Under the pieces are notes generated by a model, which worked only from the letters and a program-made list of their open reading frames with translations, ran no database searches and was not told where the DNA came from. Positions 1-64,000 of a DNA stretch of 64,000 nt are shown one piece after another; within the stretch, counting starts at the first letter, position 1; every line of letters begins with the position of its first letter. The position numbers were made by a program, and so were the translations under genes. Source of the stretch: Powellomyces hirtus (taxonomy: Eukaryota; Chytridiomycota; Chytridiomycetes; Spizellomycetales; Powellomycetaceae); NCBI GenBank assembly GCA_025526995.1, contig JAHLKG010000007.1, positions 992,001-1,056,000 of the forward strand, read 5' to 3'.

Positions 1-125
1 TGGGGCGTGACCAGTCGTGGCAGACTGTAACGGAATGTGACACGGAGCAAGACCGATCGACCACCGGCAAATGGCGCCCGCCCTGTCCATCTCGTCGACA
101 ACAGCAACGAACGAGTCATACGTCA

Positions 126-878
126 ATGTCTGTGCGTTCATCACCGGTTCTGACGCGTCAGAAAACTATTAAGCTGGGAAGGGGAAGCCTGGGACGAGCA
201 ACTCCACTACCATCCCGTGCCGCACAACAACCCGTCGTTCCGCCCACCTCGGAACGCAACCCCGAATCAACTCCCCCACGCCTCTTCTTTCGTTCCTCCC
301 CACGGCCGACAACTCGCAGACGATACTCACACTTAGTAGCTCGATGCAGCAGCTGCTCATTCAGTCCCAACTCCAAAACCAACGTCTCCACAAAGAGATC
401 TCACCACAAACACCCCAAACCCGACACCACCCAAACCAACCATCATAACAGAACCGCACCCTGGCTCTCCCCCGGCGAAAGCATCCTCCTCCCCCCGTCC
501 CCAGCCTCACCCCACGCCTACGACCTCGCCCTCTGCGTACGCGCCCCACGCGACCGGCGCCCCATCGTCGCCTCCCACGTCCGCGTCCACATGCTGCATC
601 GACCAACAAGACGAGCCCTAACACCACCACCCACCACCAACAACCCAACATCACACTGCGTCCCCTTCATCCTCACCGCCACCGCCCCCGAACGCACCGT
701 CTGTGTCGCAGACGTGGCCGAAAACATGCAGCCGGGCGACCACCGTATTGTCAAGATACTGTGGGAACCAGCGGATATGGTAAGGAGGGGGAAGAAGACG
801 ATTTATTGGTTGGATGAGGATCTGGATAAGGCGCTTAGAGTCCTGGCGCAGAGAAATTGGCCGGTTGGCGCCGCTTGA
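126..878 (+). CDS. hypothetical protein
   Basis: Open frame of 250 codons that I do not recognise. The N-terminal half (about residues 1-130) is low-complexity, rich in Pro, Ser, Thr and Arg. The C-terminal third looks more like a folded domain, with hydrophobic/charged alternation around the segments VCVADVAENMQPG and KTIYWLDEDLDKALRVLAQ. An ATG opens the frame and a TGA closes it before an AT-richer flank. The gene would converge on the SPX-EXS gene on the opposite strand. The first exon may be wrong, because the low-complexity start could be untranslated leader, and the real gene may be shorter or spliced. No function is proposed. Confidence 0.3.
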   Translation: MSVRSSPVLTRQKTIKLGRGSLGRATPLPSRAAQQPVVPPTSERNPESTPPRLFFRSSPRPTTRRRYSHLVARCSSCSFSPNSKTNVSTKRSHHKHPKPDTTQTNHHNRTAPWLSPGESILLPPSPASPHAYDLALCVRAPRDRRPIVASHVRVHMLHRPTRRALTPPPTTNNPTSHCVPFILTATAPERTVCVADVAENMQPGDHRIVKILWEPADMVRRGKKTIYWLDEDLDKALRVLAQRNWPVGAA

Positions 879-1299
879 GAGAAGGATTCTTTGACCCTCT
901 CTGGCGTTGATGTGAAGTGAGCGGTATGTAAGTATGCATTGATGGACAGCCCCTGCCTCCCATCAGATAGCAACCACCTATTTTCCAACCAGAACGGTGT
1001 ACATAGCGCATAGGTGGGCCCGAACAGTCTATTAGTGTGGCAGCACCAAATATGCGGAGTTAGTCACAAGGATAGTCAGTAAATTCTCTCCTATTTGAAT
1101 CCCCAACAGTGCCCATCAAACATTGTCGTGCTCCACAAACCGGGCTTTCTGTATCATTCATACTTCTATTCATACTCTCAATATACTCCCATCTATTAAT
1201 TACCACATTCAAAACCAGTGACAGATATGTGACAAAAGACCGTCCCGTAACGTATAAGTTAGGTCTATAATCCCAAAAACAAAGTCCGGATACAAAAAG
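879..1299. other. intergenic, no gene seen
   Basis: AT-richer stretch between two convergent genes, presumably their 3' untranslated regions. No repeat or RNA gene was seen. Confidence 0.4.
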
Positions 1300-4200
1300 T
1301 CACTCTAATTTAGCGTCCGGATCCGAATCATCGGGCAACACCACAACCGATCCCGCCCGACTGCCCCGTCTCAGCTTCTTGGCAAACACTTCCTCCGTAA
1401 GCGGAATAATCTTAACCCTGAAAAAAAAAAGAAAAAAAAACATCCCACAAGTCAAAACCCCACACAAAATCGTCAAAATACCCACGCCCACGTTTTACCT
1501 GAACGGCAACGGAACCTCAGTAACGGCTCTGAATTTTCCAATATTGTTAGTATGTTCGTTCTCCATCCGGATGATGCACCACACAAAGCGTCGAAAGAGC
1601 TCGAGGAGGGCCTGTAGGTAGACGAGGAGCCGGGCGTCTTTAAACAGGCCCCAGTTGTTGGGAGAGAGGAGAAAGACCCAGGAGAGACGCAATACGAAAT
1701 TCGTGCTATCGGGCGCAAAAAGGGCAAAAACGGAGCCGGGAATGTCAACATCAGCAACAACGATTCTTTGTTGTTTCATTCACTTTTTACTTACCCGATC
1801 GCACTCAAATACACCCACTTGGGATACACAATCACCTTCCTCAGATACTTATGTTTCGCTTTCGGCTGAAACAAGCCCCAATCAAACCACACGTCCCAAA
1901 AATACGAGTACATGGACGCAAGGATCGCAAAGGTGATCCAAAACCCGCGCGCGACGGGGCTGTTGGTGATACGGGCCGCGGCGGAAAGGAAGATGACGCA
2001 GAGGGAGAGACAGTATTTGAGAGCGTTGGAGAGGTGTGGGTGGGCAAGGCGGTTGTCGTAGTATCCTAGATGTGGGGAAATGGGGATGGTGAGGCGTGGG
2101 GTAGAAGGGTGATGGTCAGGAGAGGAGCGAGACTTACGTCGAAAACATTGTACGAGCCGCCAGAACGCGGGGATGGAGGTGATGACGGGAACCACCCAGG
2201 AAGTGCTGAAGCCGCAGTGTGCGTCTATTGTGATGAAGCGTCAGATGCCACCAACTGAGACACTTCATGAAATCGTGGTGATAGCAAAGGGACCCTACCC
2301 AAGTCTTCCAGATCGTTGATGGCTGAGCAGACAAGAATTTGGAACGAGACAAACATGTACGTCTAGCAAAGAAAGCACAATCGGTCAAGAATGATCTCAA
2401 AACCCGCCCCACGTGAATGGAACCACATTGCTTACCATGGAACTCAGGAGATCAGTGATAAAGAAATCACGGAACTGGACTTGGAAAAAGCCCGAAAATA
2501 TGATTCGGCCCTAAATGCAAAACGCATAAGATGGTCAGCCCTCAGTTCAAAAGCCTGCCGGTGCAAACTCATGATGTCCACATACCGCAGATCTTATGAA
2601 CCAGGAGCGGGACGAGCGATAAAAGATATTCAAGGGATTCAAAACGATTCCAACGATCGTCGAGAGTAGAATCTTGCATGGCGCGACACGTTACATCAAT
2701 GTCATAACACGAATTTTTGGGGACCCACTCACTGTTGGATACCACTTCAATGAAATGAACGACAGGAAGTTGTCGTCCAATGCCAGGTATAACGTATACG
2801 AGAAGAGGAAAAGGAGCACGGATGCAAATTCACTGAATCCTTCTGGTGGCAGGTAATCTGGGATAGGGAGCGTCAGCAAATACCATTCGACATGTGCAAG
2901 GCGATATGGGCGGAGACGGAGAATATCGCACCTCTTGGGTCGAGTTCGAAGACGAGGACCCAGTTAACGTGGTACTTGGCCCAAATGACCAGTAGCAGTG
3001 AGTAAAAGAACAGGAAGATGATGGGTATGCTGCGATATGTGCACGCAACGCGGTGTGAATGTGTGATGCTACAAATACGAAACATGAGAACGTCCCATAC
3101 CTCAGCCCTCCGAAGACTAGGAGAATCAGAGCGACATTGGGATTTGGAAAGCCGTCGCCAAAGACTTTCCGGAGAGTCAGGACGATGGCAGGAAAGGATA
3201 GTCCGATCAAGAACCCTGTTCGCCAGCTCACGACACCGTTGTCCTGATGCTAACGTGTTACACGCCATACCTCTCAGCCAGCTGAAACTGGTAACTACAT
3301 ACCTGAGACTTGAGGTCGGGTATTCGGAGGCTGCGCATGGCGTGTTGGCTGCGTCTGCGGTTTTAGATGGACGAATTCCGGTACAATACTTTTTTATATT
3401 TGGAGGGATTGAAACGTACCGATTTCCTCCAGCGAACACATTCGTAAACAGCGACTCTGTTTGCGACATCAGGTCCTCGATCTCGGTCGACATGAAGAGA
3501 TGCAAGCCTTTGGCTCGCGTGAGGTACCAATCTCCATTTGTGCCAGTGTTCTTTTCATTCTTTTTAAGAATCTTTGTCAGAGATGTCTGGTTTATGATTC
3601 GGAAGTTCTTCAGCAGCTCTAGCAGTCTGTAGTACTTGTAGATCACTGGCGTCAGCAGCACTCTGGAGGCAACGGGTGATGGTGTGCGAACCAATTACCT
3701 CCAAGAATGCTTTCTGCAGTCGATGCTTTGGGTTCTTGACTGTCGGTGCAAAGTGCTCCGCCTCATTTGCATCAAAGTCGTCTGGTACAATGATCTCCGT
3801 TTCTTCAATCAGGAATCGCTCATGCCGTCCTTCATTATCACCAAGAAATGTGCGTTTGTGATGCTGCTGATGCTGTTACGACCCATCAAAATGTTCAGCA
3901 GGCCACACAAGTGGGCTACACATTGTGAAGAGGTATGCATCCACACCTCTTGTCCAGAGGCTTCTCTCTGCACCATGATGTCGCATTGCCGGTGCAGATC
4001 CTTCAACCGGTTGACCGCATCTTTCTCTTTCACTGGTGATATTACTCAGTTTTGTGTGCGCGTGAAGTAAAAGACTCAGCGGAGGATGCCTCCCCGCTTA
4101 CATTTGTAGAAAGCATCTGCCTTATGAAGCTCATGATCCAGCTTCTTGAAGAATGCAATCTCTGCAGTGCTCAGCTGCGTTTCCTCCAAACTGAGCAAGA

Positions 4201-4549
4201 ACGCAACGTCGTCCTGAACGTGGTTGGTTTCAACCGTCGAGGATCGCGTATGCGTCGCTGGAACAGTCACATTCGTCGCGACGGCTATACCAGTAGCATT
4301 GGCACTGTCGGGTGTACTCGTCAAAGCTTCGGAAGAGCCTGCAAATATAATGATTGGTACACATTCTTGCTTGGAAAATACAAACATAGACCAACCTTCC
4401 AATGACTCTAAGGAACTGTGGAGGTTGGGTTGCGAACGTTGGCGGGCTTTTACGGCCTGCTTTATGAGTTTTTTGAGGATGCGATAATTGACATAGCGGG
4501 AACGCCACTCGGGCACGCTGTTTTCCGCTAGATACTTTGCAAACTTCAT
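1300..4549 (-). CDS. SPX-EXS phosphate exporter homolog (SYG1/XPR1 family)
   Basis: The family exports inorganic phosphate. Its SPX domain senses inositol pyrophosphates and its EXS domain forms the membrane part. The start is clear: MKFAKYLAENSVPEWRSRYV and then NYRILKKLIK are the canonical first SPX helix and its basic patch. A first intron (about 4340-4396) and a second ending just before the KEKDAVNRLKDL segment restore the frame. Downstream exons carry the SPX end, a linker before the membrane domain (RVLLTPVIYKYYRLLELLKN), membrane helices, the WDVWFDWGLF region and the EXS signature around RRFVWCIIRMENEHTNNIG near 1570. The last exon ends with an acidic tail and TGA at 1300-1302. There are many small exons and internal boundaries are approximate. 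It is a Golgi/plasma-membrane protein in relatives. Confidence 0.88.
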
Positions 4550-5496
4550 GTCATGTGTGTAAGCGTGCTGTCATTTTCTGCCTGGTCTTCCTCATTCTCA
4601 CTGTCAATAATCATGCCGTAAAATAATGCTTTGGGTCGGAGAGCGACGCGGGAGACACCCCATATTTAGCTCGTCGCCCATCCTTCGCTATGACGCAAGG
4701 GATCGGGAGGTTCCCAGTAGAGACCACTTCGTTTCTCTTCCGTTTAAGCTTCCAGGCATGGCCCATGACCGAAGGCCGGAAACGCTCACCTACGACGGAG
4801 AGCCATGGACGACTTCGACGGCGTAATACCACGGGGACGCGGCGAAGCCCCGGACAGCCCGCGACGCTGACGCAGCTGTTGGCGCAGATACTGCAAAGCG
4901 TTCTTGGATTCCTCCACCCCGGAGAATTCTACACCCTTTTTTGTCACGCCCCCAAGAGCTTCAAGGGATTCTCGAACGAACTACACCTCCCCTGAAGCGG
5001 TATTTGGGCGACAGCATAGAGCTAAATCATGATGATGGTGTAAACAGGAATCGTGGTTTGGTTGTAACCATGGAAGAATCCGAGTCAATGAGCTGATATA
5101 AAATGACCGCAAGGAGGTTCCCACCCCGGGAGCATTGACGCGGGTATTCCGAGGTCAGTACGTTGCGGCAACAGGGCCCGCACCCCACGATGCGGCTGCT
5201 CTTTCGCGTCCACCCAGAAAAGCAGCTGTTCCTGGACATTGAGCGACACACGCGCAGAGTCAATCCGCTCCCAATGACGTGAAGCGTTTTTCTCGCGGCA
5301 TACAGGAAGAACATATTGAAAATGCCGCCGTGGCCGACGAGTCCGTGGTGCTAACTGCGAGTCCGTAGACGTAGCTTATCTACTTATCCGCTGACCACTG
5401 CAACGACGAGACGTCCTCAGACACCAGCTGTATTGCTATTCCAAATAAAAAAGCCCCACATGCCCTTCAATCATTCAGCCTGCTTGCAATCCACTC
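4550..5496. other. intergenic, nothing convincing
   Basis: Only short overlapping frames occur on both strands, with no recognisable domain and no codon bias like the neighbours. It probably contains the promoter of the SPX-EXS gene and the 3' flank of the next minus-strand gene. Confidence 0.3.
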
Positions 5497-6077
5497 TCAA
5501 GTCCCCTTCTCCCATTCCCTCCGAGCTGTTCTGTCATGTACGTCGATCACCTTCTGCATCCACTCAGAGCGGCAAGGAAGAGACCGGAAGTATTCCGCGA
5601 TTGGCATGTCATATTCACCTTGCCAGTTATCTTCATCATCACTTTCTTCTTCATCATCTAGAGGCCAAAGTACATCCGGTGACCGCACAAGGTCCACTGT
5701 ATCAGAATGTCCTCTGTTCAAGAACTGCTCGTATTGCAAGACTCTCATGAGATCCCCCAACTTGATATTGACCACGGGCTCGAAGCTCTTCCAGCTTCTT
5801 TTCAGCCGCGGAACGTCTATGGTTGCACAAAGAGCCAAGTAGGTTTCCTATGGATGTATGGGCCGTTGCGGCCTTCGCCGTTAGACGTCACAAATGTGAG
5901 CGGCTCACCGAAAGCGGAGGGGGTTCTTTGCGACGTCGGCCGGCTGCACAGGAAGATACTTTGCCGATACTCTTCCGGTTGCCCGCTCATCCAGGCTTCA
6001 GGATCTTTGTCGAAGGTATTGGAAACACAGTCTACTCCACACGAGGTTTCCGTTTTGAAATTAACTCGAGTCACCAT
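5497..6077 (-). CDS. hypothetical protein, gene model incomplete
   Basis: Two minus-strand coding segments appear to be joined by an intron: an upstream one (about 6077 to 5905) and a downstream one (about 5850 to 5497). A good acceptor (CATAG) lies just before the downstream segment and a GTGAGC donor just after the upstream one, but the phase of this simple join does not match. The true donor or the start codon is therefore not resolved. The downstream segment has an acidic run (DDEEESDDEDNW) followed by a helical stretch and ends in TGA. I recognise no family. Confidence 0.3.
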
Positions 6078-6518
6078 CGACGCATGGTATTGGCTCTGCC
6101 AGACCCGGAACCGAAGGAAGACCCGAGGACGGTGCGGATGCAGGCCCGCTTATTGGTTGCTCTAGCCTGATCTTTACGACTTCCCCAATGCGGGGAAGCT
6201 GCCGTTGTTCTTAGGATTATGCATAGTTGCATGTCGTGTGGTGTTTAGTTGAGTGTCAAACGCTCCCAAGATAGTCACGTGAACTTATTTCCGTCACGCT
6301 GTGGCTTGGGCAGTGTGGCTAGTTTTGGCTCTATCTGGCAATACACGTGACCCTTACGATAGTCCAAGTCTGTTGTGGCCGCATTTGAGAGAGAAGGGGC
6401 ACGCTTTTTGGACGAGAAAAAACCCACGGCCCTCAGGTTGACGAGAAAACTGCCTGTTATCGTCCAAACATCCCAACCCCCATCAAAGGAAGGATAACTA
6501 TAAATCACAAGACCAACC
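6078..6518. other. divergent promoter region
   Basis: Non-coding sequence between the minus-strand hypothetical gene and the eIF4B-like gene. No distinctive motif was seen. Confidence 0.35.
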
Positions 6519-8570
6519 ATGTCTAAGAAAGGTTCAAAGAAAGGAGTCGCAATGAGTCTCAACGACTTCCTGGCCGCTGACGGTATGTAAAGAAACAAAC
6601 TCATATAGCCAGCAGAGATCAATGCAATGCCCCGCGATTGTGAAGACTCATTTCGACCATTGTTTTGTGTGGAATAGAATTCGGCAGTTCTTGGGCTGAC
6701 GACGTCGCGGACCTCCCCAGCGCTCGTATGTGTTTCCCCCCAAAATAACGCTTGTTCGAAGACTCGGAAGGAACCGACGGAAGTTTATTGACGCGAATGC
6801 ATTCTCCTTTCTAGCCGCCGCCGCTGTGCAGACTTTCAGCTCGGACTCCCGCGGCTACGCTTACGACTCCGGAGGTACGTCCGGCTACGACGACTAGAAT
6901 GTGTGAGAGCGGAACATGTGGCTCACGCTTCAATGATGTCTCGTGTGAATAGCTGCTGGAGGCGACGGCCGTCCTCAGGGACAACTCCCCACCTCGCCGC
7001 CGTGGACTTGCTTCATTGGAAACCTCGCGTATGATACATCTGACCGCGACCTCGCCACGCTTTTTGGAGCTCTCCGGGTATGTAGAATTAACAACAACCT
7101 TGTGGGAATTTGTGACGCATGGCTGACGGATGAGGGAAAACAATAGGTCAAAAACATCCGTCTCCTTAGCGACCATGACGGCAAGCCCAAAGGATTCGGT
7201 TACGTTGAGTTCGAGGATCGGGACTCCCTGGTGGAGGCCCTGAAGCTTAGCGGGGAGAGCGTCATGAGGCGCAACATCCGCATTGACGTTGCCGAACCAC
7301 GTAAGATCTCTGGCATCTTTTACGCGCGCTCTTGTCCTCGACTTTCTGGCTTGTATTGACGATAAGTGTACTCAGCCAAGCGAGACGGCCGACCCGAACG
7401 TGGTGGCGACTTTGACCGACCTGACCGCAGCGCCGAGCTCGACAGCGCCTGGAGGCGCCCAGAAACTGGCCCGCCTGCCCCACGTCCCGACCGTGGATTT
7501 GGTGGAGACCGTGGCTTTGACCGCGGTGGCGACCGCGACCGTGGCTTTGGTGGAGGATTCCGACGAGATGAAGGCCAGGGCGGCGGCAGGTTTGGAGACG
7601 ACCGCCGTGGTGGCGATCGCGGATTTGGAGGTGACCGAGGTGATCGAGGATTCGGTGGAGGTGACCGTGGCCTTGGAGGTCGCTCTGATGCCGCTCCTAC
7701 AGGTACAATGCAGAATCTGACGACCACTGTTCTATTTGTGGCTTTTTTCTGACGTAAGAGCATTGTAGAACGCAAGAAACTTGTCCTTCTTCCCCGCACT
7801 ACCCCTGTCGCTGACGCCGAGGCCGCAAAAGCGCCGGCCGCACCCGCCAAAGAGGACGAGAAGACCTCTACTGAACCTAAAAAGCCCAAATCCAACCCCT
7901 TCGGAGCCGCCAAACCTCGCGACGAGAACGAAATTATGAAGCAGGTGGAAGAGCGTCTCCAGAAGCGAGAGGCTGAAAAGAAAGCCGAAGCCGAAGCCGC
8001 TGCCAAGAAGGCAGAGGAAGAAGCTGCCATTAAGAAAAAGGAGCAGGAAGAGCAGAGGAAGGCTGAAGCTGAGCGAAAGGAAGCCGAACGAGCCGCCGCC
8101 AAGGAAGCCGAAGAGAAGGCCAAGAAGGAGCAGAGCGAAAAAGCTGCTGCTGCCCGACCAGCCGCCCCCGCCCGTTCCGGTTCTGCCAAATCGCTAGCGA
8201 CCGAAGAATCGCGCGCCGACACGGCCTCCTCGTGGAGACGCGACGCTCCCGTCAAACCCGCTGCTGCGCGCGGCTCGTTCCGTGGAGGACGAGGCGGCCG
8301 CGCGGCCGGCGCTCCCAGCCGTGAGATCAGCCGCGAGAACAGCCGCGAAGGCGAGTCATCAGCACCATCAAACAGCAACGGCAACAACAAGCGGGACAAC
8401 AGGGGCCCTCGTCAACCCAAACCTCTCCCCACTCTTGAAAAGGAACAAGTCAAACTGGAAAGCCAAAACGTCTTTGACCTCCTCGGCGTAAGTGACGGGG
8501 CCGTTGCTACGATACAATGCCCCTTTCACATAAACTGATCGAAAATTGATTTATCTTTTAGGACGAATAA
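6519..8570 (+). CDS. eukaryotic translation initiation factor 4B-like RNA-binding protein
   Basis: eIF4B/eIF4H-type factors bind RNA and stimulate the eIF4A helicase during 40S recruitment. The N-terminus (MSKKGSKKGVAMSLNDFLA) and the following FGSSWADD segment are typical of fungal eIF4B. A single RRM follows, with RNP2 in CFIGNLAYD and RNP1 in KGFGYVEFED. Next comes an Arg/Gly/Asp-rich domain (about 7380-7700) of RGFGGDRG-like repeats, then a Lys/Glu/Ala-rich helix (about 7930-8150), then a basic RGG patch. Eight exons with good GT-AG sites are needed. The final exon is only GAC GAA TAA (8562-8570), giving a C-terminal LLGDE. A 359-codon antisense frame over this gene is a composition artefact. 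Confidence 0.9.
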
Positions 8571-9084
8571 ACCACTGGCCCCCATCTCGCAACAACCCTC
8601 CGTAACAAACGACAACAAACAAACGACCAAACCAAACAAGCAACACGCACGCCCACACGCAAAAAGCCCTACCTCCTTCCTCCCAACCCGGCACGTACCC
8701 TAACAACAACCGCACCCACACCCCAACCCGCGTTTTCCTTTCGTGTTCATGATTTTGATAGATTGTATCTAGTTGCACCCATAGCCTGAATTTTTCTTCT
8801 TTTTACCTTAACTCCCCCCCTCGCCCTCACTTGACCTGAAATTTATGTTCGTTTCGCATATCGTGCGTAATACTATTTGTTTGAATACAACGCGCCCCAA
8901 GATAAAGCAGATATTAGGAAAGATGGGACGGGAAGTGGGAATGCGAATGTGTGATGTGGTAGTGGTAAAAAACGGAAATACAAGTTTGTACAAGAAGGAG
9001 CGGAAAAAGTAAGGGTGAGGGGATTGGAAGAGGGTAAGCCCGTGTTCGATCGAGGCGGGAACAATAGGTGGTGTTCACACAGCG
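8571..9084. other. intergenic between convergent genes
   Basis: 3' flanks of the eIF4B-like and La-motif genes. It contains A- and C-rich stretches and no supported gene. Confidence 0.35.
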
Positions 9085-10470
9085 TTACTCCATGGGATCC
9101 GGCGTTGGCGTCGCAGGAGTTGTTGTATCCGGCGCAACCGTCCAATTCGAGAACAAGTTCTCCAGATCATCCACCTTGACCTTACTGTTGCTAGTAGTGG
9201 CGACATGACTCTGTGTTTTATTGTTGTTGTTGTTGGCCATAGCCTTCTTGGACCGCGCATACGGTGCCCGGTCTTTCCGGCGTTGGTGGCGAGCATTTGC
9301 GCGGCGTGCGTTGGCGTCTTGGGCTGGTGGTTGAATGGGTGTTTGGGTAGGGAGAGGTGCGGCTTTTTCTTTTTCGCGAATGACTTCCCAGTAGAGCCGT
9401 TCTTCTTCACCTGTGGGGTGGAGGGTTGGTTAGGAAACAGATGGGAAATTGCGGAGTTGTCACATTCTGATTTTACCTGACAGCAGCGTGAGTTCAACTG
9501 GGTCGCCATTAACCTGTATCCCCCCATTGCGCGCCACCACGTCCAACAGCTGTTTCGCAACACCCGTCTTGAGGCGGACGTGACCATGCACGGCGCCCTT
9601 GGGCAGATCCACCGAATGGATGGTAGCAAAGTGGGCGAGCTTTGCTTTGATTTCAACGTTGGTGACGGCGGGGTCTTGCAGGGTGAAGCGCACGATGCGG
9701 TTTCGCGGGTACAGTTGCACGCCCGCGTGGGCTTCGAGAGTCGAGGAGGCTTGCTTGGCGTGGGTGGCGTCGGCTGGTGTAGCGACAAATTGAGGTTTGC
9801 TGCAGCCCTGAACGTGGATTGGGCTGTCTTCATATGTATGGGTTTGCGCGAGGACTTTAATCATATCGTGCGGGTCAGTGAAGTCGACATGGAACGCGTG
9901 CCCCTCCCCGGGTACCGTCGTAACATTCGCTAAATTCCCATACTGGGCAAAGAACGAAGCGACTTCAACGGTGGTGGTGGAGGGCGCGAATCCGGTGGCT
10001 TTGACGAGGTTGCGGGCTAGGGATTCGAGGGCGGAGAGGTGCGCGACTTGTTTGGCGTCAAAGGGCATGCGGCGACGGATTTTAAGCCCGTCCGCAGAGA
10101 CTTCAAAGACGGCGGGGGCGAGTTGGACGGCAACGGAGGCGATTTCGAGAGGGTTTTTGGTCAGGGCGGCGAGACGCTTGAAGGTGGATAGGGCGGCGAG
10201 AGGCGTCCCTAAAAGGGCATGAAATGACATGGTCAGTTTTGAATACATAAAAAGATACCGAGAGCTCAACGTCATCACATTGCCCCCTCATCTACTAAGT
10301 ACCCTACTCACATCCGGTTACCCAGTCTTCCTCTGTGAACTGTGCCTTGGGAATATTGGCGACTGTCCCTGTAATTCCCGTATTGCTAAAGTATGTGAAA
10401 AGAACGTCGAGGATAGCCTTGCGGCGGGCAGCAGACGGCTGCTGCAGCGATAGTGAATCTGTGACGCTCA
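9085..10470 (-). CDS. La-motif RNA-binding protein (La / LARP7-like)
   Basis: La proteins bind the UUU-3'OH ends of RNA polymerase III transcripts; LARP7 relatives bind 7SK or telomerase RNA. The first exon (10470 down to about 10315) encodes the N-terminal half of the La winged helix, with the LDVLFTYFSNTG segment and a following EEDWVTG. After an intron the second half continues through LAALSTFKRLAAL and SADGLKIRR. Then come an RRM-like region (FFAQYGNLANVTTV), a second alpha-beta segment with KGAVHGHVRLKT, and, after one more intron, a basic Asn/Lys-rich tail that may be a nuclear signal, ending in TAA at 9085-9087. The gene is divergent from coatomer zeta. Genuine La and LARP7 cannot be told apart from sequence alone. 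Confidence 0.82.
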
Positions 10471-10871
10471 TGATTGTCATTCTTTTTCTGTTCCGATAAA
10501 CAAGGAAAAAGAAAGAATGCTGGAGGAAAAACAGGTCGAAGTCAAAAAAGAAATACCACTGTAAAGAAACAGTAACCGCATAACCCGAAAATGCGGTATG
10601 CGCAGCGTATAGTCAGTCACGTGCCTTAGTGCTGTCAGCAGTACTAGATGTAGGACTTGTTGGAGTTGCGGTCGTTCGCAAGTTGATGGACTTTCGCGTG
10701 AGAGGCACGAAACCAACAAACTCGATAGAATCCCCAAGCTATCTCAGTGAGGCCACCTTCGGAATCCCACCTTCAACGATATCAGGTAAGATGTAGAACC
10801 GCATGGCCGTTCAGTTCAAACTGTCTAACAGTGTGGTCTCTCGCGCCAGGCCGCTTCCACATCTTACAAAC
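10471..10871. promoter_or_regulatory. bidirectional promoter region (La / coatomer zeta)
   Basis: A 400-base gap between two head-to-head conserved genes, so it must hold both promoters. No TATA box or known element was obvious. Confidence 0.4.
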
Positions 10872-11736
10872 ATGGCTCGACCACAAACTACAGTACGTGG
10901 TCCAGAGTACTCCTTGCCGACGTTTGGTAAACCCACCTTCTCAATCCGTCGTAATCAAATCTATTAGAGCCTCTATACTACCAAAGCCGTGATTATTCTG
11001 GACAGCGAGGGCAAGCGTATTCTCTCCAAATACTACCAGAATGAATACGCCAGTTTAAAAGAACAGAAGGCGTTTGAGAAATCTCTGTTTGACAAGACAA
11101 AGAAGACAACGAGTACGCATCACGATTTACTGGCCAGGGCGAAGAGGCGGGAGAACTTTGACTGACTGACTTTCTGTTGCCGCGCCTTTTCTAGGCGAAA
11201 TCATAATGTTTGACAACCAGATTGTCGTGTACAAGAACTCGATCGACGTGTTCATCTATGTACTGGGCTCTGCGGACGATAACGAGCTGATTCTGAGCCA
11301 TGTGCTGCAATCTTACTACGATGCTCTTTCTCTGTTGCTGAAGTGAGTAACCTCCGGGCATCGTCAGGAGCTGGTGGTGTGAAACAACACGGTGGATGTT
11401 GACCCTGCCTTTTTTTGCGCGGTTGATCAGAGGACAGGTCGAAAAGCGAGTCATGCTGGAAAACTTTGATCTCGTGGTCTTGGCGCTGGACGAGACCGTG
11501 GACGGCGGGTAAGTCTATCGCCGTTGTGCATTTCTTTGCAGCAGGTCGCTCAAGGCGCCCGTTTGACGCTTATCTGGTTTTCGTTCTGCAGCATCATTCT
11601 GGAATCTGAGCCCAACAACATTGCGTCACGCGTCACAAAAAAGAGCAGCGAGGCCGACATGCCCTTGTCGGAGCAAACAGTGGCGCAAGTGTTCCAAAGA
11701 GCGCAGGAGCAGCTGGCGAGATCACTTTTGAAATAA
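10872..11736 (+). CDS. coatomer subunit zeta
   Basis: Small subunit of the F-subcomplex of the COPI coat, which drives retrograde Golgi-to-ER transport; it has the sigma-adaptin/longin fold. The start is a short exon (MARPQTT) spliced at GTACGT to [15 protein letters not shown], the typical first strands. The next exons give [58 protein letters not shown] and a C-terminal [14 protein letters not shown]. These are all in the order and spacing of the family, with TAA at 11734-11736. Five exons, about 180 residues, as expected. The epsilon subunit of the same coat lies 6 kb downstream. Confidence 0.93.
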
Positions 11737-12010
11737 ATAAACGAATACTCCCCAAAGACACTGCACACAAACACAGTAGTAATGATACGGAAAGTCGCGT
11801 TCCCGACCCAATGTTCTCTGGTTTGATTTTTGTGAAGCCCCTTACTCAAATACAGAAGGAGGTAGGGAAAGCGGGGAGAGTAAGAGAAACTTCTCCTCGT
11901 TCGGCCCACTCGCGCGCTGTCACGTAGGTCGAAAGAACCCGCGATTCGTGAATGGCTGTGACAGTACTGTCTCGCTTGCTGTGTCTTTCATTCGTTGTCG
12001 TGTTCAGAAT

Positions 12011-13707
12011 TTATGCCGAAAGACCCTTGTAGTACTCCAAAGCCTTCCGGATCGGGGCAATGACATGCTCCTCCATGTTGGGCAGCACCTTCCCGACCAA
12101 CTCAAACAGCGGAATCATCACAAACCCAATGAACCCAACCTGGGCGCCCGACTTTGTCACTTTTTCCCTATCCATGAATGGCGCAAACGGCAGACCCTCG
12201 GCTTTCTCTCTATCACTTTGCGTGAAAAATTCTTCCAGCAGATTGTCCACCCACGGTTCCGACACATGCTTCGGCCTGACCTCGTTGGAAATGTCGGCGC
12301 ATTTGGTGATCATCTGCAACAACACGGAGCGCTGCGCCGCGTCGTCGAAATTGAAACCCGCCTCAACAAACCCTTTGAAGCGACCCATGATTTCTCCATG
12401 CTTGGCCATATCGGTCGCCAAAATGCACGCAATGATCTGTTTGCGGCATTCTTTGTAGTCCGCGTCCGACAGTGTCTTCAAGACATTTGTCTCGTCAGAT
12501 TTGAGAATGGTGAACAAGACCGCCGCATGGTGGTTCTCGAGCGGGGAAATGTCGTTGTACACCAAGGACAGTTCCGTGCTGGCATTCACTTGGTACGCGT
12601 TGTTGAACCCTGGATGGTCGAGGTCGTGCCCAATGCAGGCGATGAGAAGAGTGAGCTTCTCCAAGGGTGTCAGCTTCTCGTGCACGTTAGTGACGTGGAG
12701 GAGACCGTACATCTGCGCGAAGACATCAACGGAACAGGTCCAATTCAATACCGTCCAAAGCAATGGAAACCCTACTCTTTTCTCACATCCCTTCAACTCA
12801 CCATCTGGGTAACACAAAAGCAATGCCTAAAGTTGTGGAACGGGTTCGAATTATAGCTGGCCCGTACACACTCCAAAAAGCGGCGCAGCGTATCCTCCTC
12901 GATATTGAAACGCTTCAGGAGGTCAAACTCGGTAAACATGTGCGCGAGAAGATCCGCCATCGCTGGTTCCTGCCACTGCCAAATGTCGAACGTCGGGTGC
13001 TTGAGCTGTTCGGTGACTGCGGGGTCGAAGGCGACTTTGGCAGGCTTTTCAAGGGAGACGGGGGGCAGACGGACTCGGCGAGAGGCGGGTGCGTCCGACT
13101 GTGTGCGAAAATGTAGCAAAAAAAGACAGGAAATGGGTGTGGATGTTAAGGTTCTTGTACATACCCGCTTTAGCAATCTGGGTTCTCTTGAGTCATGCCC
13201 TCCTGCATACGTACCCCTTTCTTTTGCTGCTCTTCAGCTTGCTGGGCCTCGGCCACTTTGGCTTTCAACCCGGTAACTTTGTCAAGAAGAGCGGTGACAA
13301 CCTCAAGAGCGTCGCCCAAACCCGCTGCATCCAAGCTCGACGACTTAGAAGCATCTAAAGGACAGCCAACCACACACATATCAGAGTCAACTCCTATTAT
13401 ATGCGCATTGCACAACATTTCATTTTCAGTTCTGCATACGCTGTTTGATCTCCAAGTTATAACGAGTCTCGGGCGTATTTTTCGGAATGTGCGGTCCTGC
13501 CGCCAATAAGACCCCATCGGCACGGGACAGACGGAGCACGCGGTCCGTATCGGCATTTTTCGATGTCTCGGCGAGTCCTGCGGCAGCATACAGCACCGAC
13601 CGCACTTCATCGAGCGATAAATCATGCGAGATCTGGACTGTCTCATGGAGGGGCGGCGTGCCTCCGCCGCCGTTGATAGAAAGATAGACTGGATATGATG
13701 TAGCCAT
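12011..13707 (-). CDS. 3',5'-cyclic nucleotide phosphodiesterase, PDE9-like
   Basis: Class I phosphodiesterase hydrolysing cAMP or cGMP; PDE9 members prefer cGMP. The start is MATSYPVYLSINGG (ATG at 13705-13707), followed by a Gly-rich N-terminus, a coiled-coil stretch (LDKVTGLKAKVAEAQQAEEQ) and then the catalytic domain. The metal site is complete: HNFRH, HDLDHPG, LENHH and the Asp of TKCADISN. The purine-binding Gln is present in AQVGFIGFVMIPLFE, which closely resembles the PDE9 version. Four exons, with TAA at 12011-12013. Neighbours are unrelated. Substrate preference (cGMP) is inferred from family resemblance only. Confidence 0.9.
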
Positions 13708-14063
13708 GGCTGCTGGAAAGAAAGGGAAGAAAGGAGAAACACCTCTGTGATGTTTTGTGAGATGGTTTTGGTGGGGTGGATGGTTTGTGCGCACTGTGTT
13801 GACGGGAGACGGAGGAAGAGCAGCTTGAATGGATCTTTATCAAACCCAACCTGTCCCATGGGACAGAGTGAACAATAGGAAGGGTGGTGCTACTACTATC
13901 CCCGAACCCTCCGCCCTTCCGCGTCCTGCTGACCTCAGCCTGCGCGCCACCGAGACTCCCGTGTTCATGTCCGTCTTTTCCGGACACGAGTGTTTTCGCC
14001 GCGTTTGCTCTCTCCGCCGACTCCGCCCATGACATTTCATACCGTTGAAGAGTATCTATAGTC
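13708..14063. promoter_or_regulatory. bidirectional promoter region (PDE9-like / cohesin acetyltransferase)
   Basis: Gap of 356 bases between divergent start codons. It includes a C-rich tract near 13900-13950 and no recognised motif. Confidence 0.35.
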
Positions 14064-15554
14064 ATGGCTGCTCTGTTCAGACTCAAGCAAGCGTTGGAAA
14101 ATGATGATCGGTTGGGGTACCGTTTCGCCTCATTTGAGCGTGCCCTGTTGCTAGTTCACTCACAGTTCGCTCTATAGGCCAGCCCGTCGTCCTCCCGTCA
14201 AAGTCACCTACGCAAGCCGACGGCAACAACAACCACCAGCACCACAACCACCGCTTCAACCGAACGGGCAGCAACAGCAACAAGCCGCTTCAACCACGTC
14301 CTCAACGATGCTCAAGGATGTACAACTGACACCGGGCAAGAAACATGAGGCGGACTCTGCTGAGCAGCTGGGCCCGTGAGTACACCTTCTGCTTGATTTG
14401 AGAATATATTGGGGGCAAGGACTGACCCTATCTAATTTTTTAGGAAGAAACCCCGCGTGGAAGCATGCCTGCCCATCACCAACTTCTTTCAACCCGCCAA
14501 CAGCAAGTCAAGTCCGTCCTCACGCAACCCAGCAAAACCCAAGTCTCGCACATCAAACTCCTCGCAATTCTCATCCAAACGCAGCAGCAGCAGCACCAGC
14601 AATGACAGCAACGTCAGCAGCACCAGCACCAGCACTAGCATTAGCGCGAAACGGAAACAAACACAGACCTATGAACAACTCTACCTGGACCTCGGGCAGC
14701 GCGACTCGGGCGTGCGCACGTGTCCAGAGTGTCGGATGGAGTACAGTAAAGCCAAACCGGAGGACGATGTATTGCATAGTCGGTACCATCGGGCGGTCGT
14801 GTATGGTGTGGAATGGCAGGTGTGTGTATGTGTGACGTGATGCGGTTGATGTTCCAATGCCCCTGCCCCTGGTCATTCGGAATGTGGCATATTTCGACCG
14901 CTGACACAAACGCACGCTGAACTCATAGGGATACAAAGGCGAATTGACGGCATGCGAATACCCCGATGGAGCACGGACCGTCGTCGTCACTGATACGTGC
15001 AACGCGTTCTTGCGAAAGAAGGCCGGGGAGGTTGTCGCGCTTGTCAATGCGGAATTGGGGTCCGCGCCCATGGACCTTTCGCCAGGGACAAAGGTACTAA
15101 AGCACATTCCTTGACAAGGTCCTGATCTGCGTATGTTTGTGTGTTCATGAGACGGCCTCTACAGATCTTTTTGTACATTGCCTCCAACAAACGAATCACA
15201 GGCTGCGTTGTCGCGGAACCCCGCGCTACCGCATATCGCGTCGTCCCGTCCCCACCCACACAACCCGAAACCACCACCACCGCAACCCCCACTCCTCCAC
15301 CCACTCAAAGTAACGGCAGCGTCACTTACAACCCCGTCGACCACGTCCCGGCCTTGTGCGGGATCAGCCGCATATGGGTCCTCAAAAGCGAGCGCCGGAA
15401 AGGTGTTGGGGGACTTCTGCTGCATGCAGTCTGCGCGAAATTCATATTTGGATGTCCGTTGACCAGTAGTCAGCTGGCGTTCACGGAACCGACGATGGCG
15501 GGGAAGAGGCTGGCGGAGCGGGTTTGTGGACGGAGAGATTTTTTGGTTTATTGA
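14064..15554 (+). CDS. sister-chromatid cohesion N-acetyltransferase (Eco1/ESCO family)
   Basis: Acetylates the Smc3 head in S phase to establish cohesion. A short first exon (MAALFRLKQALEND) is spliced to a basic segment, KVTYASRRQ, typical of ESCO N-termini. Gln- and Ser-rich disordered regions follow. The C2H2 finger is clear: CPECRMEYSKAKPEDD then a His pair in HSRYH (about 14720-14790). The acetyltransferase domain follows, with the acetyl-CoA loop in SERRKGVGGLLL. The end, RLAERVCGRRDFLVY, matches the family's last helix and strand. Four or five exons with short introns; the first intron (69 bp) is chosen because it is the one that restores the frame. It acts in the nucleus. Confidence 0.87.
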
Positions 15555-16313
15555 ACAACCTAAGGGCGACACATCCACACACACACACACGCACACAATG
15601 GTTGCATTGCACATACGAACATACATACACGAACGCACTACAAACTCATTCATTCATTTTTGCGGCGTGCGATCTGGCGGACCACACCACCAAGCATTCC
15701 TGAACGCTGCGGCCTCAATCAGTTGGTTTAACCCCGCATCTGCCACATTCCACCCATCCATCCAACTCGCCGCGAAACAATAAACGCGTTGGCCGCACTA
15801 CCCCACCCTGCAGCATAACTCCTTCGGCAGGTGGTACCCGACCAAGCAATCCCGACATTTCTCTCACACCCCCTCATTTGCTACAAATCCCTCAGGGTCA
15901 TTGATTGTTAAACATGGTTTGGAATATGATTTTATCCTTGAGACGCGTCATACGTCTCGGCACCTTGCCCATGCGAGAACCCCGGCCGCCAAATGAACCA
16001 GACTTATCCGGTATCCTGTGACAGATGTTACACTCGTAGCTGCTTGTAATAGTCCTGGTAGATAGATAGCTACCAAGCCCTGCTACTTTCAGCTATCTAT
16101 CTAGGTGCGAACTGCTGCCGTCGGATATTTGCAACCAGCCACAAGCCACAAAAGCTGGCTGAACCGTGAACGGAACGCGTTGCGGCTTTTCACACGTGTG
16201 AAATGTCCCCCGTTGACAGTGGTCCCCGGACATCTTTGAATGACCCAACAAAGTAAAGGACACGCATACACATACCCCCCCACACACACCCACGATTGTA
16301 GAAAGGCAGAGCC
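15555..16313. other. intergenic with CA repeat and hairpin
   Basis: Contains a short (AC)n run at about 15577-15597, a perfect inverted repeat at 16059-16103, and the tropomyosin promoter. No gene is supported. Confidence 0.4.
16059..16103. repeat. 13-bp perfect inverted repeat, 19-base loop
   Basis: The left arm TAGATAGATAGCT (16059-16071) is the exact reverse complement of AGCTATCTATCTA (16091-16103). It lies upstream of the tropomyosin gene. It could form a hairpin or be a paired site for a GATA-type factor. Confidence 0.7.
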
Positions 16314-17251
16314 ATGGACAAGATAAAGGAGGTAAGGGCAAGCGGGAGCCCGTACATACAGTAGCGGACCTTTTACTCCCCCGGGGTTTCATTGTGTCGC
16401 TCGTGCATGCGCAAGAAAACTTCAGACACGGAAATGACGGGAAGAAAAAAAGACACGCAATGAAAAAAACAAACAAATGTACACCCTACCCCACACCACA
16501 CCCCGCCTCTTTTTGATTTAAATTTCCGCGTGGGCCGGTTCTTTGTTTTTTTTTTCCGCGCGCAGAAACTCGAAAAACTACGTATCGAAGCCGACGGGCA
16601 CGCGGCGCGCGCCGACGGGCATGAGGCGGCATTGCGGGCGGTCCAATCTGATCTCGCGGCGCGGGAGACGGAGGTGCAGGGGCTGCAGAACCGCGTGCGG
16701 TTGCTGGAGGAGGCGTTGGAGAGGGCCGAGAAGCGTGTGGGTGAGGTACGTGTGCTGTGTTTCGATTGAGGAGGACGGTTTGCGGCACGCGTGAGAGGGG
16801 TGTGGGTTGGTGGGATACGGTGTGGGTGTAGGAAGGGGTGGTTGTGGGGTGAGGATTTGAGGATTGGGGAGCAGTGCCTGCATGGTGCTCCCTCCCTGTC
16901 TATGGGCTGCGAAAGAAGTTCTTGCAGTTGGGTCTTTTGCGTCAACAATCCCTCCCGCACTTGACTAACAGTTCTTCCCCTTCTCGCTTCTCACCTAGCT
17001 TACAGGAAAGTAAGTCCCTCCCCCCGTCCCCTCACCCCCCCCGCCCTCCCCCTACCACGTCCTCTAAACACTTTCCCCTTTTCTGCAGGACCCGATCGTT
17101 AGAACTCTCATCCGAGCAAGCCGAGCGCAAAGCGTCGCAGCTGGAAGGAGAGCGGAGCGAGCTCGAGAAGCGGTTGGAGGACATGACGCAAAAATACGCG
17201 GCCGTGAAGGAGGAACTGGCGTCGACGTTGAAGGGGTTGGAGGATCTGTAA
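16314..17251 (+). CDS. tropomyosin, short form
   Basis: Actin-filament-binding coiled coil. Four exons: 16314-16331, 16566-16745, an 11-base exon 16999-17009, and 17089-17251. The product is 123 residues. It starts MDKIKEKLEKLRIEAD, as fission yeast Cdc8 does (MDKLREK...), and ends with KRLEDMTQKYAAVKEEL...GLEDL, matching the Cdc8 C-terminus. Heptad periodicity is continuous throughout. Cdc8 has 161 residues and budding-yeast Tpm1 has 199. Here the middle is about 38 residues shorter, one actin-spanning period less. I looked in both large introns (16332-16565 and 16746-16998) and saw no coiled-coil exon. Confidence 0.9.
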
Positions 17252-17800
17252 ATAGAAACACCCCCCCCCCCCCCCTCCCTCCAGTCTCACGCCTCCCTTG
17301 CGATGGCATATACCGCAACCTCGCCGCGCCAAGCATCCCCCCCCCCCCCCCCGCCCGCCAGAATATCACTCTTGTCACTTTGTTCTTATCCCGTGATCAC
17401 GAATCACATATCTGTTCATCTGGCTGAAAAAAGAGCTTGGGCGATTGCCAGACGTCTACCCTAACTCTAGGTCTGACTCACTGCCTGATTCGAGAAAAAA
17501 CCACAGGGGTCGGTGAAAATGATTGAGCTCATCCAAGGAACTGCAGCCTCGTTGTCGTTCCGTTCGTTTAGGACTCTGATCTTGACGACATGAGCGTTTT
17601 GATGCGTGAGGGTTTCCCCCAAACTTCCAAGATCCCTAGTTTCTGTCTCCACACGGAACCAACCCCCGACACGCACGCAGAAGCATATATCCCCGGCCCC
17701 TTTTGGAAACCCAAAATCACATGTGGGAGGCCCAAGAGTGTTTTTTGCAGGTGTTTTTTTTTTTTCTTATTTTTCTTTTGGGATATACCGCGTTTTTCCT
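17252..17800. other. intergenic between convergent genes
   Basis: Two long C runs (about 17263-17275 and 17339-17352) follow the tropomyosin stop. The rest is 3' flanking sequence with no supported gene. Confidence 0.4.
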
Positions 17801-19102
17801 TTATGAGTATCGCAGAGCCGCCCGCGCAAACAAGCTTTCCTTTCGCGCCATGTCTTCTAGCAGCGGATGGCTTGGGGCAAGTTGCTTGAGTGTGCTGCAG
17901 TGGGGGGGATAAAAAAAAAACACAAAAAAAACGGGGGACATCAGACGAGTTGAGTCGATGTACTGTCGAGGGCATATATAGTACCTGATGATACGCGCGA
18001 CATCGTCGGCGGGTTTGCCTATGGCTGATGAGCAGACGACCAGGTTCGCGAGGAGGTCTGTGTCGGTCGGGTACTGCAAAAGGTTGAAAGACGCGTTAGA
18101 ACGTCTTGGGGGAAGTCAAGATGAAAAGCTGACTTTTTCGTGGTAATGAATGGGGGCGGTGAAAACGTACTCTGGCTAGTCCTTCGACGAGTATCCGTTC
18201 AGCTTCCGGGAATTTGCCCGCCTGCATTTTGCAGATGGCGAGGCCGGCGACCAGCCGTCCGGTGCTGAGTTTCGCGGACGCGAGTTCCTCAAAGATGTAT
18301 TGCGAGTCGAGGACCGATTGTTCTCCTCCCTGCAAAAAACGAAAGGATCCCAGAATCAAGCGGGTACTGTGAGTGGTGGGTTCGACTTTTTGGAGGGTGT
18401 TTTGGCTTTGTATTTTTTTTTTTCTTTGGCATGCGTTACCTGGAAGCAGTTGACCCATGCTTCGGCCAACTGAGCGAGCGTGGCATCGTCGGCCCATGTC
18501 TTCAGCTTGTCGACTTCTCGGCGCGCGAGCTCGACGCGGTCTAATTTGAGGTAGCATTGGATTGCCAGGGCGACACTAGAGAGGCACAGCTCCAAAGCAT
18601 GAGACGCTTTCATTTACTCGGGGGCCAATACAGCAGTTTTGCCCATTCCTCACCATTCCAGATTTCTCGGACTCTGCACGACGGTGGTCAATGCCTCCGC
18701 GTAGCGTTCCTCAGCGACCAACAGACTCCCCGCCATCGTCAACACCGTACTACTCAGCGCATTGTTTCCCTCTTTCAGCAACTCGGCCATGTCCTGCCCG
18801 GCGCGCGCCTTGTCACCCGCGTTCCCGCTCGCTGCCGCAACCGTGTACTGCGCAAACAGTTTCACGGCCTGCAGGTCCGCGGGGGCGTCCGGCGCGATCT
18901 CGGCAACGGCGCGGGCGGCATGGTTGGACGCAATGTGCGCCCGGTAAAAAAGCACTTGCCGGTCCGTCTTTTGTTCGCTGCCTTTGAGCGCTTCGTCAAT
19001 AACATGTTGCCAGGATCCCAGGTAGAAATTGTTGCGGAGTAGCCGCAATTCGTCTATTTGGCCGGGGGATGCAGGTTCGAGTGTAAATGGGAGGGAGAGC
19101 AT
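17801..19102 (-). CDS. coatomer subunit epsilon
   Basis: TPR-like solenoid subunit of the COPI B-subcomplex, stabilising alpha-COP. Exon 1 begins MLSLPFTLEPASPGQIDELR and continues LRNNFYLGSWQHVIDEA, the family's first helices, then a run of helical repeats (AELLKEGNNALSSTVLTMAG). Later exons give LELCLSSVALAIQCYLKLDR, YIFEELASAKLSTGRLVAGLA, DLLANLVVCSSAIGK, and finally PSHPLLEDMARKESLFARAA with TAA at 17801-17803. The last segment matches the conserved C-terminal HP-hydrophobic-x-D pattern. At least five exons. It is divergent from the complex III hinge gene. Confidence 0.92.
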
Positions 19103-19502
19103 TGCAGGTTAGTGGCGGGGCAATTACACGGGGCGTCACTGAACAACTTGCCTACAAAGTCACCCATGGTTGAATTAATGTGAATATTCGTTTCCCACGG
19201 GGGAGGTCAATTCACCGATGCTTCAACTCGCAAACCTCCCACTGACGGCACGGAAACGTCCAAAGCGCGCGCGAAACGGGGGCGTCAACAATGGCTACTT
19301 GCGGCTCCCTCCGACTACTTCCGACTCAAATGCGACATGGTTGGAATGCAAACGACGAATCTGCCGACAACGACCGACACACGCCTTGGTTTCCGCCGTT
19401 TCCGACCTCACCCCTCCCCCCCCGCACCTAATCCCCCCCGTTGACCCCACACACACACACACACCACACACACACACACCCCACACCCACGACATCCACA
19501 AC
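19103..19502. promoter_or_regulatory. bidirectional promoter with (AC)n tract
   Basis: Gap of 400 bases between divergent starts. A CA-rich microsatellite (about 19449-19490) lies directly upstream of the hinge-protein ATG and may be in its 5' leader. Confidence 0.45.
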
Positions 19503-20066
19503 ATGGCCGAAGAGTGGAACCCATCCGAAGACCCAAAGCCGCAAATCGAAGCTGGTCTGTAGTACCGCCCCATGCCCCCAATATTGATGTCGGACACTAC
19601 CCCAATGTTTCTCCGGGGGGTCCTAAACCGCAGCTTACCACTTACCATCGCTCTCCCCCCTCCTACATGCCCATTTCACTAGACTGCGCAGAGGGCCACC
19701 ACTGCCACTCGCTCAAAGCCAGGCTCGACTCTTGCACTGCGCGCGTCGAGAGCGGCGACGCGGGCGACGAAACATGCGTTGAGGAATTCTTTGACATGAT
19801 GGAATGCGTCAACCACTGTGTAAGTTGGAGACACACACACGCACTCACGCCATGGGTTCTTCTTTGCGGGATTTCTGGAGTGCGGCGAGAATGGGGGGAC
19901 ACATCGTTGGCGTGAAACACCCTTTGGCGTTTTGTTGTTCTCGGGAGTGATGTTTCTTGTTTTTGTTTTTTCTTTTTATATACGCTGACCACCCCACATT
20001 CCCCCCCACCTCCCCCGTTCTTGGAAATTGCAGGCTGCCGAGAAACTGTGGACAAAGATGAAGTAA
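19503..20066 (+). CDS. cytochrome bc1 complex hinge subunit (QCR6/UQCRH)
   Basis: Acidic hinge protein of respiratory complex III that helps dock cytochrome c, on the intermembrane side of the inner mitochondrial membrane. Exons are 19503-19554, 19683-19819 and 20034-20066, giving 73 residues. The four cysteines of the twin helical hairpin are present (HHCHSLKARLDSC and ETCVEEFFDMMECVNHC). The C-terminus AAEKLWTKMK is typical. The N-terminal acidic region is short (MAEEWNPSEDP) compared with the long Glu/Asp run of yeast Qcr6. The last coding exon is only 33 bases. Confidence 0.92.
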
Positions 20067-20618
20067 AAAAAACACACCATCAACCCGCACCCGCCCGCAC
20101 CGCCATCCGCATCCCACACACACACGTTGAACCGAAACACTGCTCTCCGTCCGTTTCGCCTTTGGTGGGCGCTTTTTACACAGTCCCCGCCTCTTGTCTT
20201 GTTGAATGGCTGCGTGGAAAAACACCACCCTCCCCTCGCGTCTTTCAATTATTATATATCTCTTATCTCAAAGACCAAAAAATTCTCATGTTCATTACCC
20301 GTTTTCCCCGCATGTGTTGTGTGTATTTTCCCACCCAGCCTCGTTTTTTCCATTCTCGGACTTTGGCTTTGTGTCGCGGTTCGTAACGCAACAGGGACAG
20401 AGAAAAGCAGCAGCAGCAACAAACGTACAGTCAGAAAAACAAAATAAAATGAAGAGACTCGGGGTGCAGGAACAGACGCGCGCACTATAGAGTCTTTTCG
20501 GCGTTTGGTTTGTTTGGCTCAGTTTGTAAGGAATAGGGTCAAGTCACTATGTTTGTATGTACATGAAGCGGTTGGATGAACAAAGATGTTGCACATGGGG
20601 AATGGGGCGGGGCGTTGT
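20067..20618. other. intergenic between convergent genes
   Basis: 3' flanks only. There are AT-rich and A-rich patches and no supported gene. Confidence 0.4.
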
Positions 20619-22099
20619 TTACGATTGCGCGTCAAGCCATTCCGGATATCTGGTGGGAGGGGGGAGATGATCAAGAGCGTTAGTTATCGTGCGGGGGGGC
20701 AGGCCGTCTTCCAAGGGGGCTTACTTTTTGGCGATGGTATCGACGACGCCATCGACATGATGGCAGAGTCCGGCGACGCCGTGGTCCCACGCCTGGACGC
20801 GTCTCGTTTTTCGAAAATGGATGGTGGTTTCAATCTGGTCGATTTCGCCGGGGAGGTTTCCCTCGGCAATCATGCGGGCGGCGGTTTTCTCGGCCGTCGG
20901 GACCGAGATGGCGAGGAGGGTCGCGAGCTGGGCGAACGAGATGTTGGTGTAGATGTTGGATGCGGCCAGGAGGTTGTGTTGGGTCACGGCGCGGTCCAGC
21001 ACCGTGGAGCCGTCGGCGAGGCGGGCGAGCTGGTGCGGGGCCAAAGTGGGGGCGAAATGGGCCACGTGTTGCGGGCGGAGGACGCGGCCGAGATACATTT
21101 TCTGCAATATGTCGTTGGCGGGCGCCAGGTCGGGGGTGTCGCGGAGGCGGTCGTCCTTGTAGAGGGTGGCCAGCATGCGGGAGCGCTGGGGGCCGGCGCC
21201 GGCCAGCACGGCACACGTGACGGCCTGGCCCAACAACTGGGTGCGGACCGATTCGTGGATTTCGGTGGTATAGCTCAGCTCGAGGTACTTGCCGGCGGCG
21301 AGGAGGAACGATCGTTTCTGATCGAGGATGCGGGCCTGGCAGGACTTGAAGTGGATGATTTGGTCCGCGGGTGTGGAGGCGTCGACGAGGAGGGCGGCGC
21401 GGTTGAGGTATGCTTCGGCGCCGACGGCGTCGTCGCTTTCGAGGAGGAGCCGCACAATGTGGATGTAGATGCCGAGTTTGTACGAGGGCGCCACCGACCG
21501 GTGCCCGGAATCGAGCGGGATGCCTTGCAGCATTTTGGCGGCTTCGTCCCATTCTTCCGCAGATTCGTACAGAGACGCGAGGTGTTCGCGGACCGTCGAA
21601 ATCTGTGTGAACGAAAAATAACAATGTTTAAAACGAGAGATTAGAAACCAGGGAAGTGACATAGAGCACCAGGGGAACCCAGACGCTCCAACTTGACAAG
21701 AGCACGTTTGCCTCGTTTTTTTTTTCGTACCTGTTCCTCAAACGCCACCGCTCTGGGCTGCATAACCGCCAACGCCGCCTCCCAGGCCTTTCTGACCGCC
21801 GCCACAACCGTATCCCGCTCACCGGCATTCGCCGCCGCATCCGCAAACAGCGTCACAAAATCCTGCAACATCTGTCGACTCGTCACCAACCCCGTCTGTT
21901 CCGCCACCGCATGCGTCAGGATCTCACGGATCGATTCCGCGAGTGGTGGTTGGGGTTGGGGTTGGTGGGTGGTGCGCCCCCCCGGGTGCAGGTCGGGCGC
22001 GCTGGCGAGCAGCGAGGAGAGGAGAGCACGGTACTGCGTCGCTCGTTCTTTGGTGTCGGTCTGCGCGTGGATGGCTGAGAGAGAGGCCGAGAGCGACAT
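20619..22099 (-). CDS. COP9 signalosome complex subunit 4
   Basis: PCI-domain scaffold subunit of the CSN deneddylase that acts on cullin-RING ligases. Exon 1 (from 22099) starts MSLSASLSAIHAQTDTKERA. After an intron, exon 2 begins ISTVREHLASLYESAEEWDEAA and runs through the helical repeats (HIVRLLLESDDAVGAEAYLNRA, QARILDQKRSFLLAAGKYLELS). The PCI winged helix follows (ISFAQLATLLAISVPTAEKTAARMIAEG). The apparent stop after AKK at 20721 is a splice donor (AAAAA/GTAAGC). Splicing to 20649 adds YPEWLDAQS and a stop at 20619-20621, which fits the family's C-terminal PEW motif. A 352-codon antisense frame here is a shadow. Confidence 0.92.
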
Positions 22100-22331
22100 T
22101 GTGGGTACGACTCACACGCCGGTTAATGTGGGATAGAGGAGAGCTTGGTCGTGTAGTATGAAGTAAACGATGCGTGCGATCTTCAAGATTTGTAGGTGCA
22201 AGTCACACAGTCTGCAGATCCAAGACTTTGTCAATATCGATATTACGGTAAGCTCGCGAACCAGCGTGACTCAACAGTCCTGGGGTCAAAGTTCTGCACT
22301 TGACCCTGATCGACATTTGCACTCTAACACA

Positions 22332-23050
22332 ATGAGCCTCACGAACTTTGAGCCCGTCTCTGTCTCCCCCCGCATCACCTCCCCGCTTCCCCGAACCACC
22401 GCGCTTCGCCGCTACGCCACTGGAGAATTCCCCGACTGGTGCCGCAAGCCGCCGAAACCAGATGATCCCAACCACCCAGACCATCTCCCAGCCCTGACGA
22501 TCCCCCGCCCGCACGAAGCGACCGACCCACAAATGGGCGCGACTGGTCTGGGCGTTCGCGCAAGCGCGGCATCCTGAAACAGATCTGCTGCTATCCACAT
22601 TTGCCGGGCGAGCACCTCGCGGGGCGTTGTTTCGCGAGGAGCTGACAGAGTACGATGACTTTTTGGAGGAGAATGATTGGGATATATACTACTGGATGAC
22701 CGGCGCGGAGGGAAAGATTGTGCCAGAGAGCGTAAAAGCGTTGAAGATTTTCCCGAGATGGGTACAACACTCGAAAAACACCACCAGAAAAGATATTGCG
22801 CATGCCCGATCTAGCCATGAAATAGCGCTGTTCACAGGTCCGAAAATCAAAATACGCTACCATCATGCTGCTTGTCACTCAGCTAGATGTTATATCTCAG
22901 CTACTCCAGAACTACGGTAGGGAGCGAGCACAGGAATATGCACGCAAAATACGCGTGTCATTTATTTCTAATCCCGGCCATGAACCAGCTCACCCTCATC
23001 AAAGGGCGGGGAACAAAATGCAGGACGATGAGGAGGAATCCCGCCCCTGA
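22332..23050 (+). pseudogene. succinate dehydrogenase assembly factor 2 (SDHAF2/Sdh5), frame-disrupted copy
   Basis: Mitochondrial protein needed for covalent FAD attachment to SdhA. The N-terminal frame gives a presequence-like MSLTNFEPVSVSP region, then ALTIPRPHEATDPQ. The next conserved block, ARLVW, is in a second frame, SRKRGIL in a third, and ETDLLLSTFA back in the second, all within about 65 bases (22540-22605). The rest reads cleanly: EYDDFLEENDWDIYYWMTG is the family hallmark. A probable intron (donor GTACAA near 22758) leads to LDVISQLLQNYGRERAQEYARK. One extra base, another extra base and one missing base explain the breaks, and no intron can. It is either a pseudogene or an assembly artefact in an otherwise normal gene. 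The C-terminal end is approximate. Confidence 0.75.
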
Positions 23051-23548
23051 ATATGACATGGAAAGAAAACGATACGAACTAGAGTCTCGGTATGGGGCAC
23101 GGCTTTACGACTAGACCAGAAAGGCACCGCGGGAGTCCAAACTCTGCTGCGGGAGAAGGAGAAGAGGAGTCCAGACCCGGGTTTCGTCAGCGGTGGAGGG
23201 AGGTGTGCGATTTGTTTTTTTCTTTTTTTTTTTCTTTTTCGTAGCTTGCTTTTTTGGCTCTTTTTTCCCCATTGTCCGCTATGCAGGGACGTCGATTGAT
23301 GACTTATGTGGGTTTGCTTCTCAAAAACCGCCCATGCCATGGTTTGTTGCCTTACCTGAATTTTCCGTGCAACTTGCATTTTGCTTCTTTTCCAGTGATG
23401 GCATTGTGTATATTTCTTTGTATGTACCATAGAGTTGCAGGATCAAGCATCCCATTATTATTATTATTTTAAAATCAGGAGGAGGGGTTAACAAGGTAGT
23501 TTCTGGGACGCCATGTTCCGTCGCCGCTTGGGTTGGAAGCATTGTTTG
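23051..23548. other. intergenic between convergent genes
   Basis: 3' flanks with a T-rich tract at about 23214-23240. No gene is supported. Confidence 0.35.
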
Positions 23549-26180
<2,632 letters not shown>

Positions 26181-26828
26181 ATGTCCCTCCGCCTTCTCCT
26201 CCCCGTGCTCCTCTCCCATATACCCACCGCTCTTGCCATCCCACAACTCCACCACGACACCGACAAGGCCCCACCCCTTCACCACGACACCGACAAGGCC
26301 CCTCCTCTGCAGCACGACCACGACCTACCACTGCCTCCTCGACCCCCGCCAACCCACATTGCCCACACCACCGCCCCGCAGCCACCTCCACCCCCGTTCA
26401 TCATCAACAAGGCCTCCTTTAGCGACCCCTCCCGTGACGGTCTCGGCTCAAACTCCACCCGCAACAGCAGCATTGCCACAGAGTACCTCCTCATCCCCGC
26501 AGCCATCTTCCTCACCCTCGTCATCCTCGCCATTGCTTTCCGAATGTCTTCCAAATGCCGCTCATCCTTCAACCGCACACAAGTCACCACCTCCAAACCC
26601 GTCCAAATCGTCTACACCAACGTCGAGCACGAAGACTTGATTGTGCGCGTCAACGAGGGCACCACTGGGAGCAGGATGCTCAACAATTCCTTTGGACTCA
26701 GAGAACCCACCCGATTGACCAGGGAAATGAGACGCCAGCCAACCTATGAGAGTCTCGCCACCGTCTATATGGACACCCCACCGAGTTACTCGACAGACAA
26801 CCTCACTGCTCCAACGTCACCGAGATAG
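26181..26828 (+). CDS. putative single-pass type I membrane protein
   Basis: Unrecognised protein of 215 residues with clear topology signals. A signal peptide (MSLRLLLPVLLSHIPTALA) is followed by a Pro/His-rich ectodomain carrying two tandem copies of a unit with the core HHDTDKAPPL and a third degenerate one. NST/NSS sequons precede a membrane helix (EYLLIPAAIFLTLVILAIAF, about residues 100-120). The cytosolic tail of about 95 residues is basic next to the membrane and ends in a PPSYSTDN motif, a possible PPxY ligand for WW-domain ubiquitin ligases. It has one exon. Function is unknown; a cell-surface sensor or adhesion role would be a guess. Confidence 0.55.
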   Translation: MSLRLLLPVLLSHIPTALAIPQLHHDTDKAPPLHHDTDKAPPLQHDHDLPLPPRPPPTHIAHTTAPQPPPPPFIINKASFSDPSRDGLGSNSTRNSSIATEYLLIPAAIFLTLVILAIAFRMSSKCRSSFNRTQVTTSKPVQIVYTNVEHEDLIVRVNEGTTGSRMLNNSFGLREPTRLTREMRRQPTYESLATVYMDTPPSYSTDNLTAPTSPR

Positions 26829-26874
26829 CAGTCAGTCACCGAGATAGCCGTCAGTCACCGAGGTCAGTCACCGA
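26817..26874 (+). repeat. short tandem repeat overlapping a stop codon
   Basis: Three to four imperfect copies of a unit around GTCACCGAGATAGC. The stop codon of the membrane-protein gene lies in the first copy. Confidence 0.6.
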
Positions 26875-27372
26875 CACTTTTGTGTGCGTACTATCCTGGC
26901 GTAAAGAGAGAGGCGCAGATGAAACCCCAGTTTGTCAGATAGCCCCACCCCAGTCACTTTGCTGTTATATGTTTTTCTTGCTTGCCCTTGTTTGTTTTCC
27001 TTGTCTATTCTTTTGATAATTCCCCCCCCCCCCGCCCCCTTCGTCCCGACATCCGTCGACCGAAAATGCGTCGAGAACAAATGCAGCCGGCCCGGCGCGG
27101 TCGTGGTCGTTGTCGTTCCCGTTCCTATGCTAGTTTTCCCGTAAATTTGTTTACCCATATAATATGTAGAATCGGTATTCCTGTAACGCTTCCATGATGA
27201 ATGAAATTCCCAGTTTGATATTCACATGTTGTTGCAATCTCGAATCGATTGACGAAATAACACAAAAAGGAAATATTCCCTACATCAGACCGACCAATGA
27301 CAAACATTTCATGGGAATCTCCTGGTGGAATGCGCCCCGTGGCTAGGCCATTTGATAAATACTCATCCCTTC
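26875..27372. other. intergenic between convergent genes
   Basis: 3' flanks with a C run near 27022-27032. No gene is supported. Confidence 0.35.
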
Positions 27373-29150
27373 TTACACAACCCACTCACACGACGCCCCG
27401 CCCGCGACTCCACTCTGCACCGACGACAAGACCGACCCGGGCACACCCCCACTCCCATCCTCACCCTGTTCGGGTTCCACCACCACCGAGTGGTACGATT
27501 TGCGCCGTGGTGCTGACACCGGGTCGTACTCGTAGTCGTGGTAGCGGTACGGTTGGGGTTGCGGGGAGAGTGGCGGTGCGGATGGAGCGGGGGCGGCGGA
27601 GCGGGTGAGATTGAGAGAGGAGACGGAGGAGGAGGTGGATGAATCTGATGGTGGGTGCGCGGGTAGGAGAGGCAGGGTTGTGGGATGGGGGATGGGCGTT
27701 CGGGGAATGTCGCTGTTGTTGTTGTCTTTGACGTCGGGTTCGTCGTGCGGGGTGCGGATGTGTAGGAGCGATTGCACAACTGCAAAGCAGATGGGAAGGA
27801 AAATCCAAAAAGTTTAGCCACCACCCATTCTTCTCCCCCGCAACATCGACCCATTCCCTTACCAGCTCTACAAATCGGACACCTCGGCACGCCGGCGGCG
27901 ACGGCGGCGCCCGCGCGGCCCTGGACTCTGACCGCCTCGGCGCACGCGCGGCACAGACACAGGTGCCGACAGGGCAGCACGAGCACGCATCGCGGGTCGG
28001 ATAGACAGATTGGGCAGTCTTGCCCCGAGGACGTGGTCGCGGTCGATGCGATCGGGGACGTGGCTGCGCCGTAGATTTCTTGCAGGTGGAATTTTATGCC
28101 GTTGATCTGGGGTTGGCGAAAGAGAGAGTGGGGGGGAGGGGGAAAAATAGGGGAGGGATGAGAATTTTGGCAGTGGGGGTGGTAGGGAAATGGGTTCGTA
28201 CTTACCGTTGCGCCCTGCCTCAGTTTCCCGACCCCGCCTTCCCCCAACGCGCACACAAACCACGCCTTCTGCGGGTTCCCTCCGCGGGCTGCCTTTTCCA
28301 CAACCTGCACACAACATTTCCCCATCGGACATGGCTCCACCGTGACGACCTGCCCCATCGCGGCTGCGAGCGCCACGCTGCGCACGAGGGTTCCCGCGAC
28401 CATGATGTCGGCGGTGCACGGCGCGAGCGTGTCGACGCAAAAGGTGAGCGACGGGTGCGGCGTGCATGCGGTCGCGGGCTTGTAGGTGACGCTGGAGCGG
28501 TGGATTTGTAGGCGCGCGTGGAGTGTGGTCGGGTTGTGCGGGGGCGGCGACTGTAAAGGAGGGGGCAGAGTGATTGGTTTGTTTTGCGTCGGAGCTGGGG
28601 TATGACTCTCTACAGGTTTTGCCGCTCTGTTTTTTGCCCTTACCGTATCATAACAACACTCTACCGCCTCCGCCATCTCATCCGTCATGACCTGCTCTCC
28701 GACATCCACTTGCTCATTCTCGCTTTCCTCTGCCTCATCCCCACTCGCATCGTCCTCGCTCACTCCATCACCCGCATCCAGGGGCGCGGTTGTTGTTGTC
28801 CCCGTCACAGTACTAGCTGTTCCAACGTGCTCCGCAGCGGGTGAAATACGTGCGTCGGTCGCAGTAGCCGATGGTTGTGCACCGGCAGAAGGAGAAGCAA
28901 AAGCTGCTGCTGCAGTTGCGGCTGTCTCCGTAGTGTGTCGCCGGACAATAAAGACAGGTCCAAAGTCGAGCCACTTGTTGGAATTGGCAGGGGTGGGTGG
29001 GTATGTGGTGGAGGGAGAAAGTGGGAAGGAGGAGACAACTCGGTTGTTTGTGGTGGTGGGTGCAGCGGTGGGAATCGTCGTGGGGGGAGTGGTGGTCGTG
29101 GAGGTTGGAATTTGGTGGTGGTTGGAACGAGATGATGTTGTGGCACCCAT
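27373..29150 (-). CDS. RING-finger E3 ubiquitin ligase, mahogunin (MGRN1/RNF157)-like
   Basis: Likely membrane-associated E3 ligase. The start at 29150 gives MGATTSSR, a good N-myristoylation signal, as in MGRN1. Thr/Ala-rich linkers flank a conserved region with LTFCVDTLAPCTADIMVAG (about 28400-28480), equivalent to the beta-rich domain before the RING in mahogunin. After splicing, INGIKFHLQEIYG precedes the RING: CPICLSDPRCVLVLPCRHLCLCRAC, then CPICRA (C3HC4). The acidic, Ser/Pro-rich C-terminal tail ends in TAA at 27373-27375. Four exons. The tail is long and disordered. It is divergent from Atg13. Specific substrates cannot be told. Confidence 0.8.
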
Positions 29151-29689
29151 AGCCCCGAAGGCAACGTTCACAGGAGAGAGAAAGTATTATGACACACACA
29201 CACACATACACACACACACAAAAAAAAAGAAGCAAAAATGGAAAAACAAAAACGTGGGTGCAAAAACCGCAGCGGAACAAACGCGGTCTAAATGCTTATG
29301 CAATCAGATGCTAGATGCAGGCTGTTCTGTCGCACAAAGTCGCACGCGGAATGAATGACACATCAGTCACACTTTCACACAATTTCACACAAATGAGACG
29401 GATATGTACTTTGACAAACAGCGATACAAAGGTTCCCCCCCATTACCCATTACCCTGCTAATCTCACATTCTATATAATATATACCCCTCTCTCCCCCTC
29501 CTCTTGCCTCGTCCGGGGTTTCCCAGGACCCACCTCTGCGCTTGACTCACTCTCAGTTCAAGTCTCCCCGCTGTCATTCACTCTCTGCTTTGGTTCGAGT
29601 CCGTTTTCCCACGCTTTCCCTGTCCTTTACTTCACTACACCAAGACTCCCCCGCTCGTTTTCCCTCACCCACGACCAAACTTTCCCCGG
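29151..29689. promoter_or_regulatory. bidirectional promoter (RING ligase / Atg13)
   Basis: Contains a (CA)n run followed by nine or so A residues (about 29191-29230), a TATATA-rich stretch near 29473-29484, and a pyrimidine-rich leader before the Atg13 ATG. Confidence 0.45.
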
Positions 29690-32600
29690 ATGAACCAAGC
29701 CTTCTCCCCCGGCAGACGCGATTCGCCCCTTGCGTACCGTCTGTCGTCTTCCCCGGCCCCGTCCACATCCCCCTCCCTCCCATCCGACAGCGTGTTCGAG
29801 CACCATTACGACCGCTCCGCCGCGGGCACCCCGCTCGGGTACGCGACGACGCAACCACCGCAGCCCAGCAGCAGGAAGAATTCAGTGTCGGGTGAACAGC
29901 GAGCGGACCAGATTATTCGCGAAGTGTACTCCAAGGTGGCGCAGGTGGTGGCCCAGGCGAGAGTGACGGGTGTCCAACCGGCGGCGCATGCGAGAAAGCC
30001 GAACAAGTGGGTGGGTGTCGGTGTGGGGGGTCGCTCATGGGGAGGGCCGAGTACTGGGCAGTTCTCGTTACTTGAGCATTTCACAACACAACTGATTGTC
30101 CCCGGTTTTGCTTCTTCCCCCATATCCACCAGTTCAATCTAGAAACCAACGACATTGAAGGCTTGAAAGAACAACTAAAGTTTTGGAAAGCCAATGCCAC
30201 CACCACGCCGCAACCGCTCCTCATTGACGTGTACCTGGATATCTCGTCCCTGAGTCGCGGCCAGACCTTGATGCTCCGTGATGAGCAAACTATGAGGCGG
30301 CAACGCATGAGTCATGAGAGCTTGTATACCGTTGAGGGACAGGGGCAATCGGAGCATGGCGCACCTGGGAGATATAATTCGGTGTTGTTGGAGTCGTGGC
30401 AGCTGACATTTTCGTAAGTGTGTCTTGCGTGGGGGGGGGGGGGGGGGCGGAAGCAAGCAGTTTGGGGGGATTGGCAATACTGATCAACACATTTGCTCCA
30501 AACCCCGGGTTTTTGCAGGCACTCGACACCTACGCAGCCCCCGGAACTGCCAACCGTATACAAAAAGTCTGTCGCCTTCTTCCGCTCCTTGTACAGCCAT
30601 GTCCGACTGCTCCCCGCCTACCGACTCTCCCGCCGCTTCCGACGGAAGCAGAGTGGCATGGGCGTAGGTTACCGCGTCTCGACATCCCGCGTTGCGCCCT
30701 ATGACGAGGCCGGATTGGACCAGCTGCATAGCAGCGGCGATATGCGACGCGGGATTGAAGAGTATAACTTTGGGTCCATTGAGACGCCACTCGGGTATGA
30801 ATACCAGCATGGCCGTCTTGTCCGTCTTGTCGTCCCCTCATCTAACCTCTCCAACTTTTGGTTTACTTTGATTTGCTTGGTGTTTGTGATAGAGTGTTTA
30901 GCCTTCACGTGAATTACCGCCTCGAGTGCGATTTCTCTATCGACGATCCGGATCTGGCGGTTCTGGACGGCCGACTGGCGGACATGGACGAAAACTACTT
31001 TTCTCCCCGGTCGTTGGGCGCCATGCGAGAGCGAGAGCTGAACAATGGTAGTCCGCTAGTGTCCCAGCAGGCAGCAGCACGTCGAGATAGCATGTCGTCG
31101 CAGCGCGGGATGCCGTATGACAATGAAGACCTCCGTCGCACCTCTATCGGCCATGGGTCCTTGCCGCGGAGACTCAAAACGACCCATGGATCGACAATGT
31201 CCATCCATAGTCAGGACTCGAGCCAGTCGGCCGCAGGTCACGGAGGCGGCCAGCACCGCCATTCGCCGGTCAATATTCCCGCGGGATCCCTGCCAGCACG
31301 CATGACTGCGCGAACCAACTCGATCGGATCCAACGCGTCTTCGCCTGCCGGCGGCGGTGGAGGCGTCCCCACGCACCCGTCAGCGGCCACCGGCTCTGCG
31401 TCATCCCGAAGACTCTCTAACCTCCAGCCATCATCTAATGAAAAGCGGTCTTCGTGGCAAAGCTTTTCACCTGCCATCCAAGCAGCAACGGGGCCGGCAT
31501 TCACCCCGCCGTCTGCGGGCTTCTCCCTTGGGAGACCAGTCGCAAACGGCTGGCGCCAGGAACAACCCCCCTTTTGCACGACCAACATGGTGGATACCCA
31601 ACCAGCGGTCAATGTGCAACCCCAGCATCACGTTCCCTTTGATTCCCAAACCCCGCCCTTTCAAGTCCAGTCGACATCACAGTCACATTACGCCACAGAC
31701 GACCCGCACTCCCGCATCGAGCACCAACAGCACCCATCATCACAAGCGTCAGCGGCGCTCCCCTTGGTCCGGCGCGCGTCCATGACGTTTGCGACAACGG
31801 GCCTCCGCGAAGGCCAACAGGCGTACACGACCATTCCAGTGTTTACACCCAGTTCCTCGGCCACGGGGCGTCCGCATCTCATGGGCTTGGAAATACCCCC
31901 CTTGGCGATGGACCCGGCGGATCGCACCGCCATTGCTGGGGCAGAACCGGACCATGATGCGGAACTGGGCGCGTTTTTGAGAACGTTGGAAACGAACCGC
32001 AGGAGATTGGAAATGCCCGTGACGGCAAGTCAGCAGCAGAGGAGTGGTGGTGACGACGACCACGTCCAGCAGCAGCAGCAGCAGCAGCCACCTCTGTCTG
32101 GACAACAGCCGCACCAACAGCAAAAACCGTCGCGAACGAGGATGGCTCTGGCGAGGTTCCAGGAACTCCACGAGATGAACAACTCGTTCTCAGAGTCCCT
32201 CTCGGACATGGTTGCCTCCCAGCACGGGGAGTTCCCGCCGCCACCGCCCTCACAGCTGCAGCAACAGCAACATTGGTCCTCGCCCGGACGAGGAAAACGG
32301 GAAAGCCCGAGTGGCAACAGCACGAACCACTCACACCACCATCCCCAGTCCACTATGTCCACAACCGAACCTGGCATTCACATCCTGCCGCCCTCGTCAC
32401 CGCCCTTCTCATCCCCGCGGTTCTCGGATCGACGGCAAGAGCGGGAGCATCCACATACGCAGTCTGACGATGGTCCTCACGCGTCACGATCAGTCTCCCC
32501 GCCACCACCACAATCGTCATCATCATCACCCCAGCATCCATCTTGGCGTAGAGATGACCTGTTGCTCCGCGAAACCACACCACGATCACCACCACCACCG

Positions 32601-33641
32601 CCGCCCACAGCGTCGTCGCGGCCCAGCGCACCCAACCGATTTTCGTTCTCCTCTGACAATGTGTTCATCTCGACGTCCCTCCCGCCTGCTGCTGTTGCTG
32701 CCCACCACTCGGCTTACCCCGCCCGCGAAACCCACTCCCTCGCAGCGTCCCGCGTGTACCCACAGCACAACTATAGCCATAACGAACAACCCTCCCCCCG
32801 CGTGTTTAGCGAACGGTCGAACCCGGATCCGCGGCTTCATGAGCGGTATGCGAGTGATGGACATCATGACGATAGCTACCACGCACAGCACCACCACCAC
32901 CACCACCACCCTACGGCGGCCAAACAGCGGCGGGCGTCGGCGGGTGGGGCGATGACACATCATCATCATCATCATCATCCTCATCAACATCACCAGACCC
33001 GACCTCACCATCCCCACGACGCGCAACGCCGACATACGGATACCGCGATATTGGAAGAACAGCCGGGACGACGCCCGCTTGGAGGATTAGGGGCGGAGTA
33101 CGAGTCGTTGCGGCAGCAGCAGCTGCAGCAGCAGAGCATCTCTGCCGCCACTGCTGCTGCTGCAGCTGGGTCCGCGTCTCGGTTTAATATGGGCTTGCAG
33201 CTTTATGATGATACTCACCAGCAACAACAACAACAACAACAACAACAACAAAACCCGCACCACGCCCATCATTATCACCGCCATCATCGGTCATCACATA
33301 ATCCCACCGCTGACACCACAACAACAACAACCACTACCTCGTCCTCCCGCCCGCAATCACGACCATCGAACCACCACCACCGCGACCACCACCATCACCA
33401 CGACCACGATCGACTCGGCGATGACGACAACCAACCTCCCCTCCTTCCAGCAGCAGCTCCTCACCACAACCACAACCACCACGCGTATAACGACACGGAT
33501 GATGATGAGTTGCTGTTTGAGATGAGTGGGTTGGATATATTGGAGTGTAGAAGCGTCGCCTCGAGCGCGGGTGCCGGGAGTGCGAGTGGACGTGGACGTG
33601 ACCGTGGCGCGGGGTCGCCACTCAACCCGTTTTTGGCATGA
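29690..33641 (+). CDS. autophagy-related protein 13 (Atg13)
   Basis: Regulatory subunit of the Atg1 kinase complex that starts autophagy. Exons are 29690-30010, 30133-30413, 30519-30794 and 30893-33641, about 1208 residues. The HORMA domain is spread over the first four exons: DQIIREVYSKVAQVVAQAR, FNLETNDIEGLKEQL, LLIDVYLDISSL, LLESWQLTF, SVAFFRSLYSHVRLLPAYRL, and GSIETPLG joined to VFSLHVNYRLECDFSID. The remaining roughly 890 residues are disordered, with long Gln, His, Ser and Pro tracts. They should hold the Atg1- and Atg17-binding segments and phosphosites. The tail is much longer than in yeast (738 residues total). Whether the whole last exon is translated is not proven, but it is open to a TGA at 33639-33641. 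Confidence 0.85.
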
Positions 33642-34440
33642 GGTGGGCTGGTGGGGTCGTTGGTTTTTTGTTTTCTGTTTTTATTTCTTTTTTTTTTTTT
33701 TTCGTCCAATTTTGTATTTGGAATTGTATTTTGTATTGTATTTGAAATGTAATTGTACATTCTACATTTTACATTTTACATTATACTTGACGCCCGATGT
33801 GTGTTTGTCTTTGTTCAGAACCCCCTCCCCCCGCGTCGGTAGAAATGGGATGTTGCAACCCCCACAAGGAACCCAACCAACCGTCGTGGGTCGGGGTCTG
33901 GAACGACACAGCCACCCACGCGGACGGGTGCTTAACTGCCCACACTGCGGGGTGAGTGCTCGGATACTGCGGGGTGGGTGCGTGAGCGGATATTGTGCGG
34001 TTTTAGATATATGTGTATATGGATATGCGGAACGGTATAGGCGAGGGGCGTTAGTGAGCGTAGTTCTATTTTCGCGCGTGCTTTCGGTTTGGGTTGGGTT
34101 GGTTTCGCCAGGGCACGGCGGTCACGGTACCTTGTCGGATGGCAGTCTGGTACCGTACACTACACTATACTATACTACAGTAATCATCGTTGGGTTGAGG
34201 TGTGAGCCTCCTCGCGACTCTTTTGCAAACAATGACAAACAACTACGGTAATGAGGTGCGCCAGCGTTTTTGCCTCGCGGGATGCGGGGACGAATACCGT
34301 ACCGTGTCCACTCTGCCGCACTGCACATGGAGGGATGTGGTTGCGGTGGGGTGGTGGTAATAAATAAATAAAAAAAAAAAAAAAAACACCCCGTCGAAAA
34401 GATGGGCTTACCGATCAGAGCACGACGAAGACGCAGTGTG
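33642..34440. other. intergenic, nothing recognised
   Basis: 3' flank of Atg13 with a T-rich run, repeated CATTTTACATT-like AT-rich words near 33760-33785, and an A-rich stretch near 34370-34386. It marks the start of a gene-poor region. Confidence 0.35.
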
Positions 34441-35480
34441 CCTACCGCATGCCGACTACCCCAACGCAGTCTGGTCGGCCTCACACATACGACGCGGCAA
34501 AGTCGCACATATCCACAGCGGATTGCCCCCCTCGGCCAGCTTCGACAGATATGGCCTGCCACCCAAATTTTGCTAACACTGGGGATTTCCCTCGTTGGCG
34601 GGCGTCCCCCGTTGGATTCGACAGGTATATACCTTGCACCCAATTTCCCCAACGAGATCCCAATCAATCCGATCAAGGTAGATGTACGAAGATCCAGTGT
34701 TCCCAACCATTGCCAAACCCCGACAACGCAGTCTGGTTGGCTTCATAAACAAATATTGAGATGCCGGCAGCCTGCACCCAACCCAAATTCCCTGATCTAG
34801 CAGCTTGCCCTCAGCCAGCTTCGACAGATATGGCCTGCCACCCAAATTTTGCTAACACTAGGGATTTCCCTCGTTGGCGGCGGCCCCCGCCGGATTCGAC
34901 AGGTATATCAATTTTCCTCAAAGAGATCCCATTCAATCAGATCAAGGTAGATGTACAAAGACCCAGTGTTCCCAACCATTGCCAAACCCCGACAACGCAG
35001 TCTGGTTGGCTTCATAAACAAATATTGAGATGCCGGCAGCCTGCATACCCAACCCAAATTCCCTGATCTAGCAGCTTGCCCTCGGCCAGCTTCGACAGAT
35101 ATGGCCTGCCACCCAAATTTTGCTAACACTGGGGATTTCCCTCGTTGGCGGCCCCCGCCGGAATCGACAGGTATTTACCCGGCACCCAATTTCCCCAAAG
35201 AGATCCCAATCAATTAGATCAAGGTAGATGTACGAAGATCCAGTGTTCCCAACCATTGCCAAACCCCGACAACGCAGTCTGGTTGGCTTCATAAACAAAT
35301 ATTGAGATGCCGGCAGCCTGCACACCCAAATTCCCTGATCTAGCAGAATTCCCCGCGTTGGAGGGCCCCACCAGACTCCACAAATATAGCCAGCACCGAT
35401 TGGCTGACACGGGGGTTTCACCTTGCGGCCTCGCCCGGATTCGACACATATGGCCAGCACCCAGTTTGCTAACACACGGG
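34441..35480. repeat. tandem repeat array, period about 262-277 bp
   Basis: The anchor CAACGCAGTCTGGT recurs at 34462, 34724, 34993 and 35270, giving periods of 262, 269 and 277 bases. Units also share GATATGGCCTGCCACCCAAA, GGGGATTTCCCTCGTTGGCG and a segment with AACAAATATTGAGATGCCGG. The first and last copies are divergent or partial. Long minus-strand open frames through the array are by-products of the repetition and show no recognisable domain. It may be a satellite or minisatellite; no terminal repeats or transposase were seen. Confidence 0.85.
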
Positions 35481-35702
35481 GGTAATGTTGGGGGTAAAAT
35501 ACCTCATCTTGTCCAGGAGTTGTGGGTGGTTCAAGAATCGCTTGCCGGACGGCGGAGAGAGCGCATGAATCAGCAGGATGGGTTCGGTTACTCGGTTGGG
35601 AGCCGGACAAAATGAACTGGACCAGAACCTCTGCCCGGCCAGAGATGCAAGAGCAAAGAAGGGGAAATGATTTTCTATTAAGAAGACAGAATAAATTGAT
35701 CC

Positions 35703-38424
35703 TTATCTGTGACGCCAACATCGCCCTCCTCCAGCAACGACCTGTCTGCAGGGCTTCCCGGATACTGTGTTCGTACTTCCACCTCTCCCAGGTTCAGGTA
35801 CGGGAGGTCCGTAATATCTGGGAGGAGGTGTAGGCGGGTTCGGATTGATCTGCCCGATTTGTACTAGAAGGTTCTGCATCTGCTGCTGATTGGGGTCAGA
35901 CTTGTTACGTCGCAATTCTTCAAGAGTGCGGCGCAACTCCTCGATGGTCTTCTGATGTTGTCTCTCCATCTCTCGAAATTTCTCCTTTGCAAATCGATTC
36001 TGCATCGCAAGAGGGCCCATCTATAATTAGCTCACAATAATCGCGGGGGGGGGGGGGGGGGGGGGGGCAATAGTGGGGTATACCTGAGCGTCAATTCTGT
36101 CCCAAAGCTCCTGCTCCTTTTTCTTTGCTTCAGCGTCCTGGACTGCGACAAGGAGGTCGTGATTTAGTTTTTGTTGCGTCTCTCGGAGCCGTGCATCTTC
36201 TGCCATTTCCTCTCGGAACGCTGCCATATCCTTTTCGTGCTTCTCTTTTGCAATTTCGGTGGCTAGAAGCTGCTGAGCCCTGAACGCCTCAAGGTTCTGT
36301 ATCGCCTTCTGTGTAGCCCTTTTCTGTTTCTCCAAGGTCTGGACTGTCCGAGCGTTTTTCCACTCGGCCTCGCGCGCCTTTATCATGACATCGGAAAGAT
36401 CAAAGCGGAGAGCCTGCGCAGTTTCTTCATGCTGCAGAATCTCCATTTTTTGATCGCGAACAAGGTCTCTCATGGGGCCGCGTGCTTCCGCGTTGTATTT
36501 GCGGCGATGAGCTCTTTGACCGCGATAGTGTATGCCTCAAATGTGGGATACTTCTTTCCCTCCACTTTAGCCTGATGAGGCTGGTAGAGGGTGTCCATGG
36601 TCTTTTCGCAGAATGCCTTGCTGGCTTTGACATTCCGTTCGCACAAGGAAGCATATTCGCCAGAAACAAGCTTCGCACCGCCTTCCTCGTAACTCGCAAG
36701 GGTTTTCTGTTTAACAAAAGATGGATGTTAAGTTCGGACCAATTACTGAATAAATTCGAACGCTGGGTTGCATCTCACCTGCAACTTTTGCAAGTATGCT
36801 GCAGACATAGCTCCAACGGCGAGCTCGTGGAATATCTTGACAGCAGTATCCTCATAAGACTTGTGGTGTTGCAGCAGACAGTCTGCCTCGATTGGCAATT
36901 CAGGTATCACAAAGGTTTCCATCGCGATCTTGTAGCTTCTGACAGCCTCATCCAGGGCGGCTTGACAAGATCGCTCAGACACGGCCTGCCAAGCATCGCC
37001 GATGCATGGGGCTTTCCCCTCATTGATGACTTTCAGATATACTTCTGCCAGAAGGACCAGATCTGCGTCATAAAAAAGAAAAAAAACTCAGTACTGAGTG
37101 TTGGTCATCGGCTTAACCAACTCTCGGTTACCTCTCCCAGTAATGGTCACTACATCCGTTGAGGTAGAAGAGATCATCGTTTTGACCGTCGCAAACTCAA
37201 AAACATGCTTTCTCAGAGCTACCATAGCTGTCCTATAGTCCGCTTTCAAGTCATTCCAAGCCGCCTTTTCCAAATTCAATAATTACTCTTCATCGCTCAT
37301 GGGACAAGGGAGTCTGCGTAAGGTGCGCTTCTTGAAGCAATTTCTGATCGTGCACCTTGTCTCGTCCATTCCCCTAGCAGTTGTGGTCGTACCTCCACTG
37401 CATCTCAGCACATACTCAAGCAATTCGTCTTCAGTCAAGTCCCTGTGTTCTGCGTCTTTCATGGACAGGAACGCATCGCGCAGCACCCAAATGAGACAAG
37501 GAGTATGCTGATCAATGTCCGCTCCAGTGTCAGCTTTCTTGCTTGTCGAAACCCTGATGTGATCTGACAAGTTTGACACAAATCTAAAGGCCGGTTTGGA
37601 ATGGAAACTACATGAGATATGTACCAGAATAGATTAAAATAAAACTCTTGTTAGACTTACGAGAGCTTTGCAAGATCATCGGTGTTGATGGTTGATCCCG
37701 TTGTGTTCATCATCAGACATGAACTGAGCAACATTCCAATGGTGAAAAGCTGCATCGAATATTCCGGACTTCTTTTTGCATCAGAAAGGCCTTCACAGTC
37801 CAGCAATAAGATGATCCTGTCGGGGTCCCTTTGCCTGAATGCCCACAACCAGAAGCCCCTGGTTTTGCCCACAGTCGTGCTCCCAAGATCAAATCCATCC
37901 TGGACGCCCGCCAGTTGATTCATTAAGAAGGACTTGCCGAAACGGTAAATGCCCATCACCGTGATCACAACGACCGGCAGAGAGATGCTTTTGAGTATCT
38001 TGATGCTTTCCTCGGTCATGATCCAATTGGGAGTAGATTGTTTCGGGACGGTGTTGATGATGAACTGTACAGGCGCTTCGTGTAGCTTTTCCAGCGTTGG
38101 TTCGCCTAGGGTCGAGGGAACACTTCCGGCATGATCAGATCTCGAAGGGAATTTGACACTCGGCTCCCGGTCATCGGAAGGATCGGGATTGGGGTAAAGC
38201 GGTGGTGCATCTGGCACATCTGAAAAAATATCCATTCTTGGAATATAATCATCAGGTGTGTACATCTCAGCCGTCTTTTGTATCCCATTCGTTTGTGTCG
38301 CAGAAACCGAGGGCACAACAGTCGTTTGTGTCCCGGATTCCGAGGGCTTGTTAGGGTTAACAAGATCAGGTTCGATAACCCCATTCCTGCGGCCCTTGCA
38401 ACAGGACGATGCTCCAGAACCCAT
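35703..38424 (-). CDS. guanylate-binding protein (GBP)-like large GTPase
   Basis: Dynamin-superfamily GTPase of the GBP type. ATG at 38422-38424 gives MGSGASSCCK, a dual myristoylation/palmitoylation signal. A disordered linker to about residue 110 precedes the G domain. P-loop GIYRFGKS is at 158-165, switch I region STTVGKTRGFWLW, and G3 DCEGLSD at about 209-215. The guanine-cap RD motif is in CLIWVLRDAF, followed by TEDELLEYVLR and IRNCFKKRTL, as in human GBP1. An in-frame TAA at about 37281 falls in a 54-base GT-AG intron. The helical C-terminal half spans 37200-35703, with long Glu/Lys-rich coiled coils and a Pro-rich tail. No CaaX box ends it (CWRHR). A C-tract of about 25 lies in the last intron. 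Six or more exons; boundaries partly approximate. Confidence 0.85.
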
Positions 38425-39156
38425 TTTGCTTTTTTGACACGAGCGCAATGATTTTGGGAGTGAGCAATCTGCCTGTTGCGGAGGTCAATGCGAGGGGCAT
38501 CCCGACTTTTATGATGTGGTGAGGCGCCCGAACAACGACTGAATAGGTATGTGCGGGTTGACGAACAATAGCAATGAGGCTCCAGAACAACGACTGAATA
38601 GGTATATGCGGCGGCTGACGAACGATAGCAATGAGGCGCTTAAACAATATGCAGCATCCTGTCTGAAAGAAGACGGACCAGGCGAATTCCCAGACACGAA
38701 GTTTGCGTAATGGCGAGAGAGTAATTCAACCTATTTGACAGGAGGGCTCACTTTTCGGCAGTACCCTGTAAGCACCTAGAATCTACAGACGGTGCCAGTT
38801 CTGAATGCAAGCCCAAAACTATGTAGCAAGTTTGCCTAGCCTACTGTAGAAGATGACATCGTGGGAGGAATGTGAGCATTGCGGATGGAGAATACTCCAA
38901 GGACTCAACCCAACGATATTCGGGACCCTCGCGAGACGTGGTCAAAGTTAGCGTACAGCGATGTACAGTACCATGATCCCCTTTGACCACTTTTCGGACT
39001 TAGAAGGGCCCCCCCCCCCCCCCGTGTGAGACCAAATTCCCACAAGTAAGACCAAATCCCTGAACATCAGGCCACTGCGTCGTACTGGGACAAATCCGCA
39101 CCGGGAATTCCATTTTTCCAAGCTCCGTAAGTGATGGGATTCCATATCAGCAAACA
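38425..39156. promoter_or_regulatory. bidirectional promoter (GBP-like / ART-like)
   Basis: Gap of 732 bases between head-to-head genes. It holds a two-copy tandem duplication (38520-38631) and a C14 tract near 39009-39023. No TATA box was identified. Confidence 0.45.
38520..38631. repeat. two-copy tandem duplication, unit 55-57 bp
   Basis: The units start TGAGGCGCCCGAACAACG (38520) and TGAGGCTCCAGAACAACG (38575). Both contain GACTGAATAGGTAT and end in TAGCAA. A third partial copy (TGAGGCGCT) follows at 38632. It lies about 100-200 bases upstream of the GBP-like start codon. Confidence 0.8.
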
Positions 39157-40301
39157 ATGTCTTCACATGAGGTCAATGTTCGATATCAGGTTGCTCGTCT
39201 CGGGAAAGCGCCCTTGACTGTCGTCGCTGACGGTGGCTGCCCGAGTACTTATCAACAAATACTGGAAAAAATTGCTGATGTGGCCACGGTTGAAGTTGAG
39301 GAACTGGACCTTGTGGTACTGTATTGTGCTAGCAGACACGAGGTCCAGTCGCACAAGAGAAATGATCGCACCCCATCGGATCGAGAATACTTCCAGTTTC
39401 TCGTATCATATAAAGGAGAATCGTGGACGGTGTACGTAGATCAAGTTCCCAAAGAAACGCTCAAGGCGCGGAACCTACGCATTCTTGGAAGATCACTGTT
39501 GTATCGGGGCATTGACAATCAGAAATATATTAAGGCTTTTCGGCATTTTTTTTGAAGATGTAAGTAATAAACACTTTCAGGATTGCTATAAACCTAACTG
39601 GCTCCTTCAAGATTGAAGGGTACTTGAATCCTCAAGGCCACGTCGACTACCTCCGAACTGCCTGCTCCGAGCAGACCGTCTGGCAAAAGGCAGGGAGTAT
39701 CTACGAGCCCCTAGCCGGGTGGATGGGCTTCGGTGTCGCTGTCGATATCAAAAAGGAAGAGGAGATCTTTCGTGACTGGCACGTGTGCTTTCATTGTACT
39801 TCAGTGGAAGCCATCAGATCCATTGTCACCCACCGCACCATGGCACTTCCTGGTAGGTTGTTTTCAATGGAAATCGCACCTCGAAATAAAACAATGACCA
39901 TTTGGTTTGTCGTGTGAGGGCTCAGGGGATATACTGCTCGATGGTACAGAACTGAGAATTCCGACGCATCACACCCAAGGGCAACGCTACGTTTTTACGT
40001 CCCCATGTCTTCAATACTGTGCCCACTACGGAACGGAGCGTGTTTGGGAGAACAAAACGGTCCGTCTAGCGCTTCAGTTGCGGGTGCAACCTGGTAATGT
40101 GACCTACACATTTTTCTGTGGATAGACATTGAAAGAGTTCACCTCCATATTTGATTTGTAGGTTCATACACTGTTCAAAAGGACACATTGAGACATAAGA
40201 CTTCGTATCACAGTCGTTTTCCACCCAACGAGATCGAATGGAAAACAAATATTCGGGGTGCTGTGGTTGTGACTCGCATTCTTATGAAAATCGTCGAGTA
40301 G
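39157..40301 (+). CDS. protein with C-terminal ADP-ribosyltransferase-like domain
   Basis: Exon 1 (from 39157) encodes an N-terminal alpha/beta domain of about 130 residues (VNVRYQVARLGK, EELDLVVLYCAS) that resembles a beta-grasp fold but is not assignable. After a 52-base intron ending near 39611, the second part has YLNPQGHVDYL and then HCTSVEAIRSIV. Two more introns lead to RYVFTSPCLQYCAHYG and PPNEIEWKTNIRGAVVVTRIL, with TAG at 40299-40301. The order His / Tyr-rich FTSP block / late Glu followed by a hydrophobic strand parallels the H-Y-E core of PARP-like transferases. I infer the fold; activity is not shown. Exon 1 runs through eight T residues (39546-39553) that put a TGA in frame. Seven T would make the frame continuous, so the gene is either broken or mis-assembled here. 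Confidence 0.6.
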
Positions 40302-40971
40302 CCGGTGGTCTTCGCTATGATGACGGTAGCTAAGTCTCCCACACGAGCAGACGTCTAATACGGAAGAGAGGATATCACGTCGGATATCCCAATCTAACCG
40401 GCGTATTCACAGCAAGCGACGTGCATTCAGTATTGCAAGAGGGCTTAGATATTAAATGAGAGTCTTGGTTTTGTCACACCTATTATATATCATTCGATAG
40501 TTTGTAAAAAGATGTGATCGATTGAAAACCTCCACCGTTCATCACTCTTAAAAGCGCCGAGTACGTTGGTGATGTGACCACCTTTGATTTGATTGGATCT
40601 GACGATTTTATAGCAGGTGGGTTATGATTTGATAGATTGTTCTATTTACCAACGCGGTATCTTGTGTACGTCGGAGTCACTCACTCATCAGGTCTGTCCT
40701 ACTTTAATCCACCTTTACCTTCCGAAACCCACGAAGATCAGCTAGCCGTCTCTAGAGCTCTTCTGACATTTTTTTCCAGAAGTGTCATGCTCCCCGAAGG
40801 GTCTGATGCTGAAATCACCATCTACATCCTCCGGCAGTTCGAGACATCTATTGTGGGCTTTTGTAATTGTGCTAAAAACGGATCCATATAACGGACATGG
40901 CCATTCCCGTTACTTTGAAGGGGTGCGTTTGAAATGCAAATGCGCAACCTTTTCTTGGTACTGCTTTGCAG
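40302..40971. other. gap with one weak short frame
   Basis: An 84-codon plus-strand frame (40637-40891) has no recognisable domain. The rest is AT-rich. Nothing can be supported. Confidence 0.3.
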
Positions 40972-41611
40972 TCAGCACCCACATTTCATCTGGAAGAGGC
41001 AGCGCCTGATCCAGCGAGGGCTACAAAGTGACAATGAAATGATCCAGGCCAGTCCTTTTGCGCTGCAGCGATCCTCCATGAAAATGCCAGTTCCTACTCC
41101 TCGTAATTGCGGACACAGCTCGCATAGATTGAGAATCGTTTTTAAGTCGTTATCAATGTTTTGCAGTGTGCATCGATGCGCAGTGCCTGAAGTGATTCCC
41201 TTTCCTTCTTGTCCCACCTGTCCATAGACACTCCAACCCACTTTCTCTTCGTAGTTCCCGATGGCGACGTATCTGATCAGTGAGGCTCGGGCAGGAATCA
41301 TCTTTAGAGTGGCGTGAAGTTGAACACGTTGCTGGCCCGACCGGAGAAAGACGAAACGAAACTGGAAGGGAACTGCCAAGCGGCGCCATTGCCGGCATGC
41401 AAAACCAAAATTCTTTAGATCCGCTTGAGCCTGGTGCGTGGGCCAAGTGTAATGATACTCTCCGAGGCACTCTGAGCTGCTCGCTATAGGAATTGCTGAA
41501 GACTTGCTCCAGTACCAGATCGGGAAGTCGTGGAACGAGGCCGTGCGACACCATGACTGTTTGTTCCGATCGGACGAAGCGAGTAAGGGTGGGCGGGTTC
41601 GTGTGGGGCAT
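40972..41611 (-). pseudogene. F-box-like protein fragment
   Basis: The first frame (from ATG at 41609-41611) contains RLPDLVLEQVF, a typical first F-box helix. The second half of the motif, FGFACRQWRRLAVPFQFRFVFL, follows in a different frame, and no plausible intron joins them (candidate introns would be under 30 bases). The remainder, to about 210 codons, has no clear LRR or WD repeats and ends at TGA. F-box proteins recruit substrates to SCF ligases. This one looks truncated and frame-disrupted. Such genes are often expanded and decayed in accessory regions. Confidence 0.45.
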
Positions 41612-42408
41612 AGTTGTCTACGAAGGCTGCTTCAGTGTCGGTTACCTGCTGATACTCATGCGCACTGTTGTGAAGCGCGGCGTCGGGGTGGCTTGTACGA
41701 GGCGCAGTTCTTTGCAGTTTGTCTCACTATTGATAGAGTTATGTGAGACAAAAAGCGTGTACCACCTAGTATTACTGCAAGACAATCAACAAAGTCATGA
41801 GGACGCAAGATCGATGCTACAAGAACAAGCATTCTACCGCATTAGGCAACGAAGCATGGTAATGCGTGGCTGTTGTTGAAGTTTGGTGTTCAAGTTGGTC
41901 TTCGTATCATAATCATTGTGTCAGGCACGCGTCGGTCATCTTGGCCGTTGAGGACGTTGTGCGTCCAACGCGGGTATCACTTGCACACCCCCACGCGCTA
42001 GAGAATATAGACTCTCCGCTGGATTGCCTTGACATCAAAGTTGAAGGTTCAAACAAAACGCCTACTGCCTCACCACGATCTATCCGTTTCACAACAACCT
42101 TGATGCGCCTAGGCACTCTCGACTTCCGGCAGGCGCCTTGACTGTAGAGGTCGAACTCCACCGGTGTACATCTACGCTTTGCCGAGGCAGGCGCCTTGCT
42201 TGAATGTCCGAGGGCGTCGTGTCTGCCCATGGATGAGGTTGGAGCAGATGCGGCAGAATATGTTGGAATGGGGTAGAATGGAGCGACGCCGCAAATCGAG
42301 TCGCACCCTGTCGGCTCTGGATTCTGCATATAAAATGGGACGCCCGCGAAAGGTCCCTCGATGCTGTTTCACCACATCTCCCCTCATCGCAATCACACCT
42401 CTTGAATC
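41612..42408. other. intergenic, upstream region of the fungalysin gene
   Basis: No gene is supported. It includes the promoter of the protease gene, with a TATA-like box at its right end. Confidence 0.4.
42329..42335 (+). promoter_or_regulatory. TATA-like box of the fungalysin gene
   Basis: TATAAAA lies 74 bases before the start codon, in a good position for a strongly regulated secreted-enzyme gene. Confidence 0.5.
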
Positions 42409-44217
42409 ATGGTCAAGTTTCTCCGAGTCATCCTTGCTGCTTCCCTTCTGACGGCGGTCGCCGCTGCGCCTGTGGCCAAACAAGAGCTCACCTTTCCACA
42501 GCCGTTCCACCGCACCCCGGTCTTTGAATCATTTGGAAGCTCAGGGACCCCTGCGCCCGCTAACTTTGCGCGAACCTCTGGGGACGCAGACAAGGATGCC
42601 GCGTTAGCCTACATTGCTGGTCAAAGTGGCTTCAACACTGGCGACTTTGAGATCTCCAACGACTACATCGGCTCGAACGGATTGCGACACATCTACGTCA
42701 GGCGTGCCATCAGCGGTATCGCGGTCGCCAATCAAGTCGCGAACGTTGCCATTAATGACGGCAAGATCTTTTCTTTCGGCAGCAACCTCCCCGCCAAGAC
42801 AAGCTTCCGTGGTTCTGTCGAGGAACCAGCGAATGGATCCTCTGCCGCGGACGCCATCCAAATTGCCGAGCGGGCCTCGGGACTCAAGGCCAACCCGGAC
42901 ACCCTCGCCGTTCCATTTCAACGTTACATCGAGACGGCGGAAAATGAGCTGAAATACGTGTGGACCGTTCAAGTGAAGAGTGCTCCCGCGGACACAAAAC
43001 TTCAGTGGTATGAAGTGGACGTTGCCGTCGCTACCGGCGAGATCGTGCGGGCCACGAACTGGGTCAGAGAAGTCAAATACACTGCGATACCTCTGGCGTC
43101 ACAAACCTCGAAAGAAAACTACAGGATCGTGACTGAACCGCAAGACAAGAACGCTTCACCCAAGGGCTGGACAACGCCCGTTCAGGGTGTCACCGGGACA
43201 ATCGGAAACAACGCGGCGGCACGAACAAGCGCGGGGAAATTGCTCGCAGCGCTCAACAACGAACACTTTAACTCCATATACAACTTTGCGGCCGACCCGG
43301 TGGACCCCCGATATGCCTCAACAGGAAACGCATTCTATGTGGTGAACGCTATGCACGATGTTTTCTACCGGTATGGGTTCAACGAGAAGGCCGGCAACTT
43401 CCAGACCGACAACTTTGGAAAAGGTGGCGCAGGCAACGATGCGATCAAGATCACGCTGGGCTCCGATCAGACCGACAATGCCTTCTTCGCCACACCTCCT
43501 GACGGTTATGCCGGAGAAATGAGCCTCTACACGTTTACCCGTACCACGCCCAAACGCGACGCCGCTATGGAGAACGCGGTCATCATCCACGAGTATACCC
43601 ACGGGCTTTCGACTCGATTGACGGGAGGACCTGCGAACGTCAACTGTTTGGATGCACCGGAGGCTGGGGGTATGGGAGAGGGATGGGGCGATGTCCTTGC
43701 TATGCTTATTGCTCGGAAGGGTACTGACACCCGACAGACCGATTATGGTGTTGGCGCCTGGATCATGGGAACTCCGCGGGGCATCCGCTCCGAGCCATAC
43801 TCGACAGACATGACGCGCAACACCAAAAAGTACTCTACCATCGGCGCCAACATGGAGCCGCACGCGGTCGGTGAAGTCTGGGCGAGCATGTTGAACGAAG
43901 TCTACTGGAACCTGGTCGACACGCAAGGCTTCTCGGGCCGCATGGTAAACTCACCCGCGCCCAGCGAGCACAAGGGCGACGTGATGTTGATGTTTATCAT
44001 CTTGGACGCCATGGCATTGCAGCCGTGCAATCCGACATTCATCACCGCGCGGAACGCCATGTTCCAGGCTGACCAGGTCCGTTATGGGGGCAAGAACCGA
44101 TGTGCCATGTGGCGCGCGTTTGCCAAGCGAGGCTTGGGCGCGAATGCTGCGGCCCCCGTCGGCACGGCGTACAAGGATGACTTTGGTGTGCCTGTCGGTT
44201 GCGGGAAAAAAGCCTAG
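42409..44217 (+). CDS. fungalysin, secreted zinc metallopeptidase (family M36)
   Basis: Extracellular elastinolytic/keratinolytic-type protease. It is one exon of 602 codons. A signal peptide (MVKFLRVILAASLLTAVAAA) is followed by an FTP-type propeptide to about residue 220 and then the mature domain. The zinc-binding HEYTH is at residues 394-398 (His394, catalytic Glu395, His398). The third ligand, Glu424, is in GMGEGWGD. Length and motif spacing are normal for the family. Expanded fungalysin families are known in host- or detritus-degrading chytrids such as Batrachochytrium. The lack of introns contrasts with its neighbours. The frame is intact, so it is presumably functional. Confidence 0.95.
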   Translation: MVKFLRVILAASLLTAVAAAPVAKQELTFPQPFHRTPVFESFGSSGTPAPANFARTSGDADKDAALAYIAGQSGFNTGDFEISNDYIGSNGLRHIYVRRAISGIAVANQVANVAINDGKIFSFGSNLPAKTSFRGSVEEPANGSSAADAIQIAERASGLKANPDTLAVPFQRYIETAENELKYVWTVQVKSAPADTKLQWYEVDVAVATGEIVRATNWVREVKYTAIPLASQTSKENYRIVTEPQDKNASPKGWTTPVQGVTGTIGNNAAARTSAGKLLAALNNEHFNSIYNFAADPVDPRYASTGNAFYVVNAMHDVFYRYGFNEKAGNFQTDNFGKGGAGNDAIKITLGSDQTDNAFFATPPDGYAGEMSLYTFTRTTPKRDAAMENAVIIHEYTHGLSTRLTGGPANVNCLDAPEAGGMGEGWGDVLAMLIARKGTDTRQTDYGVGAWIMGTPRGIRSEPYSTDMTRNTKKYSTIGANMEPHAVGEVWASMLNEVYWNLVDTQGFSGRMVNSPAPSEHKGDVMLMFIILDAMALQPCNPTFITARNAMFQADQVRYGGKNRCAMWRAFAKRGLGANAAAPVGTAYKDDFGVPVGCGKKA

Positions 44218-44562
44218 ACTCGACTATAGACCACGACCTCTCGATCTAGATAGAAATTTTTGAATAGAGACTGGAAATCGTTAATTAGATACAAAAACTC
44301 GATACACGCAGTCGCTCACCGCTGGATAAAGTGGGAAAGGCTCACGCCGCATCATGACTGACTACATATGACGGCTCATTATAAACCTCCTTATAATGAG
44401 AGCAGATTATCAACATTAACCTAACCAGTCATAAGCTTCGCTAATAGGCTAATTCTATTTCTAAACTTATCCAAAGAAATCTAATTAAGGATGATTTAAA
44501 GTCCACGCGGAACCGGGCTTCTGACTGGGCAAATGCCGACAGAGCAGGCGACACTCTCAGTA
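44218..44562. other. intergenic between convergent genes, with hairpin
   Basis: AT-rich 3' flank containing the 44375-44400 palindrome. No gene was seen. Confidence 0.4.
44375..44400. repeat. perfect 10-bp inverted repeat with 6-base loop
   Basis: CTCATTATAA, then ACCTCC, then TTATAATGAG, lying 160 bases past the fungalysin stop. It could be a 3'-end hairpin or a relic of a small inverted-repeat element. Confidence 0.7.
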
Positions 44563-45501
44563 TCAAACGCAACCAGCCAAGGCACCGATGGCGAAGAACA
44601 TGAGTGTCGACCGAAGAGCAACCGAATCAACAAGGCGGCGACAAGAAGACTTGGCGTTGTACTTATGGCTGGCCTCCTGCACCTCAGGTGGCGTCAGCCT
44701 GTAAAAGTTGCTCCGCTGATAGGGTGACCCATCGACATTGGGAATAATCACAATGGTACCAGAGCTCACGAAGGTTTGAACGTTAGCACTTCCATTGCTC
44801 GCGTTTGTGAAAGCATCTGCAGCTGCGATCCAGCGCACGGTGAAATTTCCTTCGCTGGGCGTCAAAATGGGCAACACGGGCGAAGGGCCGTCATCCTAGA
44901 AGACTGAGGACCTTCCGCTGACTCCAATCGACGGAATTGTGCCTCGGCACAATGGCAATCCTCCCAGCCCTGAAACTTTGATATCGCCTGGAACAGTGTG
45001 GAAGCCATAGAAAGGGAGACCATCGTAACTTGCTTTTTGGTGGGCAGTCCTCGTCTTGGGATTACTCCGCTCTATGAGGTAGTCGCGAAACGCCCGGGAG
45101 GCGCTATGAGAAATGGTGACACTCGTGAACTTGAGGGCTCTGTTCTGGCGCAAAGCTGCAAATCTATTGGCAACGGGTCAGGGTGAATAGGATGCTCGCC
45201 TCTGTTGGGCTTCCAGTCGGCAAGCGGATCCCCAGTCGCATTCCAAAGAGTGGTGACTGACATTGATACCTCTAACATCTCTTAACGTCGTATGTTCCAA
45301 TGCAAACATTCGGAAGGCAAAGAGCTCGCCTTGAGTTACGACAAGTGGCGAACCGTCGGTAGGGGCAGAGACGCATGTGTTATTGATAACCTGGCACACG
45401 TAAATGGGCACCCACGGAGATTCGGGTGCGGCGAAGACACTGCCCACGATCGTGTGGACGACCGTCGTGGCAGCGAGGACACTAGACAGAAAGGAACGCA
45501 T
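44563..45501 (-). CDS. secreted protein, possibly GPI-anchored
   Basis: Starts MRSFLSSVLAATTVVHTIVG (ATG at 45499-45501), a clear signal peptide, followed by a Cys-containing ectodomain (VPIYVCQVINNTC). An intron (donor GTATCA near 45280, acceptor near 45161) joins ALRQNRALKFTSVTISHSA. Further on, an in-frame TAG at 44896-44898 interrupts the frame. An 81-base intron (donor GTTTCA, acceptor ending in that TAG) would remove it and keep phase. The last part has several Asn sequons (NFT, NAS, NGS) and ends in a hydrophobic tail (STLMFFAIGALAGCV) typical of GPI-anchor signals. I recognise no domain family. The model depends on the inferred weak donor. Confidence 0.5.
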
Positions 45502-46512
45502 TGGCGCTGATTTCGAACGTTGCAGTTGATAGCAGATGGAGCTCACGGGGGTTCGTATGACAACGCTCAGTCGACTTGTAACGGCGAATCTTGACAGCTG
45601 CTGTTTAGCGAACTACGGTGCCTGCAAACAGGAGGCATGGGAAGCCGTCTGGTTTATATGCAAAGGGTTATATGCAAACCGAGTAAAGCTAAATCTCAAG
45701 TGCCAGGAATTACAGCAGATCAACCATGTACTCGAGAGCGTGTCATCTTCTGACAGGAGCATGCATGCCTCCTGAGTCTCCGTCTGGCTCGATGTCCGCG
45801 AGGAAATGCGCAAACTGCAAACCCGTTTAGTATGATCTGCGTAAGCCCCTCGCGTTATCATACATCCAACGTCGATTTCGGCCGGAGTGATCAACCATAT
45901 ATTGCAGTCAGTCATTCTTCTGACAGGAGCAGACATGCCTCCTGAGTTTCCGTTTGGCTCGAGGTCCGAGGATGCCGCGTTACATATCGGTTCAGGCCAG
46001 AACCTTGATGAGGTCTTGACTGGCTTTTGAACGCGTACACTTCAATTCCTACATTTCTAACGCAAATACGCACTAAATTGTGCGTAACGACGGAGACTAT
46101 TTGAGCAGAGTCTTTGGTTCACTCTCTCATTCACAAGTTCCCACAAACCGACTATTTGTTTTGTGAAAGACTGGCCGAGTTGCGCGTGAACGCGCGCCAC
46201 TTGCAATGACATAAGCGTCTGCGCCAGGTGTTGTGGTATTTATTGACGGCCTTTGTTGTACATTGACAGTGTCACACTCATGTCCCACCGCTTATATTGA
46301 CTTGGTCAAATACCCGCAACAGTATGTTCTTGCTGCATACCCAGTGAAGTGGAGGCGGATATTCTGTGGCCGAGCTAGGAAGGAAGGAAGGAACACCGCC
46401 AAGGAATCACGGACGGACGCCTCAATTCTTGGACCACCTCTCTTCTCAACAACACTCCGCCCGCTCTCACCCTCAACCCTCACCCCGCGTCGGAGACGTA
46501 GTTGCGGCTGCA
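45502..46512. other. intergenic with direct repeat
   Basis: Holds a duplicated segment (45744-45798 and 45913-45968) and a short AGGA repeat near 46378-46391. No supported gene. Confidence 0.4.
45744..45968. repeat. direct repeat of about 55 bp, offset 170 bp
   Basis: Both copies contain CTTCTGACAGGAGC, then ATGCCTCCTGAGT, then TGGCTCGA. Spacing of the CTTC blocks (ending 45750 and 45920) is 170 bases. The copies differ at several positions, so the duplication is not recent. Confidence 0.7.
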
Positions 46513-47553
46513 ATGCCGTTGCGAAGAGAGCTGCTTACCGTGCAGAGTGCGCACGACCGTCATGTTCAACAAACCCGAACGCCGTATCCCTGGACAAGCG
46601 GACAAGAACTCGCTGCAAAGCTGTTGTTTGCCGGGGTTGGGTGCACGGTTGCCGCTTTCGCAACGAATCCCATCGATGTTATCAAAACGCGTCTGCAACT
46701 GCGCGGTGAAGGTGTGAAAGGAGCCGGCGCCTCTAGTTCCCCGCACCTGCTGCAACTTTCCCGTGACCTTGTACGGGTGGAAGGCTGGCGCGTGCTGGCT
46801 TTCAGCGGTGTCGCACCGGCGATGCTGAGGGAAGCCACCTACTCGACCATACGGATAGGATCCTATGATAGTTTCAAGGCGCTCATATCGCGCAAAGAGA
46901 GGTCGGGTCCGGGTGGAGATCCCTTCTACGTGAAAGTTATCGCTGGACTTGCCAGCGGCATGACCGGAGCATTCATTGCAAATCCAACAGATCTCATCAA
47001 GGTTCGGATGCAATCGCCACCATCGTCGGCACAACAAGCCATTGCCACTCCTGTTGGCAAGGTCTCTAGTAGTGTACGTCTATACCCATCTGTGTGGTCC
47101 GCATTCAAGAGCATCTACACCACAGAGGGCGGAATACCGGCTCTGTATCGGGGAGTGGGACCAACCACGGCTCGCGCGGGGTTGCTGACGGCATCCCAGC
47201 TGGCGAGTTACGATCACGTCAAGCACGATCTGCTTCGAACTGGATGGTTCAAGGAAGGCTTGTGGACTCACTTCTGTGCCAGCACCTTTGCCGGCCTTGT
47301 TTGCGCTTTCGTTACCTCGCCCGTCGATACCGTGAAAGTGCGTTTCATGAATCAACCTGTGGATCCGGTCACCAAACAGGGAATGTTGTATCGATCCGCG
47401 CTGCACTGTGCGACAAAGACGGTCAGCACCGAGGGATTTTTTGCGCTTTATAAAGGCTTCTTGATGTGCTGGATGCGTTTAGGACCGCATACGACAATAT
47501 CTATGATTATTTTCGAGAGACTGCGAGCCTGGACGGGCATTCATCCGGTGTAG
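46513..47553 (+). CDS. mitochondrial carrier protein (SLC25 family, UCP/dicarboxylate-like)
   Basis: Inner-membrane solute carrier of about 346 residues. The three carrier signatures are PIDVIKTR, PTDLIKVR and PVDTVKVR, each ending an odd-numbered helix. Repeat-linked segments are present (GVAPAMLREATYSTIRIGSYD, YRGVGPTTARAGLLTASQLASYD, YKGFLMCWMRLGPHTTISM). The pattern RIGSYD plus QLASYD is closest to the uncoupling-protein / dicarboxylate branch, but the substrate is not determined. The start is the ATG at 46513; the open frame extends upstream without another ATG. It is a single exon, and the stop is TAG at 47551-47553. Confidence 0.9.
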   Translation: MPLRRELLTVQSAHDRHVQQTRTPYPWTSGQELAAKLLFAGVGCTVAAFATNPIDVIKTRLQLRGEGVKGAGASSSPHLLQLSRDLVRVEGWRVLAFSGVAPAMLREATYSTIRIGSYDSFKALISRKERSGPGGDPFYVKVIAGLASGMTGAFIANPTDLIKVRMQSPPSSAQQAIATPVGKVSSSVRLYPSVWSAFKSIYTTEGGIPALYRGVGPTTARAGLLTASQLASYDHVKHDLLRTGWFKEGLWTHFCASTFAGLVCAFVTSPVDTVKVRFMNQPVDPVTKQGMLYRSALHCATKTVSTEGFFALYKGFLMCWMRLGPHTTISMIIFERLRAWTGIHPV

Positions 47554-47799
47554 AAAAGTAACTTCCTGCGGTATGCCCAGCAGGCGCAGTAGTGTAGTTA
47601 GTCTAGCCGCGGTAGCCATAGATGCAATAGAGAATGAACCGTAAGTAAAGGACTCAAAAGAGGCTTTTTCTCAAGCGTGCAACGGAAGCTTGTCGATGAT
47701 TTTCGTCGTGTTTTTGCTCAGGTGGGGCACAATGGCGTTGGTAATTCGCCGTGAGACAAACAACATTGGAGATGGATCGCATGCAAATTTGACCAGGGG

Positions 47800-50066
47800 T
47801 TACAGCTCGTCGTGAAAGACGGATTCTGGTAGATCATTAGCATCGCTATCGGGGATGTCAACTTTGGAAAAAATGGAATGGACGATCGCTTCCAAGCGGG
47901 CTTTTTCCTCTCCCAATGTTCTTTGGTGGTTCCGTAAGGAGAGAAAGGAGAAAATCTTCCAACTGCGTCGAAGAGGACGTTTCTGTCGTCGAGTTCCAAT
48001 TTCAAAAAGCCGCTATCGTCGCGGCCGCACCGACTGTCGCTGAGCTGGCCTTGGTAGCCTACCAGCTGATGAATCCTGCCGAGGCATGTCTGATAACGAT
48101 TATAAGCAGTCGTCAAGGCCATATCCTCTGCCTCATATCTCGTGGATTCAATTCTCAAGCGATGCAGCTCTTCGTCGGGGATACTTCCCGTATCATCCTG
48201 AATGGCTATCCATTCCCATTTCCCACTGCGTCGTTCAACTGCCGTGACGGTCATTACATTACCGTCATCGTCCATGAAGACAGTTACTTTGATCTCAGGA
48301 ACCCCGCGAGGTGCGAGCGGGATCCCCGTCAAATCAAACTGTGCGCGTAAAGTATTGTCCTTGGGCAGGGGCTTCTCGCCTCGTAGATCTTGATGGAGAC
48401 GGTGGACTGATTATCGGCGGCAGTCGAGATAACTTTTGATGCACTAGAATGTATCGGGCGGTTGCGAGAACCTAATTTGGTAAATAAATCCATCAGGATT
48501 TTCAACACTAATTGTGAAAGGATGAAGTCGCGGAGGGAAACCCGAGTAGTCATCGTAGTCTGGTCCTCTGATGATCCCTCCCACTACGGCTGCTCCATAA
48601 GCACCGGCTTCGTCTGGGCTGAGGCCTTTCATGACCCTCTTCCCATCAGACAAATTTTCAATGAGTTTTCGGATCTTAGGAATGCGAGTCGATCCACCGA
48701 CGAGAACAATCTCCTGAATGTCGCCCTTTGTCATGTTCGCTTCCTTCAAAAGCTTTTTGACGGCGTTCATTGTGTTTTCGAAGAGATCCATATTCAACTT
48801 TTCAAATGTGGGCCGACTAAGCAACTGACAGAAATACTGGTCTTCGTCGGTGGACGTAACCTCAACCTGGGACAACAATTGATGAGAGAGACTGCGTTTG
48901 ACCATATCAATTATCCGCCTGAGTGTTGCCATGGTTGTAGAATTCTTACGAAAGTCATCATGTCCCGTCTTTTCCGTCCATAGCCTCGTAATGTGCTCAA
49001 GGATGCGATTGTCAAAAGGCTGTTTACCCATGTGGCTGTCCCCACCGGTAGCCAGAACTTCAGAAACACAGTCTTTGATAGCCAGAATGGATAGGGCGAA
49101 TGTGCCGCCCCCGAGATGATAAACAAGAACATGCTGGTGCGATCCTTTCCGTGCAGTCCATAGGCTATAGCTGCTGCGGTAGGCTCGTCAATCATTCGGA
49201 CGATCTCCAGGCCCGCGATGGTTGCAGCGTTCTTTGTGGCCAAACGCTGGGCTTCGGAGAAGTAAGCTGGCACAGCAATGACGGTGCGTTTTACCTCATT
49301 GCCAAGATAATCCTCAGCCGTTTTTTCAGATATTCAAGTATCATCGCGGAAACCTCCTCCGGAGTAAATCTTGCATCTTGGTTGACTTGAAATAAAGGAT
49401 TATTGCCCTGATCAATTAGCGTGAAGTACCATAGTGCAATGTTGTCCTGCAAATCCTTGTCATTATAGCGCCGACCCATCAGTCGCTTGACATCAAATAT
49501 GGTATTGAGCGGGTGGACGTGCGCCTGCTTCTTTGCATGGTCTCCGACAAGAGGTTTCTCGTCTGTAAATGCCACGTAAGATGGAGAGGTCCGCTCACCG
49601 TCCTGATCTGCGAGGACGACCCGGGATCCACGTTGGACCACAGCGACGGAACTGGTGCAATTTAAGATGAGTATATTTTTTGTCCACTGACTCTGCACCA
49701 TCCTACCTGGAAGTCGTTCTCAATTTGATACCAATAATGTAGCTCCTGTCCACATCGGTATTCTGGCAGCATTCGCGATTGATACAGCGAGAGCTGCAAA
49801 GATGGCAAAAATGAAGATGTGTGATTTAACCAGTACTGCAGTGTCAGATGTACACCGTACTTCGTTTTCTTATTCTTTTTTTTTTCCGTCCTTGAGAACG
49901 GAGGCACTGCTAAAAGCGCGTGAAGTTTGTCGCGTGGTGCTAGCACAAGCCACAAGGGGACACGCACGCGTGAGGGTGAAAGCACCACTCCCCCCCACTC
50001 ACAGAAACCGAAATCCTTGTGCACATTCAAAGGGCCGAAAGATACCTGAGCAATGCAGAGGGGCAT
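47800..50066 (-). pseudogene. ER-type Hsp70 (BiP/Kar2-like) pseudogene
   Basis: Most of an Hsp70 can be read, but only by changing frame at least five times. Pieces in order: a signal-like start, GIKLRTT where functional Hsp70s have GIDLGTT (the phosphate-loop Asp and Gly are replaced), [119 protein letters not shown] and YEAEDMALTTAYN. In the last frame it ends FHDEL with TAA at 47800-47802, the ER-retention signal. Breaks fall near 49300 (A run), 49140, 48480, 48385 and 47940. It is a decayed paralog; the functional BiP must lie elsewhere. Confidence 0.85.
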
Positions 50067-50470
50067 GGTGCGCTGGGCAGGTATGTTACTGGCAGGAATG
50101 ATGATTGCTGTTTACCGGGAAGGTCATGTTAACTGACTTACTGGGCAGATGCGGTACAGGTCTCTGAATGCACATCACTGGTGCTTCTTCATGTTCCCAC
50201 ACGCCCGCTGCGTGCTTCCATATTCGACTGTCTGTGGTCCGATGATCGCAACTCGGAAAGAAATCATCAAGTAATAGATAGGCATCGTTCCTGGACGCAA
50301 GTGTCCCCAGTGGCGGTTAGCAATGCATTGGCGGGACGGTCACGCGGGGACCCTATGCAGCCGGGCCACAGCACCACGAGTGAGTACCTATGTCTACGCA
50401 GCACTCGTTGTAGGAGCTAATGAGCCGCTGAAAAGGGCACAGCAGTGGACATTTAGCGGATTACCCTATC
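50067..50470. other. intergenic, no gene supported
   Basis: Short frames only. It lies between the Hsp70 pseudogene start and the repeat-containing hypothetical gene. Confidence 0.35.
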
Positions 50471-50962
50471 ATGATCGACGAACCAGGCAGCGACCACGAT
50501 GATCTGTCCTTTTCTCTTCTGGAACCAGTTCACCCGGACCCATCCAGTGCACAGTTTGAAACTAAGGGACAGGATATCTCAACCCCTGCATCATCATTTG
50601 AGTTCCCGGACGGGCTTGGGCCATGGCTGAGAAACATGGAACACTGGAGAACTATCCGTCCAAGCTGCGATGGCACGTCTCTTGCGACCAATGACACTCG
50701 ATACAACTCCGTGCCTGGGGCACGTCCAAGCTTCTCAGGCCGTGTACTGAACTGGAGAACTGTCCGTCCAAGCTGCGATGGAATGTCTCTTGCGACCAAC
50801 GACACTAGACACAACTTTGCAATTGAAGCACGTCCAAGCTTCTCAGGCCGTGCACTGAAGAAGCACGAAAGGCTCTTGGGAATCATCGAGACACATAGCG
50901 GGACCTATTATGATACCGACACAGCCATCCGTTGCTCCACCACCCTGCCCTATCCCTGGTAG
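50471..50962 (+). CDS. hypothetical protein with two 36-residue repeats
   Basis: Frame of 163 codons with an acidic start (MIDEPGSDHDDLSFSLLEP). Two consecutive copies of a 36-residue unit with the core RPSCDG-SLATNDTR, then ARPSFSGR, begin at about 50645 and 50753. Nucleotide period is 108 bases; differences between copies include synonymous changes, which favours a coding role. No signal peptide, membrane segment or known domain. The frame ends in TAG at 50960-50962. Function unknown. Confidence 0.4.
   Translation: MIDEPGSDHDDLSFSLLEPVHPDPSSAQFETKGQDISTPASSFEFPDGLGPWLRNMEHWRTIRPSCDGTSLATNDTRYNSVPGARPSFSGRVLNWRTVRPSCDGMSLATNDTRHNFAIEARPSFSGRALKKHERLLGIIETHSGTYYDTDTAIRCSTTLPYPW
50645..50850 (+). 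repeat. 108-bp tandem duplication inside an ORF
   Basis: The two units start TGGAGAACTATCCGTCCAAG (50645) and TGGAGAACTGTCCGTCCAAG (50753), and both end near GTCCAAGCTTCTCAGGCCGT. Confidence 0.85.
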
Positions 50963-51151
50963 TGAATCATCCCGTAATGTACAGTAGAAAAGTAGGATAT
51001 TCACTGCTGTTTGACAATAATGATAATTTCATAAATATACTTAAATAGTTCGTACCTGAGCAGTCTTCAACGTAAAAGTAGCTCTAATCTATAATGTTGG
51101 GGTTTCGTCTGTTCCTAAACTACATACGCCTGCTGCATGTCACCGCCTTTC

Positions 51152-53224
51152 CTACGCCCACGTGCCCACAAACACTCCCTTCACCTCCGATCTAAAATCC
51201 AACTCAGGGTGTACTGCTTTGGCGTGGTACTTGAGTCCGTTGAGGTTCTTATACTTCTTTCCGCAAGCAGCGACCTTGCACCAATACGGTCGATGGGCAA
51301 TCTTCACGTTTCCTGCAGCTGCAGCCTCCAGAGTCTCGTATCGCTGGTGCTGCGCAAAGTCCGACACATTGGATGTCGTGTCGTACTCGCAAATGCCGCG
51401 GTCCAGGTGATACTTCAAGCCGTTGGCATTCTTGTACATTTTGGTGCAAAAGGGTTTCGGGCATTTGTGGATCCTTGGGGCGCGCGTATAGAGAGGATGA
51501 CTTTGATAGTGGTGATGCTGGATTTGCTGATGATGCATGTGTTGTTGCTGGTAAGGTTGCTGATGAGGGTCATGAGGATAAGGGAACGGTTGCATTTGAC
51601 TTGATTGGTCTCCGAATCCTCCGACCGGAGATCCTTGAGGAGGTTGTGGTTGATATACCTGCGGCCCACCAGATTGCTGCATGTTCATTGGTCCCGCGGA
51701 ATCAAAGGAGTGATGTGGAGGTTGACCGGTGCCGGACATTTCGCTGACGTGAGGGATGGGAGCGCTGGCTGGTCGCGGTGGTGGTTGCGTAGGGTATCTA
51801 TGTGACGTTGAATCCATATCAAGTGGCGATCTTCGCACCGATCGTCCCGAGTGGTCATAGATCAGGTGATGCACCCGAGGGTGAAGCTGAGACGAAGGCT
51901 GAGGAAGGCTTAGGTCCCCGGACGAAGGAGAGGAGAGTTGCCCGGGATAGGAGGAAGGATTCTGGAGTGTACTCAGCGAAGGTAAAGGACCATTGACATT
52001 CGAGGTAGCATTGACTCGCCCGTGTACAGCACCCGGCGAGCGTCGAAGATGTGAGGGAGAAGATGGGGAGGAACCAGGTCCATTGGGATCGAGTAGGGCT
52101 GACACCATGGGTGGCGGGTGTGGCATCGAAAAGGATCCGTACGATCCCATTCCGTTTCCCCCGCTACCAACATTTGATCCTCCGTTTGGAATGACGATCT
52201 CGCCGACTCCCGGGCTGGGTACCGCATCGGAATAGTGCCCTGCGCCTGACATGAAATGACTTACCGGAATTCCTGTAGGAGGCGCAGATACAGATCGTCG
52301 GCGGTCAAGCGGGTTGAATCCGGAAGGGAAACCTCCTTGTTGCCACTGACCATTCTGCATAGGTTGGAAAGATCCATGCTGTTGAGGTTGCGATTGTTGC
52401 ATGTACGAAAAGCCTCCATGTTCGTTCGGACCTCCATACTGTTGCGGGGGAGGTTGCATATTCGTGGTGTGCGGGCCTCTCGAATGGCTCATAGGACCCG
52501 GAGGAAACGAGACACGATTGCCAGTGTGCATTCCATTTTCGGCAGAGGCTACCGATCGTGCACTGCCATCCTCATCCTCGTCATCCTCCTCCTCGTCGGT
52601 CAACTGGGCGGTCGTCAATGGCCGTACTGGCATCGGGTGCTGAAGCATGCCTTGTCCGCCCAGGGGAGAGTTTTGGTGAACAGATTGGCTGCCGTACGCT
52701 GGATACGGTGGCTGTGCTTGTGGCGACGGGCGAGAGAAGTGACGCTGCGCAAAGTCTGAGGTCGGCCCTTGCTGCTGATGGTCCTGTTGGAAAGGCTGGC
52801 GATACTGCTGGTTCGATTGCTGAGGAGACGGCTGTTGAGGACGTTGCTGTTGCTGCTGCATTTGTAGTCGAGGTGGTTGCTGATATTGAAGGTGGTGTTC
52901 GTCTCTCTCATCCTGCTGTGGGCCACCTCGTCGCGGACTGTCGTAGATGCTCTCAAAGGGGACAGATCCAGTGGGACGCTTGGGTCCGCCGAATCGATCA
53001 TCGTGAGGCGGTGGCAAATAGTGTTGCGGGGAGGAGTGCTGTTGAGCAACTTTCGGGAATGTGTACGTCGACTGCGGTTCTGCGTACGGCGATCCAGGCT
53101 CCGCTCCCGGTGCCGCTCCCAGTTGCAGTGAGGAGAAGTGCGTTATGGGTGGTGAGTAGTTTGCGCCGTTGACGGGCGCTCCACCGTTGAGGGGTTTGCT
53201 TCGTTGCTCCATTTGCAATCCCAT
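51152..53224 (-). CDS. Sfp1/JAZF1-type C2H2 zinc-finger transcription factor
   Basis: Single exon of 690 codons from ATG at 53222-53224; a second in-frame ATG lies four codons in. About 570 residues are disordered, rich in Gln, Pro, Ser and Gly, with an acidic DEEEDDEDEDG patch, consistent with activation regions. Two fingers are at the C-terminus. The first is CPKPFCTKMYKNANGLKYHLD; the second, after a 40-residue spacer, is CKVAACGKKYKNLNGLKYHAK. The KN-NGLKYH signature is specific to the yeast Sfp1 / animal JAZF1 group. In yeast Sfp1 controls ribosomal protein and ribosome-biogenesis genes under TOR. Here the same role is only inferred. Confidence 0.88.
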   Translation of the reverse strand: MGLQMEQRSKPLNGGAPVNGANYSPPITHFSSLQLGAAPGAEPGSPYAEPQSTYTFPKVAQQHSSPQHYLPPPHDDRFGGPKRPTGSVPFESIYDSPRRGGPQQDERDEHHLQYQQPPRLQMQQQQQRPQQPSPQQSNQQYRQPFQQDHQQQGPTSDFAQRHFSRPSPQAQPPYPAYGSQSVHQNSPLGGQGMLQHPMPVRPLTTAQLTDEEEDDEDEDGSARSVASAENGMHTGNRVSFPPGPMSHSRGPHTTNMQPPPQQYGGPNEHGGFSYMQQSQPQQHGSFQPMQNGQWQQGGFPSGFNPLDRRRSVSAPPTGIPVSHFMSGAGHYSDAVPSPGVGEIVIPNGGSNVGSGGNGMGSYGSFSMPHPPPMVSALLDPNGPGSSPSSPSHLRRSPGAVHGRVNATSNVNGPLPSLSTLQNPSSYPGQLSSPSSGDLSLPQPSSQLHPRVHHLIYDHSGRSVRRSPLDMDSTSHRYPTQPPPRPASAPIPHVSEMSGTGQPPHHSFDSAGPMNMQQSGGPQVYQPQPPQGSPVGGFGDQSSQMQPFPYPHDPHQQPYQQQHMHHQQIQHHHYQSHPLYTRAPRIHKCPKPFCTKMYKNANGLKYHLDRGICEYDTTSNVSDFAQHQRYETLEAAAAGNVKIAHRPYWCKVAACGKKYKNLNGLKYHAKAVHPELDFRSEVKGVFVGTWA

Positions 53225-54019
53225 TCAGAAAGAAACCTGAATGAGAAAAAAACAGCAGACAAAGCCAAACCAACTGTGTCTCTTCTTCTACTCAGAAGCG
53301 AATCTTATCGCCTGACGCAAGCAAGCTGGGCCCCAGCAAACAAAATGACGGGTGGGCCCGAGTCTAGGTGGGCAACGGTATAGAAAGTTTTTTGAAGGCT
53401 GTACCAAAAGTTGCTCTCACACAGCCAGCAGATCCCAGCCACCAGTAATGAAGCAGATTGTCCGTCCCATGGAAAAAAAAACACAAAAAAAAAAATCGCA
53501 CACTCGCCGGCGAAATGCCCGAGCAAAAAAGAATAAAAGAAGGAAAAGAATGAAAAGTGTTCGCGTCGTCGCGCGCTGTTTTTCACACCTCGCACGCCAC
53601 GTTCAACTCCATCATAGGAAGCATAGCCAACAGCAACCATGTCCGGCGGCTCGTGGCCCAAACAACTTGAACGCCAACAAACACCCGAGTGGAACAAACC
53701 TCCGAAGGTTTTTACATCTTCAAGTTCCAACGTGAAACTCCTTGGCAGTTTGCACCACCTGAGCCGCTGTCAGGATGATGTAATTTGATGGCTCCAGGAG
53801 GCAGTGCGGTTTTGGAAGGTACACTCTGTAGTATCATGATACTGATGCATCATAAATGAGTCGCAGAGCATAGCCGAGCACTGTGAGCAGTCCAAAGGCC
53901 TCTTTGGGCCATCCTTAGTTGAGCAATGTTGTCGCATATCTATTACGCGGTAACGGGTCATGTATGTACAAGTGGATGTATGGAATGGGACAAGGTCTCT
54001 TGGAGACACCAAAAGCCAC
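53225..54019. other. intergenic, upstream of the zinc-finger gene
   Basis: Promoter of the minus-strand zinc-finger gene plus the 3' flank of the next gene. A-rich tracts at 53469-53495. No gene is supported. Confidence 0.35.
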
Positions 54020-54850
54020 TCAAGAACCGACTTTAAAGAGCTTGAAGAGGGCTGTGGTGGTGCTACCGCTCGCCTTCTTCATGATATGAGAATTCTCGAA
54101 GGACTTGTTGAGCCAGACGTCCTTGTGCGCGAGAATCTTGCCGCTGATCACATCGATGGTCAGGAACGTGTTGCCTTCCACCAGAACCTCCTTTGGTGCA
54201 ATTTTACTCGCACCCCCGTTTCTGTAGATCTGGGTATTTGGCAAAACCAGTGTCTCGACTGTTGTTGCGGCGGCGGTAGCGGCGGTTTTCTTGCTCGATG
54301 AGATGACCGTTGTGGTGTTAAGGGAGGCATCGGCCGAGGGGCTGGACGCAATTCCGTGCTTAAATTGGATCTCGCCGAATATGGAGACCAGGGCATGGAA
54401 TTGGGCGGCAATGTTCTTTGTGCCAGTGACAATCAACATTGGATCCTCGAAGGTTGCTGTTGGGGCGTAATGCGTCGCCAAGACCTCTACCTGTTTGGCA
54501 AAGTCGCGCGTTGTGTACAGCTGCTGCACCGCGCTTATCAGCGTTGCATATTTGGCCGATGCCGAGTTACTCTGCTCAGTTGCGGAAACATGGCTGGTTC
54601 CGGCAGCGGCGGGAGGTGCGACGATCAACGCTGGAGCGCTTTTAGTCGCTACGATGGCTGGCACGACTTCAGGCGGAGCAGTCCCAAACGCCACGAGAGT
54701 ACTCGCTGATGCTGCTGGCGAGAGCGAGGTTCGGAACGCTGCTGGACGAGTGGTTGCGGGGACGTCGGTAGTACCGGCTGACACGGCTTCCGGAGTCGGA
54801 CCCTCCACGCGCGTAGTGTCTGATGTCGGTTCCGGCGGTGTAGATGTCAT
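54020..54850 (-). CDS. NTF2-like (SnoaL/DUF2358-type) domain protein
   Basis: ATG at 54848-54850 gives MTSTPPEPTSDTTR. The first 95 residues are Ala/Thr/Pro-rich and disordered. The second half has the NTF2-like order: a helix (ATLISAVQQLYTTRDF), a strand-turn with YAPTATFEDPMLIVTG, a helix around KNIAAQFHALVSIF, then strands with TTVISSSKK and LTIDVISGKILAHKDVW. It ends at TGA. The cone-fold assignment rests on this pattern and on FEDP, common in SnoaL-like proteins. Ligand or partner is unknown. No presequence or signal peptide is evident. Confidence 0.6.
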   Translation of the reverse strand: MTSTPPEPTSDTTRVEGPTPEAVSAGTTDVPATTRPAAFRTSLSPAASASTLVAFGTAPPEVVPAIVATKSAPALIVAPPAAAGTSHVSATEQSNSASAKYATLISAVQQLYTTRDFAKQVEVLATHYAPTATFEDPMLIVTGTKNIAAQFHALVSIFGEIQFKHGIASSPSADASLNTTTVISSSKKTAATAAATTVETLVLPNTQIYRNGGASKIAPKEVLVEGNTFLTIDVISGKILAHKDVWLNKSFENSHIMKKASGSTTTALFKLFKVGS

Positions 54851-55690
54851 TTCAAATGCCGTTGAGAAAATCAAGAGTGGAAGAAGGAGAGAACCGTAAA
54901 AGTGACAGAAAGCAAAAGTGAGTTGGACGGCTTCGACAATACACTAAATACCGCTGGGAAGCCGAACAGGATCCCCGACTATATAAGCAAAATTCAATTA
55001 TCATTCATGGATTCTATTTTGGCCAAACATTGTATTCTTTGAGTCGGGCGCATGTAGTGCATAGTTATTGCGATCGATTCAACCCGGGTTAGCGCAAGAA
55101 CCGAGATTAGTAGAATGATTGTCCTTGAAAATTGTACCTTTTTTTAGAACGACTCATGTGGCGCGTCGTAGACACCGTCGGCTAGAGGATTGTTCTTTCC
55201 GAGATTCGGGTTTTGCCAAACCTTGTCTTTTTGACAGTAGAAAAATTCATGTGGAGCATTGACCAGGAGCAACCACAGGTTACGCCGATCGAGTCAACGC
55301 GAACGGTGGGTTCAGCATAACAATCACGATCTTCTCATTCACCACACTACAAATCGGCCTTGCTCTCCAGACCGGGTGGTCGAGGAAGCCGGCCAATTTT
55401 TATTGGGGTCTCAACAAAGTATGCTGCCGTCCAAAAAGTCGCGTGATGCTCGTAGCGAAGGCAAATCCGACGCGCCTGGTGTTTATTTACCAGGCGCTCA
55501 ATCGGCCGTCATCCATTCAATCGGTGATCATTAGAGGGGGCATCAGCGTGTGAAACAATAGAATACCATAAAATATTTCTATAGGCCACCGGGATACACT
55601 GCTTGGCTGATTGATGGATTCCTGACAGTATGGAAGTGCTTCGGTGGAACGTGTGAGTATGTTGATGCTAGTGAGTAGCCGAATGTTTTT
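54851..55690. other. intergenic, no gene supported
   Basis: AT-rich. A 91-codon plus-strand frame (55259-55534) lacks any domain and has no support. Confidence 0.35.
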
Positions 55691-56529
55691 CTAATAATCA
55701 TCTCTCCCTCGCTTTCTATGAGCTTTTTTAGAGCCATGTCTTTCCTTGGCCTTTATCTTCTTTTCCTTGTCGATTCGTTTACTATGATAGAGAACCCGGG
55801 ACAATCAAGGATTAGCAAAAAAGAGTGAGGAAAACATTATCAGACACAACGGAAGTGGCATACGCACAATTCAGTGATCCGCTCAAGTGTTTCCTCCGAC
55901 GCTTCGCGCACCACCAGCGATTCCGCAGCCGAGGTGATCATGGCATGCAGCTTATCAATGCAATCTTCAAGGTTATGGTGTTGGGTCCGATGTCGTTCTG
56001 AAGACACGACAAACTCGGCTCGCTTGTTTATTTTGCTTCCATGCTTCGCTGCCGCGGCGGGAGGGCAATCAGTGCACCGGACAGAGTAAGCGGGAACTGC
56101 ATGTCTCAGATTTCCTTACCATATCTCGCAATTGTGCTTTGACGGGTTCTGGGACCCACTCAACTGTCTTGAGCGGAAATCGCATGTCCACTTTTGTGTT
56201 GACTTTGTTGACATTTTGACCGCCTGGCCCTCCGCTCCGCGAGAATGCAATTTCGAGCTGTTCTGCAACGAACATATAAAGTCAATGCATCGCGATGGTT
56301 AACGACTTGGAGCATGTTACTATGTACCCCGTGGTATACTATCTCGTGTGAAAGTAGCAATCCAAGCCTCTGGGTCAAAGTTCGGGTCGAGTTGCGAGCG
56401 AAGTGAGGGCGTAAGGGTGAAGAAGCGGAGGGAGGAACATGGCGCAGGCCGAAGAATGATTGGGGAGATGCTGGGCGTCAATCGAAGCAGACTCGGCAGA
56501 AAGCGTTCTGTTGTTACTCTTGACAGCAT
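55691..56529 (-). CDS. mitochondrial peptidyl-tRNA hydrolase, ICT1/MRPL58 type
   Basis: Codon-independent release factor homolog that rescues stalled mitoribosomes and in animals is built into the large subunit. Exon 1 (from ATG at 56527-56529) encodes a mitochondrial presequence (MLSRVTTERFLPSLLRLTP). After an intron, EQLEIAFSRSGGPGGQNVNK carries the catalytic GGQ motif, followed by VNTKVDMRFPL and EWVPEPVKAQLRDM. Two more exons give the helical segment (HHNLEDCIDKLHAMI) and the basic tail (KRIDKEKKIKAKERHGSKKA, then HRKRGRDDY) that contacts rRNA, with TAG at 55691-55693. The frame is intact and length is normal. Confidence 0.9.
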
Positions 56530-56785
56530 GTTTCTGCGTGGAATTATGTATAATTGGGGAAACGCACGAGAAAAAGGAAACGGAAAGAATTTGGCGAAAG
56601 GGACTTGCACAGCCACTGAACATATTTGCCCCAGCCACAACTGACGCAACGTGCGTTCCTTTTCCTTTTTGTTTTGACATTTCTGCAGGTCATCATCCTG
56701 CCATTGAGACGGCACGACGTTAAAAGATCTGACACAACACCAAAACATCAGAGCGCCACGAGTTTTCTTTCGCCGCAAGTCAAGA

Positions 56786-57592
56786 ATGTCTTTGTCAAGA
56801 GCGCCTTCACGATTGATATGTCATGCCTCTCCATGCGCCATTCCGACCCTTTCTCGGAGCTTTTCAACATCTGTTAAGCGACAAACGATATCAGCGGCAA
56901 CAGTATCTTATCACATTCATCATAACACAATTTATCGACACGGTCCTCGACCATTCCACACCACCTCAACGCAGAGACACGAGCAACGCGACATCCCGCC
57001 ATCGTCCGCTGATCGCCACATGAACATTGGGACAGCCACCCGCGTTCTCCGCGACGAACTTCCCCACTTCCCACAAGCCGGGTTGACCGACTACTCCATC
57101 TACGCTGAAGACATCGCGTTCACGGAGCCGTACCGGACGCATTTCCATTGCCACGGGCGGAGATGGTACAAGCTTCTTGCAGCGACGGTGCATTCGGCGC
57201 TCAAGATTGCATTTGTGGATGCGGATCTTTGCGTGGTGGGGATCCAGCAACGGCGGGGAAATCAGGGTGCGATCGATGATGCGGCGAAAGAAAGTAAGGA
57301 GGACAGTCACTCAGAAGGCGGAGCGGATGATATACAGCTGGTTGTGCGGTGGATATTTGAAGGCACACCGCGGCTGTCCCCCAGCTCTCCCGACGCGATC
57401 CGGTCGGTGTATGAGGGTGTATTTGTGTATGTCTTTGATGCGGAAGGCTTGGTGAAGGAGCATCGGTTGGAAGCGATACACCCGTCGCCGCCGTTCGTGA
57501 TTAATTGGATGGCGGCCGCATTCGGTGTGCCAGGCAGACCTCCCGTTGCCACGAGCTCGCATCTTGGAATGAAATATCGGGATAGGTCATAG
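56786..57592 (+). CDS. C6orf136-like mitochondrial protein (DUF2358)
   Basis: 268 residues, one exon. An Arg/Ser-rich N-terminus with a classical presequence look (LSRAPSRLICHASPC ... SRSFSTSVKR) is followed by the domain start HMNIGTATRVLRDELPHFPQ and LTDYSIYAEDIAFTEP, the hallmark of the DUF2358/C6orf136 family, which has an NTF2-like fold. The remainder includes VVRWIFEGTPRL, VYEGVFVYVFDAEGLVKEH and RLEAIHPSPP, also family-conserved. The biochemical role is not known in any organism to my knowledge. It is divergent from the ICT1-type gene, with a 256-base shared promoter. Confidence 0.85.
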   Translation: MSLSRAPSRLICHASPCAIPTLSRSFSTSVKRQTISAATVSYHIHHNTIYRHGPRPFHTTSTQRHEQRDIPPSSADRHMNIGTATRVLRDELPHFPQAGLTDYSIYAEDIAFTEPYRTHFHCHGRRWYKLLAATVHSALKIAFVDADLCVVGIQQRRGNQGAIDDAAKESKEDSHSEGGADDIQLVVRWIFEGTPRLSPSSPDAIRSVYEGVFVYVFDAEGLVKEHRLEAIHPSPPFVINWMAAAFGVPGRPPVATSSHLGMKYRDRS

Positions 57593-58032
57593 TTCGCATC
57601 TCTGGTTGATGATGTATATAGATTAATATTAGGTTGGGATGCGTGCCGGATCGCTTCCCCAAAAGCCGCTCGTTTTGGCTAGATATCCCTTCTCATCGAT
57701 ATATGATACATGGTATGCACTCGCGAGAGGTGGCAGCTCTTTGTACACAAAGCCTTCACTTTTACATTCAAGCAGCGTACAAGACACACAAAATGCAGGA
57801 AGGTCATCCGACAATGTCCTGAACAGGACTTTGAATATGTACTCAAATAGCGCTGCATTGGAAATGCGGGTATGAGTAGTGGTATCTAGGATGGTCGCTG
57901 ATCTAGGACACAATATCATAAAGTGATTCACTAAACGGCAAGGAACACTTCGGCAGGACCAAAGAACGGATGACGCAGGAGGCTGTGGTACCATGTGAAA
58001 CGGAGGGGTTAGCAAATCTCAGATTGACGATG
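57593..58032. other. intergenic between convergent genes
   Basis: 3' flanks. Minus-strand frames here are not supported once the downstream end of the coiled-coil gene is set at 58033. Confidence 0.35.
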
Positions 58033-59692
58033 TCAACAAGCACAGCGGGCGTACATGAAAGCAGCTGCGAAAGCTACGACACCGACAACCGGGAACCATA
58101 CGCGGATGTCGGTACTTATCCCAGGAATCTGATCAAAGGGGGAGCGCATCAGCAATCGTGACTCTATGACAATCTCCTTTCTTCCTCTCTTGGTTCACTC
58201 CTTTTACCCTCATTGAAGCCAACCCACTGTCCACAATTCCACTGACAAGCGCGCCGCGAGACTTGACTCGCTCGAGATCATGAGCGAGCCGTTGGCGTTC
58301 AGCAACCAAGTCAGCGAGTTGCTGCCTTACGACCTCGAGGTGGGCCTCGGTTTGCGCCACGCGAGCTTCGGTCACGTCAAGTTGCTCATACTTTTGTCTC
58401 AAGCTCTGCAGGCGTGGTTCGTATTCGGCCTTGCTTTTAGCAATGGCCTCGCTGATCAGCACTTTGGTCTCTGCCTCATTCTTTTCCAGCTCGCGAACTT
58501 CAGCCACTTGTCGTTCGAGAGACTGGCAGATGTCAAACACTTGAATGGTAGCGAGTCCACCAACCGCGTGGCCCGCATCGATAACCTTCCGTGGCGAGCC
58601 AAACGAGATCGCCCGTCGCTGTGATACTTGCTCGTTCTTTTTCGTAGCGTTGTACGCACATGTATAGGTGTCGAGCAAACGCGGGTGTTTGACAGAGAGC
58701 GCTCTTAGAGTTTTCGTGTAACGCTCAAGCTGAGACTTTAGTGTAATTTCCGATTCTGGGGTTGGTGGGCTGGGTTCGGGACTAATTGACGATGTTCCGC
58801 GTCCTGTCGAGTCTTGCTTGAGCGGTGGCGCGATGTCGCCTATCGAAAGCTCCCCGCTGATATCACTGGTGTCCAGAGCACCCAGAAACAAGACAGTGTT
58901 CCGACGGGACGAAGTGAAGGATGAAGTGGAGGAATGCGGCGATTCGCGGGATGGAGGCTTCTTTGTTGCCCATTCGGCCTCCTCCCTCTCCTCCTCTTCT
59001 CCTTCCTCGTTCTCCTCATCATTCTGCTCTTCATCATCATCGTCAGCATCGTCATATCCATCCCCTTCGCGAGTCGGGTATCCATGAGATGGTATCTCGA
59101 GCGGTTCACAATCTACCTCGCCGACATCATCATCTAAAAACGAGGAAGGAGGCGGGTCAAGATCATCCAAAAATGAAGAAGACGAGAGCAAGCCGTGCTC
59201 GTCTAGCGTCGTGTTGGCGACGGAAGGGTCGTCCAGCATGGCTTGGACAGGCGAGGGCGGTAATGAGAGGACGGAGGAGTTGTGGGACGTGTTGGATCCA
59301 AGGCCTCCAAGGAATGAGTCATTGGAATCGTCAAAGATGTTTGACGGAGGTGTTGGACTACCAGAGTCACGGACGACACTGTTTTCCTCGTTTGCAGGGG
59401 AGCGGCGTCGAGGTGGCGTTGGCGGAGGCGATTCGCATTCGTTTGACGATGGTGGCGACTCGTCCTCGAGCGCGGTTTGAGACAGCTCAAAAGGGGACCC
59501 TGGCCGTGCCATGAGCGAAGAGGCTAATCGAAATCCCACCGAGTCGCTTGTTGAAAGAAACGGACTCTCCGTGTTATCACCACTGTAATTCACAGCGGTG
59601 CGAGCTGTTCCGGGATCTGGTCGTGATGGTCTGGTCGTAGTCAAACTTTGCCTCGCTTCGTCAAATGTGTTTCTGTGTTCAGCAGTTAGCAT
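58033..59692 (-). CDS. tail-anchored coiled-coil protein
   Basis: The true ATG is at 59690-59692 (MLTAEHRNTFDEARQS). Order: a Ser/Pro-rich disordered half, an acidic block of Asp/Glu runs (about 59000-59080), then a long coiled coil (about 58780-58260, including AETKVLISEAIAKSKAEYEP and HLEVVRQQLADLVAERQR). The open frame continues to 58133. However, a GTAAAA donor after ASMR and a CAG acceptor remove about 83 bases in phase 0 and add IPGISTDIRVW, a hydrophobic helix (FPVVGVVAFAAAFMY) and ARCAC, with TGA at 58033-58035. That makes a C-terminal membrane anchor. I do not recognise the family; a tether or spindle/nuclear-envelope role is possible. Confidence 0.65.
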
Positions 59693-60852
59693 CGCTCCTG
59701 TGGATGCTTCCAATGTTCTGTGAGTTTTCTACGTTCGTGGGTGACCAAGGACGTAGGTCCTTTGGTGGAAAGAAACTGACAGCACAGACGGTCGTGTCGT
59801 TTGCTGCGCTCAGTCGCTCGCTCCGTTCGCACTTTCGGACCTGACAGCACGTGACCTGGATGCGTCCTCAATCTAGTGTCGGTGTTGGAAATCAACGCTA
59901 GCAGCATTGGATGTAACCATGGTCGGAGTGGCAACTTAGGATCTCGACGACTTCAGACCTCGATGGTGCTGCCCCAAGACATGAGTGTGGCCGTTGCGAC
60001 GGACTCACTAGAGACATTCCTGGCGATGTGGCTGACACATGACTTAGGTAATCTCAGTCCCTTGTAGACCGGGAGGCGTTCTGACTTTCCCGGACGTCTA
60101 TCTCCTTATCTACAGGACTACGATTGCATCTCAACAGTCTGGCTAGATCACGCAGCAAACCCAACTGTGGGATTCACCAAGAGATGCGGCTTGAAGCGTC
60201 TGACGGCACGCGATCTCACATGAGCAGCGGCCGATGTACATACTGATGAGGATCTGGATCTGGAATCTGCGGGAGACGGGCCAGATAAAAAGATAAGGGC
60301 ATTATTAGGTCAGGCCGGGGGGAAGCGAAAGCGCAGCCACGCGCCTCAAACTGCTCTTATCGCGGATCCGGTTCCAGAACGGTTTCTGTTGGATAAGGAC
60401 CGATACCAAACACCCGTTCTCCGGTGTGTGACAAAAAGAGCATGCGCAGCAACAGATAAGCGCCCTTTATCTCACTTCCAAGCCACGAAACGACCTGACG
60501 CGCTCACGTATGTATCTATCTCTCTCTGGCAAGGCGGTGCTACGACATTCTGTGTGTGGAGGAATATGTCTCCCACAACTGTTGACAGGGTCAGCGTTAC
60601 CAATTTGAGTAACGCACTGTCGCAGATGCCTTATCGTTCTGCCCCTTTGCGGTGAACATTTCAGCAAACGCCGCAACGCCGCAACTTAAAAACCCAGCGC
60701 CTTCTCGTTGTCCCCCACTGGTTCTTGTCACTACATAAATATCTCAACGCCGGCTACTCTCCTCCTTCGTTCCTCATCCCTGTCTCCGTCTGGTCAATCC
60801 CCCCAACCAGCACACCTCCCCACTCCACTTGCACACACACATTCCATCCACC
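59693..60852. promoter_or_regulatory. upstream region of the ammonium transporter with GATA sites
   Basis: No gene is supported (an 88-codon frame at 60389-60655 has no domain). The right part is dense in GATAAG/CTTATC hexamers, listed separately, and ends in a pyrimidine-rich leader. Confidence 0.5.
60105..60635. promoter_or_regulatory. cluster of GATAAG sites (nitrogen-regulatory GATA-factor type)
   Basis: GATAAG on either strand occurs at 60105-60110 (CTTATC), 60292-60297, 60356-60361 (CTTATC), 60392-60397, 60455-60460 and 60630-60635 (CTTATC). There are also GATAAA at 60284 and TTATC at 60467. Fungal AreA/Nit2/Gln3-type factors bind this hexamer at nitrogen-repressed genes such as ammonium permeases. 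Confidence 0.7.
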
Positions 60853-62343
60853 ATGTCCACAATATTACAGGACGTTGACGGCGGCAACGTGACCCTCGCC
60901 GGCACGGCGGTCCTGCTCACCAACACCAACGGCGGCGACACTCCCTTCACCGAGTTTGGCTACGCGTCCACCGCCTTCATCATCATCTGCTCCGCGCTCG
61001 TCTTCTTCATGACGCCCGGTCTCGGTCTCTTCTACTCTGGAATGTCGCGAACAAAGAACGCGCTGAGTCTGATCATGATCTCCATGTTGTCCATGTCCAT
61101 CATCACCATCCAGTGGGTCCTGTTTGGATTCTCCCTGTCCTTCTCGGAAACCGGTGGACGCTTCATCGGAAATTTTGACATGGCTGGATTCAAGGGTCTT
61201 GGAGCCAGCGCTCTGCCTCTGACAGCACCTCAAATTCCCGGCATCCTCTTTGCGCTCTTCCAGATGCAGTTCGCTACCATCACCGCCGCTCTCATCTTCG
61301 GTTCCGTCGCCGAGCGTATCCGATTGATGCCCGCCATGCTCTTTGTCTTTGTCTGGAGTACCGTTGTCTACAACCCCGTCGCCTACTGGACATGGTCCGC
61401 CCGCGGGTGGTTGAAATCCCTGTCGTGCCTCGACACAATCACCTCTGACCTGCCTTGCATGATCGGTGGTCTCGACTTCGCCGGAGGAGGTCCCGTCCAT
61501 ATCGCGTCTGGATTTTCTGGACTCGCCTACTGCTTGATGGCTGGAAAACGTCACCGCACCGATGAGCCCTTCAAGGCTCACAACATGACCAACGTGTTCC
61601 TCGGGCTTGCTCTCCTGTGGTACGGCTGGTACGGATTCAACGCCGGAAGTGCCTTGGCCGCCACTCCCCGTGCGGCCATGGCTGGTCTGGTCACCACTCT
61701 GTCTGCCGCGGCCGGATCCCTCTTCTGGGTGCTCTGCGACTACGTCCTCCACCGCAAACTGTCGGGTCTTGGATTCTGCTCGGGCGCCGTTGCGGGTCTC
61801 GTTGGAATTACCCCTGCTGCTGGATACGTTGAGCCGTGGGCCGCTATTGTCATTGGTGGCGTCACCGCTGTCTGCTGCAACCTTGCCTGCCGTCTCAAGA
61901 CCACGCTCGGATTCGACGACTCGCTCGACGCGTGGGGTGTTCACGGTGTTGGCGGTGTCGTTGGTGGAATCCTCACCGGTGTGTTTGCCCGCAAATGGAT
62001 CGCTGGCCTGGACGGCGCCGTGATCGAAGGTGGATGGGTGGACGGAAACTTCATCCAAGTCGGCTACCAGCTTGCTGGCTGCGTGACTATTGCCGCGTGG
62101 GCGTTCTTTGTCAGTCTCATCATCTTGTTTGTTATCGACAAAATCCCAGGATTCCATATCCGACCCAACGCTGAAGACCATCTTCTCGGAAACGATCTCG
62201 GGGAGATGGGTGAAGTCGCCTACGAAATCGTCGTCACCAGCACCAACGCTCCCAACCACGCGACCCTCACGACGGCCTTCAACCGCGTTGAGAAGCCAGA
62301 GCGCCCGGAACGGAACGAAACTCATGAGACACAAGCTGTGTAG
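60853..62343 (+). CDS. ammonium transporter, Mep/Amt family (Mep2-like twin-His type)
   Basis: 496-residue, 11-helix plasma-membrane ammonium permease, one exon. The start MSTILQDVDG is set by an ATG in good context (CCACCATGT). The pore is intact: FFMTPGLGLFYSGM, the signature around GFNAGSALAATPRAA, and both pore histidines, His216 (GGPVHIASG) and His364 (DAWGVHGVGG). A His at the first position is seen in Mep2-type proteins, whereas Mep1/Mep3 have Glu. The cytosolic tail is about 60 residues and holds the GNDLGEMGE segment. Regulation by nitrogen status is suggested by the upstream GATA cluster. A 508-codon antisense frame is a composition artefact. Confidence 0.95.
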   Translation: MSTILQDVDGGNVTLAGTAVLLTNTNGGDTPFTEFGYASTAFIIICSALVFFMTPGLGLFYSGMSRTKNALSLIMISMLSMSIITIQWVLFGFSLSFSETGGRFIGNFDMAGFKGLGASALPLTAPQIPGILFALFQMQFATITAALIFGSVAERIRLMPAMLFVFVWSTVVYNPVAYWTWSARGWLKSLSCLDTITSDLPCMIGGLDFAGGGPVHIASGFSGLAYCLMAGKRHRTDEPFKAHNMTNVFLGLALLWYGWYGFNAGSALAATPRAAMAGLVTTLSAAAGSLFWVLCDYVLHRKLSGLGFCSGAVAGLVGITPAAGYVEPWAAIVIGGVTAVCCNLACRLKTTLGFDDSLDAWGVHGVGGVVGGILTGVFARKWIAGLDGAVIEGGWVDGNFIQVGYQLAGCVTIAAWAFFVSLIILFVIDKIPGFHIRPNAEDHLLGNDLGEMGEVAYEIVVTSTNAPNHATLTTAFNRVEKPERPERNETHETQAV

Positions 62344-62712
62344 AAATGGACTTTCAAAAATCTCACAAGCACTACACGCATGGCCAGCCACCCGTGGTTT
62401 TACCGCGGGGAGTCGCCCGCCTCTTTGACCAACCCCATATTCCTCATTCCCAAATTCCCTTACCCACTTGCTGAATCCAATCTATAGAGACTTTTTTATG
62501 TACCAATTTTGTTTTCAGGTTCAAAGCCTGTCTCGATAATACAGATCCGTTTCCAAAATCCATAACTGTCCTCATGTCTTGGTCTCTCATCCCTCCCTAC
62601 ATAACCCATTCTGCCGTCCATTCCATTGTTCGCCGCACGGCCAATTGAGGAAATTACACTTGCTTTTAGATACCCCATGGCTATGTCCACTGTCAAAAAC
62701 CATCCTCGCCAG
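62344..62712. other. intergenic between convergent genes
   Basis: 3' flanks of the transporter and the endonuclease V gene. Nothing else was seen. Confidence 0.4.
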
Positions 62713-64000
62713 TTACGCCTTCTGGCGATGCGTCCCGCGCACCACCTCTCTACTCGCATAATCGGCTGCTCTAATCGGCTCGGGTACTCTGTACTTACAA
62801 CACCACGCCGTAATCTCCACCGCAGTTTCCACCGACACCCGATGGCCGGGAGATACAAAAATAGGGTTGATTGAGTCTGTCGAGCGGAGAGCCTTTTTGT
62901 GGGGGGCCGCGATGATCAGTGCCGATGCGCAGAGACCAAACAGAGCAAAGACTCACAGCTCCATAAACTCGTCCCGACGTGCCCGTGAGTGGGAACCATT
63001 TTCCGGCGCCCGTGAGACGGGTATGCGACAATTCTTTGATCTTCTGCATCGTGAGGTCTTCACCATCAATCTGCAGAAAGTTTTTTCCAACTCCTATGGT
63101 CGGGATATCTGCATAGCGCCCCAACATCCCATTCATGAGTTTCATGTACGCGGCCGCAAGCATCATCTCATTCCCCACCTCTCGACACACCCACGTGGCA
63201 CGCCAACCCACACATGCGAGGATGCAGGATCCCGTTCCCGTCAATCATGAGCACTTGCGGGTAGATCTCTGGCCGCTCGCGTTGGAGCTTGTCGAGAAGA
63301 GCGAGCAGGATCGGCGCTTCGCGGAAGGCGAGGTAGGAGGGGATGTAGGGGGTGGTTAATGTGACTGGTGGAGTCGTGTTAGTAAGAATTCTGCTGTGAT
63401 CCTCATGGTTCCAATTCCCATACGTCAACGGAATACCGAATACCGACCTCTCTCACAATCCGTATACACAGGCTGCTCAAACCCACCCAAACATTAGCCC
63501 ACCATCCAACCCTTCTTTCTCGGCCCCCACCACCTCGCACCACTCACCATCAACCCCGGAACTTTCATCACGACCACACACCCAACCGCTTCATCCGTGC
63601 CCTCGAAGAACGACACGTCCATCCCCGCAATATAGCGAAGCCCCTGCCACGCGGCATCATCACCTTTCTTGTGACATCCGCCCACCATGTGCGCTGTTCT
63701 CACATGGTCGTTCTGGACGGGCTGCGGTGGGACAGTGAAATTGAGCTGGTCGTGTGGTGTGATGCGGAGTTTGAGGGATTCTTGGATTCTGGGGTTTGTG
63801 AAGAAGATGACAATGTAAGTTGTACATCACATTGCGTTGTGTTTAGGATTTGTAACTCGTGCGGAAGTTAAATATTACTTGTCCCACTCCCGTGCCTTCG
63901 CTTTTGGGTCCATGGGGTCGTTGAAAGATAGTAGCTGGGCAGAGTCATCGTAGTTTCGGGCCTTGCTGAAGTCGCAAAGTATTCCCCGACGCGCGTGGAG
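62713..64000 (-). CDS. endonuclease V, partial (start beyond window)
   Basis: Inosine-specific endonuclease; the eukaryotic enzyme cuts inosine-containing RNA. The frame enters from the right edge with [14 protein letters not shown] and [11 protein letters not shown]. It continues through [38 protein letters not shown] (first catalytic Asp), [40 protein letters not shown] (second catalytic motif), [12 protein letters not shown] and [11 protein letters not shown]. After an intron it ends [19 protein letters not shown], then [17 protein letters not shown], with TAA at 62713-62715. All core motifs are present and in order. Five or more exons are visible; the start codon is not in the window. Confidence 0.9.

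What the first reader, a model, noticed from the sequence alone, without database searches (positions are those of the whole stretch)
35703..40301. Divergent pair: guanylate-binding-protein-like GTPase and ART-domain protein in an accessory island
A GBP-type GTPase (P-loop, G3 and RD cap all readable) sits head-to-head with a protein whose C-terminal half looks like an ADP-ribosyltransferase fold. They share a 732-base promoter and lie between a tandem repeat array and a decayed F-box gene, away from the housekeeping block. In animals GBPs are cell-autonomous immunity effectors, and ART domains are recurrent in conflict systems. A fungal two-gene defence module is a plausible, untested reading.
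Basis: partly seen in the sequence, partly recalled or inferred. Interest (0 to 1): 0.8.

Follow-up and report, generated by a model that had tools for sequence, protein, structure and literature searches.

The report
Disrupted chytrid GBP beside orphan gene
A chytrid fungus carries a relative of the animal immune GTPases called guanylate-binding proteins, but this copy is interrupted by a stop codon and a frame shift, and the uncharacterised gene beside it could not be shown to be an ADP-ribosyltransferase or a partner of it.

Summary
The window is from the chytrid Powellomyces hirtus: the 747-residue NCBI record 'guanylate-binding protein' maps here. The minus-strand gene (38424-35706) is a GBP-family gene: GTPase domain E 6e-29, GBP_C E 2e-18; best solved relatives GBP2, GBP1, GBP5. 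It is broken: in-frame TAA at 37285-37283 and a frame shift near 36504. The NCBI model bypasses both with a 183-nt and a 38-nt 'intron'; the 183 nt encode residues conserved with Geranomyces. The only other close GBP copy found in the genome is also broken. The plus-strand gene (39157-40301) is real: a 307-codon, four-exon model, found once, with one metagenomic relative (C-terminal 138 residues, 53% identity). It matched no Pfam, NCBIfam, PADLOC or PDB profile or sequence. H, Y and E come in an order that recalls ARTs, but comparison with PARPs is within decoys and the structure model is useless (pLDDT 33). The head-to-head arrangement and 732-bp gap are confirmed. The partner gene is not beside the other two GBP-like loci, and no relative's neighbourhood could be read. 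A defence module is unsupported. New point: both Powellomycetaceae GBPs begin with an N-myristoylation-type motif.

The parts
37661..38424 (-). GBP gene exon 1: N-terminal MGSGASSCC acylation-like motif, P-loop, switch I, G3
   Evidence: Pfam GBP E 6.4e-29; PDB GBP2 E 4.8e-26 best; matches P0001 residues 1-255
37132..37583 (-). GBP gene exon 2: RD motif and last part of the GTPase domain, interrupted by an in-frame TAA
   Evidence: Pfam GBP E 2.8e-9 before the stop; alignment to Geranomyces P0002 runs on both sides of the stop
37283..37285 (-). in-frame stop codon TAA inside exon 2
   Evidence: the genome search reports 1 TAA inside the exon-2 match
36779..37062 (-). GBP gene exon 3: start of helical GBP_C domain
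   Evidence: Pfam GBP_C E 1.8e-18
36504..36706 (-). GBP gene exon 4, first part, up to the frame shift (place of the shift approximate)
   Evidence: GBP_C E 0.08, 12.7 bits, below cut-off; aligned to P0003 across the shift, weakly
36084..36503 (-). GBP gene exon 4, second part, in another frame: helical region
   Evidence: no Pfam family over cut-off
35706..36020 (-). GBP gene last exon, proline-rich tail, no CaaX box
   Evidence: matches P0001 residues 643-747
38425..39156 (.). 732-base divergent intergenic region; holds a 55-bp tandem duplication at 38520-38639 and a poly-C tract near 39010
39157..39500 (+). orphan gene exon 1 (junction with exon 2 uncertain; the frame stays open to a TGA at 39553-39555)
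   Evidence: spliced model; aligned to P0005 from residue 44
39581..39852 (+). orphan gene exon 2, start of the conserved C-terminal domain (FHCTS)
39926..40093 (+). orphan gene exon 3 (YVFTSPCLQYC)
40162..40301 (+). orphan gene exon 4 (NEIEW..VVVTRILMKIVE)
34529..35346 (.). tandem array, 277-bp unit, 3.0 copies; the own-genome search reported no match elsewhere except a 57-base partial copy just downstream (35419-35475)

Best explanation
The minus-strand gene is a chytrid guanylate-binding protein gene that has recently lost its frame. The intact ancestor most likely worked as other GBPs do: it bound and hydrolysed GTP, dimerised through the GTPase domain and assembled on a membrane, here held by an N-terminal myristoyl (and nearby cysteine acyl) group instead of the C-terminal CaaX prenyl group of some animal GBPs. 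In this assembly the frame stops after 354 codons, near the end of the GTPase domain, so at best a GTPase domain without its helical arm is made. The neighbour is a separate, conserved but uncharacterised gene whose C-terminal domain may be an ADP-ribosyltransferase-like enzyme of H-Y-E type. Their head-to-head placement is most simply chance. Shown: GBP membership, the two interruptions, reality of the second gene. Inferred: loss of function, acylation, membrane action, ART-like activity, chance adjacency.
For: GBP and GBP_C profiles over cut-off; GBP2, GBP1 and GBP5 best in PDB. TAA and frame shift seen in the DNA. The alignment to Geranomyces P0002 continues through the stop, with 14 of 15 residues identical in TIRN-FKKRTLRRLP shortly before it. 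P0001 maps to the window in 7 exact blocks covering its 747 residues, but skips 183 nt and 38 nt around the lesions. The other introns of my model are 63-77 nt. The second close GBP copy found in this genome (C26) has a TGA and a frame change and no GBP_C match. Orphan gene: relative P0005, E 2.8e-35, 53% identity over 99% of residues 170-307. MGSGAS and MGCGAS (Geranomyces) fit the N-myristoylation pattern (pattern recalled).
Against: No transcript data: the 183-nt intron has a GTATGT donor and could be used. The 38-nt stretch is only weakly similar to a relative (P0003), so its removal is less clearly wrong. An assembly error is possible for the shift. Two closely related N-termini are weak evidence for acylation. 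Chance adjacency was not measured against other gene pairs, and nothing here tests function.
Confidence: 0.62

Rival explanations
1. The GBP gene is intact in the organism and the two interruptions are sequencing or assembly errors.
For: Only two interruptions in about 810 codons, with the GTPase motifs preserved. The orphan gene's possible interruption lies in a run of eight T, where indel errors are common.
Against: The nonsense codon leaves the frame unchanged on both sides, so it is not a single indel error; no base run longer than three lies in the 26 bases printed around the shift. A second GBP copy in the same genome is also broken. The fungalysin gene next door is open for 602 codons.
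Confidence: 0.2
2. The spliced form in NCBI (747 aa) is real: P. hirtus makes a GBP lacking 61 residues at one place and about 13 at another.
For: The record exists and keeps the rest of the frame; the donor GTATGT looks canonical. Pfam still finds GBP (121 bits) and GBP_C (70 bits) in it.
Against: The removed 183 nt encode residues well conserved with Geranomyces, 14 of 15 identical in one stretch. A 38-nt intron is out of line with the others (63-77 nt).
Confidence: 0.1
3. The two genes are a co-regulated defence module, GBP membrane effector or sensor plus ART-like effector.
For: Head-to-head with 732 bases between the starts; the orphan gene was found only once in the genome, here; conserved H, Y and E in an order that recalls H-Y-E ARTs (comparison recalled).
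Against: No ART profile match. GBP disrupted. No orphan gene in the 10-kb stretches around the other two GBP-like loci. No orphan-gene relative named from Geranomyces, which has a GBP; this absence is weak, because one search also missed P0005.
Confidence: 0.07

Closest known systems
Guanylate-binding proteins (Pfam PF02263 + PF02841), e.g. GBP1, GBP2, GBP5
   Same: GTPase domain with GxxxxGKS, switch-I Thr, D-x-E-G, RD motif; helical C-terminal domain
   Different: G3 is DCEG here, not DTEG (recalled); N-terminal extension of about 130 residues with a myristoylation-type start; no CaaX end; frame interrupted
Guanylate-binding protein of Geranomyces variabilis (P0002, 469 aa)
   Same: 52% identity over 54% of the query; same MG-x-GAS start and domain order
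   Different: no stop in the homologous stretch; its record ends where P. hirtus intron 3 begins, so the record itself may be cut by a read-in intron
PARP / H-Y-E ADP-ribosyltransferases
   Same: order of conserved H (FHCTS), Y (Y-x-F-x-SPCL-x-YC) and E (EIEW) followed by VVVTRI-x-MKI; judged by eye, from memory of the family
   Different: no Pfam PARP match; hhalign score 15.5 with two P. hirtus PARP sequences, exceeded by at least 6 of 30 decoys, and the aligned stretch does not pair these motifs; no usable structure
Orphan metagenomic protein P0005 (JGI, 920-base contig)
   Same: 53% identity over the last 138 residues, 45% in the whole alignment
   Different: lacks about 43 N-terminal residues; source organism unknown

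Membership tests
Guanylate-binding protein | GBP-type GTPase domain (PF02263) | tested here: met
   101.4 bits against cut-off 21.1 for exon 1
Guanylate-binding protein | GBP C-terminal helical domain (PF02841) | tested here: met
   67.4 bits against 24.3 for exon 3; exon 4 first part only 12.7 bits
Guanylate-binding protein | P-loop, switch-I Thr, G3, RD motif | tested here: met
   read; aligned with P0002
Guanylate-binding protein | uninterrupted reading frame | tested here: not met
   TAA and frame shift; so the locus is a GBP-family gene, not shown to be a working GBP
Guanylate-binding protein | C-terminal CaaX prenylation box (some members only; recalled) | tested here: not met
   tail ends GGGRCWRHR
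ADP-ribosyltransferase | match to a known ART profile | tested here: not met
   Pfam at E<=1 for the spliced protein: 0; P0005 at E<=10: one unrelated hit below cut-off; PDB: 0 for the spliced protein and for the two-sequence profile, two unrelated hits at E 0.61 and 1.6 for P0005; hhalign against two P. hirtus PARP sequences within decoys
ADP-ribosyltransferase | ART fold | tested here: inconclusive
   AlphaFold2 mean pLDDT 32.8
ADP-ribosyltransferase | H-Y-E triad in order | tested here: inconclusive
   H, Y and E conserved in both known sequences, but equation with the triad is by eye
Two-gene defence module | repeated adjacency in relatives | not testable with these tools
   I found no way to read fungal relatives' contigs; within the genome 0 of 2 other GBP-like loci have the partner gene

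The most novel reading that the evidence does not exclude
Chytrids carry membrane-anchored, N-acylated GBPs paired head-to-head with an undescribed enzyme family of H-Y-E type, forming a fungal cell-autonomous defence unit that P. hirtus is now losing.
Probability: 0.07. Interest if true: 0.75.

Novelty: new member of a known kind. Interest (0 to 1): 0.33.

Why it matters
GBPs are well studied in animals and lately in plants; in the searches I ran, the only fungal mention I saw was one EST-table line. A chytrid GBP with an N-terminal acylation motif would show another way to anchor this family to membranes, and its decay would show that the fungus can lose it. It also flags a public protein record (P0001) whose splice model seems to hide two lesions.

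Tried and rejected
Tried without result for the orphan gene: Pfam, NCBIfam, PADLOC, PHROGs and PDB. Weak hits set aside: for P0005 an AP2 adaptin domain at E 0.013, two PDB chains at E 0.61 and 1.6 and a PHROG labelled 'toxin' at E 0.26. IMG/VR scans with the protein and with two alignments: 2, 56 and 56 pattern matches, 0 confirmed. Bacterial genome scan: 161 pattern matches, 0 confirmed. Phage records: one match at E 8. AlphaFold2 on P0005 with window exon pieces: pLDDT 33, not used for a fold search; in its alignment (A3) the end of the exon-1 piece was misplaced by the aligner. hhalign against PARP: the PARP profile held two sequences, one joined from two exons without the stretch between, so the test is weak.

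Rejected: an F-box gene in 40.6-42.3 kb. Rejected as preferred model: the 53-nt intron 37659-37607 of the NCBI record, because it adds eight residues absent in Geranomyces. Left open: the orphan gene's exon 1/2 junction. The open model uses a donor GTATCG at 39501. But the skipped stretch reads NQKYIKAFR, similar to P0005 SQKYTKDLR (31 of 2000 shuffles score as high), and a better-looking donor GTAAGT lies at 39560, which would mean that the assembled frame is interrupted there; with that donor neither of the two acceptors tried kept the frame.
Full report
Where it is. The window lies at G000:C7:992001-1056000 of a 29.3-Mb, 60-contig genome. The protein P0001, named by its source 'guanylate-binding protein [Powellomyces hirtus]', sits on a contig of 1,202,767 bases, the length of C7, and its 747 residues map to this locus in seven exact blocks. 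The host is therefore the chytrid Powellomyces hirtus, Spizellomycetales. The GBP gene is thus already annotated. No annotated protein for the orphan gene turned up, but those searches see only proteins of 0.55 to 1.75 times the query's length that share short words with it, and one search missed the relative that one search found.

The GBP gene. Exons on the minus strand: 38424-37661, 37583-37132, 37062-36779, 36706-36084 (interrupted by the shift) and 36020-35706, with introns of 77, 69, 72 and 63 nt. Piece by piece, Pfam gives GBP 101 bits for exon 1, GBP 37 bits for exon 2 before the stop and GBP_C 67 bits for exon 3; exon 4's first part reaches 12.7 bits, below cut-off, and its second part nothing over cut-off. 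The best solved relatives of exon 1 are chains named GBP2, GBP1 and GBP5; exon 3 alone has none at E<=0.001. A database search with the read-through (X at both lesions) found 4 proteins at E<=0.001 among 7997 scored candidates: P0001 itself, Geranomyces variabilis P0002 (52% identity), and two unnamed sequences, P0003 and P0004.

It is broken. TAA lies in frame at 37285-37283, and near 36504 the homology moves to another frame. The alignment to P0002 passes straight through the stop, and the 15-residue stretch TIRN-FKKRTLRRLP before it has 14 identities. The NCBI model skips 183 nt (37414-37232) and 38 nt (36550-36513) around the lesions. The first removes residues well conserved with Geranomyces; the second removes a stretch that aligns with P0003 with few identities, so it is the weaker case. 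The nonsense codon is not a single indel error, and no run over three bases lies in the 26 bases printed around the shift. P0002 is itself only 469 aa and ends where P. hirtus intron 3 begins, so it does not prove a complete gene in Geranomyces.

Other GBP-like loci in the genome. PF02263 rings at three loci (5 matches) and PF02841 only here; the tool calls such counts lower bounds. The C26 copy, beside an NRPS gene, keeps the P-loop half and goes on in another frame with a TGA. The C14 locus is a distant GBP-type GTPase, open over 579 codons, downstream of a Het-C gene. Neither 10-kb stretch contains the orphan gene. So both close GBP copies that were found look broken.

N-terminus. P. hirtus MGSGASSCC and Geranomyces MGCGASHS both fit the N-myristoylation pattern as I recall it, and the P. 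hirtus tail has no CaaX box. Anchoring at the N-terminus is an inference from two related sequences.

The orphan gene. A four-exon model of 307 codons is open throughout (39157-39500, 39581-39852, 39926-40093, 40162-40301). It was found once in the genome. With the whole protein, none of 1793 candidates scored E<=10; with residues 170-307, one of 80 did: P0005, E 2.8e-35, 53% identity, 287 aa, from a 920-base JGI contig. The gene is therefore real and its C-terminal domain conserved. The exon 1/2 junction is uncertain and may hide a further interruption.

Is it an ART? Conserved H in FHCTS, Y in Y-x-F-x-SPCL-x-YC, and E in EIEW followed by VVVTRI-x-MKI come in the order of H-Y-E ARTs (the comparison is from memory). 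Against it: no profile match over a cut-off; hhalign with two P. hirtus PARP sequences scores 15.5, while at least 6 of 30 column-shuffled decoys score more, up to 18.7, and the aligned stretch does not pair the motifs; the structure model is without value. These tests have low power, since the alignment holds two sequences. The genome does have ordinary PARPs at three loci.

Setting. The tandem array (3.0 copies of 277 bp) is confirmed; the own-genome search reported no match elsewhere apart from a 57-base piece just downstream. No F-box was found in six ORFs between 40.6 and 42.3 kb. Fungalysin (M36) lies at 42409-44217, and TIP49, RING-finger, mitochondrial-carrier and ammonium-transporter genes are in the window too. 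GC3 is 0.55 for GBP, 0.52 for the orphan gene and 0.68 for fungalysin. Rfam at its gathering scores and ARAGORN found nothing in the window.

Literature. In the open library, 'guanylate-binding protein' with 'chytrid' and 'fungi' gave one paper: a 2006 EST survey of Blastocladiella emersonii, PMC1550239, of which I saw one passage, a table line 'similar to Interferon-induced guanylate-binding protein'. Searches for 'guanylate-binding' with Spizellomyces, with early-diverging fungi, or with heterokaryon incompatibility gave none. GBP with ADP-ribosyltransferase and fungi gave 3 listings that look unrelated; a broader GBP evolution search gave 68, of which I saw 20 listings. Of PMC9005921 I saw one passage, which says GBPs are widely distributed among eukaryotes; of PMC12489281, on plant GBPs, five passages; of PMC6500376, the one listing of a search on fungal and chytrid ARTs, one passage, not on ARTs of this kind. 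Fourteen papers naming P. hirtus were listed and not opened. Fungal GBPs are thus little described in what I searched, but not new.

Verdict. A genuine but disrupted chytrid GBP gene next to a conserved orphan gene. The adjacency is unexplained, and the defence reading is neither excluded nor supported.

Noticed in passing
L007 (G000:C14:408500-418499), 1781-3864 and 4495-6231: A Het-C heterokaryon-incompatibility homolog (Pfam E 2e-130) lies upstream, same strand, of a divergent GBP-type GTPase with an open 579-codon frame. A GBP-like GTPase beside an allorecognition-type gene in a chytrid may deserve its own look.
   Followed up: partly
L006 (G000:C26:411000-420999), 5077-5588: Second GBP copy, with a frame change and a TGA after the P-loop half, beside an NRPS gene whose C-terminal part carries ankyrin repeats.
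   Followed up: partly
window 37414-37232 and 36550-36513: The public protein P0001 uses two doubtful introns (183 and 38 nt) that bypass a stop codon and a frame shift.
   Followed up: yes
window 38520-38639: 55-bp tandem duplication (2.1 copies) and a nearby poly-C tract within the shared intergenic region.
   Followed up: no
window 36083-36021: An intron of the GBP gene holds a long run of C.
   Followed up: no
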